Shown here: positions 1 to 34,922 of the stretch, piece after piece | Layout: each line of letters begins with the position of its first letter | Position numbering within the stretch: position 1 is the stretch's first letter | Origin: Acidobacteriota bacterium | Lineage (GTDB): Bacteria > Acidobacteriota > Blastocatellia > Pyrinomonadales > Pyrinomonadaceae | Direction: 5' to 3' | Assembly: GCA_019247455.1 (NCBI GenBank) | Contig: JAFAOW010000047.1 | Coordinates: 1-34,922, forward strand | DNA: 34,922 bases | The notes under the pieces: model-generated | The model's database searches: none | Seen by the model: only the letters and a program-made list of their open reading frames with translations | Told to the model about the DNA's origin: nothing | Translations under genes and position numbers: made by a program

Positions 1-353
1 AAGAGCTCATGCATCGGGCTGCCGCCGAAAAGGCTCGTGACGTTGAGCTGATTCCCCCCTGTAAAGAAGATAAGGTCGGCACGCTCGATCTTTTCCAGTG
101 ACTTCGGATTGCTCGAGTCCTCGCGGACTGAAACATCGACCATTTCAATGTGACAAATGCTCTTCTTTCGAAAAATACTGTTGTATTTCTCATAGGCACC
201 ATCGACCTGATTTGTTGCGACGGTCATGACCACCATGCGAGCGTCCTTGCGCCGGCCCATCGCGTCAAAGATCAGTTTCAAGACGGGTTTGGCGGCGGTA
301 AGGTCCCCGCCTCCGATCGCGATCAAAGTCGTTCGACTCCCTTGTTCTCTCAT
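1..353 (-). CDS. Cyanophycinase-like peptidase, N-terminal part (cut by window edge)
   Basis: Translating the minus strand from an ATG at 353 gives an open frame of about 117 codons that runs off the left edge. It starts with the segment TTLIAIGGGDL and later has ADLIFFTGGNQL and TSLFGGSP. These are the glycine-rich N-terminal strand and the FFTGG-Q motif of the cyanophycinase family (peptidase S51-like), which cleaves the storage polymer cyanophycin into beta-Asp-Arg dipeptides. The catalytic Ser motif lies outside the window, so activity cannot be judged. The frame is also open upstream to a GTG near 475, but family similarity begins just after the ATG at 353, and no clear ribosome binding site decides the start. 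It is divergent from the next gene. Confidence 0.75.
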   Translation of the reverse strand, partial: MREQGSRTTLIAIGGGDLTAAKPVLKLIFDAMGRRKDARMVVMTVATNQVDGAYEKYNSIFRKKSICHIEMVDVSVREDSSNPKSLEKIERADLIFFTGGNQLNVTSLFGGSPMHEL

Positions 354-527
354 ATGGACAAGGTTGGCACGGGGAAGCCTTTTGATTCTGTAAGTTAGCC
401 TACGAAATAATAATGAACGCAGCGGGTCGACGGTCGCAGGTATAACTTGTTTCCGATTCCGCGCCACTGTATCTTCAATGCTTATTGCCTCTCGGCTTGC
501 GTAGCGCGAGGCCAGGCACGAACACAT

Positions 528-1589
528 TTGCGTAAGTACATCAAATTCATAATTCTTCTCGCCCTTACGGTCTTCCTTTTCTGGTTCTTTGGCCGGAACT
601 TGGATTGGCAGGAGGTTGCTTCGAGCCTTAAGGAAGCGGATCCGTGGCAGCTGCTGCTGGCATCTGCGATCATCTGTCTAGGCTATTTCTTGCGCGCTAT
701 CAGGTGGCAAGTGTTGCTCAAGCCTATAACGGCGTCACGCCTGCGAGATCTATTTGCGACGACTACTGTGGGTTTTACAGCAATCTTTTTGATCGGACGT
801 GCGGGCGAGATCCTTCGTCCGATGTGGCTGCCAATGCTGGATCGAAGGGTGCGGCCGAGTGCAGCAGTTGTAACGATCGGAATGGAGCGCGTCTTTGATC
901 TCGCATCGCTGATCTGCTTCTTTTCGGTAAGTCTTGTGTGGTTCCAGACGCGAGCAGGCCACGAATCCGAATACGCATACATTCGGCTCGTTGGTAACCT
1001 GATGGCTGCCGGAGCGATTGCGTTTATCGTGTTTCTGGTCGTCTATCAGTGGAAGTCGGAACCGATCATCAGCTTTTTCGCGAGGATCACGGATCGCTCT
1101 TTCGTTCCTGCACGCCTCCGGAAGATATTCCTCGGGCTGCTCGAACACTTGGCCACCTCCCTCAAGGTGCTCAAGGACTGGAAGGAGATCTTCTGGGTCT
1201 CCTTTTGGACCATTGGCCTATGGTTTGCGATCTCAGTGCCCACGTGGCTCGTGCTGCGGGCGTTTGGCTTGCCCTTGAGCTTTGTGGACTCGATATTCGT
1301 CATGGGCGTCGCCTCGATGGGGTCTCTGGTGCCGACACCGGGCGGCGCCGCGGGTGCATTCCACGCTGCTACTGCCGGGGCCCTTCTGCTGCTTGGCATT
1401 GCTACAGACAAAGCCGCGGCCGTGTCGATCATTATGCACTTGGTGTATTTTGCCCCCGCGGTAGTTTTCGGTTTATATTACTTTTTCCACGGGGACATTA
1501 GCATCGAGAGATTCCGCAGCCTGCTGTCGAGCGAGAATGCGGAGCGCGAGATAGAATCTGATTCGCCCGATTTCGTCCCTGAAAGCTAA
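528..1589 (+). CDS. Flippase-like / lysylphosphatidylglycerol synthase-type membrane protein
   Basis: This 353-residue integral membrane protein has the layout of the LPG_synthase_TM (UPF0104, flippase-like) family. It has an N-terminal helix, repeated hydrophobic segments, the family-typical Gly-rich stretch [17 protein letters not shown] near residue 265-280, and a final helix before a charged tail. Relatives are the membrane half of MprF and flippase-like proteins of unknown substrate; no cytosolic aminoacyl-transferase domain is present, so a lysyl transfer role is not supported. I chose the TTG at 528 because it places the first transmembrane segment at the N-terminus ([19 protein letters not shown]); an in-frame TTG at 447 adds 27 unconvincing residues. 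The stop codon overlaps the nrdR start in TAATG, so the two are probably co-translated. Confidence 0.8.
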
Positions 1590-2074
1590 TGCGCTGTCCA
1601 TTCTGCTCACATCTTGAAGATAAGGTCGTCGATTCGCGCGAGGCGAAGGACGGCGATTCCATCCGCCGGCGCCGCGAATGCCTGGAGTGCGGGCGCCGCT
1701 TCACCTCGTATGAGCGCATCGATGAGATCCCGTACATGGTCGTCAAGAAGGATGGGAAGCGGGAGCACTTCTATCGGGACAAGGTGATGTCGGGTTTGCT
1801 TCGAGCGTGCGAGAAGCGGCCTATTTCAACCACGCAGCTCGAGAAGATCGTCGATGAGGTCGAAAAGAACGTTCAGGATTCCCTCGACCGCGAACTCAAC
1901 ACGACCGACATCGGGAAGATCATCATGCGGCGCCTAAAGACTCTCGACAAGGTCGCGTATGTTCGATTTGCGAGCGTCTATCTCGAATTCGCGGACGTTT
2001 CTGAGTTCATGTCAGAACTGAAGAACCTCGTAACAGCCCGCACTGCCGCGGACAAGAAGAAGAAAAAGAAATAG
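1589..2074 (+). CDS. nrdR: Transcriptional repressor NrdR
   Basis: NrdR represses ribonucleotide reductase genes by binding NrdR boxes in response to ATP/dATP. The 161-residue protein has the expected order: an N-terminal zinc ribbon (CPFCSH, then CLECGRRF), then an ATP-cone domain containing [16 protein letters not shown] and ending near residue 140. Length is normal for the family except for a short C-terminal tail ending in six lysines. The ATG shares one base with the stop codon of the preceding flippase-like gene, indicating translational coupling. No ribonucleotide reductase gene is in the window, so its targets lie elsewhere. Confidence 0.97.
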
Positions 2075-2150
2075 CCGTATCTCAGGCACCTTCCTTGCAG
2101 AGTAGCCGGTCGCTACCACTCCCGCTTTCGACTTGCTAACATTAAAGTTT

Positions 2151-4580
2151 ATGGTCGATCTCGACGAATTCCCGGTCGCAATGGCTGAAGCGGAGGCTGT
2201 TGAGCCGATGGTTCAAGTGCCGCCGGTACTCCCCGTGCTCCCATTGCGCGATATCGTTATTTATCCCTTCATGATCGTTCCGCTGTTTGTTTCGCGGGAC
2301 AGATCTATCCGCGGGGTCGAGGAAGCGCTCAACAACGATCGGATGATCCTGCTTGTTTCGCAGAAGGACGTTAACAAGGAGGAGCCTGAGCAAGACGATC
2401 TTTATACGGTCGGTACCGTGGCGATCATAATGCGTATGCTCAAGCTGCCCGACGGACGGATCCGCATTCTTATTCAGGGTCTTTCGCGATGCCGCGTCGA
2501 CAGCGTCACTGGGAGCGGCCAGTACGTAACGGCCTCGGTCACGCCGATCATTGAGCCGATGGGCACTGAGAATTCGCTTGAGGTCGAGGCCCTCGTCCGG
2601 AATGTTCGCAGCTCTATGGACCGTGCGGCGAGCATGGGAAAGAACATTTCCCCAGAGGTCCTAGCTATCATCGCGAACCTCGATGATGCAGGGCGCCTGG
2701 CGGACCTTTCAGCGTCAAACCTCGAACTAAAGGTCGAGGATGCGCAGAGCGTCCTCGACATCGAGGAGCCTATCGCACGTCTTCGACGTGTAAACGACCT
2801 TTTGAGTAAAGAGATCGATGTACTTACCGTACAGCAGGAGATAAATTCACAGGCGCGTGCGGACATCGATCGCTCGCAGCGGGAGTATTTTCTTAGGCAG
2901 CAGCTAAAGGCGATCCAGGGCGAGCTTGGGGAAGGAAACGAGCTTTTCGAGGAGATCGAGCAATATCGCGACAAGATCCTCAAGGCGAAAATGCCCGAAA
3001 CTGCGGAGGAAGAATCGCTTCGCCAACTGAAGAAGCTCGAGCGTATGCATCCTGATACCGCCGAGACCGCCACCTTGCGCAACTGGCTCGATATCATGAC
3101 CGACCTGCCTTGGTCGAATGCGTCTAAAGATAATCTCGACCTGAAAAAGGCTGAACGCATACTCGACCAGGACCATTACGGCCTCGAGCGCGTTAAGGAA
3201 CGCATTGTCGAAGCCCTGGCTGTACGAAAGCTCCGGGAGAAACCGAAAGGCTCGATCCTGTGTCTCGTGGGACCTCCGGGAGTCGGTAAAACCTCGCTTG
3301 GCCGGTCGGTGGCGCGGGCGCTGAATCGAAAATTCGTTCGCTTGAGCCTTGGGGGGCTGCATGACGAGGCAGAGATCCGCGGCCACCGCCGGACATATGT
3401 GGGCGCTATGCCGGGCCGGATCATCCAGGCCATTCAGCAAGCGGGAACCAATAATCCGTTGATCATGCTCGACGAGATCGACAAGGTGGGAGCGGATTTT
3501 CGCGGCGACCCATCGAGTGCATTGCTGGAGGTACTTGACCCCGAGCAAAATTCGACCTTCCGCGATAATTATCTCGGCGTCACATTCGACCTGTCGAACG
3601 TGATGTTCATGACCACCGCGAACATGCTTGACACGATCCAGCCCGCTCTTCGCGATCGCATGGAGACGATAACGCTCTCCGGCTACACGGAAGAAGAGAA
3701 GCTGGAGATCGCCCGTCGCCACCTCATCCCTAAACAGGTGGAGGAGAACGGCCTTGAAATGTCGGACGTGAAGTTCGAGCGGAAAGGCCTTGCGCGCATT
3801 ATCAGCGAATACACACAGGAGGCAGGACTTCGACAGCTCGAGCGCGAGATCGGCAAGGTTTGCCGCAAAGTGGCGAGGAATAAAGCCGAGCTTGACGGCA
3901 GCTTCAAGCCCATGAGAGTAACGGCCGAGAACATCAAGGATTACCTTCGCGTCCCCAGGATTTTTACTGAAGGCGCACTAAAGAAGGACCAGATCGGGAT
4001 CGTAACGGGCCTTGCATGGACGGCCGTGGGGGGCGACATTCTTTTTATCGAAGCTATTAAGACCAGAGGTAAGGGCAAGCTTACCCTTACTGGCCAGCTG
4101 GGCGAAGTAATGCAGGAATCCGCACAGGCCGCTTACTCGTACGCGAAGGCCCGCTCAAGCGAGCTGGGCATAGATGAGAATGTTTTTGAGAACTTCGACC
4201 TGCATATTCATCTGCCGGAGGGGGCCATTCCGAAGGACGGGCCGAGCGCGGGTATCACCATGGCAACGGCCATGGTTTCGGTCCTCTCACAAAGGCCGGT
4301 CCGAAAGGACGTCGCGATGACAGGCGAGATCACATTACGCGGCAACGTCCTGCCTATCGGCGGCGTCAAAGAAAAGCTTCTCGCGGCCCGCCGGGCTAAG
4401 ATCAAGACGGTCATTTTGCCCGAGCCGAATGAACGGGACCTTGAAGATCTGCCGCAGGAAATTCGGGACGATTTAACGTTTATCTTCGTTGAAAATGTGC
4501 GGCAGGTCTTTGACGTCGCACTGAGAGAGAGTAAATTGCCCGCACCCAAACCAAAGGTGAGAGCAAAGACCGCAAAGTAA
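2151..4580 (+). CDS. lon: ATP-dependent protease La (Lon)
   Basis: Cytosolic AAA+ serine protease that degrades misfolded and regulatory proteins. Counting from the ATG at 2151 (809 residues), the Lon N-domain opens with [13 protein letters not shown], the Walker A motif GPPGVGKT starts at residue 374, Walker B is within [11 protein letters not shown], and the protease domain has the catalytic Ser699 in PKDGPSAG with its partner Lys742 in GGVKEK. Length and motifs are those of a complete bacterial LonA. An in-frame TTG at 2133 and ATG at 2181 are alternative starts; none has a convincing Shine-Dalgarno sequence. The gene follows nrdR by about 75 bases on the same strand. Confidence 0.97.
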
Positions 4581-4582
4581 GG

Positions 4583-4612
4583 CCGGTATTCGACCCGAAT
4601 CCCCTTATTTTA
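4583..4612 (+). terminator. Possible weak terminator after lon
   Basis: Just after the lon stop codon a 5-bp stem, ATTCG (4588-4592) with CGAAT (4596-4600), is flanked by GG and CC and followed by a loose T-rich stretch (CCTTATTTTAT). The stem is short, so this is weak. Confidence 0.25.
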
Positions 4613-4627
4613 TAAAGGTTTCGCCGA

Positions 4628-4656
4628 TTGACACGGCTGTTATGCCGTGATAACGT
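4628..4656 (+). promoter_or_regulatory. Possible sigma70 promoter upstream of the transglycosylase gene
   Basis: A perfect TTGACA (4628-4633) is followed after 17 bases by TAACGT (4651-4656), a poor -10 match. It lies in the 214-base gap between lon and the lytic transglycosylase and points at the latter, leaving a leader of about 130 bases. Only the -35 box is strong. Confidence 0.3.
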
Positions 4657-4794
4657 ATAGAGGTTAATATGCCGCCAAATACGCCCGGCGGCCGCTGCTG
4701 GAACTTTTGCCCATTTGTGGCGTTAGTATATTGAGGCCAAACGTTCTGTTGACTTCCACCGTTTACCCTCAGATCTCGAAATTATTCTGGTTCG

Positions 4795-6597
4795 ATGAAA
4801 GTACTGTTTTATAAACTCCTCACATTTTCAGCTCTGATCATAGTATTTGGCCTTAGCGCGAGCGCTCAGGTCACAAGTTCGCTTTCGAGCAATAATACGA
4901 GCACTCCCGACGTGCAGAGGGCACAGGAGGCCGTTAATAAGGTGCTTCGCGACGCTGGCGTTTCTTTTAACGAGGGCCTCTTGGCATTCGTAGACGGCAA
5001 AAGCTCGATGGCGGGTGAGAAATTCAATAAGTCTGTCGAGGTCTTTCTTTATTCCACACTGAATATTCAGCGGGAGCAGAGGCTTCAAAATTGCTACAAC
5101 CAGCTTATCGAAACCGTTTATCGGATAGAGTTTCCTTCTGACTCGCAGCTCCCGCAGGTGAAGAACTTATCGCAGACGTGCGGGTGGAATCTCGATGCAA
5201 AGCTCTCCGATCAGGTTGCGAGCTTAAGCAAGAGTTCATCGACCAGGCCGGTCGCCGGCGGGATTTCGACTACGACGGTGGCCCAGGGCGGCCCGAACGC
5301 GAATGATTCGCGAATGGGCTTTAACACGCAGGAATTTGAACCTTCGCCGCTTGACGAGCTTTCTAAACTTGAGCTTACTCCGGAAGAGCAGCAGGTCGAT
5401 TCTGACCCGATCGCCCAACAGCAGTACCAGTACATTCAGTACGCGGTTGCGAACAAGTCACTCGGATTTTCCTTCCAGGTACATCCGCTGATACAGCAGT
5501 ACATCAATTACTTCCGGGGCCGCGGACACACGACGATGGAGGTTGGTCTCTATCGCTCGGGTATGTTCATGCGAATGGCCCGCCGAATCTTTAAAGAAGA
5601 GGGTGTGCCGGAGAACGTTGCATGGCTCGGCCAGGTAGAGAGCGTTTGGAAGCCGACCGCCCTTTCGACGGCAGCCGCGTCGGGCCTGTGGCAGTTCATC
5701 CCGGGCACGGGGGCTCGCTACGGCCTTCAGCGGACCGCCTATGTTGACGAGCGAAACAGCTTTGACGAGGCAACTCGTGCTTCGGCTCGTTATCTAAAGT
5801 TCCTTGCAGACCGTTATCACGGTAACTGGGAACTGGCGATGGCCGCCTATAACTCCGGCGAAGGAAATGTGGACCGCGCCGTTAAGCGAGCGGGCGTCGA
5901 GAATTTCTGGCTCGCATTCCCGTATCTGCCGCAGGAAACGCGCAATTACGTTCCGACCATCCTCGCGACCATCCTTATCGCGAATAATCCGAATCAATAT
6001 GGCTTTGGCCATATCCGTCCGGCAGCACCGCTTGTTTATGATCGGGTGCGGGTTCCGGCCTCGACCAACCTCGGCATCATCGCCCAGGCGTCGGATACGA
6101 GCGTTCAATACCTGCGTTACCTGAATCCGGGCCTCCGCACGAATATGACGCCGCCGGAGCCGTATGTTATTAACGTGCCGGCAGGAAAGGGAAATGAGGT
6201 TGTCGCTGTGTTCCGGCGTATCCCAGCCTCAAAACTGAATAATACGAATCTTGCGAATTCATCTAATGGCGAGACCTGGCAAAACATCTCGAATCGCACT
6301 GGAATTTCGGTCGCCGAGTTAATGGCTGCGAATCCGGGTATGCCTGTTCCGAGAGGCAAGGTTTTCGTGCCGGCCATGGGCAACAATGTGATGACTACGA
6401 GCTATGTTCGACCGACGTCCACAGGGGCTTCTGCCGTTGCCCCGGGTGTCAAGGTCGTCAAGGCCCGTGCTGGCGATACTGTCCAGAAGATCGCTGAACG
6501 TGAGAAGATCGACGCTACCGAGTTGGCGAAGTATAACGGCCTCCTGCCAAACTCCGTATTGGGAGCGGGCAGGGAGATCAAGATACCGAGCAGGTAA
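4795..6597 (+). CDS. Membrane-bound/secreted lytic murein transglycosylase with LysM (MltD-like)
   Basis: A 600-residue exported enzyme expected to cleave peptidoglycan glycan strands by the non-hydrolytic lytic transglycosylase reaction. Residues 1-24 form a signal peptide (hydrophobic stretch ending in SASAQ). Residues about 40-230 are a family-variable region. The SLT (GH23) domain spans roughly 255-390, with the catalytic Glu282 in GQVESVWKP, then AASGLWQFIPGTG and AYNSGEGNV. After it come LysM-type modules, with the clearest at the C-terminus (KARAGDTVQKIAEREKID) and a more degenerate one around residues 490-525. The architecture is that of MltD-type enzymes. The ATG at 4795 is directly before the signal peptide. 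The gene is monocistronic, ending at a strong terminator. Confidence 0.93.
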   Translation: MKVLFYKLLTFSALIIVFGLSASAQVTSSLSSNNTSTPDVQRAQEAVNKVLRDAGVSFNEGLLAFVDGKSSMAGEKFNKSVEVFLYSTLNIQREQRLQNCYNQLIETVYRIEFPSDSQLPQVKNLSQTCGWNLDAKLSDQVASLSKSSSTRPVAGGISTTTVAQGGPNANDSRMGFNTQEFEPSPLDELSKLELTPEEQQVDSDPIAQQQYQYIQYAVANKSLGFSFQVHPLIQQYINYFRGRGHTTMEVGLYRSGMFMRMARRIFKEEGVPENVAWLGQVESVWKPTALSTAAASGLWQFIPGTGARYGLQRTAYVDERNSFDEATRASARYLKFLADRYHGNWELAMAAYNSGEGNVDRAVKRAGVENFWLAFPYLPQETRNYVPTILATILIANNPNQYGFGHIRPAAPLVYDRVRVPASTNLGIIAQASDTSVQYLRYLNPGLRTNMTPPEPYVINVPAGKGNEVVAVFRRIPASKLNNTNLANSSNGETWQNISNRTGISVAELMAANPGMPVPRGKVFVPAMGNNVMTTSYVRPTSTGASAVAPGVKVVKARAGDTVQKIAEREKIDATELAKYNGLLPNSVLGAGREIKIPSR

Positions 6598-6622
6598 AAC
6601 GGATACAATATCGAGTTACGAG

Positions 6623-6649
6623 AAGCCGGATCTACTGATCCGGCTTTTT
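6623..6649 (+). terminator. Intrinsic terminator after the transglycosylase gene
   Basis: A perfect 9-bp stem, AAGCCGGAT (6623-6631) with ATCCGGCTT (6638-6646) and a 6-base loop, runs into TTTTTC. It separates the transglycosylase gene from the Rrf2 operon promoter that starts 14 bases later. Confidence 0.9.
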
Positions 6650-6662
6650 CTTTCGGGCAGAG

Positions 6663-6702
6663 TTGACAATTCCTGTATCTGTAACTATACTTGTTACAGA
6701 TA
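6663..6702 (+). promoter_or_regulatory. Near-consensus promoter with palindromic operator for the Rrf2 operon
   Basis: TTGACA (6663-6668), a 17-base spacer and TATACT (6686-6691) form an almost ideal sigma70 promoter. A perfect inverted repeat, TATCTGTAAC (6676-6685) and GTTACAGATA (6693-6702), has 10-bp arms around a 7-base centre and encloses the whole -10 box; its last base is the A of the ATG at 6702. A dimeric repressor bound here would block RNA polymerase directly. The obvious candidate is the Rrf2 protein encoded immediately downstream, since members of this family often autoregulate through such dyads. The expected transcription start is only a few bases before the ATG. Confidence 0.85.
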
Positions 6703-7142
6703 TGGCGGCGAATAGTCAGTTTGCGATGGCATTACATGTACTGACCCTGTTGGCGCATTCGGACGGGAGCAATCTGAAATCCGAAAACATCGCCTGCAGT
6801 GTGAACACCAATGCCGTCGTCATCAGACGCATCTTGAGTCAACTTCGACAGGCTGGACTCGTGGCGTCGCAGACGGGGGCCGCTGGAGGGACCAAACTGG
6901 CCAGGAGCGCGGAGGATATTGCCCTGGTCGATGTTTATCGGGCGGTTTGTTGCGGCGAGGTTTTTGCCCTGCATTCGCGCTCGCCTAATCAAGATTGCCC
7001 GGTCGGAAGAGGGATGGAATCCGTGCTTTGTAATCTTCAAAAACAGATCGATAACAGTGTTGGTGAGACCCTGGCGAAATACACCCTGCGTGACATAACG
7101 CAGATGGTTGATGAGAATCAGCATGAGAGAGTACTTGGATAA
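6702..7142 (+). CDS. Rrf2 family transcriptional regulator
   Basis: A 146-residue winged-helix DNA-binding protein of the Rrf2 family. The N-terminus MAANSQFAMALHVLTLLA is followed by the helix-turn-helix (VNTNAVVIRRILSQLRQAGL) and the wing region GAAGGTKLA. The sensory part carries CC near residues 94-95 and Cys in NQDCPVGRG and again in SVLCN. The spacing does not fit the three-Cys iron-sulfur ligand set of IscR or NsrR; the CPVG motif is typical of the cluster-free YwnA-like group, some of which sense oxidants or electrophiles through thiols. The ATG at 6702 is chosen because the promoter occupies the DNA upstream. It heads a tightly packed operon of redox-type genes and probably controls it. 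Confidence 0.92.
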   Translation: MAANSQFAMALHVLTLLAHSDGSNLKSENIACSVNTNAVVIRRILSQLRQAGLVASQTGAAGGTKLARSAEDIALVDVYRAVCCGEVFALHSRSPNQDCPVGRGMESVLCNLQKQIDNSVGETLAKYTLRDITQMVDENQHERVLG

Positions 7143-7734
7143 CTCGATGACATACAGCGAATACGTTTCGCTGATCGACGCATTGCTGGCGGAGGGCAAG
7201 ACGACCGGACCAAACCAGTCGGAATCGATGGTCCATTACGGCCGCCTCAATCGCCAGCGAATGGCGAGGCTGGAGAAGACCCTTGTTCTGGACGAAGATG
7301 TTCGCCGGACGATTGGTGGAATAGATCGCTCTCAGGTCTGGCTCGTCATTACCGAAGGTTGGTGCGGCGATGCCGCGCAGAATATTCCCGCGATAGAAAC
7401 GACCTCAGCCGAAAGTGATCTCATTAAGACTCGTTATGTTCTTCGCGATGAAAATCTCGGCCTTATGGATCAGTATCTCACCGGAGGGGCGCGCTCGATA
7501 CCGAAGCTCATTGCGCTGGATGCAGAAACGCTGGAAGTGCTTTTCACCTGGGGGGCGAGGCCTAGAGAGGCGCAGGAGATCTTCAAACAGCGCAAAGCGG
7601 CGGGGGTGGAGAAAGCTCTCATCAGTGAGGAACTTCAGCGCTGGTACAACGCGGATCGGGGCGTTTCCGTGCAGAGGGAACTTGCGGCTCTGGCCGCGGG
7701 AAATAGTGTGCGGGCGGCCGCCGGGAATAGTTGA
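7123..7734 (+). CDS. Thioredoxin-family protein with a single active-site Cys
   Basis: About 203 residues. The N-terminal part has the conserved block LAEGKTTGPNQSE and LNRQRMARL of the Thioredoxin_9-like family. The thioredoxin fold follows, with the active-site strand VWLVITEGWCGDAAQ and the cis-proline region ARSIPKLIAL. The active site is C-G-D-A, so the second Cys of the usual CxxC is missing; a dithiol disulfide exchange is therefore not expected, and a monothiol or peroxidase-like role is possible. The start is uncertain among ATGs at 7111, 7123 and 7147; all but the last overlap the end of the Rrf2 gene. The stop overlaps the next start in TGATG, showing operon organisation. Confidence 0.85.
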   Translation: MREYLDNSMTYSEYVSLIDALLAEGKTTGPNQSESMVHYGRLNRQRMARLEKTLVLDEDVRRTIGGIDRSQVWLVITEGWCGDAAQNIPAIETTSAESDLIKTRYVLRDENLGLMDQYLTGGARSIPKLIALDAETLEVLFTWGARPREAQEIFKQRKAAGVEKALISEELQRWYNADRGVSVQRELAALAAGNSVRAAAGNS

Positions 7735-8741
7735 TGAGGGCATTTGAGATACAGGAATTCGGCATCGATAAGCTCGCAGAGGTTGAGCGGCCGATGCCGG
7801 AATGCGGGCTCGGTCAGGTGCTCGTCAAGATGCGCGCGGCTTCGCTGAACTTCCGCGATGTAATGGTGGTCAGCGGGACATACAATCCGCGAATGAGACT
7901 TCCTGCCGTGCCGCTCTCAGATGGAGCTGGTGAGATCGTCGAAGTTGGCTCGGATGTAACCAGATGGAAGATCGGAGACCGGGTATGTTCGATGGTGATT
8001 CCCGGTTGGATCGACGGCGAGCCCACTTCTGAGTCGGCAAAGACGGCAATTGCTGCAGGCAGGGCCGATGGTGTGCTGCAGGAATATCGCGCGTTCGATC
8101 AAGAAGCCCTGGTCATAGCGCCTCAGCACCTGTCGTATGAGGAGGCTTCAACGCTGCCGTGCGCGGCGGTCACGGCCTGGAACGCCTTAACGGTTTCGGG
8201 GAAGGTTAAACCGGGCGAAACGGTGCTCACTCTTGGCACCGGCGGCGTTTCGATATTTGCCATTCAGTTTGCAAAGCTTTTTGGCGCTCGGGTGATAACG
8301 ACGTCGAGCAGTGATGACAAACTATCACGTGCCGCGGGCCTCGGCGCGGATGAGACGATCAATTACCGTACGACGCCGGATTGGGACAAGACGGTTCTTG
8401 ATCTGACTGACGGCGTTGGAGTTGATCATATAATTGAAGTCGGTGGAACTGGGACGCTGGCGCGATCTGTAACAGCGGTGCGTGTGGGAGGCCACATCGC
8501 TCTGATTGGAGCATTGGATACACAAGGAGAATTTAACCCGATCCCAGTTTTCATGAAGGCGATAAGGATGCAGGGGATCTTTATAGGTTCGCGGAAGATG
8601 TTCGAGGATATGAACGCCAAGATCGCAGAGAGCGACCTTCGGCCGGTTGTTGACAAGACGTTTGCATTTGATGAGGCGCGTCAGGCATTGGGCCACATGG
8701 CGGCCGGAAACCATTTTGGAAAGATAGTGATAACGATATGA
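7734..8741 (+). CDS. Zinc-independent MDR alcohol dehydrogenase / quinone oxidoreductase-like protein
   Basis: A 335-residue medium-chain dehydrogenase/reductase. The catalytic GroES-like domain begins MRAFEIQEFG and contains ASLNFRDVMVVSGTY and LSDGAGEIVEVG. The Rossmann domain has the nucleotide-binding signature LTLGTGGVSIFAIQFAK at about residues 163-179, followed by ARVITTSSSDDK, a loop that suits NADP(H). The Cys ligands of the structural zinc lobe are absent, which places it with the quinone-reductase-like members. Substrate is unknown; reduction of electrophilic carbonyls or quinones fits the neighbours. The ATG at 7734 overlaps the previous stop (TGATG), and its own stop overlaps the next ATG. 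Confidence 0.88.
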   Translation: MRAFEIQEFGIDKLAEVERPMPECGLGQVLVKMRAASLNFRDVMVVSGTYNPRMRLPAVPLSDGAGEIVEVGSDVTRWKIGDRVCSMVIPGWIDGEPTSESAKTAIAAGRADGVLQEYRAFDQEALVIAPQHLSYEEASTLPCAAVTAWNALTVSGKVKPGETVLTLGTGGVSIFAIQFAKLFGARVITTSSSDDKLSRAAGLGADETINYRTTPDWDKTVLDLTDGVGVDHIIEVGGTGTLARSVTAVRVGGHIALIGALDTQGEFNPIPVFMKAIRMQGIFIGSRKMFEDMNAKIAESDLRPVVDKTFAFDEARQALGHMAAGNHFGKIVITI

Positions 8742-9376
8742 AGATCGGATTTATTGGAGCGGGCGGTGTTGCACAGACCCTCGCCGCGGGTTATCTGGCG
8801 AAAGGGTACCAGGTGATGCTCGGCACGCGAGATGTGTCGAAGCTGGCCGCGTGGCTGGACGCCGACGGAAGAGGCGCTCAAGCGGGAAGCTTTGCGGAGG
8901 CCGGGAAGTTTGGTGACGTTGTATTTTTGAGTGTACCCGCAGGCGCGATAGAAGCCGCCGTTCAGGCCGCCGGAAAGTCGGATCTGGGTTCAAAGGTCGT
9001 GATCGATCTCACGAACCCGATGGACTTCTCGCAAGGCGTCCCCCCGAAATTTACGGCGACCATAGGGAACTCACTCGGGGAAAAGGTGCAGAAGCTGCTT
9101 CCTGATGCCAAAGTGGTCAAGGCCTTTAATTCGATCGGTGTGGCGGTGATGACCGATCCGGTGTTCGATGGCGAGGCTGCAACACATTTCATTGCGGGTA
9201 ACGACGACGGGGCAAAGGCAGAAGCGACGAAGCTGATCGAGGAATTCGGCTGGGATGTGGTTGATGTCGGGGGTATCGACCAGTCGTTCTTTCTCGAGGC
9301 ACTCGCATCGCTGTGGGTGAACTATGCGTTCAAAACAAACCATTGGACTCAAGCTTTTAAGCTGTTGAAAAGGTGA
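8738..9376 (+). CDS. NADPH-dependent F420 reductase-like / NADP oxidoreductase
   Basis: A 212-residue Rossmann protein of the F420_oxidored (PF03807) type. The dinucleotide-binding motif MKIGFIGAGGVAQTLA opens the protein, VMLGTRDVSK supplies the 2'-phosphate-contacting region, VVFLSVPAGAIEA and VVIDLTNPMDF follow, and KVVKAFNSIG is the conserved central motif. Many bacterial members do not use F420; the real acceptor is unknown. It overlaps the preceding MDR gene by four bases (ATGA), making it the last gene of the Rrf2 operon before a short gap to trxA. Together the genes look like a small electrophile or redox response set. Confidence 0.88.
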   Translation: MKIGFIGAGGVAQTLAAGYLAKGYQVMLGTRDVSKLAAWLDADGRGAQAGSFAEAGKFGDVVFLSVPAGAIEAAVQAAGKSDLGSKVVIDLTNPMDFSQGVPPKFTATIGNSLGEKVQKLLPDAKVVKAFNSIGVAVMTDPVFDGEAATHFIAGNDDGAKAEATKLIEEFGWDVVDVGGIDQSFFLEALASLWVNYAFKTNHWTQAFKLLKR

Positions 9377-9446
9377 TCGGGACGAAAGACATTTCGACCG
9401 GCGTTAGCTAGAATTTTAGAAAAGGCAATCTTATTTAGGAGAAGAT

Positions 9447-9773
9447 ATGGGACACTTTGCGAACGAGATCACGGATACGAACTTTCAGGCCGACGTGCTT
9501 GGATCTGACAGGCCGGTACTTGTCGATTTTTGGGCGGAATGGTGCGGGCCCTGCAGAATGATCGCACCGACGGTTGAGGCCATAGCTGAGGAATATAAGG
9601 ACAAGGCCGGAATTTACAAAATGAACGTGGACGAAAATCCGGTGGTACCTCAGCAGTATGGCATCCGCGGTATACCGACGTTGGTTCTCTTTAAGGGCGG
9701 CCAGGAACAGGAGCGTATCGTGGGCGCGGTGACGCGCGAAGCGATCGCTCGCGTGATCGATAAGTACGTATAA
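9447..9773 (+). CDS. trxA: Thioredoxin
   Basis: A typical 108-residue cytosolic thioredoxin that reduces protein disulfides. The active site WCGPC is at residues 32-36 (DFWAEWCGPCRMIAP), the cis-proline motif is GIRGIPTLVLF, and the length is standard. The ATG at 9447 is preceded by a good Shine-Dalgarno sequence (TTAGGAGAAGAT). It lies 70 bases after the F420-reductase-like gene on the same strand, so it may be read from the Rrf2 operon promoter, its own promoter, or both; no clear promoter was seen in the gap. It ends at a strong terminator. Confidence 0.97.
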   Translation: MGHFANEITDTNFQADVLGSDRPVLVDFWAEWCGPCRMIAPTVEAIAEEYKDKAGIYKMNVDENPVVPQQYGIRGIPTLVLFKGGQEQERIVGAVTREAIARVIDKYV

Positions 9774-9790
9774 TTGGAAAACATTGCAGC

Positions 9791-9822
9791 AAAAGGAGGC
9801 CGGCGATAACCGGCCTCTTTTC
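9791..9822. terminator. Bidirectional intrinsic terminator between trxA and the VCBS gene
   Basis: An 8-bp perfect stem, GAGGCCGG (9796-9803) with CCGGCCTC (9810-9817) and loop CGATAA, is flanked by AAAAG on the left and TTTTC on the right. It can end trxA transcripts in one direction and those of the convergent VCBS-repeat gene in the other. Confidence 0.88.
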
Positions 9823-9830
9823 TGTGTCCG

Positions 9831-10940
9831 CTATGGGAAAAGGGATTGGAGCTGGACCGACACCGTCGACCATGCGAGGTTGGTATCTAGAGATGATTCG
9901 AGCCCGTACGGTACGGTCATAGTATTCCCGTCGGAGCTCTTTAGAATGATAAAGCTCGACTGCGCCCCGTTCTGCGAGCCGTAACGCCAGACCGCGATAT
10001 CAGTTTTCCCATCGCCGTCGTAGTCGCCCGGGGACTCCAGGTCCTGATTCGACAATCCCCACGCAGTCCGTGTGATCGCGCCCGTCTGGCTCGACTTGAT
10101 GTACCAGACCCAATTTGCGGCGGCACCCTCGATCCGCGTGACACAAAGATCGCTCTTTCCGTCGCCATCAAAATCACCGGGCACAAAATCATCATCCACT
10201 CGGCCAAATACTTCCCTTGAGTCCGCGGGCAGAGCCGTGCCGATCGGAACGCTGTACCGTGAAAGCCACACCGCATTACCATTGCCGTCGTTTCGCATAA
10301 CGCGAAAATCCGCGAGCCCGTCGCCGTTAAAATCGCCCGTGACCGGCGTGTCGCCAAAACTTCCCCAAGGAACCATTACCTGGCCGCCGTATTTACTGCT
10401 TTGATACCAGAACTGTGCTTGTTGTCCTTCGCGCCACACGGCCGGGTCTGTCTTGCCGTCGCCGTCATAGTCGGCCGGTACCGGAAAGTCGTTCTGCTTG
10501 CCGAACTTGAAATTGCGCAGGACGCCGTTTGAACTTTGAATTATGTAGTAAGCAGGTTCCGGGTCGTTTCGCCAAACGGCAATATCTGCTTTGCCGTCGC
10601 CATCGTAATCTCCCGGCGTCAGATAATCTGCAGCCAAGCCCCAAACGTTGTAGGATTCAGCGCTCGAGCCGTTGAAGCGGACGTACCACTCTAAATTTGA
10701 GCTGCCGCTTGCCGAGCGCTGCCGGTAGATCGAAAAGTCACTCTTGCCGTCGTTGTTAAAGTCCAGGGTGTCCGCAAGCCGGTTAATGACAACCGGCGTC
10801 GACGCTTCCTCTGTCGCTTGAACCTCACTGCGAACAGGTTGTGTACCCGGGCGCTGCCGCTTTGGGCGCGGCTCTTTTTGCCCAAAACTGGCTCCGGTAA
10901 CTACAACGAGCAAGAAAATGGCTAGGGATGATCTTTTCAT
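9831..10940 (-). CDS. Secreted VCBS/FG-GAP repeat protein
   Basis: A 369-residue exported protein. Residues 1-20 are a signal peptide (KRSSLAIFLLVVVTGASFG), followed by a basic, Pro-rich linker to about residue 55. The rest is a series of six or seven repeats of about 45-50 residues, each with a calcium-binding loop such as DFNNDGKSD, DYDGDGKAD, DYDGDGKTD, DFNGDGLAD and DFDGDGKSD, followed by a strand like IAVWR. This is the VCBS/FG-GAP pattern, expected to form a beta-propeller stabilised by calcium. Such proteins are cell-surface or secreted and may bind carbohydrate or other surfaces; no enzymatic domain is visible. It converges on trxA with a shared terminator. Confidence 0.88.
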   Translation of the reverse strand: MKRSSLAIFLLVVVTGASFGQKEPRPKRQRPGTQPVRSEVQATEEASTPVVINRLADTLDFNNDGKSDFSIYRQRSASGSSNLEWYVRFNGSSAESYNVWGLAADYLTPGDYDGDGKADIAVWRNDPEPAYYIIQSSNGVLRNFKFGKQNDFPVPADYDGDGKTDPAVWREGQQAQFWYQSSKYGGQVMVPWGSFGDTPVTGDFNGDGLADFRVMRNDGNGNAVWLSRYSVPIGTALPADSREVFGRVDDDFVPGDFDGDGKSDLCVTRIEGAAANWVWYIKSSQTGAITRTAWGLSNQDLESPGDYDGDGKTDIAVWRYGSQNGAQSSFIILKSSDGNTMTVPYGLESSLDTNLAWSTVSVQLQSLFP

Positions 10941-11097
10941 TTACTTCAGTTTGGAGAGCAGCGAACCACTGGACTCTTCAAGACACAACGGAGCCCATGG
11001 ATCGCCAATGAGCAAATCATATCATAGGAGGCGCCCGCTGAGTGCACATGAATATTGCAACATAGCCGGCGCTATCGCGTGCTAAAATTGTACAAAA

Positions 11098-12213
11098 ATG
11101 ACGTCGAGGACCACATTTTTTCTGTTGCTCGCGCTTCATCTGCCCGGCATCGTTCACGTTGTCGCTCAAGACAAGAAGCCGGGAGATAAAGACGAGATAA
11201 TCCGCGTTGATACTCAGCTCGTTGACGTCCCCATCGCGGTGGTCGATAGCAAGGGAATGCCGGTTCGGGGGTTGACGGCGAACAATTTTGTGGTCTATGA
11301 GGACGGCAAACCGCAGGAGATCGCTGATTTCTCGACCACTTCCGAGCCTTTCGAGGTAGCGCTGCTTCTTGATACGTCCGGGTCGACGCGCAACGACCTG
11401 CCGTTGATCCAGAGAGCTGCGGCTGATTTCATCGCGAGCCTTCGTCCAGGTGACCGGGTTTCCATCATTTCCTTCAACACCGACAGGAGCGGCAGCGTTG
11501 CGACAGCGGTAAGCGAAGTCCTCTGCCCGCTAACCGACGACCGGAGATCCCTGGCCCTTGCACTTCAGCGCGTGCAGGTATCGAACGGCACTCCTTATTA
11601 CGACGGGCTCCTCCAGGTCGCGGAGAAGGTATATCGCGACAAGCCGACAGAAGCTTATGTGGGTCGTCGCGCGCTGGTTGCGTTGACCGACGGTGTTGAT
11701 TCGACGAGCGCCGCGGATTTCGGGTCGGCAAAGGCGGAGCTTGCGCAGGTTGGCGTCATCTCGTACTTCATTAAGGTCGATACCCGCGACTTTTTCGAAT
11801 CGGAGTTAATGGGCGACTGTAATTCTGCAATTCATTTTTCGGCAGCTCAGATCCGCCGCTACTACAAGAGTATTGCGATGAAGGGGAATGCGGAGCGTGC
11901 TGTGAGCTTCTGCGATCTGGGTGAATTCGAGCGGCTTGCCGTCAGCAAGAAGTTGTACGAGATCGCGGATGCGGAGATGTCTGACCTTGCGCGGAATTCC
12001 GGCGGGCGGATCTTCCCGGTTGACGATCTGAGTGAGGCTCGTGGCGCCTTCAAGAGCGTTGCCGATGATCTCGGTACCAAGTACACTCTTGGCTACTACC
12101 CAACGAATGAGAAACGCGACGGGACCTACAGGAAGATAAAGGTCGAATTAAAGGGGCTCCCGGCAGGAACAAAAGTTACGGCTCGCGAGGGGTACACCGC
12201 ACCTGGACAGTGA
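11098..12213 (+). CDS. Secreted VWA-domain protein (VWFA-related Acidobacterial domain)
   Basis: A 371-residue exported protein. The signal peptide (residues 1-23) ends in HVVAQ. A beta-rich N-terminal region contains VDVPIAVVDSKGMPVRGLTANNFVVYEDG, shortened here to its characteristic segments RGLTANNFVVYEDG and PQEIADFS. The von Willebrand A domain has a MIDAS motif DTSGS starting at Asp92 and LTDGVDST later, and the protein ends with the family-typical TLGYYPTNEKRDGTYRKI. This architecture is common in Acidobacteriota; the role is unknown, probably metal-dependent protein binding in the periplasm. It carries a Cys-containing insertion at about residues 226-275. A -10-like TAAAAT (11083-11088) lies only nine bases before the ATG. 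Confidence 0.9.
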   Translation: MTSRTTFFLLLALHLPGIVHVVAQDKKPGDKDEIIRVDTQLVDVPIAVVDSKGMPVRGLTANNFVVYEDGKPQEIADFSTTSEPFEVALLLDTSGSTRNDLPLIQRAAADFIASLRPGDRVSIISFNTDRSGSVATAVSEVLCPLTDDRRSLALALQRVQVSNGTPYYDGLLQVAEKVYRDKPTEAYVGRRALVALTDGVDSTSAADFGSAKAELAQVGVISYFIKVDTRDFFESELMGDCNSAIHFSAAQIRRYYKSIAMKGNAERAVSFCDLGEFERLAVSKKLYEIADAEMSDLARNSGGRIFPVDDLSEARGAFKSVADDLGTKYTLGYYPTNEKRDGTYRKIKVELKGLPAGTKVTAREGYTAPGQ

Positions 12214-12235
12214 GACAGAATAGAGAATAAGGAAT

Positions 12236-12265
12236 AGCCCCGGGACCGCAGTTCGCGGGCTTTTT
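12236..12265 (+). terminator. Likely terminator between the VWA gene and deoB
   Basis: AGCCC (12236-12240) pairs with GGGCT (12257-12261), with an alternative inner stem CCGC/GCGG, and the hairpin is followed by five Ts. The stem is imperfect, so the assignment is moderate. Confidence 0.45.
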
Positions 12266-12297
12266 CGCTTTTGGGCGCATTATTCTACGATATTCTT

Positions 12298-13473
12298 ATG
12301 GCTTCTAGATTCGGACGCATTTGTTTGATGGTGTTGGATTCGGCCGGTATCGGCGAGATGCCGGATGCGGCCGACTGGGGCGATGCCGGAGCCGATACGA
12401 TCGGTCACATCCTCGAGAGGAGGCCAGTTCATCTCCCCAACCTGCAAAGACTGGGGCTTGGCAACATTCGCCCGCTTGTAGGTATGACCCCAAGCCAAGA
12501 TCCCATCGGCTGCTACGGTAAATGTACGCTCAAGTCCAACGGCAAGGACACCACCACAGGGCACTGGGAAATGGCGGGCATCATTCTCAAGAAAGCCTTT
12601 CCCACCTATCCGCATGGGTTCCCGCCGCGAATAATCGACGAATTTGTAGAAAAAGCGGAAGTGCCGGGCATTCTCGGCAACGTTCCCGCAAGCGGCACTG
12701 AGATCATCAAAGAGCTGGGTGAAGAGCATGTTGCGACCGGCAAGCCCATCGTCTATACGTCGGCCGACTCGGTCTTTCAGATCGCTGCGCATGAAGAGGT
12801 CGTTCCGATCGGCCGCCTGTATGAGATCTGTGAGATCGCCAGGGGGATCCTGCAGGGCGAGGACAAGGTTGGACGCGTGATCGCACGGCCTTTCCTCGGA
12901 CGAAACGCCGGCAATTTCAAGCGAACCGAGAATCGGCACGATTACGCGGTACCGCCGCCCAGCGACAATTTGCTTCCGTTGCTCAAGGAGGCCGGAGAGG
13001 ATGTCGTTTGCATCGGCAAGATCGCGTCGATATACGATTCGCTGGGCGTTACTGAGGACCGCGTGGGCAAGAACAACGAACAGGTCACAGATCAGACCAT
13101 CAATGCCTTGAATGCGGAGTCGCACGGACTCATCTTCTCGAATCTCGTCGATTTCGATATGCTCTACGGACATCGTCGAGACCCGGAAGGGTATGCCAAA
13201 GCCCTCGAAAGGTTCGATGAGCGGCTGCCTGAGATCTTCGATGCGATGCGGGATGACGATCTGCTCATCCTCACGGCCGACCATGGCAACGATCCGACCA
13301 AAGGGGGCTCCGATCACACTCGCGAATATGTGCCTTTGCTCGCCTACGGTAAGAAGGCCCGCCGCGGTGTGAACCTCGGCACTCGGCAATCCCTTTCCGA
13401 CATCGGTCAAACGATCGCCGAGAATTTTGGTGTTAAGCTCGCCGACGGAGTTAGCTTTATCGATCAGATATAA
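12298..13473 (+). CDS. deoB: Phosphopentomutase
   Basis: DeoB interconverts ribose-1-phosphate (or deoxyribose-1-phosphate) and the 5-phosphate in nucleoside salvage, using two manganese ions. The 391-residue protein has the alkaline-phosphatase-superfamily core: the N-terminal metal motif [14 protein letters not shown], the nucleophile-Thr region [12 protein letters not shown], and the C-terminal metal motifs [21 protein letters not shown] and [11 protein letters not shown]. The ATG at 12298 is chosen over an in-frame TTG at 12271 because it starts directly before the first conserved strand. A small secreted protein gene follows 16 bases downstream with its own Shine-Dalgarno sequence overlapping the deoB stop, suggesting co-transcription. 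Confidence 0.96.
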
Positions 13474-13489
13474 AGGAGCCTCATCCATT

Positions 13490-13918
13490 ATGCGAAAAGC
13501 CGCATTGATCGTCGCGATTACGCTTGGTTGTCTCATGGTCAGTCATGCCCAGACTTTGCATTTCCCGACCATGGTCCGGGGGCACGTGTATGACCGAAAC
13601 GGGAAGGAACTGCAGGACGTTACGATAGTTGCGGAGGATCAGAGCGGTAAGCAGTGGAAAGTTACGGGTCCTAATGTGTTCTATAACGGCGACCACTATT
13701 ATAACTTGAGTCTTCCTTTCGGGGTTTACAAGATCACGGCCACCAAGGAGCTGTTTGACCCATTCGTCGTACCCGTTTTTCCGACCATCAAAAGCGAAGG
13801 CGTCTTGAAACTAGACTTCGTTATGATCTGCCGTAGTTGTCCTGATGGGCTGCCCGACCTGCGTAAACAACTTCCGCAGTCGAAGAACCCTTCGCCGACA
13901 AGACCGCAACTCCATTAA
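13490..13918 (+). CDS. Small secreted carboxypeptidase-regulatory-like domain protein
   Basis: A 142-residue exported protein. A signal peptide (MRKAALIVAITLGCLMVSHAQ) is followed by a beta-sandwich-like region with VRGHVYDRNGKELQDVTI and LPFGVYKITATKELFDP, a pattern of the CarboxypepD_reg-like (transthyretin-like) fold. Two Cys residues in ICRSCPDG near residue 113 precede a polar, Pro-rich tail. The start is supported by AAAGGAG at 13472-13478. The function is unknown; in this lineage such single domains are frequent in secreted proteins and in the N-termini of TonB receptors. It probably sits at the end of a deoB transcript. Confidence 0.75.
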   Translation: MRKAALIVAITLGCLMVSHAQTLHFPTMVRGHVYDRNGKELQDVTIVAEDQSGKQWKVTGPNVFYNGDHYYNLSLPFGVYKITATKELFDPFVVPVFPTIKSEGVLKLDFVMICRSCPDGLPDLRKQLPQSKNPSPTRPQLH

Positions 13919-13962
13919 CCGATCGACTAGTTCTACAGAATGTTCACCGTTCTCATCAACAT

Positions 13963-15078
13963 ATGTATAACCTAATAGGAATCCTGACGCGGTCTTTGTT
14001 TTTATTCGTCCTCGTGATGATCGCAGGCTTAGCGGTTGTGAAGGCGCAAGGGGCAGGGGCGATGACGCCGCAGGAGAGGCAGTGGCTTGATGAGGCGATC
14101 GCGAGGCACGCGGCGGTGTTTTCGATAGCGGCTGAGAGGACGCTGCTTGAGCCAAAAGAGACGACCTCCCTGGTCGTTCACGTGCTGCTGCCGCCGCATA
14201 TGAGTGCGGACGGGGTACCGACGGACATGCCCGAGGACGTGCCTTTCCCGGCGGAACTCGAGTCAAAGTACAAGGTCACAAATTGGCACATTCTCGAGGG
14301 CGGCGGCGATCTGATAAAGGTGGACAATGAGACATACAGCTATTCCGCTCCGGCAGCCGCGCCTCCAAATAGGACGATGAGCGTTTCGGTCGATCTCCTT
14401 CCGGCCCAGCCCGGCCTGGCGAAAGTGGTCCTGATCCAAACGCTCTATTTTGTGCAGAACGAGACGGCGTTCTTTGTGAATATGCCGCAGATCGGGCTGA
14501 CGAACGTCAAATGCGTGTCGCAGTCGAATGGCGGGGCAAAGGTGCCGAGCGTTCAGGGGCTCGACCCGCGGGCGCTTGCGAACCTGCCGCCCGACGTTCG
14601 CCAAAAGATGGCGCAGGCCCAGGCCCAAATGGCGGCGGCACAGGGCAGCTCGGGCATCGATCCGTCAGCCGTTTCGAGCAACCAGATGTCGATCTACGAC
14701 CCGGACAACGACCAGACAGCGGTTAGATTCTCCACTCTAAATGTGCAGATGGACCACGGTCGGGCAGCGACCAACGCGGGACTGACGGCGTTGCTCAATT
14801 TCAATTTCAAAGGAAAGGGCGAGGGAACGTACACGCTTAATGCCGACGGCGTCGGCTTAGGGATCTACCTTCCGAACCAGCGAAAGGGTGCGGGCTGCGG
14901 CACGAATCAAAAGGGGGCGAGCGGCCAGGATATGCCTTGCACCGGCAATGTCGTCATCACGAGCGTCGGCGACAAATTCGTCAAAGGCACCGTCCGAACG
15001 GCCATTTGGACGTCGGTGGGGAATGAGATATTCAGGGGCTACCTGTATGGGAAGTTCACGGTGAATAGGGCCCGATAA
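13963..15078 (+). CDS. Exported protein of unknown function
   Basis: I do not recognise this 371-residue protein. Residues 1-28 are a signal peptide ending in VVKAQG. Residues about 60-180 look like a beta-rich domain resembling an immunoglobulin-like fold (TTSLVVHVLLPP, SYSAPAAAPPNRTMSVSVDL). A Gln/Ala-rich helical stretch lies around residues 210-235 (RQKMAQAQAQMAAAQG). The C-terminal part is beta-rich, with three Cys residues (one near 184, two in GCGTN and MPCTGN) and a closing segment GYLYGKFTVN. It stands alone, 44 bases after the preceding gene and 76 before the DUF885 gene, among other exported proteins. No conserved catalytic motif was seen. Confidence 0.7.
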   Translation: MYNLIGILTRSLFLFVLVMIAGLAVVKAQGAGAMTPQERQWLDEAIARHAAVFSIAAERTLLEPKETTSLVVHVLLPPHMSADGVPTDMPEDVPFPAELESKYKVTNWHILEGGGDLIKVDNETYSYSAPAAAPPNRTMSVSVDLLPAQPGLAKVVLIQTLYFVQNETAFFVNMPQIGLTNVKCVSQSNGGAKVPSVQGLDPRALANLPPDVRQKMAQAQAQMAAAQGSSGIDPSAVSSNQMSIYDPDNDQTAVRFSTLNVQMDHGRAATNAGLTALLNFNFKGKGEGTYTLNADGVGLGIYLPNQRKGAGCGTNQKGASGQDMPCTGNVVITSVGDKFVKGTVRTAIWTSVGNEIFRGYLYGKFTVNRAR

Positions 15079-15154
15079 CGTTGGATTGTTTTTGCCGCTT
15101 CTGCGTTTCGCTATACACTATTGGCGAAATCCTTCGATCCTTTTTAGCAACGAT

Positions 15155-16897
15155 ATGAAAAGAACTCTTTCGGTCTATGCCGTTATAGTCGTTATCTGTT
15201 TGCAGTCCGTCGCCTTCGGTCAGACCGCCGATCTCGCGAGATACAACGATCCGCCATCGCGGCTGCGCGGGATGATCGAGAATTTTGACGCGGATTACGG
15301 GATCCTGAATCGGTTTTACACGGCGCAGACGAGTCCGAACCGGTCGGCGAGATTCAAGCAGCTTTACACCGACTATCAGACGGCGCTGAACGGGCTGGAT
15401 TTCGACAAGCTCAGTCACGACGAGCAGGTGGATTACATCCTCTTTAAGAATTACCTTGAGCACGAACAAAAGGAAGCGGCGAGATTTGACGCGCAGCTTG
15501 CCGAGATGGCACCGCTGATCCCCTTCGCACGGACAATCAGTGATATGGAGGACACGCGCCGCACGCTCAAGGACCTGGACTCGGCGAAGGCCGCGGCTAC
15601 GCTGAACGATCTCGCAAAACAGATCTCGGCGACACAGGCGTCATTCTCCGCGCCTAACGCGACGAAGCCAAAGAGAACCGTCGCCAATCGTGCAGCACGT
15701 ACGGTCGACGGCCTTAGGCGAACGCTGGGGAACTGGTACCGCTTTTACAATCTGTACGATCCGGTTTTCACGTGGTGGAATGAGTCGCCGTACAAGGCTG
15801 TAGATGATGCGCTTGCTAAGTATTCGGCATTCATTACCAATAAACTGGTCGGCATCGCGCCGGACGACAAAACGACGATCATCGGCGACCCGATCGGACG
15901 CGACGCGCTGATCGATGAGCTTAAGTACGAAATGATCCCTTACACGCCCGAGGAGCTGATCGAGATCGCCAACAAGGAATTTGCTTGGTGCGAAAACGAG
16001 ATGAAAAAAGCGTCTCGCGACATGGGATACGGCGACGATTGGAAAAAGGCCCTTGAAGCGGTCAAGCAAAAGTATGTCGAGCCCGGACGCCAACCGGCCC
16101 TGATCCGCGATCTCGCATACGAGGCGATCAATTTCGTTGAGAAGAATGATCTGGTAACTATTCCAAAGATCGCCCGCGATGGCTGGCGTATGGAGATGAT
16201 GACGCCCGAGCGGCAGCTTGTCGCGCCATTTTTCCTCGGCGGCGAGACGATCTTGGTCTCTTACCCTACTGACGGAATGACGCACGAACAAAAGATGATG
16301 TCGATGCGAGGGAATAATCCGTATTTTTCGCACGCGACCGTATTCCACGAACTCATTCCCGGACATCATCTGCAGGGGTATATGGCGGAGCGGTATCGGC
16401 CATACCGGGGTGACTTCCGGACGCCGTTCTCGGTCGAGGGCTGGGCGTTGTACTGGGAATTCCTGATGTGGGACATGGCTTTTCAGAACACCCCCGAGAA
16501 CCGTGTAGGCGCTCTTTTTTGGAGAATGCATCGTTGTGCACGCATCATCTTCTCGCTGAACTTCCACCTGGAGAAGATGACGCCGCAGGAGTGTGTTGAT
16601 TTTCTCGTCGATCGTGTCGGCCACGAGCGCGACAACGCGGCAGCTGAAGTTAGACGCTCATTCAGCGGAGATTACGGCCCCCTTTATCAGATCGCCTATA
16701 TGATGGGCGGACTTCAGTTCTACGATCTGCATCACGATCTCGTCGACTCTAAGAAGATGACCAACAAGCAGTTTCACGATGCGATCCTTCACGAGGGGCC
16801 GATACCGGTAGAGATGGTGCGTGCGATCCTGACGAATCAAAAGCTCACTAAGGATTTCACGACGAGCTGGCGGTATTACCCGGGTTTGTCGAAATAG
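15155..16897 (+). CDS. DUF885 family exported metallopeptidase-like protein
   Basis: A 580-residue protein of the DUF885 family, which resembles thermolysin-like/M32-type metal peptidases. The signal peptide (MKRTLSVYAVIVVICLQSVAFGQ) supports the ATG at 15155 rather than an upstream in-frame start at 15086. A mostly helical N-terminal region is followed by the family core: HATVFHELIPGHHLQ, with the metal-binding H398-E399 and H404-H405, then FSVEGWALYWEFLMWDM and a late acidic/His segment. The substrate is unknown; secretion suggests digestion of extracellular peptides. It is followed after 41 bases by an M28 peptidase gene with its own signal peptide, so the pair probably forms an exported peptidase unit. 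Confidence 0.9.
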   Translation: MKRTLSVYAVIVVICLQSVAFGQTADLARYNDPPSRLRGMIENFDADYGILNRFYTAQTSPNRSARFKQLYTDYQTALNGLDFDKLSHDEQVDYILFKNYLEHEQKEAARFDAQLAEMAPLIPFARTISDMEDTRRTLKDLDSAKAAATLNDLAKQISATQASFSAPNATKPKRTVANRAARTVDGLRRTLGNWYRFYNLYDPVFTWWNESPYKAVDDALAKYSAFITNKLVGIAPDDKTTIIGDPIGRDALIDELKYEMIPYTPEELIEIANKEFAWCENEMKKASRDMGYGDDWKKALEAVKQKYVEPGRQPALIRDLAYEAINFVEKNDLVTIPKIARDGWRMEMMTPERQLVAPFFLGGETILVSYPTDGMTHEQKMMSMRGNNPYFSHATVFHELIPGHHLQGYMAERYRPYRGDFRTPFSVEGWALYWEFLMWDMAFQNTPENRVGALFWRMHRCARIIFSLNFHLEKMTPQECVDFLVDRVGHERDNAAAEVRRSFSGDYGPLYQIAYMMGGLQFYDLHHDLVDSKKMTNKQFHDAILHEGPIPVEMVRAILTNQKLTKDFTTSWRYYPGLSK

Positions 16898-16938
16898 AAT
16901 TGCCCTGCGAAAAAACACGAAGGGTACAAATAGTTGCT

Positions 16939-17943
16939 ATGAAATTAAGATCTTGGTTCCTCTCAATGATCATCACCGCGCTTGCTGCCGTTGCGGGTTT
17001 GCCCGCCATTGGCCAGCGGACGCAGCCGATAAGCGAGCAGAACGTCCGCGCCGAGATGTATTTTCTCGCCTCGGATGCGATGCAGGGCAGGGGAAGTGCG
17101 ACCGGGTACGAGCGTATCGCGGCCGAGTATATAGGCTCGCAATTCATGCAATTTGGACTGGAGCCCGCAGGACAGCCCGGCTTCGACGGGAAGCCGACCT
17201 ATGTTCAAGCCGTCGCGTTTAAGCGGCGAAACGGTACGGATGGCATGACGTACAACGCGATCGGTAAGATCACGGGAACAGACAAAACGATCGGCTCGCA
17301 GGTGATCCTGATAACCGCCCATCTCGATCATTTAGGTACGCGAGACACTCTGCCCGGCGACGATAAGATCTTTAACGGCGCCGATGACGACGCATCCGGC
17401 TCGATCGCCGTGTTGGAGCTGGCGCGCACGCTGGCGGCCGGTAAGAAGCCCAAGAGGACAGTTTATTTTGTCTGCTTCGGGTCCGAGGAGATCGGCGGGT
17501 TTGGAGCGGCATATTTCGTAAACAATCTTCCGTTTCCAAAGGACAAGCTTGTCGCTAATTTGGAGTTTGAGATGATAGGCCGGCCGGACACGGCGGTGAA
17601 GCCAGACGAGCTCTGGTTAACGGGTTATGAGCGCTCCGATCTCGGGCCTGAGATGGCAAAGCGCGGTGCGAAGCTGGTCAAGGACCCCCATCCAGAGCAG
17701 AACTTCTTTCGTCGCTCGGATAATTACACACTTGCAAGACAAGGGATCATCGCTCACACGGTCTCAAGCTACGGGCTGCATTCGGACTATCACAAGGTGA
17801 CGGATGAAATAAGAACGATCGACTTCGTACACATGACGAAGTCGATCAATTCAATGATCGAGCCAATTCAGTGGCTGATAAATTCTAATTTCGTGCCGGC
17901 ATGGAATCCGGGCCAGAACCCGCAGGAGGCGCCGAAGCCGTAA
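16939..17943 (+). CDS. Exported M28 family zinc peptidase
   Basis: A 334-residue aminopeptidase-like protein. The signal peptide (residues 1-26, ending GLPAIGQ) supports the ATG at 16939 over a TTG at 16900. The M28 domain has the dinuclear zinc set in order: AHLDHLG with His128, GADDDASGS, the catalytic Glu in FGSEEIGG, the metal Asp/Glu region in FEMIGRPD, and the final His in GLHSDYHKV. It follows the DUF885 gene and probably works with it on exported or environmental peptides. Its last 59 bases overlap the 3' end of a convergent membrane-protein gene. Confidence 0.92.
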   Translation: MKLRSWFLSMIITALAAVAGLPAIGQRTQPISEQNVRAEMYFLASDAMQGRGSATGYERIAAEYIGSQFMQFGLEPAGQPGFDGKPTYVQAVAFKRRNGTDGMTYNAIGKITGTDKTIGSQVILITAHLDHLGTRDTLPGDDKIFNGADDDASGSIAVLELARTLAAGKKPKRTVYFVCFGSEEIGGFGAAYFVNNLPFPKDKLVANLEFEMIGRPDTAVKPDELWLTGYERSDLGPEMAKRGAKLVKDPHPEQNFFRRSDNYTLARQGIIAHTVSSYGLHSDYHKVTDEIRTIDFVHMTKSINSMIEPIQWLINSNFVPAWNPGQNPQEAPKP

Positions 17944-18364
17944 CGAGCCGCTCGCGGCCCCAGTGGTGAGCAAATTTGTAACCGATAAGCGATGCCGGTA
18001 TTGCGAAGATCACACTGGCTGCGATGAACCAAAGTGGCTGAGTCCAGAACGTCACTGAAAGCAGCTCCCAACAAATGAGCATCACGCCGCAAACGAATGC
18101 GAGCGTCGAGCCTCCCCCCCAGCGGCGTCCCATCTTCGTCGAAATGAATCCGGCGAAGAACGAGGCGACGAGAAATCCGATGAGATCCACTACAAATGTG
18201 CTGGGCGGCAGCTGAGCGATGTACTGCTGTATCTCAGGCCAGGTCATATACTCGAGATTTTTCGGATAGAACGGGGCCATCATCGTCCCGATCATAAAGG
18301 TGATGAACATCGCCGCAAACGCCGTGATCATCGCTGTCACAACTGCCAACATCTTGCGTCCCAT
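17885..18364 (-). CDS. Small four-helix integral membrane protein
   Basis: A 159-residue membrane protein of unknown function. Four hydrophobic segments are visible at about residues 6-28, 58-78, 87-106 and 110-130, with a polar loop after the first (PKNLEYMTWPEIQQYIAQLP) and a disordered Pro/Ser-rich C-terminus. The start is strongly supported by AGGAGGA (18369-18375, minus strand) four bases before the ATG. Its 3' end overlaps the convergent M28 gene by 59 bases, and the overlap corresponds to the low-complexity tails of both proteins. Confidence 0.8.
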   Translation of the reverse strand: MGRKMLAVVTAMITAFAAMFITFMIGTMMAPFYPKNLEYMTWPEIQQYIAQLPPSTFVVDLIGFLVASFFAGFISTKMGRRWGGGSTLAFVCGVMLICWELLSVTFWTQPLWFIAASVIFAIPASLIGYKFAHHWGRERLVTASAPPAGSGPDSMPARN

Positions 18365-18629
18365 AGATTCCTCCTCTTAGTGCTGTGCCTCCTTCTTATT
18401 CCCATTCCGGCGGGAAGTCAAGCTTTTCTATGTCCCTTTGCCCATATAGTCTCCCGCTAGGGATCGTGCTGGAATGTATTTTCGCCAACATTCGCCCGAG
18501 CGAAAGCAGCTTAGCGCGGAACTTAAAAGAGATATGACGGCAGCGCACTTTCCGGGAACAAAACCGGCCTCCCCGGTGTCTAATGGCTGTTATACTCAAT
18601 TTGTCAATTCTAACGGGAGGGAACACCAG

Positions 18630-19367
18630 ATGAGATCTGTATTCGGAATTTCTGTGGGCGCGATGCTTGCGTGCACGCTTTTTGTCGTCGGACTTTTGGC
18701 GCAGGTGCCAAAAAAGGTTAATGGAGGTGTGCTTAACGGCAAGGCCGTCAGCCTGCCCAAGCCCCATTATCCGGAAGCCGCGCAGCTTGCGAAGGCCAGT
18801 GGAATGGTCGCGGTCAACGTCGAGATCGACGAGACCGGTGACGTGGCCTCGGCTGAAGCTGACCCGTACGACCAGCGTGAGCAGTTCAACGCTGACGGGA
18901 CGAAGGCCGATCCTGTACTCGTCGAGCAGTCTCTTCGCGATGCCGCTGTCGAAGCCGCCCTGCAAGCCAAATTCAGCCCAACGCTATTATCGGGGGTGCC
19001 GGTAAGAGTGACCGGCAGGATCGTTTATAACTTTGTTGCGGTAGAAAGTGACAAGTCTCCTGATATGAGTGCAGTTAACGGGGGCCTGCTAAACGGCAAG
19101 GCGATCGAATTGCCTTCGCCGGCCTATCCTCCGGCGGCGAAGGCGGTTCGAGCAGACGGGACGGTTACGGTAAGGGTCACCATTGATGAAGGTGGCAGCG
19201 TGATCGCGGCAGAGGCTATTTCGGGACACCCGCTTCTGCGGTCCGCGGCGGTCGAAGCGGCGAAAGCTGCGAAATTCTCAGCGACCACACTCAGCGGGCA
19301 GCCCGTCAAAGTCACCGGTGCATTGACGTACAATTTTGTGCTGCCGGCTCAGCCCGACGAGCGGTAA
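18630..19367 (+). CDS. Exported protein with two tandem TonB C-terminal domains
   Basis: A 245-residue protein. A signal peptide or anchor (MRSVFGISVGAMLACTLFVVGLLAQ) is followed by two copies of the TonB_C fold. Copy one (about 37-137) runs from GKAVSLPKPHYPEAAQ to VTGRIVYNF; copy two (about 155-241) from GKAIELPSPAYPPAAK to VTGALTYNF. The copies align well, but the first carries an extra loop of about 15 residues (DPYDQREQFNADGTKADP). There is no Pro-rich periplasmic spacer of classical TonB. GGGAGG (18615-18620) before the ATG at 18630 fixes the start. The role is probably periplasmic protein interaction; energy transduction is doubtful without a proper spacer. Confidence 0.85.
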   Translation: MRSVFGISVGAMLACTLFVVGLLAQVPKKVNGGVLNGKAVSLPKPHYPEAAQLAKASGMVAVNVEIDETGDVASAEADPYDQREQFNADGTKADPVLVEQSLRDAAVEAALQAKFSPTLLSGVPVRVTGRIVYNFVAVESDKSPDMSAVNGGLLNGKAIELPSPAYPPAAKAVRADGTVTVRVTIDEGGSVIAAEAISGHPLLRSAAVEAAKAAKFSATTLSGQPVKVTGALTYNFVLPAQPDER

Positions 19368-19387
19368 ACGGAAGCGAGGAATGCGTG

Positions 19388-19434
19388 CCGGGACATGAAG
19401 CTAGTAAGCTTCCGTCCCGGTCAATTCTTTTTTC
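19388..19434 (+). terminator. Hairpin terminator after the TonB_C gene
   Basis: CCGGGAC (19388-19394) pairs with GTCCCGG (19414-19420), with an inner stem AAGCT/AGCTT, and a run of six Ts follows eight bases after the stem. It overlaps the stop codon of the convergent MFS gene. The gap before the T run makes it non-canonical. Confidence 0.5.
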
Positions 19435-20636
19435 GGCCGGATCATCAGCACGATCGCTACCGAAAGAAGAGCTGCGCCTGCAAACACACCGAAGATGGCA
19501 TTGAGTGGTACGCCCCGATCACGCATTGCGCCGAATCCGACGTCCGCAAAACCGCCGCAACTGATACTCACGAGGTTCATGATCCCGTACGCGGTTGCGG
19601 AGAATTGGGGCCGAACGATCTGTCGCAGGATCGGCATGTTGTTCGCGTCAAAGAACCCCCATCCCAGCCCGAACACCATCAGAAACACCACAGCGATGGT
19701 GAGACTCGCGGCATTCCCCACACCGAAAAGAGCAGGAAGAAAGAGTGACATTCCGATGGCACTGACGTAAATGCGGCCCCGGATGTTCTTTTTTGTCCAT
19801 TTGTCCGCGAGCCACCCGCCTAGTACCGCGCCCGCGATCGAAGCCAGTTGAACATACAGCACCGCAGACACGCCGGCCTTACCTTGTCCAAGGCCGAATT
19901 GTTCCTTAAGGATATCGGGCATCCAATCGCGAACTACCCAGCCGGCGAGGGCGGGGAGCGTGAAGTAAAGCACCATCAGGAAAAAATTAAAGTTGGCTGC
20001 AAGCTCACGTAAAGCGGTTGCGGGTCTCTCATCCGACGCTCGAGCAGTTGCCGGATCTTTCAGCAGCAGAAAAAGTGGGATCGCATAGGCCACGCCTACT
20101 ATTCCGCATATACCGAACATCCACCTCCAACCGAGCTCGGGCGAATCCGCCGCGTAGCCCGCGAACCCGCCAATGATCACGCCTGCGTAAATTCCCATTT
20201 GATGAAGTCCCACGGCGCGTGATCTCGTTTCCCCGAGATGATAGTCAGTTATGAGGGCGAGCGCCGCTGGAATGTAGAAAGCCTCACTGACGCCCATTAT
20301 CGCCCGTGCGGCGACAAGCTCGTTAAACGTTGAGACTTGTCCGGTAGCCCACGTTGCTGCCGACCAGATCGCGAGGCTGGTGCAGATGACGTACCGGCGG
20401 CTGATGCGGTCGGCTGCGTATCCGCCGACCGGACTCAAGAGGGCGTAAACCCATTTGAAAGAACCGAGCACGACACCCCATCCTGCTTTCGTGGCGATGT
20501 CCGGAATGTCCGTCATCATCGACGTTTTCATCGCGGCGAGCATTTGCCGGTCTAGATAGTTGAGCAGTGCGACCGGAACAAGGATCCCGACTATCAGCCA
20601 TGCGAGCTTGCGATTTGAAGGCGAGTACGTCGTCAT
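19401..20636 (-). CDS. MFS transporter (spinster-like / organic anion type)
   Basis: A 411-residue inner-membrane transporter of the major facilitator superfamily with about 12 hydrophobic segments. The first helix is ALLNYLDRQMLAAMK, typical of the ACS/spinster-like branch. The MFS motif in the loop between helices 2 and 3 is GGYAADRISRR, and ARAIMGVSEAFYIPAALALI is characteristic of helix 4. The second half repeats the signature as GGWLADKWTKKNIRGR. The substrate cannot be inferred. It is divergent from the VOC gene, with 80 bases between the starts. Confidence 0.9.
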   Translation of the reverse strand: MTTYSPSNRKLAWLIVGILVPVALLNYLDRQMLAAMKTSMMTDIPDIATKAGWGVVLGSFKWVYALLSPVGGYAADRISRRYVICTSLAIWSAATWATGQVSTFNELVAARAIMGVSEAFYIPAALALITDYHLGETRSRAVGLHQMGIYAGVIIGGFAGYAADSPELGWRWMFGICGIVGVAYAIPLFLLLKDPATARASDERPATALRELAANFNFFLMVLYFTLPALAGWVVRDWMPDILKEQFGLGQGKAGVSAVLYVQLASIAGAVLGGWLADKWTKKNIRGRIYVSAIGMSLFLPALFGVGNAASLTIAVVFLMVFGLGWGFFDANNMPILRQIVRPQFSATAYGIMNLVSISCGGFADVGFGAMRDRGVPLNAIFGVFAGAALLSVAIVLMIRPKKELTGTEAY

Positions 20637-20716
20637 TCGATAAACTGGAAAAGGTTAGCAGTTTTTTAGGGCAAAATGCCGCCGCGGTTGTGTTAAGTTA
20701 CACGCGGGGGATAGTT

Positions 20717-21103
20717 ATGGCAGAAGCTCCGACCCTATTCAGGATCTTTATCCCGGTGTCTGACCTTAGAGCGGCCGTAGAATTTTATCAGCAGCTTTTC
20801 GATTCTCCCGGAAGAGAGATACGCGGCGGTCGCCATTATTTCGATTGCGGGCCGGTAATTGCGGCCGTTGTTGAAAACAGCGGGATGCCCATCGCGGACC
20901 ACATCTATTTTTCCGTTGCTGATCTCGAGGCGGTTTATAAGCGTGCATTCGATCTGGACTGTCTTGAGGACTCCTATGTTCATGGCGCTTCCGCGGGCGA
21001 GATCGTTACGAGGCCTTGGGGCGAGCGTTCTTTTTATGTTCGCGATCCCTGGGGAAACGGACTCTGTTTTGTCGACGAAACGACGCTTTTTACCGGGAGA
21101 TAG
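20717..21103 (+). CDS. VOC (glyoxalase/bleomycin-resistance) family protein
   Basis: A 128-residue protein with the vicinal oxygen chelate fold of two beta-alpha-beta-beta-beta units. The first unit opens with RIFIPVSDLRAAVEFYQQLF, and the second is HIYFSVADLEAVYKRAF followed by the typical end SFYVRDPWGNGLCFVDE. A GGGGGA stretch just before the ATG at 20717 supports the start, over an in-frame upstream extension. The substrate is not predictable. The next gene starts one base after the stop, so both are probably co-translated. Confidence 0.87.
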   Translation: MAEAPTLFRIFIPVSDLRAAVEFYQQLFDSPGREIRGGRHYFDCGPVIAAVVENSGMPIADHIYFSVADLEAVYKRAFDLDCLEDSYVHGASAGEIVTRPWGERSFYVRDPWGNGLCFVDETTLFTGR

Positions 21104-21104
21104 C

Positions 21105-21407
21105 ATGGCACAAATTTACGAGGTCACAATTGTTGTCGATGGCGGCAGAACAGCGGAGTTCGAGTCATATATGGCGGATACCCATATAAACGAGGTGCTC
21201 GCCACCGGATGCTTCGCGGCAGCATTTTTCGCAAGGGATGGCAGCACCTACACCGTCGGTTATCACGTCAATACACCTGAAGACCTGGATCGATATCTCA
21301 ATAAGCATGCCGGATCTCTCCGGCAAGACGTCATCGACCGCTTTGGTGAAAGCGTTAGCGCATCCCGGCGGACGCTTGATATCGTGAAACTCTTTCCTGG
21401 CTCCTGA
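21105..21407 (+). CDS. DUF4286-like small protein
   Basis: A 100-residue protein beginning MAQIYEVTIVVDGGRTAEF and containing MADTHINEVLATGCF, YTVGYHVNTPEDLDRYL and a C-terminal RRTLDIVKLFP. These match the dimeric alpha/beta-barrel-like DUF4286 family. The function is unknown. The ATG at 21105 follows the VOC stop by one base, with GGGAG just upstream. A longer in-frame reading starting inside the VOC gene is rejected because family similarity starts exactly here. Confidence 0.82.
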   Translation: MAQIYEVTIVVDGGRTAEFESYMADTHINEVLATGCFAAAFFARDGSTYTVGYHVNTPEDLDRYLNKHAGSLRQDVIDRFGESVSASRRTLDIVKLFPGS

Positions 21408-21425
21408 TTCTGATAATCTAGTTGA

Positions 21426-22493
21426 ATGCTCGTTCTCGGGATTGAGAGCTCATGCGATGAGACCGCGGCGGCGGTCGTCCGCGACGGGCGCGAGATCTTG
21501 TCCTCGATCATCGCGTCGCAGATAGAGCTGCACCGGCCGTGGGGAGGCGTGGTTCCGGAGCTTGCATCGCGCGAGCATTTGGAGAAGATCGAGCCAATAG
21601 TTAAAGAAGCACTCGAGAAGGCCTGCGTCGTATTTGATGAGATAGACGCGATCGCGGTCACGCAGGGTCCCGGACTGATCGGCTCGCTGCTTGTCGGAGT
21701 TTGTTATGCGAAGGCACTCGCCTACGCCCTTGGCAAGCCGCTTGTGGGCGTCAATCACATCGAGGGCCACGTTTATTCCGTAACGCTTGAGAATCCTCCC
21801 GTCGAATATCCGGCGCTCGCTCTTATCGTTTCCGGCGGGCACACCAACATTTTCTACATTCCCGAGGAAGGGAAGTACGAGGTAATTTCGCGCACCCGCG
21901 ACGATGCCGCAGGCGAAGCTTTTGACAAGGTTGCGAAGATGCTGGGCCTGGGTTATCCGGGTGGGCCTGTGATCGAGAAGCTGGCCTTGCGGGGCGACGC
22001 CTCAAAGGTACCCCTCCCGGTCGCAAAGATATCGGACGGTAGACCAGACCTGAGCTTTAGCGGCCTCAAAACCGCGGTCGCCCGATATTTAAGGGAGAAC
22101 GATATTGCGCCGGTGGAAAATGGAACCGAGCCATCCAAGGCGATTCTCGACGTCGCTGCAGGCTTTCAGGCGGCGGTAGTAAAGGCCCTGATTTCCGTAA
22201 TGAGAAAGCTCGCTCTGGAACTTACTCCAAAAACGCTCATCGTGGCAGGTGGCGTTGCGTGTAATCTCGCCCTGCGTAAAGCTGCCGCAGATCTTGCTGT
22301 GGACCTCGATGCACCCGTTTATTTCCCGTCGAAGCATCTTTCGACCGACAACGCCGCGATGATCGCGGCTGCCGGCTACGTTCATTTGCGGAACGGCCAG
22401 AAGGCTGACCTTTCTATGACAGCGGATATTACGATGCGGCTCCAAAATATAAATAAAGCCGAAGATCTTGGAAAGGTGAGATATCGACTGTAA
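21426..22493 (+). CDS. tsaD: tRNA N6-adenosine threonylcarbamoyltransferase
   Basis: TsaD transfers the threonylcarbamoyl group to A37 of ANN-decoding tRNAs with TsaB and TsaE. The 355-residue protein has the ASKHA fold: [15 protein letters not shown] at the start, the metal-binding HIEGH with His111 and His115, [50 protein letters not shown] and [12 protein letters not shown]. All hallmark motifs are present. A -10-like GATAAT (21412-21417) sits eight bases before the ATG, with no Shine-Dalgarno sequence, suggesting a leaderless or very short leader. The stop abuts the stop of the convergent comF gene with no gap. Confidence 0.97.
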
Positions 22494-23222
22494 CTAGTAA
22501 CGCATTACCGCACGTGCGAGCGTGAATACTTTGACGCTTGTCGCTCCGCTTTTCTTGAGGGCCTTCGCACAATATGAGGCGGTTGAGCCCGATGTCAGAA
22601 CGTCGTCCACGAGCAGGACGGACTTACCGTTGATAAGCTTCGGGCGGACGACCTCGAATGCATTTTTGACGCTCAGCTCGCGGGCCTTTTGATCCATGCC
22701 GATACGATGGAGAGGAGTGTGAACTTTCCGCGCCAGGCTTCCCACATCCATAGGGATCTGCATAAACTTGCTGGCTAACTGAGCGATGAGCTCAGCCTGA
22801 TTGAAGCCTCTTTCTATCTGGCGCCGCTTTGCGAGCGGGATCGGAATTACGAGGTCGGCATTTGGATGGATCCGCGCGAGGCCGCCTTCGACGACAGTTG
22901 TCAACCGACGTGAGATCCGTGGTGATTCCTTCAGGGCCAATATCGACGCAGCCAAGGCCTTTTCGTATATACCGCACGCGATCGCCTTTTCATACACATG
23001 ATCGTCGCACTTTCGACAGTGCACAGAAATAGGCGCTGCCTTTTCCCCGAGATAGGCCCCGCACCTCGTACAAAGCATCTCGTTTCCGGACAAGAGACGA
23101 GTATCATTCCAGCACGATGCGCAGGCGACGCCGTCGTCACGAGAATCAACGATCTCGTGACAGACGCGGCATTCCTGCGGATAAACTAATGAAGTGAGAG
23201 GGTCGAGAAGCCGGGAGAGCAT
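22494..23222 (-). CDS. ComF family phosphoribosyltransferase-like protein
   Basis: A 242-residue cytosolic protein. The N-terminal double zinc-finger-like region has CRVCHEI, CASCWND, CTRCGAYLG and CRKCDD; the C-terminal part is a type I phosphoribosyltransferase fold with the PRPP loop VLLVDDVLTSGSTAS. IPIPLAKRRQIERGFNQAELIA is the conserved middle block of the ComF/GntX family. The role is linked to DNA uptake in naturally competent bacteria, but the family is widespread and this member's function is not shown. It lies 12 bases after the DksA-like gene in the same direction and is the last gene of the run that starts at obgE. Confidence 0.9.
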   Translation of the reverse strand: MLSRLLDPLTSLVYPQECRVCHEIVDSRDDGVACASCWNDTRLLSGNEMLCTRCGAYLGEKAAPISVHCRKCDDHVYEKAIACGIYEKALAASILALKESPRISRRLTTVVEGGLARIHPNADLVIPIPLAKRRQIERGFNQAELIAQLASKFMQIPMDVGSLARKVHTPLHRIGMDQKARELSVKNAFEVVRPKLINGKSVLLVDDVLTSGSTASYCAKALKKSGATSVKVFTLARAVMRY

Positions 23223-23234
23223 TCGGCCTGAGAA

Positions 23235-23588
23235 TTATTCTTCGTCGAGAAGTCCCTGTTCGAGAAGCTCCTGACAGTCGAGGCAATAGCGTGCCCAGGG
23301 GATGGCATTCAATCGCTTCGGATTGATGTCCTTCTCGCAGTTCTGACAAGGACCGTATTCATCGTCCTCAATACGCCGGAGCGCGTCGTCGATCAGGGTG
23401 AGCTGTTTGCTCTCATTCTCAGAGACGGCAAGCATCACATTCTTGGAATAGTTTCGAACAGCGAGATCGACCGGGTCCGGTGTCTCGGAGTCGTCAATGG
23501 AAAGATCGTTGCCGTTAAGTTTTTGGATGAGCAGTTCGCGTTCGGTGTTGAGTTTCTGCTTTATATCCTTTAAGTTCAATTTACTCAT
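23235..23588 (-). CDS. TraR/DksA family zinc finger protein
   Basis: A 117-residue protein with an N-terminal helical hairpin and the DksA-type zinc finger near the C-terminus (CQNCEKDINPKRLNAIPWARYCLDC, four Cys ligands; 20-residue-limited segments CQNCEKDINP and PWARYCLDC). This fold reaches into the RNA polymerase secondary channel in DksA, where it adjusts transcription together with ppGpp. The tip acidic pair of true DksA is not clearly present: the coiled-coil tip region reads SIDDSETPDPVD. Its start overlaps the rlmH stop by four bases, so they are translationally coupled. Confidence 0.88.
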   Translation of the reverse strand: MSKLNLKDIKQKLNTERELLIQKLNGNDLSIDDSETPDPVDLAVRNYSKNVMLAVSENESKQLTLIDDALRRIEDDEYGPCQNCEKDINPKRLNAIPWARYCLDCQELLEQGLLDEE

Positions 23589-24025
23589 TTCTGGTACGGA
23601 TAACCCTTGATGATCGTATAAGCCCTGTAAATCTGCTCCAGCATTACCACACGTGCCATTTCGTGGGTAAAAGTGAGAAACGATAATGATAGCACGGCGT
23701 CCGCGCGTTCCCTAACCTCTGCGGAGACTCCATCCGCTCCTCCGATAATGAAGGATATCTCCTTCATTCCCGCGTTTTGCCACTTTTCGAACTGGCCCGC
23801 GAAGCCGGGCGAATCCATCGCCTTTCCCGCGGCATCGAGAAGACAGACAAAGGAGCTTTGATTCAGTTTGTCCAGGATGCGTTTGCCTTCTATCTCCCTG
23901 TCTCCGTCACGCACCTCGACAATATCGAACGAGACGAAATGGCGAAGGCGCTTCGCATACTCCTCCTGCAGAGCAAGCCAATTCTGGTTTCTCGTCTTTC
24001 CGACCCATATGAGTTGGAGCTTCAT
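23585..24025 (-). CDS. rlmH: 23S rRNA pseudouridine1915 N3-methyltransferase
   Basis: RlmH methylates pseudouridine 1915 of 23S rRNA in helix 69, using S-adenosylmethionine. The 146-residue SPOUT protein starts MKLQLIWVGKT and has LLDAAGKAMDS, then ISFIIGGADGVSAEVRERAD and the C-terminal trefoil-knot motif LSLSFLTFTHEMARVVMLEQIYRAY. Length is close to the usual 155. It overlaps the DksA-like gene by four bases. It usually follows rsfS directly, but here a 146-base gap separates them. Confidence 0.95.
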   Translation of the reverse strand: MKLQLIWVGKTRNQNWLALQEEYAKRLRHFVSFDIVEVRDGDREIEGKRILDKLNQSSFVCLLDAAGKAMDSPGFAGQFEKWQNAGMKEISFIIGGADGVSAEVRERADAVLSLSFLTFTHEMARVVMLEQIYRAYTIIKGYPYQK

Positions 24026-24075
24026 ATTTATCGCCAGATATTATCACCAGACGCGGTTCCCGCCGCCTTCCGGAA

Positions 24076-24110
24076 GATCCTCTCCGCTCGTCTAATGCAA
24101 GAGGAGGATC
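24076..24110. repeat. Inverted repeat in the rsfS-rlmH gap
   Basis: GATCCTC (24076-24082) and GAGGATC (24104-24110) are perfect 7-bp arms around 21 bases, in the 146-base gap between rsfS and rlmH. There is no T run, so it is not an intrinsic terminator. It could be an mRNA processing or stability element, or an operator for a promoter close to rlmH. A GATAAT stretch lies about 15 bases before the rlmH ATG on the minus strand. Confidence 0.4.
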
Positions 24111-24171
24111 ATCTGCTGACGTGTACCTGGGTAATGCTGATGTCGGTTAGGTAGGCTCTCGTTAAGCCGGC

Positions 24172-24600
24172 TCACAGGACATCCGGCAAAGTGACTTTTC
24201 GCGCATCGCGCCAAAGGCGCTCCAAGTCGTAGAAGGAACGGGAATCCTCATTGAATATGTGAATGATAAAATCACCGTAGTCGACCAACACCCATTCAGC
24301 GCTGTTGTAGCCCTCGATACGAACCGGACGAGCTCCAAGCTGCTTCTTCAACTGCTCATTTATCTCGTCTGCGATCGCCTGAACTTGACGCTGATTGGCG
24401 CCCGTCGCAATAACAAAGAACTCAGTAAAGCTGGCGATATCGCGCAGGTCAAGAACGGCCAGATTGAACGCCTTCTTATCGGCGGCGCATCTGATAGCGA
24501 GTTGTACGTCGGGGTCGAGGTCGGTGAAGGGTGTGGGTTTCTCGGCGATCTCGATCTTGACGGAATCGCGTTGGAGCGACCTTTCCTGAGTTTCTTCCAT
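24172..24600 (-). CDS. rsfS: Ribosomal silencing factor RsfS
   Basis: RsfS binds L14 on the large ribosomal subunit and prevents subunit joining in poor growth. The 142-residue protein has the family core: AIRCAADKKAFNLAVLDLRDI, shortened to its key part KAFNLAVLDLRDIASFTEFF, then VIATGANQRQVQAIADEI, NSAEWVLVDYGDFIIHIF and FYDLERLW. Residues 1-25 are a variable tail. The ATG shares one base with the nadD stop (TAATG on the minus strand), so it is co-translated with nadD, as in many bacteria. Confidence 0.96.
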   Translation of the reverse strand: MEETQERSLQRDSVKIEIAEKPTPFTDLDPDVQLAIRCAADKKAFNLAVLDLRDIASFTEFFVIATGANQRQVQAIADEINEQLKKQLGARPVRIEGYNSAEWVLVDYGDFIIHIFNEDSRSFYDLERLWRDARKVTLPDVL

Positions 24601-25274
24601 TATGTATAAATCTGATATTTTTCGATGTAATTTGCAACCTCGACCGGAACGTCATGACGCCAGGAGTCAACGCCGTCGCGTATCTGCTGGCGGACCTCGG
24701 TCGCGGACAGATCTACATTCACCGCATCGGTAAAAAAGATCCTGTTGCCCCCTCGTCCGCCGGTCCCAATTTCGCCGCCGGACCTGAACACCCCTCGCCC
24801 CTCTCGAAGATCAACGATCCGTTCGCGGATCTCGTCCGTGACGTGATCAAAGCCGATTTTGACACCGGGCCGCGTAACAACAATGTGATTAGAGATCGTC
24901 AGGACCGTCTGCCAGTCTTTCCAGGTTGTGATGTCCATCCATGAATCAGCTCCCATCACGAAGAAGATCTCTGCTTTTGGCAGCATCTCAATGATCCGAG
25001 CAAGCGTTTCGACGGAGTACGGTTTCTCCGGCATCTCGATCTCGATCCGTGAGACGCTCTGCGCGGCTTCCTTCTGAGTCGCAAGGCACAGCATCGCGAA
25101 GCGGTCGTACGCAGGCGTGGGCGGCCTGCCTTTCTTGTGAGGAGCGTGAAATGCCGGGACGAAGACAAATTCGTCAAGCTCAAATTGTTTTAACAAAGCA
25201 TCTGCGACGGCCATATGCCCAAGGTGCGGCGGATCAAAACTCCCCCCATAAAATGCAATTCGTATATCGCTCAT
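24600..25274 (-). CDS. nadD: Nicotinate-nucleotide adenylyltransferase
   Basis: NadD makes deamido-NAD from nicotinate mononucleotide and ATP in NAD biosynthesis. The 224-residue protein shows the nucleotidyltransferase motif [14 protein letters not shown] (HxGH at residues about 18-21), [20 protein letters not shown], and the C-terminal signature [15 protein letters not shown]. Between the central and C-terminal motifs there is a Gly/Arg-rich stretch ([20 protein letters not shown]) of about 20 residues that looks like an insertion relative to typical NadD. It overlaps obgE by four bases (ATGA) and rsfS by one base. Confidence 0.95.
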
Positions 25275-26308
25275 TTCGGCCCTAAAGCGTACGAAGCTGA
25301 TGCTGTGTCGGTTGTTGCGGTCAAGGCTTCGATTATCGCTGAGACAAGCTCCTTGACGCCTTTATTTGTGACAGATGAGATCGGGAAGAAAGGCTTATTG
25401 TCACTTTTTGCCCGCGCCCTTAGTGATTCCATGCGTTCTGGTTCGTCGAGTGCGTCCATCTTTGTTGCGACAACGATCTGGGGTCTTTTAGCAAGCTCCG
25501 GGTCATAGTTTGCGAGCTCCCTATTGATGATCTCGTAATCTTCGACCGGATCGCGTCCCGAGAGGGAAGAGACATCCACGAGGTGAAGAATGAGCTTGGT
25601 TCGCTCAACGTGCCTCAAAAAACGGTCTCCTAGGCCAGCCCCTTCGCTTGCGCCCTCGATCAGGCCCGGAATGTCAGCCACCACGAACGTGCGAAAATCC
25701 CCCATATCCACAACCCCGAGGTTCGGCTCGAGAGTCGTGAAGGGATAATCGGCGATCTTTGGTTTTGCTGCTGAAATAACGGAGATCAGCGTCGATTTAC
25801 CCGCGTTCGGAAAGCCTACGAGTCCGACGTCGGCAATGAGCTTCAGTTCAAGCTGAAGCTCGTACTCCTCCCCGGGCCGTCCGTCGTAATGATACTTCGG
25901 CGCCTGCTTCGTAGGAGTCGCAAAATGAGCATTTCCCCACCCGCCTTTACCGCCTTTTGCCGCCAGAAATCGCTGTCCCGGCTCAGTGAAATCAAAGAGC
26001 AGTTCGTTCGTCTCCGCATCAAATACCTGCGTTCCCACAGGCACTTTGACTATTGCGTCAGCTCCATCCTTGCCCGATCGGTTCGAACCCTCACCATGGC
26101 GCCCTCTCTCCGCCTTGTGCTCAGGGTTATAGCGAAGGTGTAAAAGAGTGTTTAAACCCTCGTCGGATTCCAGCCAAACGCTTCCTCCAACGCCGCCGTC
26201 GCCCCCAGATGGTCCACCGTGCGGAACAAACTTTTCGCGGCGAAATGCAGTTACTCCGTTGCCTCCGTCGCCCGCTTTTATACGGATCTTTACCCGGTCC
26301 AGGAACAT
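25271..26308 (-). CDS. obgE: GTPase Obg (ribosome assembly)
   Basis: Obg is an essential GTPase in late 50S maturation and the stringent response. The 345-residue protein begins [18 protein letters not shown] with the glycine-rich Obg fold (about 1-158). The G domain follows with G1 [10 protein letters not shown]2 [11 protein letters not shown]3 [10 protein letters not shown]4 ATKMD and G5 ISSVT. The C-terminal OCT extension is absent, as in shorter Obg types. The ATG at 26308 is the family start; the frame is open upstream by 70 codons but without similarity. TACACT lies six bases before the ATG, and an intrinsic-terminator-like hairpin ends about 30 bases upstream. It heads obgE-nadD-rsfS. 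Confidence 0.96.
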
Positions 26309-26340
26309 GTCCCTAGTGTAGTTTGGCGAGCAAACAAACA

Positions 26341-26374
26341 AAAGCGCCGTCTCGATTGCTCGATACGACGCTTT
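26341..26374 (-). terminator. Intrinsic-terminator-like hairpin directly upstream of obgE
   Basis: On the minus strand a 10-bp stem including one G-U pair (26341-26350 with 26365-26374) encloses a second stem, TCGA/TCGA, with loop GCAA. It is followed by TGTTTGTTTG. In the minus direction it ends the candidate non-coding RNA, and lies 33 bases before the obgE ATG, so it could equally act as an attenuator. In the plus direction it is followed by TATTTTTTCC. Confidence 0.6.
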
Positions 26375-26867
26375 TATTTTTTCCTTTTGGTCGAATGCCG
26401 AAACACTCGTCAAAGGGGTTTGGCAGCTATCGCATGTACACGTTCCAGCCGCCGATTTGTATCCCGACCTGTCGTCTGCGGAGACTCGAGCCCGGTCAGC
26501 ACCCATCAAAGTTTTCACCCATCTGTTGGCGCTTTCGCGCCGGTGCCTTTAGGTTTTTGTTATGGTGGCTTTTCCTCCACCGCCGGTTACGTTCCCGGCA
26601 ACGAGGTCCGCTGCACATCTCCCCGAAAGGAACTGCATATCGGACGGCTTCGCACTCAAACCAAGATGATCGATCTCGGCGAGCGTCATCCCGTTTTTAT
26701 CCGGGCGACTCCGGCCGGCATGCCTGCCGACCATCGCAAGCCTTTCGGCTTCGGCTCCGAGCGTTTTGAACAGCGGCCTTCCGCTCCTTCTGCTCTCGAA
26801 CAGCGTGTCACCACATCTGTTCCACCTCTCGGTGCCGGTCAAGAAACCCGTAAGTCATCTCGACTGT
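26341..26867 (-). ncRNA. Candidate structured non-coding RNA or long obgE leader, about 0.5 kb
   Basis: No convincing protein frame exists here, but the minus-strand sequence reads as a series of hairpins between a promoter and a terminator. In order: CACC-GAGA-GGTG (26823-26834); AGCGG/CCGCT (26772-26785); AAGCC-GAAA-GGCTT (26738-26751); a 7-bp stem with one G-U (26713-26732); CCCG/CGGG (26690-26705); a nested 40-base stem-loop GTCCG..TGCA (26606-26645); GCCGG/CCGGC (26582-26599); GGTGG/CCACC (26564-26581); GGCGC-GAAA-GCGCC (26528-26541) inside GCACC/GGTGC (26499-26546); GTCT/AGAC (26474-26485) inside GACC/GGTC; and a 7-bp stem (26422-26453). Three GNRA tetraloops argue for selection on RNA. 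A 97-codon frame (26549-26842) matches nothing known to me. Function unknown. Confidence 0.55.
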
Positions 26868-26873
26868 GATGCT

Positions 26874-26902
26874 ATCTTACACCCCCATTTTCTCAAGTCA
26901 AG
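26874..26902 (-). promoter_or_regulatory. Sigma70-like promoter of the candidate RNA
   Basis: On the minus strand TTGACT (26896-26901) is followed after 16 bases by TAAGAT (26874-26879); reading the -35 as CTTGAC gives a 17-base spacer. Transcription would start near 26867. The -35 box lies inside the 10-base centre of a perfect 7-bp inverted repeat, a possible operator. Confidence 0.5.
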
Positions 26903-26941
26903 TAGAAAATACTTTAGGTTTCGCCCTGTATTTATGGGGGT
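26881..26941. repeat. Nested perfect inverted repeats around the candidate promoter
   Basis: ACCCCCAT (26881-26888) is the exact inverse of ATGGGGGT (26934-26941). Inside it ATTTTCT (26887-26893) is the exact inverse of AGAAAAT (26904-26910), flanking the -35 box. Both look like protein-binding dyads rather than a terminator, since no T run follows in either direction. Confidence 0.55.
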
Positions 26942-26943
26942 TT

Positions 26944-26985
26944 TGTGGAAAATCTGTGGATAAAAAGAAACGGCCCTGTGGATAA
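26944..26985 (+). promoter_or_regulatory. Cluster of DnaA-box-like 9-mers
   Basis: Two perfect copies of TGTGGATAA (26955-26963 and 26977-26985) and one near copy, TGTGGAAAA (26944-26952), lie in the same orientation. On the minus strand these read TTATCCACA, the strongest bacterial DnaA box. The spacings are 11 and 22 bp, so all three face the same side of the helix. They lie 40-80 bp upstream of the candidate RNA promoter, consistent with DnaA-dependent regulation or titration; an origin is possible but not supported by gene orientation. Confidence 0.6.
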
Positions 26986-27161
26986 AAAAATGAGCCGGAG
27001 CTTGAACTTCTTTTCGCCAAAAGAGTTAACACCGCGACCGTTTCACGAAGTTTCAAAACCGTTTTGCAGAATGCTTAAGAACCGACGCAGAAAAAAATTT
27101 TATAGCATGGAAATAGCGCGAGATCTGTATTCAAAATTACCCTTTGGGCAGATCGTAAAAG
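26986..27161. other. Gene-free AT-rich spacer
   Basis: No credible gene. It contains an A/T run at 27091-27103 (seven As, three Ts... then TATA) and other AT-rich patches beside the DnaA-box cluster. Nothing else was recognised between the cluster and the rpmA terminator. Confidence 0.5.
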
Positions 27162-27187
27162 AAAAAAGCACACGTTTAACCGTGTGC
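27162..27187 (-). terminator. Intrinsic terminator of rplU-rpmA
   Basis: On the minus strand a 7-bp perfect stem, GCACACG/CGTGTGC (27168-27174 and 27181-27187) with a 6-base loop, is followed by six Ts (27162-27167) and more T-rich sequence. It lies about 30 bases after the rpmA stop. Confidence 0.92.
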
Positions 27188-27218
27188 CCGAGATCACTGA
27201 GGGGTGATAACTCTTCTC

Positions 27219-27509
27219 TTACGCAGCTTCGGCTGAGGTTGCGAGTTCCGGGGCCCCGTCTGCGTAGACGCTAATGAACTTTCCTCTACGGCCCTTGTCC
27301 TCGAATTTTACGAAGCCGTCGATGAGCGAGAACAGCGTGTCATCCTTGCCGCGGCCCACATTGTTGCCGGGCTTCCATTTTGTACCCCGCTGACGGGCTA
27401 GGATGTTGCCGCCTAGCACATGCTGGCCCCCGAATTTCTTAAGGCCAAGCCGCTGCGCATTCGAGTCGCGGCCGTTGCGTGATGAACCTACTCCTTTCTT
27501 GTGTGCCAT
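27219..27509 (-). CDS. rpmA: 50S ribosomal protein L27
   Basis: A 96-residue L27 with the family N-terminus [20 protein letters not shown], then [21 protein letters not shown] and a C-terminal domain with [13 protein letters not shown]. The N-terminal tail reaches the peptidyl transferase centre; no cleavable extension of the Firmicutes type is present. The last ten residues ([11 protein letters not shown] region) extend slightly beyond the usual end. It follows rplU after 80 bases, which contain a short tandem repeat, and is closed by a strong terminator. Confidence 0.98.
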
Positions 27510-27515
27510 TTCTGT

Positions 27516-27543
27516 GAGTGGCGAGTGGCGAGTGACGAGTGAC
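27516..27543. repeat. 7-bp tandem repeat between rplU and rpmA
   Basis: Four consecutive 7-bp units on the plus strand: GAGTGGC twice (27516-27529) and GAGTGAC twice (27530-27543), followed by a partial unit. The array lies in the 80-base spacer of the rplU-rpmA operon, ending just before the rpmA start, so it is in the transcribed spacer and includes the region where a ribosome binding site would be expected. Confidence 0.85.
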
Positions 27544-27589
27544 GAGCAAGAAATGGTTCTCGACTCAAAACTCTCACTCTCAACCCGAC

Positions 27590-27868
27590 TTAGACCTTTT
27601 CTATCTTTATTTCCGTATAGCCCTGCCTGTGGCCCTGCTTACGTTTGTACTGTTTGCGGCGTTTCTTTTTGAAAACAATGACCTTGTCGCCCTTGCCGTG
27701 TCCGACGACGGTAGCCTTTACGGTACCCATGCCAACCTTGCCGCCCGAGATGAGTGTGTCAATGTCGACCTTCTTACCGGCCTGGGCGTCGATCGTCGGC
27801 ACGCGCAGCGTGTCGCCGTCACTCACCGCGAACTGCTTGCCGCCTGTTTTTATAATTGCGTAACCCAT
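27590..27868 (-). CDS. rplU: 50S ribosomal protein L21
   Basis: A 92-residue L21 starting [20 protein letters not shown] and ending [18 protein letters not shown], shortened to [17 protein letters not shown]. Typical L21 is about 103 residues; here the central beta-hairpin loop (around [15 protein letters not shown]) is about ten residues shorter. GAGGAG lies ten bases before the ATG. It is transcribed from a consensus-like promoter and followed by rpmA, the usual L21-L27 order; obgE, which often follows, is separated by the candidate RNA region. Confidence 0.97.
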
Positions 27869-27919
27869 TTATGTTCGCTCCTCGATAGACGGGACTTTGA
27901 CCGTAATCGAAAAACTCAG

Positions 27920-27948
27920 ATTATACGGAAACGGCGGGGCCGGGTCAA
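27920..27948 (-). promoter_or_regulatory. Strong sigma70 promoter of rplU-rpmA
   Basis: On the minus strand TTGACC (27943-27948), a 17-base spacer and a perfect TATAAT (27920-27925) point at rplU. The leader would be about 45 bases and includes the GAGGAG ribosome binding site. The promoter lies 13 bases after the xseB stop, so the ribosomal genes are transcribed independently of xseAB. Confidence 0.9.
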
Positions 27949-27960
27949 GGTTCCACAGCC

Positions 27961-28194
27961 CTAATCCCTAAGGGAATCGGGATCGACCGGCGCAACGGCC
28001 AGGTCCCCTTTGGAATCGCGAACGAGCATCTCGATACGCTGTTCAGCCTTTGCCAGGCGATAGCGGCATTCGCGGGAGAGCTTTACGCCTTGTTCAAACA
28101 GCTCAAGGCTCTGCTCAAGCGGAAGGTCGCCTGCCTCAAGCTGCGCGACGATCTTTTCTAGATCCGAAAGAGAAGTTTCAAAGCTCTTTTCCAT
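27961..28194 (-). CDS. xseB: Exodeoxyribonuclease VII small subunit
   Basis: A 77-residue XseB, which binds the long helical arm of XseA. The family pattern is clear: FETSLSDLEKIVAQLEAGDLPLEQ (key part LEKIVAQLEAGDLPLE), then SLELFEQGVKL and a short C-terminal tail. It starts three bases after the stop of the DUF2939-like gene, which lies unusually between xseA and xseB. Confidence 0.96.
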   Translation of the reverse strand: MEKSFETSLSDLEKIVAQLEAGDLPLEQSLELFEQGVKLSRECRYRLAKAEQRIEMLVRDSKGDLAVAPVDPDSLRD

Positions 28195-28197
28195 TTT

Positions 28198-28971
28198 CTA
28201 CTTAACAAGGTCCTGAACCTGTTTGAGGAGGTCAGCGAGGTTGCCGACGCCCAGCTTTTCCGCTGTTTTCTTATTCATGCCGTTAGTCGCAAGGGCGATG
28301 ATCTGCTGGCCGATCTTCTGCGCGATGTCGGTCGCGAGCGGCTCGTCTTTGACGCCGACAACCTTCCAACGGTCTCCCTCACGGTGCATTTTCAGCTCCA
28401 ATGGATGGTCAGTAAGCTTACTTTTCAAAACGGCGTCATCGCCGGTGACCGCAATATCCAGATACCGGCCAGCGCCCATCACCATGGCAAAGAACGGTAC
28501 ATAACCGAATTTGTCGGCGCGGTCTCTGATCGCTTTCGGCAGCCGATCGCGGGCCTGCTGTTTTACGGCCGGCATCAAAGGTGCCGCGAGTTTTTTCACC
28601 TTATCAAGGAGCATAGGCGGCTGGCCTTTGCCGTATAACTCGATCGCCTTGTCGGTGACCTGCGGGACGAAATCCTCTACGACGCCGTCGATGTCGATAA
28701 GGCCGTCGATCGCGGTCTTGTCGTCACGTTTTGCGGCATCGACCAGCAACGCCAGAGAATACTGCGGCGTCTTGTAGAAGCTCCGGTAATAAAGATATCC
28801 GGCGATCCCGACAATGCTCGCTACCAGGACAAGGGCTCCAGCAGCGAGTAAGAGAATACGACCGGTGCGGCCCTTTCGACCAGCGGCCGGCTTTGCCGGA
28901 GTAGGCCGATTAGGGGCGTTTGGCTTCTCTGGTTCCTCGTCGTCGTCGAGCCGTACTACAAAACTGGACAT
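28198..28971 (-). CDS. Membrane-anchored DUF2939-like protein
   Basis: A 257-residue protein. Residues 1-37 are a polar, Pro-rich cytoplasmic segment starting MSSFVVRLDDDEEPEKP; residues 38-62 form a single transmembrane helix (ILLLAAGALVLVASIVGIAG); the rest is a helical/beta extracytoplasmic domain with SLALLVDAAKRDDKTAIDGLID and REGDRWKVVGVK, a pattern of the DUF2939 family. Function unknown. It sits three bases from both xseA and xseB, so it is certainly in the same transcript, but a link to exonuclease VII is not shown by its sequence. Confidence 0.78.
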   Translation of the reverse strand: MSSFVVRLDDDEEPEKPNAPNRPTPAKPAAGRKGRTGRILLLAAGALVLVASIVGIAGYLYYRSFYKTPQYSLALLVDAAKRDDKTAIDGLIDIDGVVEDFVPQVTDKAIELYGKGQPPMLLDKVKKLAAPLMPAVKQQARDRLPKAIRDRADKFGYVPFFAMVMGAGRYLDIAVTGDDAVLKSKLTDHPLELKMHREGDRWKVVGVKDEPLATDIAQKIGQQIIALATNGMNKKTAEKLGVGNLADLLKQVQDLVK

Positions 28972-28974
28972 CTC

Positions 28975-30294
28975 TTATTCCGCCGGCAAAACTGCGGCGT
29001 CCAGTTTCCCACGCTCAAGCTGTATTTTCAATTTGTCACCCGTTTTGACCTGTTCGGGCGCCCTTACGATCGATCCATCCTCTGTCTGTGCTATGGAATA
29101 GCCTCGAGTAAGGACCGCCAACGGGGATAGGGTATTGAGCTTTGCCATCTGAATATGCAGCCGTTCGGCACTTTGGTCCCTCTGGTTTTGCATCGATCCG
29201 ATCACTCGGTTGGCCAATACGTCCACCTTGCTCACCAGTTGGCGGCTCTTCATCTGAAGCCGCTCGGGTGAAATGCGCGAGGCCGTCGCCAAATATCCGT
29301 CGCGGAGAGAACGAATCTTATGTTCCATCTCGTATTCCATCGCCGAATGGGCCGAATCAAGGCGAAGAGCGAGATCATTCAATTGCCGCCCCATCAGAGC
29401 TGTAAGACGCTCCTCACCGACGCAAAACTTTTCGACGATGTCTTCCTCGCGGGCTGCAACGAGTTCGGCTGCTGCAGAGGGTGTGGCCGCACGAAGGTCG
29501 GCGATCAGGTCAGCGATCGTCCAATCGATCTCGTGTCCCACGGCCGAGATAACGGGGATCTCGCTCATTCGGATCGCACGGGCCAAGGCCTCGTCGTTGA
29601 ACGCGGCTAGATCCTCAGCAGAACCACCGCCGCGGCCGACGATTAGAACGTCGATACGTTCGTGCTCGGCGAGCCGGCGGCTGTATTCATTGAGCGCCAG
29701 GATGGCCCGGCGGATGGTGCCGGCGGCCCCCTCCCCCTGCACTTGAGCCGCCGCGAAGACGACCCGCACCGACCGCGCCCTGCGAGTCAATACGGTTACG
29801 ATGTCGTGAAATGCAGCCCCGGACCGGCTCGTGATCACGCCCACGCGTCGAGGGAAGAAGGGGATCGGGCGTTTGAGTTCCTGGGCGAAGAGCCCCTCCC
29901 GCTCCAGGCGCTCTTTCATCTGTTCGAAGGCCGCCCTCAAGGCCCCCTCGCCAGAGGGCTCGAGACTGTCAACGTTGAGCTTCAACTCGCCCTTTGCCGC
30001 CCAGAAATCAAGCCGGCCGCGGATCCGGATGGTGACCCCATCCTCAGGTTTGAACCTGATCTTCCAATTAGTGCCCGCCCAGCAGACACACTTGACCGAC
30101 GCATCACCGTCGTGAAGGTTGAAGTACCAGTGGCCCTTGCCCACCTGCTTAAACCCGACGACCTCGCCCTCGACCCAAACGTTAGGGAAAGCCCGCTCGA
30201 TCGAGATCTTGACCTCGGAATTCAGCTCCGAGACGGTCATCGGCCGCCGGTCGGCGTCGTCAAAAAGGGAATCGAATAGTCCCGGTGCGGTCAC
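28975..30294 (-). CDS. xseA: Exodeoxyribonuclease VII large subunit
   Basis: XseA is the catalytic subunit of the single-strand-specific exonuclease VII. The 439-residue protein has the N-terminal OB-fold (VSELNSEVKISIERAFPNVW, VGKGHWYFNLHD), the catalytic domain with VGVITSRSGAAFHDI, DVLIVGRGGGSAEDL, ISAVGHEIDWTIADLIADLRA and ATPSAAAELV, then a long coiled coil and the C-terminal end LTRGYSIAQTEDGSIV. The start is a GTG at 30294, four bases after TTAA; the upstream region has AATACT six bases before it. It heads the xseA-DUF2939-xseB unit. Confidence 0.97.
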   Translation of the reverse strand: MTAPGLFDSLFDDADRRPMTVSELNSEVKISIERAFPNVWVEGEVVGFKQVGKGHWYFNLHDGDASVKCVCWAGTNWKIRFKPEDGVTIRIRGRLDFWAAKGELKLNVDSLEPSGEGALRAAFEQMKERLEREGLFAQELKRPIPFFPRRVGVITSRSGAAFHDIVTVLTRRARSVRVVFAAAQVQGEGAAGTIRRAILALNEYSRRLAEHERIDVLIVGRGGGSAEDLAAFNDEALARAIRMSEIPVISAVGHEIDWTIADLIADLRAATPSAAAELVAAREEDIVEKFCVGEERLTALMGRQLNDLALRLDSAHSAMEYEMEHKIRSLRDGYLATASRISPERLQMKSRQLVSKVDVLANRVIGSMQNQRDQSAERLHIQMAKLNTLSPLAVLTRGYSIAQTEDGSIVRAPEQVKTGDKLKIQLERGKLDAAVLPAE

Positions 30295-30354
30295 TTAAGT
30301 ATTTGAACACAGGCATGATGCATACCGAAAAGAAAGGGGCAGCCGGACAACGAC

Positions 30355-30376
30355 AAAAATGGCGGCCGGAGCCGCC
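30355..30376 (-). terminator. Intrinsic terminator of the DUF4919-like gene
   Basis: On the minus strand GGCGGC (30371-30376) pairs with GCCGCC (30361-30366) around a TCCG loop, followed by ATTTTTG. It separates the secreted-protein genes from xseA. Confidence 0.85.
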
Positions 30377-30403
30377 TATCGTACTTCCGGTTTTCTATGC
30401 TTA

Positions 30404-31180
30404 CTACGGCTTTTTGATGACGTTGTCGGTGTTGAAGTAGATCTTGTAGGTCTGATTGGCCGCTTTGTCGAAGACGGTCACCACGTCGTAATTATGTCCG
30501 CCCTGCGAGACGGCTTCAGTGCCTTTCTTTTCGAGGCTGTAGGCGGACAGCACGGCCATTTCCTCGTTGACGGAGATAACCGTGTAGGCGGTTTCGATCG
30601 CGTTGCCGTCGCCGTTGTTGACGATCGAGTTGAGAAGGCCGGTGTAAACGTCCTCATGAAACTTGGCCTCCTTTGTCTTTTTGAGTGACGAGTATGCCTT
30701 CGATGCTGTCGCGTGGGCGAAGGACTCGGTAAAGTTCAGGTCGATCACCTCCTGAGCGGCCTTGATCACATCCGTCGGGTTAATTGGAGGTCCTCCCGGA
30801 CCACGACCACCGCCGCCAGGGCCGCCACCATTTCCGCCGCCTCCGCCGCGAGGCCCGTTTCCGTCACCGCCCTTTCCTGGGTCCCCGCCTTTTGGTCTAT
30901 TCGAATCGCCTGCCTTGTTGGGATCCCCGCCCTCGGGACGCTTCGGCTGGCTGGCGTCTCGCAGCTTCTCGAGCAAGGCGTCTTCGTTCGCGGCCGCGGC
31001 GTTACCATATTTCGAATGGGCGAAGGCGAGTCTTAATTCCTTAAAATCCGTGCTTGCGGGATCGGAGTTGGCCTTTTTCAGCAAGGATTCGTACTGAGCG
31101 GACTGGTCCTGGGCAAGCGTGGGAAGCGCAAAAACGAGGCCGGCGGCCATCAGCAATAGAACAAACATTACACTTCTCAT
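30404..31180 (-). CDS. Exported DUF4919-like protein with a Gly/Pro-rich insert
   Basis: A 258-residue secreted protein. The signal peptide (residues 1-23) ends in LPTLAQ. The N-terminal segment has YESLLKKANSDPASTDFKELRLAF, shortened to SDPASTDFKELRLAF, the start of the DUF4919 family. Residues about 80-135 are a low-complexity Gly/Pro/Asn stretch (GGGGGNGGGPGGGGRGPGG), and the family domain resumes with VIKAAQEVIDLNFTESFAHA and ends in NQTYKIYFNTDNVIKK. The insert splits the domain and is probably a flexible linker. Function unknown. It starts 18 bases after the VWA gene and is probably co-transcribed. Confidence 0.78.
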   Translation of the reverse strand: MRSVMFVLLLMAAGLVFALPTLAQDQSAQYESLLKKANSDPASTDFKELRLAFAHSKYGNAAAANEDALLEKLRDASQPKRPEGGDPNKAGDSNRPKGGDPGKGGDGNGPRGGGGGNGGGPGGGGRGPGGPPINPTDVIKAAQEVIDLNFTESFAHATASKAYSSLKKTKEAKFHEDVYTGLLNSIVNNGDGNAIETAYTVISVNEEMAVLSAYSLEKKGTEAVSQGGHNYDVVTVFDKAANQTYKIYFNTDNVIKKP

Positions 31181-31198
31181 AGTTCAAAGGGGGCCGGA

Positions 31199-32977
31199 TC
31201 AATTGCTCCCGGCGGGTTTTAACGATCTGATCGTTACGAAAGTATTTTCTCTCTTGGAACGGATCCGTAGCTTTGGACTCACGCCATTGCCAGCCAAGGA
31301 TTCGTCTGAGCGGAATGTGACATTGTACGCCGAACGCAGTTGGAGCACAATATCCTCATACGCACGCTGGATCTGAGCTATCTGAGTGATCGGGTAATAT
31401 ACTCCGCCCGAGATCTTTGCGAGCTTTGCGCCCTCGCCTGACGACTTAGCGGTAAGCGACATGTATTTCATTCTCATGGGATCGATATCCTGACCCAAAG
31501 CCGCGGCCTGAATGAGTCCGGAGGGTACGTAGAGCGGATAGATCAACGCACCGCTCTCCTGGATCGAACCCGCCATCGAATCAAACGACAGAAAGGAGCG
31601 ATTGTCGTCGCCGTCCGTAAGGATTACGATCGCAGACCGGTCGCCGCGCAGAGGCCGCAGCGTGTCAGAAATTGTGTAAGCGAGAGCGTCGTAATAGGCG
31701 GTGCCGCCGCCGGCATCGAACGAATCAAGACTCTCCGATAACTTTCCTTTGTCGGTCGTAAATTTGGAAAGGACCTTTACGTCATCATTGAAAATGATGA
31801 TCGAGACGCGGTCATTCTTATCGACCGTTTCAACAAAGCTTCGGGCGGCTTTGCGAATGAAGTTGACGTAATTCTCAACGCTTCCGGAAACATCGAGGAG
31901 CAGTACGAGGTTAAATGGGGCAGTCGACCGCTCGACCGAAACGATCTCGCGTGGCGTCCCGTTCTCAAAAACCTCGAAGTCGTTGGCTGTAAGTCCGGCG
32001 ATCGATCTATTCTGTAGGTCCGACACCCGTACCAACGCCGTCTTGACTGCCGCCGAAGGGTTTTGTGGAAGATCTGTGCGCTGCGAAAAAGACGGCTGCG
32101 AAATAAGCGGCGGCAGGGTCCGGGCATAATCGCCAAAATACTTCGGCGAGGCCCTGCGGATCGCCTCCATCAGAAGGCCGTCGCCGCTGCGAATGATCGC
32201 CTTTGCCGCCTCGGTCAAAGGCCGCTCGCGAAGATCGCTCATCACTTCACTCTCAGGGACGTTCAAGAGAATGATCCCTCGTGCCGTGATGAAGTTAAGA
32301 GATATCGGACGCGGTTTTTGCGCTGCGGTCCTTACGACCTCATCGCCGGGCGGATCACCGGCGGGTCGATCCTCGGCCTCCTTTTCTTTCTTTTTCTTCT
32401 TTTTAATGGAAGTGCCGTCGTCGCGATACGCGCCGCGGATCTCGAAGCGGCCTGCGGCTCGCTCTTTGACATCCGCGATATCAAAATCTGCCAGGTAGCG
32501 GGGGTGCGATTCCGTCCATGTAAAAAAATAACGGATCTCGTCAGAAGGAACATCGGTCACGATCGTGCCGGTGTCGCTTTTTGCATCGACTGACGCAAAG
32601 CTTCCGATGACTTCTATCGAGCCGGCCACGGTTTCCGCAGCGATGTGCATGCCCTCGGGCAGAGTAACGACAATGTCGATACGTTTCTTTGTATCCGCCG
32701 GGGCCACGGTTATGACGATCCCGCCTTTGCCGCCCACAACGGATATTTCGCTATCAGCGACGCCCTTTTCGGAAGTCGCCTTCAAAAAACTGTGAACGGC
32801 CTGGCCCTCAGGAGCACTTTCGGCTTTAACGCCGATCCTGCCGAAACGATTAATGACCTGAATCGAAGCTCCGTCGCCTGGGCCAATGTCGCGCACCACG
32901 TCCTGCGCCTGGCTCAAGGTACAGAACGCAAGGATCACGGCGGTCAAACCTAAAACTCTCGCAACCGCAAACTGCAT
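31199..32977 (-). CDS. Exported protein with adhesin-like N-terminal half and VWA domain
   Basis: A 592-residue exported protein. The signal peptide (MQFAVARVLGLTAVILAFCTLSQAQ) supports the ATG at 32977. Residues about 30-175 are a repetitive beta-strand region of the DUF4097 putative-adhesin kind (VTLPEGMHIAAETVAGSIEV). A Lys-run linker (SIKKKKKKEKEAEDR) follows. The C-terminal half is the acidobacterial VWA module: NRSIAGLTANDFEVFENG, MIDAS DVSGS at Asp362, then SAIVILTDGDDNRSF and the strand NVTFRSDESLAGNG. It starts three bases after the kinase stop codon, indicating a shared transcript and possibly a signalling link. Confidence 0.85.
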   Translation of the reverse strand: MQFAVARVLGLTAVILAFCTLSQAQDVVRDIGPGDGASIQVINRFGRIGVKAESAPEGQAVHSFLKATSEKGVADSEISVVGGKGGIVITVAPADTKKRIDIVVTLPEGMHIAAETVAGSIEVIGSFASVDAKSDTGTIVTDVPSDEIRYFFTWTESHPRYLADFDIADVKERAAGRFEIRGAYRDDGTSIKKKKKKEKEAEDRPAGDPPGDEVVRTAAQKPRPISLNFITARGIILLNVPESEVMSDLRERPLTEAAKAIIRSGDGLLMEAIRRASPKYFGDYARTLPPLISQPSFSQRTDLPQNPSAAVKTALVRVSDLQNRSIAGLTANDFEVFENGTPREIVSVERSTAPFNLVLLLDVSGSVENYVNFIRKAARSFVETVDKNDRVSIIIFNDDVKVLSKFTTDKGKLSESLDSFDAGGGTAYYDALAYTISDTLRPLRGDRSAIVILTDGDDNRSFLSFDSMAGSIQESGALIYPLYVPSGLIQAAALGQDIDPMRMKYMSLTAKSSGEGAKLAKISGGVYYPITQIAQIQRAYEDIVLQLRSAYNVTFRSDESLAGNGVSPKLRIRSKRENTFVTIRSLKPAGSN

Positions 32978-32980
32978 CAA

Positions 32981-34922
32981 CTAGGGTTTACTCGGTATCC
33001 GTCCGGACTGTATAAGTCGCTGCCGAACGCGCTCCTGCCACTTTTTCCTTGGACGCCCGTCGTCTTCAAATCGTTCGATGAGTTCTTGCAGGCCTTCGCC
33101 GCCCGCGAGACGGGTTTTCAGATATAGCAGTGCGATTATGATACCAGAAAAGGAGAAGACAAGGATCTGTGCGGGGAGCCACAGGATCTGATTGATGGAC
33201 TGAAGCACCGTGTAGCGAACGCGGGTCTGCATGTCCATTTTTCGTCCGCTGCCCCGAAATATCGGCGCGCTCCCGAAATTCCAAGCAAAAGGCGACCTAT
33301 CCGCCGGCTTTTGAGCTTCGGGTTTGTCCTGCACGCTGTTCTGATCGCTCGCAGGATGGTCGGCGGCAGGGGAATGTGCATCCGGCTGCTGCGGGGTGTC
33401 GGGAACGGGTTTACCGGACTCGTCGACGGTTATGAAGCCGTCCTTTGCGGTCGGATCGAAGGCACGAGCGGACACATTGACCACATACGAGATCGTGCCG
33501 GCCCCGATCGCCGGAATAAGGATCATTATCCCGACCACGCCCAGAGCCGAGACAAATGACCGCTTAACAAGCTGGCGTGAGCGGCGGAGGGACTCGATGA
33601 TCCTGGTGTTCTCCATCATCACGACAGGGGCGACGAGGATCCAGGAGATATAGCAGAACACAAAGCCGACCAATCCGAAGCAAATGGCCCCGACAGCGCC
33701 GATAACGGGTGCGATCCCCGATAGGCCTGTGATCGCCTTAACTCCGAGGCCGATCAACGCGAAGACCGCAAAGCCCACTACCGCACAAACGATACCGATT
33801 AGCGACGGAAGGATCGACGTCAACAAGCCCACGCCCGCGAATCGCTTCCACTTGCGACGAGCTTCTTTAAGAGCAGGACGCAGCATTACAGGGCGCAAGG
33901 GCACGGCAAGGTGCTGGGTGACGATCCAGGAGATGGTGCCGAGGATGAGGTTTGTGCAAAATGCCGTCGCCACGAACAGCAGAACGCCGAGCACGCCGAG
34001 CAGGATGCTACCCGACACGTCTGAGATCATTTCGCTGACCTTTAGATATGACAATGCAAGAACCGCCAGGGTCAATACGATCATCGGGATGGAAAAGAAT
34101 CCCGACAGCAGGACAAATTTTCCGAGGTGCTCCGTATAAATCGTCATTGAACGGCGGAGGAGTGCAAACAAACCCTCGGACCTGGAACGCAATTCGCTTG
34201 CAAACGCTTCGGCAGTCTGCGGACGCTTTTCGGGATCTTTGTGAAGCGCCTGATGAATCGCCCGTTTCATCTTGCGACGGACCTTTTTCGATGGCAGGAG
34301 CTCAGGCTCGATCTCCTTGTGAGCTTCCATCACGGTCTTAAAATCGCCCTCGAATGGAGTGCGCCCCGCGAGCATCTGATAAGCGATAACGCCCAAGCTG
34401 TAGATATCGGAACGCGGGTCGAGATGTTCGCCGCGGCATTGCTCGGGCGACATGTAGAGCGGCGTTCCGAGGACGGCACCGACGCGCGTGAGTTCGGCGG
34501 AGTTCTTGGAATCGTATAGAGATCGGCCGCCGGTGGTCTTATGAGCCGCGTCGTCCTCGTCACCGGTAGAAATGACTTTTGTGCCTACGGAGTCCTGATC
34601 TTCGCCCTCAGTCGGATCTTCCACGTCGCTGCTGTCATAAATGGCGGTAGCACTTTCGCTCGCAGGCTCAAGGCTGATCGTGCCTTTCGCGCCGATAAGG
34701 GTTCCGCCACTGACCGAAGCGGCTAGGGTCTCGGCATCAGCTGCGTGAGTGTCGCCGTTCGCTCCGGCATGTGTCTCGCCTTCGATACCGCCAAGCGTCG
34801 TGCTCGTGCCCGCGAATGTCGGTACGGCGGAGCGGCGCGCATCGCCATTCGTAGTTCCCTGATTGTGCGGATCATGCTCCTCGAGCTTCGCGATGCCAAA
34901 ATCAAGAACCTTTACTGTGTAG
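32981..34922 (-). CDS. Ser/Thr protein kinase fused to a multi-pass membrane domain (5' end outside window)
   Basis: The frame is open to the right edge and begins inside the kinase domain: [15 protein letters not shown] holds the DFG motif at the very edge. The catalytic residues and ATP loop lie outside the window. Between DFG and the activation-loop end [11 protein letters not shown] there are about 150 residues, rich in Asp, Glu, Ser, Thr and Gly, where most bacterial PknB-type kinases have about 30. The C-lobe follows ([32 protein letters not shown]). The C-terminal half has six hydrophobic segments, with [22 protein letters not shown] typical of the GPDPase-membrane/DUF7544-like fold, a soluble Pro-rich loop, and a last helix ([17 protein letters not shown]). 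It is a membrane-anchored sensor kinase in outline. Confidence 0.9.

Follow-up and report, generated by a model that had tools for sequence, protein, structure and literature searches.

The window analysed here is a stretch of 34,922 nucleotides whose minus strand carries a free-standing non-coding RNA gene between rpmA and obgE. The gene is about 539 nt long and runs from 26868 to a U-tract near 26330, as delimited by its promoter, its terminator and the conserved ends of the alignment of its homologues, whose lengths range from 511 to 640 nt (about 540 nt for the window copy). An earlier sequence-only reading had proposed a candidate structured RNA at 26341-26867; the candidate proved real, and its limits were right to within about 10 nt. 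The flanking genes named in that reading were identified by Pfam as L27 (PF01016, rpmA) and Obg (PF01018, obgE). Directly upstream of the rpmA start, at 27512-27550, lie short tandem GAGTGGC/GAGTGAC units.

The promoter and the terminator-like hairpin predicted at opposite ends of the candidate were both recovered, and they travel with the RNA across genera. The promoter is of the sigma-70 type (TTGACT-16-TAAGAT, 26901-26874, minus strand), conserved in the alignment and found in the intact aligned members of the homologue set; consequently, transcription is expected to start near 26868. The intrinsic terminator hairpin with its U-rich tail (26374-26332, helix 22) covaries in relatives: 15 of its 18 pairs have changed on both sides, and three pass the phylogeny-aware covariation test described below. 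Upstream of the -35 box and including it, the block CCTAAAGTATTTTCTACTTGACTT (26895-26918) is conserved in the genus and several sister genera and may be an UP element or a regulator site. Within the genome it occurs at one place only, even with up to 3 mismatches allowed. Conservation in several genera combined with a single occurrence in the genome marks it as a private promoter element, and a shared promoter regulon was rejected on the same grounds. In another group of genera, the 24-nt -35 block (26895-26918) is replaced by a different conserved block, AAAATAAAACACACAAAAA.

Protein coding was rejected for both strands, in agreement with the earlier view that the stretch holds no credible gene. 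A Pfam search with the open reading frames crossing the RNA gene gave no credible match (best E 0.15), and the length differences among homologues are not multiples of three. Folding of the minus strand is markedly more stable than that of dinucleotide-shuffled sequences (z -4.50; 0 of 100 shuffles as good), while the plus strand reaches a z of -1.05 against dinucleotide shuffles.

Homologues can be aligned and show strong covariation with no conserved coding. The structure obtained with RNAalifold comprises about 16 helices and 136 pairs. Among 30 members of the genus, 93.1% of the cells are paired, 79 of the 136 pairs have changed on both sides (0 of 500 shuffles as good), and 428 double-change cells are observed against 125 expected; as a control, sliding the partners lowers pairing to 34-45%. 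An R-scape-style test, which takes phylogeny into account, was re-implemented for this analysis and applied to 58 sequences across the family, using Fitch reconstruction on a FastTree tree, a branch-preserving null and an APC-corrected G statistic. It yields 9 pairs at E <= 0.05, 8 of them within the structure, and structure pairs make up 20 of the 25 top-scoring among 137,026 column pairs. Under a harsher null that preserves column rates, 5 significant pairs are left, all within the structure. The pairs passing the phylogeny-aware test are located in P1, P2, P7 and the terminator, and compensatory changes appear in the pair counts of P3, P6, P8, P9, P10, P12, P13 and P14. With many covarying stems and a length above the mark of about 450 nt taken here for large ornate RNAs of the OLE/ROOL/GOLLD type, the molecule has the size and stems of that group.

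All helices lie on the minus strand. At the 5' end, the P1 hairpin AGUC...GACC (26837-26865, helix 1) has 4 pairs changed on both sides and 96.8% of its cells paired. The long-range stem P2 (26752-26837, helix 2) is formed by the arms 26837-26828 and 26761-26752 and encloses P3, with a GUGA tetraloop, and P4 (helices 2-5 in all); 8 of its 11 pairs have changed on both sides, and one is significant in the phylogeny-aware test. It is followed by P5 (GCCGAAAGGC, 26738-26751), which contains the invariant CCGAAAGG with its GAAA tetraloop and has flanking pairs that vary in concert in other genera (GAGCC/GGCUC, GAACC/GGUUC, GAGACC/GGUCU). The variable hairpin P6 (26713-26732, helix 9) has all 6 of its 6 pairs changed on both sides. 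In P7 (26684-26710, helix 10), which presents the conserved GGAUAAAAAC loop, 6 of 8 pairs have changed on both sides, 98.3% of cells are paired and two pairs pass the phylogeny-aware test. P8 (26660-26680, helices 11-12) has a UGAUCA-like loop in many members, and P9 (26606-26645, helix 13) has 4 of 5 pairs changed on both sides. When the P8 loop of the window was compared with its counterparts at L046, L047, L050, L057 and L059, part of the lineages had the palindromes UGAUCA or UAAUUA, and the rest GGACCC or GGAACC; P8 could possibly form a second self-contact.

P10 (GCCGG...CCGGC with a CGUA loop, 26582-26599) shows compensatory GACGG/CCGUC and GGCGG/CCGCC pairings in relatives. It adjoins the hyperconserved core at 26552-26581, which consists of P11 (GGUGG-AGGAAAAG-CCACC) and an A-rich strand. 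The P11 stem (helix 16) is invariant in the 30 genus members and nearly invariant in 27 family members, so that its support comes from conservation. The GG of the P11 loop could pair with CC after the A-rich strand to give an H-type pseudoknot, a possibility that stays inferential because invariant bases cannot covary. Further towards the 3' end lie P12 (GGCACC...GGGUGC with inner hairpins, 26499-26547, helix 17), with 3 of 7 pairs changed on both sides, and P13 (GACCGG...UCGG with an inner hairpin, 26464-26497, helices 18-19). P14 (26422-26454, helix 20), with 6 of 8 stem pairs changed on both sides, carries at its apex CGUGUACAUG with a palindromic GUAC, and P15 (26393-26408) is a UUCGG-type hairpin. 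In one genome (G109), a shortened RNA (L054:2542-2847) lacks P12, P13 and P14 and keeps the 5' part, the core and the terminator.

Several sequence islands are nearly unchanged across the family: GCGGUGACGC (GUGA tetraloop), CCGAAAGG, GGAUAAAAAC, CGUAACCGGCGGUGGAGGAAAAGCCACC-ACAACAAAAACC (P10/P11 and the A-rich strand), UGACCGG and CGUGUACAUG. The three GNRA hairpins pointed out from sequence alone fared unevenly. The P5 hairpin is conserved in nearly all relatives; GGCGCGAAAGCGCC within P12 keeps its hairpin form in relatives, though its loop is not conserved; and conservation fails for the GAGA hairpin CACCGAGAGGUG, whose strand pairs long-range in P2 instead. The conserved GUGA tetraloop (UGCGGUGACGCA type) had been overlooked. 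Two further pairings were discarded. The P1 loop UUACG and the P10 loop CGUAA are complementary in the window, but a kissing interaction is unsupported because the P1 side varies (UUAAG, UCACG, UUGCG) without compensation. In other genera P5 covaries locally; helix 6 of RNAalifold, which joins CCGAA to the P15 sequence UUCGG, is therefore probably spurious, a product of two conserved tetraloop motifs.

The RNA class is restricted to one bacterial family, Pyrinomonadaceae. By nucleotide search, copies were detected in 36 of the 37 genus genomes, a small number of them as fragments at contig borders, and none in 23 genomes of other families of the class. Three covariance models were built: R1 for the 5' domain, R2 for the core together with the 3' part, and R3 for the core in a diverse set. 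R2 matches 83 of 162 class genomes, all of them in one family, Pyrinomonadaceae by its named records, and belonging to 19 of about 29 genera, with nearly always one copy per genome; a marginal match in a further genome (G145, 23.5 bits) was unconfirmed by R3. About 10 of the roughly 29 family genera and the other families gave no copy, even with laxer filters and R3. Some of these family genera are represented by nearly complete genomes, and the missing detectable copies in about 10 genera imply that the RNA is not universally required. R3 has no match outside Pyrinomonadaceae in 396 genomes of the phylum, and scanning 84,980 named species with a sequence pattern returned records of Pyrinomonadaceae, Blastocatellia and 'Acidobacteria' MAGs. 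Pattern matches in Lokiarchaeota, Woesebacteria, Sphingomonas and others were dismissed as chance (at most 17 bits), failing the model where tested. In several draft genomes, contigs start or stop inside the RNA (L064, L065, L068, L075, L076), as they do at rRNA genes; assemblies of mixed communities may break at the conserved core.

An indication of expression comes from viral contigs. A pattern scan of IMG/VR showed that two Leviviricetes ssRNA-phage contigs carry pieces of the RNA on the minus strand (L176:202-390, 189 nt; L175:1-313, 313 nt), about 90% identical to family members. Both contigs encode the maturation protein PF03863, and one encodes the replicase PF03431. The RNA pieces are joined to phage sequence at different, unrelated breakpoints, most likely as chimeras of the library or the assembly. 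As ssRNA phages have no DNA stage, such contigs derive from cDNA. They suggest a transcribed RNA that is common in the communities sampled, the contigs being neither quantitative nor strand-specific; DNA carry-over may also be the source of the pieces. With moderate confidence, the RNA can be expected to be abundant in cells.

The existence of the RNA class is almost certain; it is new and belongs to the loose kind of large ornate bacterial RNAs, and 'large structured RNA class of unknown function' was the right frame from the outset. The whole explanation preferred here, considered somewhat probable, is a free-standing gene for an ornate RNA that acts in trans, is abundant and works as a folded scaffold. 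According to this account, a single-copy gene would give rise to an ornate RNA of about 540 nt from its own sigma-70 promoter, with transcription ended by the intrinsic terminator. The product might serve as the folded scaffold of a protein-RNA particle or form an RNA-only homodimer or oligomer like OLE, ROOL and GOLLD. In such an assembly, copies might touch each other through the palindromic GUAC loop of P14, with the hyperconserved P10/P11/A-rich region as a possible functional core.

The main rivals of the scaffold account are catalytic and sequestering or antisense roles. A ribozyme, acting in trans or on itself with the P10/P11/A-rich core as its active site, would be consistent with the large size, the long-range and multibranched helices, the two conserved GNRA tetraloops and the nearly invariant core of about 50 nt amid fast-changing helices. 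However, a substrate or cleavage site is not apparent, the examined members have kept both the promoter end and the terminator end intact, and known ribozymes are unmatched in Rfam, which leaves catalysis unlikely. A regulatory RNA that sequesters a protein or base-pairs with mRNAs, its ornate fold being a stabilising frame, is suggested by the trans-acting, probably abundant and family-restricted character of the molecule and by its conserved single-stranded loop segments, which are A-rich or contain GGAGG. Against it, the whole 540-nt architecture is conserved, beyond the need of known sponge RNAs, and this role too is given a low probability.

A cis-acting leader, that is, a riboswitch or attenuator controlling obgE through the terminator, is very unlikely. 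It draws on the gene order in the genus of the window and a small number of sister genera (three close ones). There, rpmA and obgE flank the RNA, and its terminator mostly ends 24-150 nt before obgE, which is on the same strand. This position is not constant, however. Some members within the genus have no obgE downstream, and in at least 12 other genera the full RNA and terminator are retained with neither rpmA nor obgE nearby. The neighbours there are unrelated or on the opposite strand, and across genera they include cupin/GNAT, MacB/FtsX, HIT, EamA, glyoxalase, TatC and flavodoxin genes. Moreover, the terminator is complete in all members, and no conserved anti-terminator alternative was seen. 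The sigma-70 promoter, the covarying terminator and the different neighbours in at least 12 genera therefore exclude a leader as the general role and argue for action in trans, a well-supported though indirect conclusion. Where the RNA adjoins obgE, read-through may still have a local effect on that gene.

It is highly improbable that the RNA serves a mobile element as guide or template (as in omega RNA/HEARO, group II introns and retrons) or is a phage RNA like ROOL or GOLLD. Mobile elements often carry large ornate RNAs, and two phage contigs contain pieces of this one. Nevertheless, its surroundings contain neither a conserved protein neighbour nor a transposase, an RT or a tRNA island, the RNA is nearly always present once per genome, and Rfam models of HEARO, introns and retrons are unmatched. 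No match was found in 50,697 phage and 72,556 plasmid records. A phage home was rejected because the two viral contigs, with their different junctions, look like chimeric cDNA or assemblies, and a third pattern match (L177) fails the model.

The sequence-only reading had recognised no landmarks of RNase P RNA, tmRNA, 6S RNA, group I/II introns or common riboswitches, and this impression was borne out. None of the 4227 models of Rfam 15, among them those of the known large RNA classes, matches the window or 20 divergent loci at the gathering threshold, and at E-values up to 10 the RNA locus has chance-level matches only. ARAGORN detects no tmRNA in the window, and searches of open-access literature turned up no report of such an RNA in Pyrinomonadaceae. 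In the same genome, RNase P RNA (RF00010, class A) is found on contig 152 (277.7 bits), tmRNA (RF00023) on contig 45 (163.6 bits) and a 6S RNA candidate (RF00013) on contig 46 (47.8 bits against a cut-off of 46.4). A divergent housekeeping RNA, to which the similar size, the single copy and short look-alike strings such as GGAGGAAA might point, can be practically dismissed, as all three were rejected as the hidden identity on being located elsewhere in the genome (for RNase P and tmRNA a refutation; for 6S a match barely above the cut-off) and as the locus itself matches Rfam no better than by chance.

The RNA can be compared with other large bacterial RNAs. OLE of Bacillota is similar in being about 600 nt long, free-standing and ornately folded with near-invariant sequence islands, and its L9.3 loop holds a palindromic tetranucleotide that switches between palindromes (PMC12286853), to which the P14 loop may be a parallel. 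It differs in its helices, motifs and phylum, the RNA described here has no Rfam match, and its dimerisation is hypothetical. ROOL and GOLLD are likewise ornate RNAs of 500-900 nt, of unknown function and probably abundant, but they are largely associated with phages or tRNA islands, whereas the present RNA is a chromosomal single-copy gene of one family with no phage, plasmid or Rfam match. The raiA motif RNA (ModT) is also a large, conserved, structured bacterial RNA; however, it occurs in other phyla, was resolved as a monomer (PMC12286853) and is not matched here by Rfam. Acido-1 (RF01686) and Acido-Lenti-1 (RF01687) are candidate RNAs reported from Acidobacteria (PMC2864571), but the Rfam scan included both and neither matches the window or the 20 divergent loci.

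The dimer contacts of OLE (L9.3) and GOLLD (L21a) are supported by palindrome-to-palindrome changes (PMC12286853). Adjacent bases cannot pair within a chain, and consequently such changes point to the pairing of two copies. Of 56 sequences, 49 have GUAC as the apical tetranucleotide of P14, 2 have GUGC, 1 has GCGC and 1 has GGCC, which makes 53 with one of these four; the other 3, from part of one genus, have the non-palindromic GACG. Most sequences are invariant at this loop. By analogy, dimerisation through the palindromic GUAC loop is suggestive, and it stays so because the change events are few and one clade is exceptional.

A more specific version of the scaffold account is tentative and rather doubtful: a Pyrinomonadaceae-restricted RNA whose copies self-assemble by kissing of a palindromic loop, giving either a particle made of RNA only or a catalytic ribonucleoprotein. 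If the self-assembly is true, the RNA would have evolved independently as a counterpart of OLE, ROOL or GOLLD, in hosts beyond those known for them. To our knowledge, only a handful of bacterial RNAs of such size and complexity are known. The large RNAs that have been solved (RNase P, tmRNA, OLE, ROOL, GOLLD) proved to be ribozymes, devices for ribosome rescue or particles that nobody had expected. About 90 distinct homologues, together with the pair table, provide a ready alignment for probing, cryo-EM and knock-out design, and the near-invariant core and the P14 palindrome offer concrete targets for testing the general self-assembly of large ornate RNAs. The finding adds a previously undescribed large RNA to a phylum whose members abound in soil but have received little genetic study.
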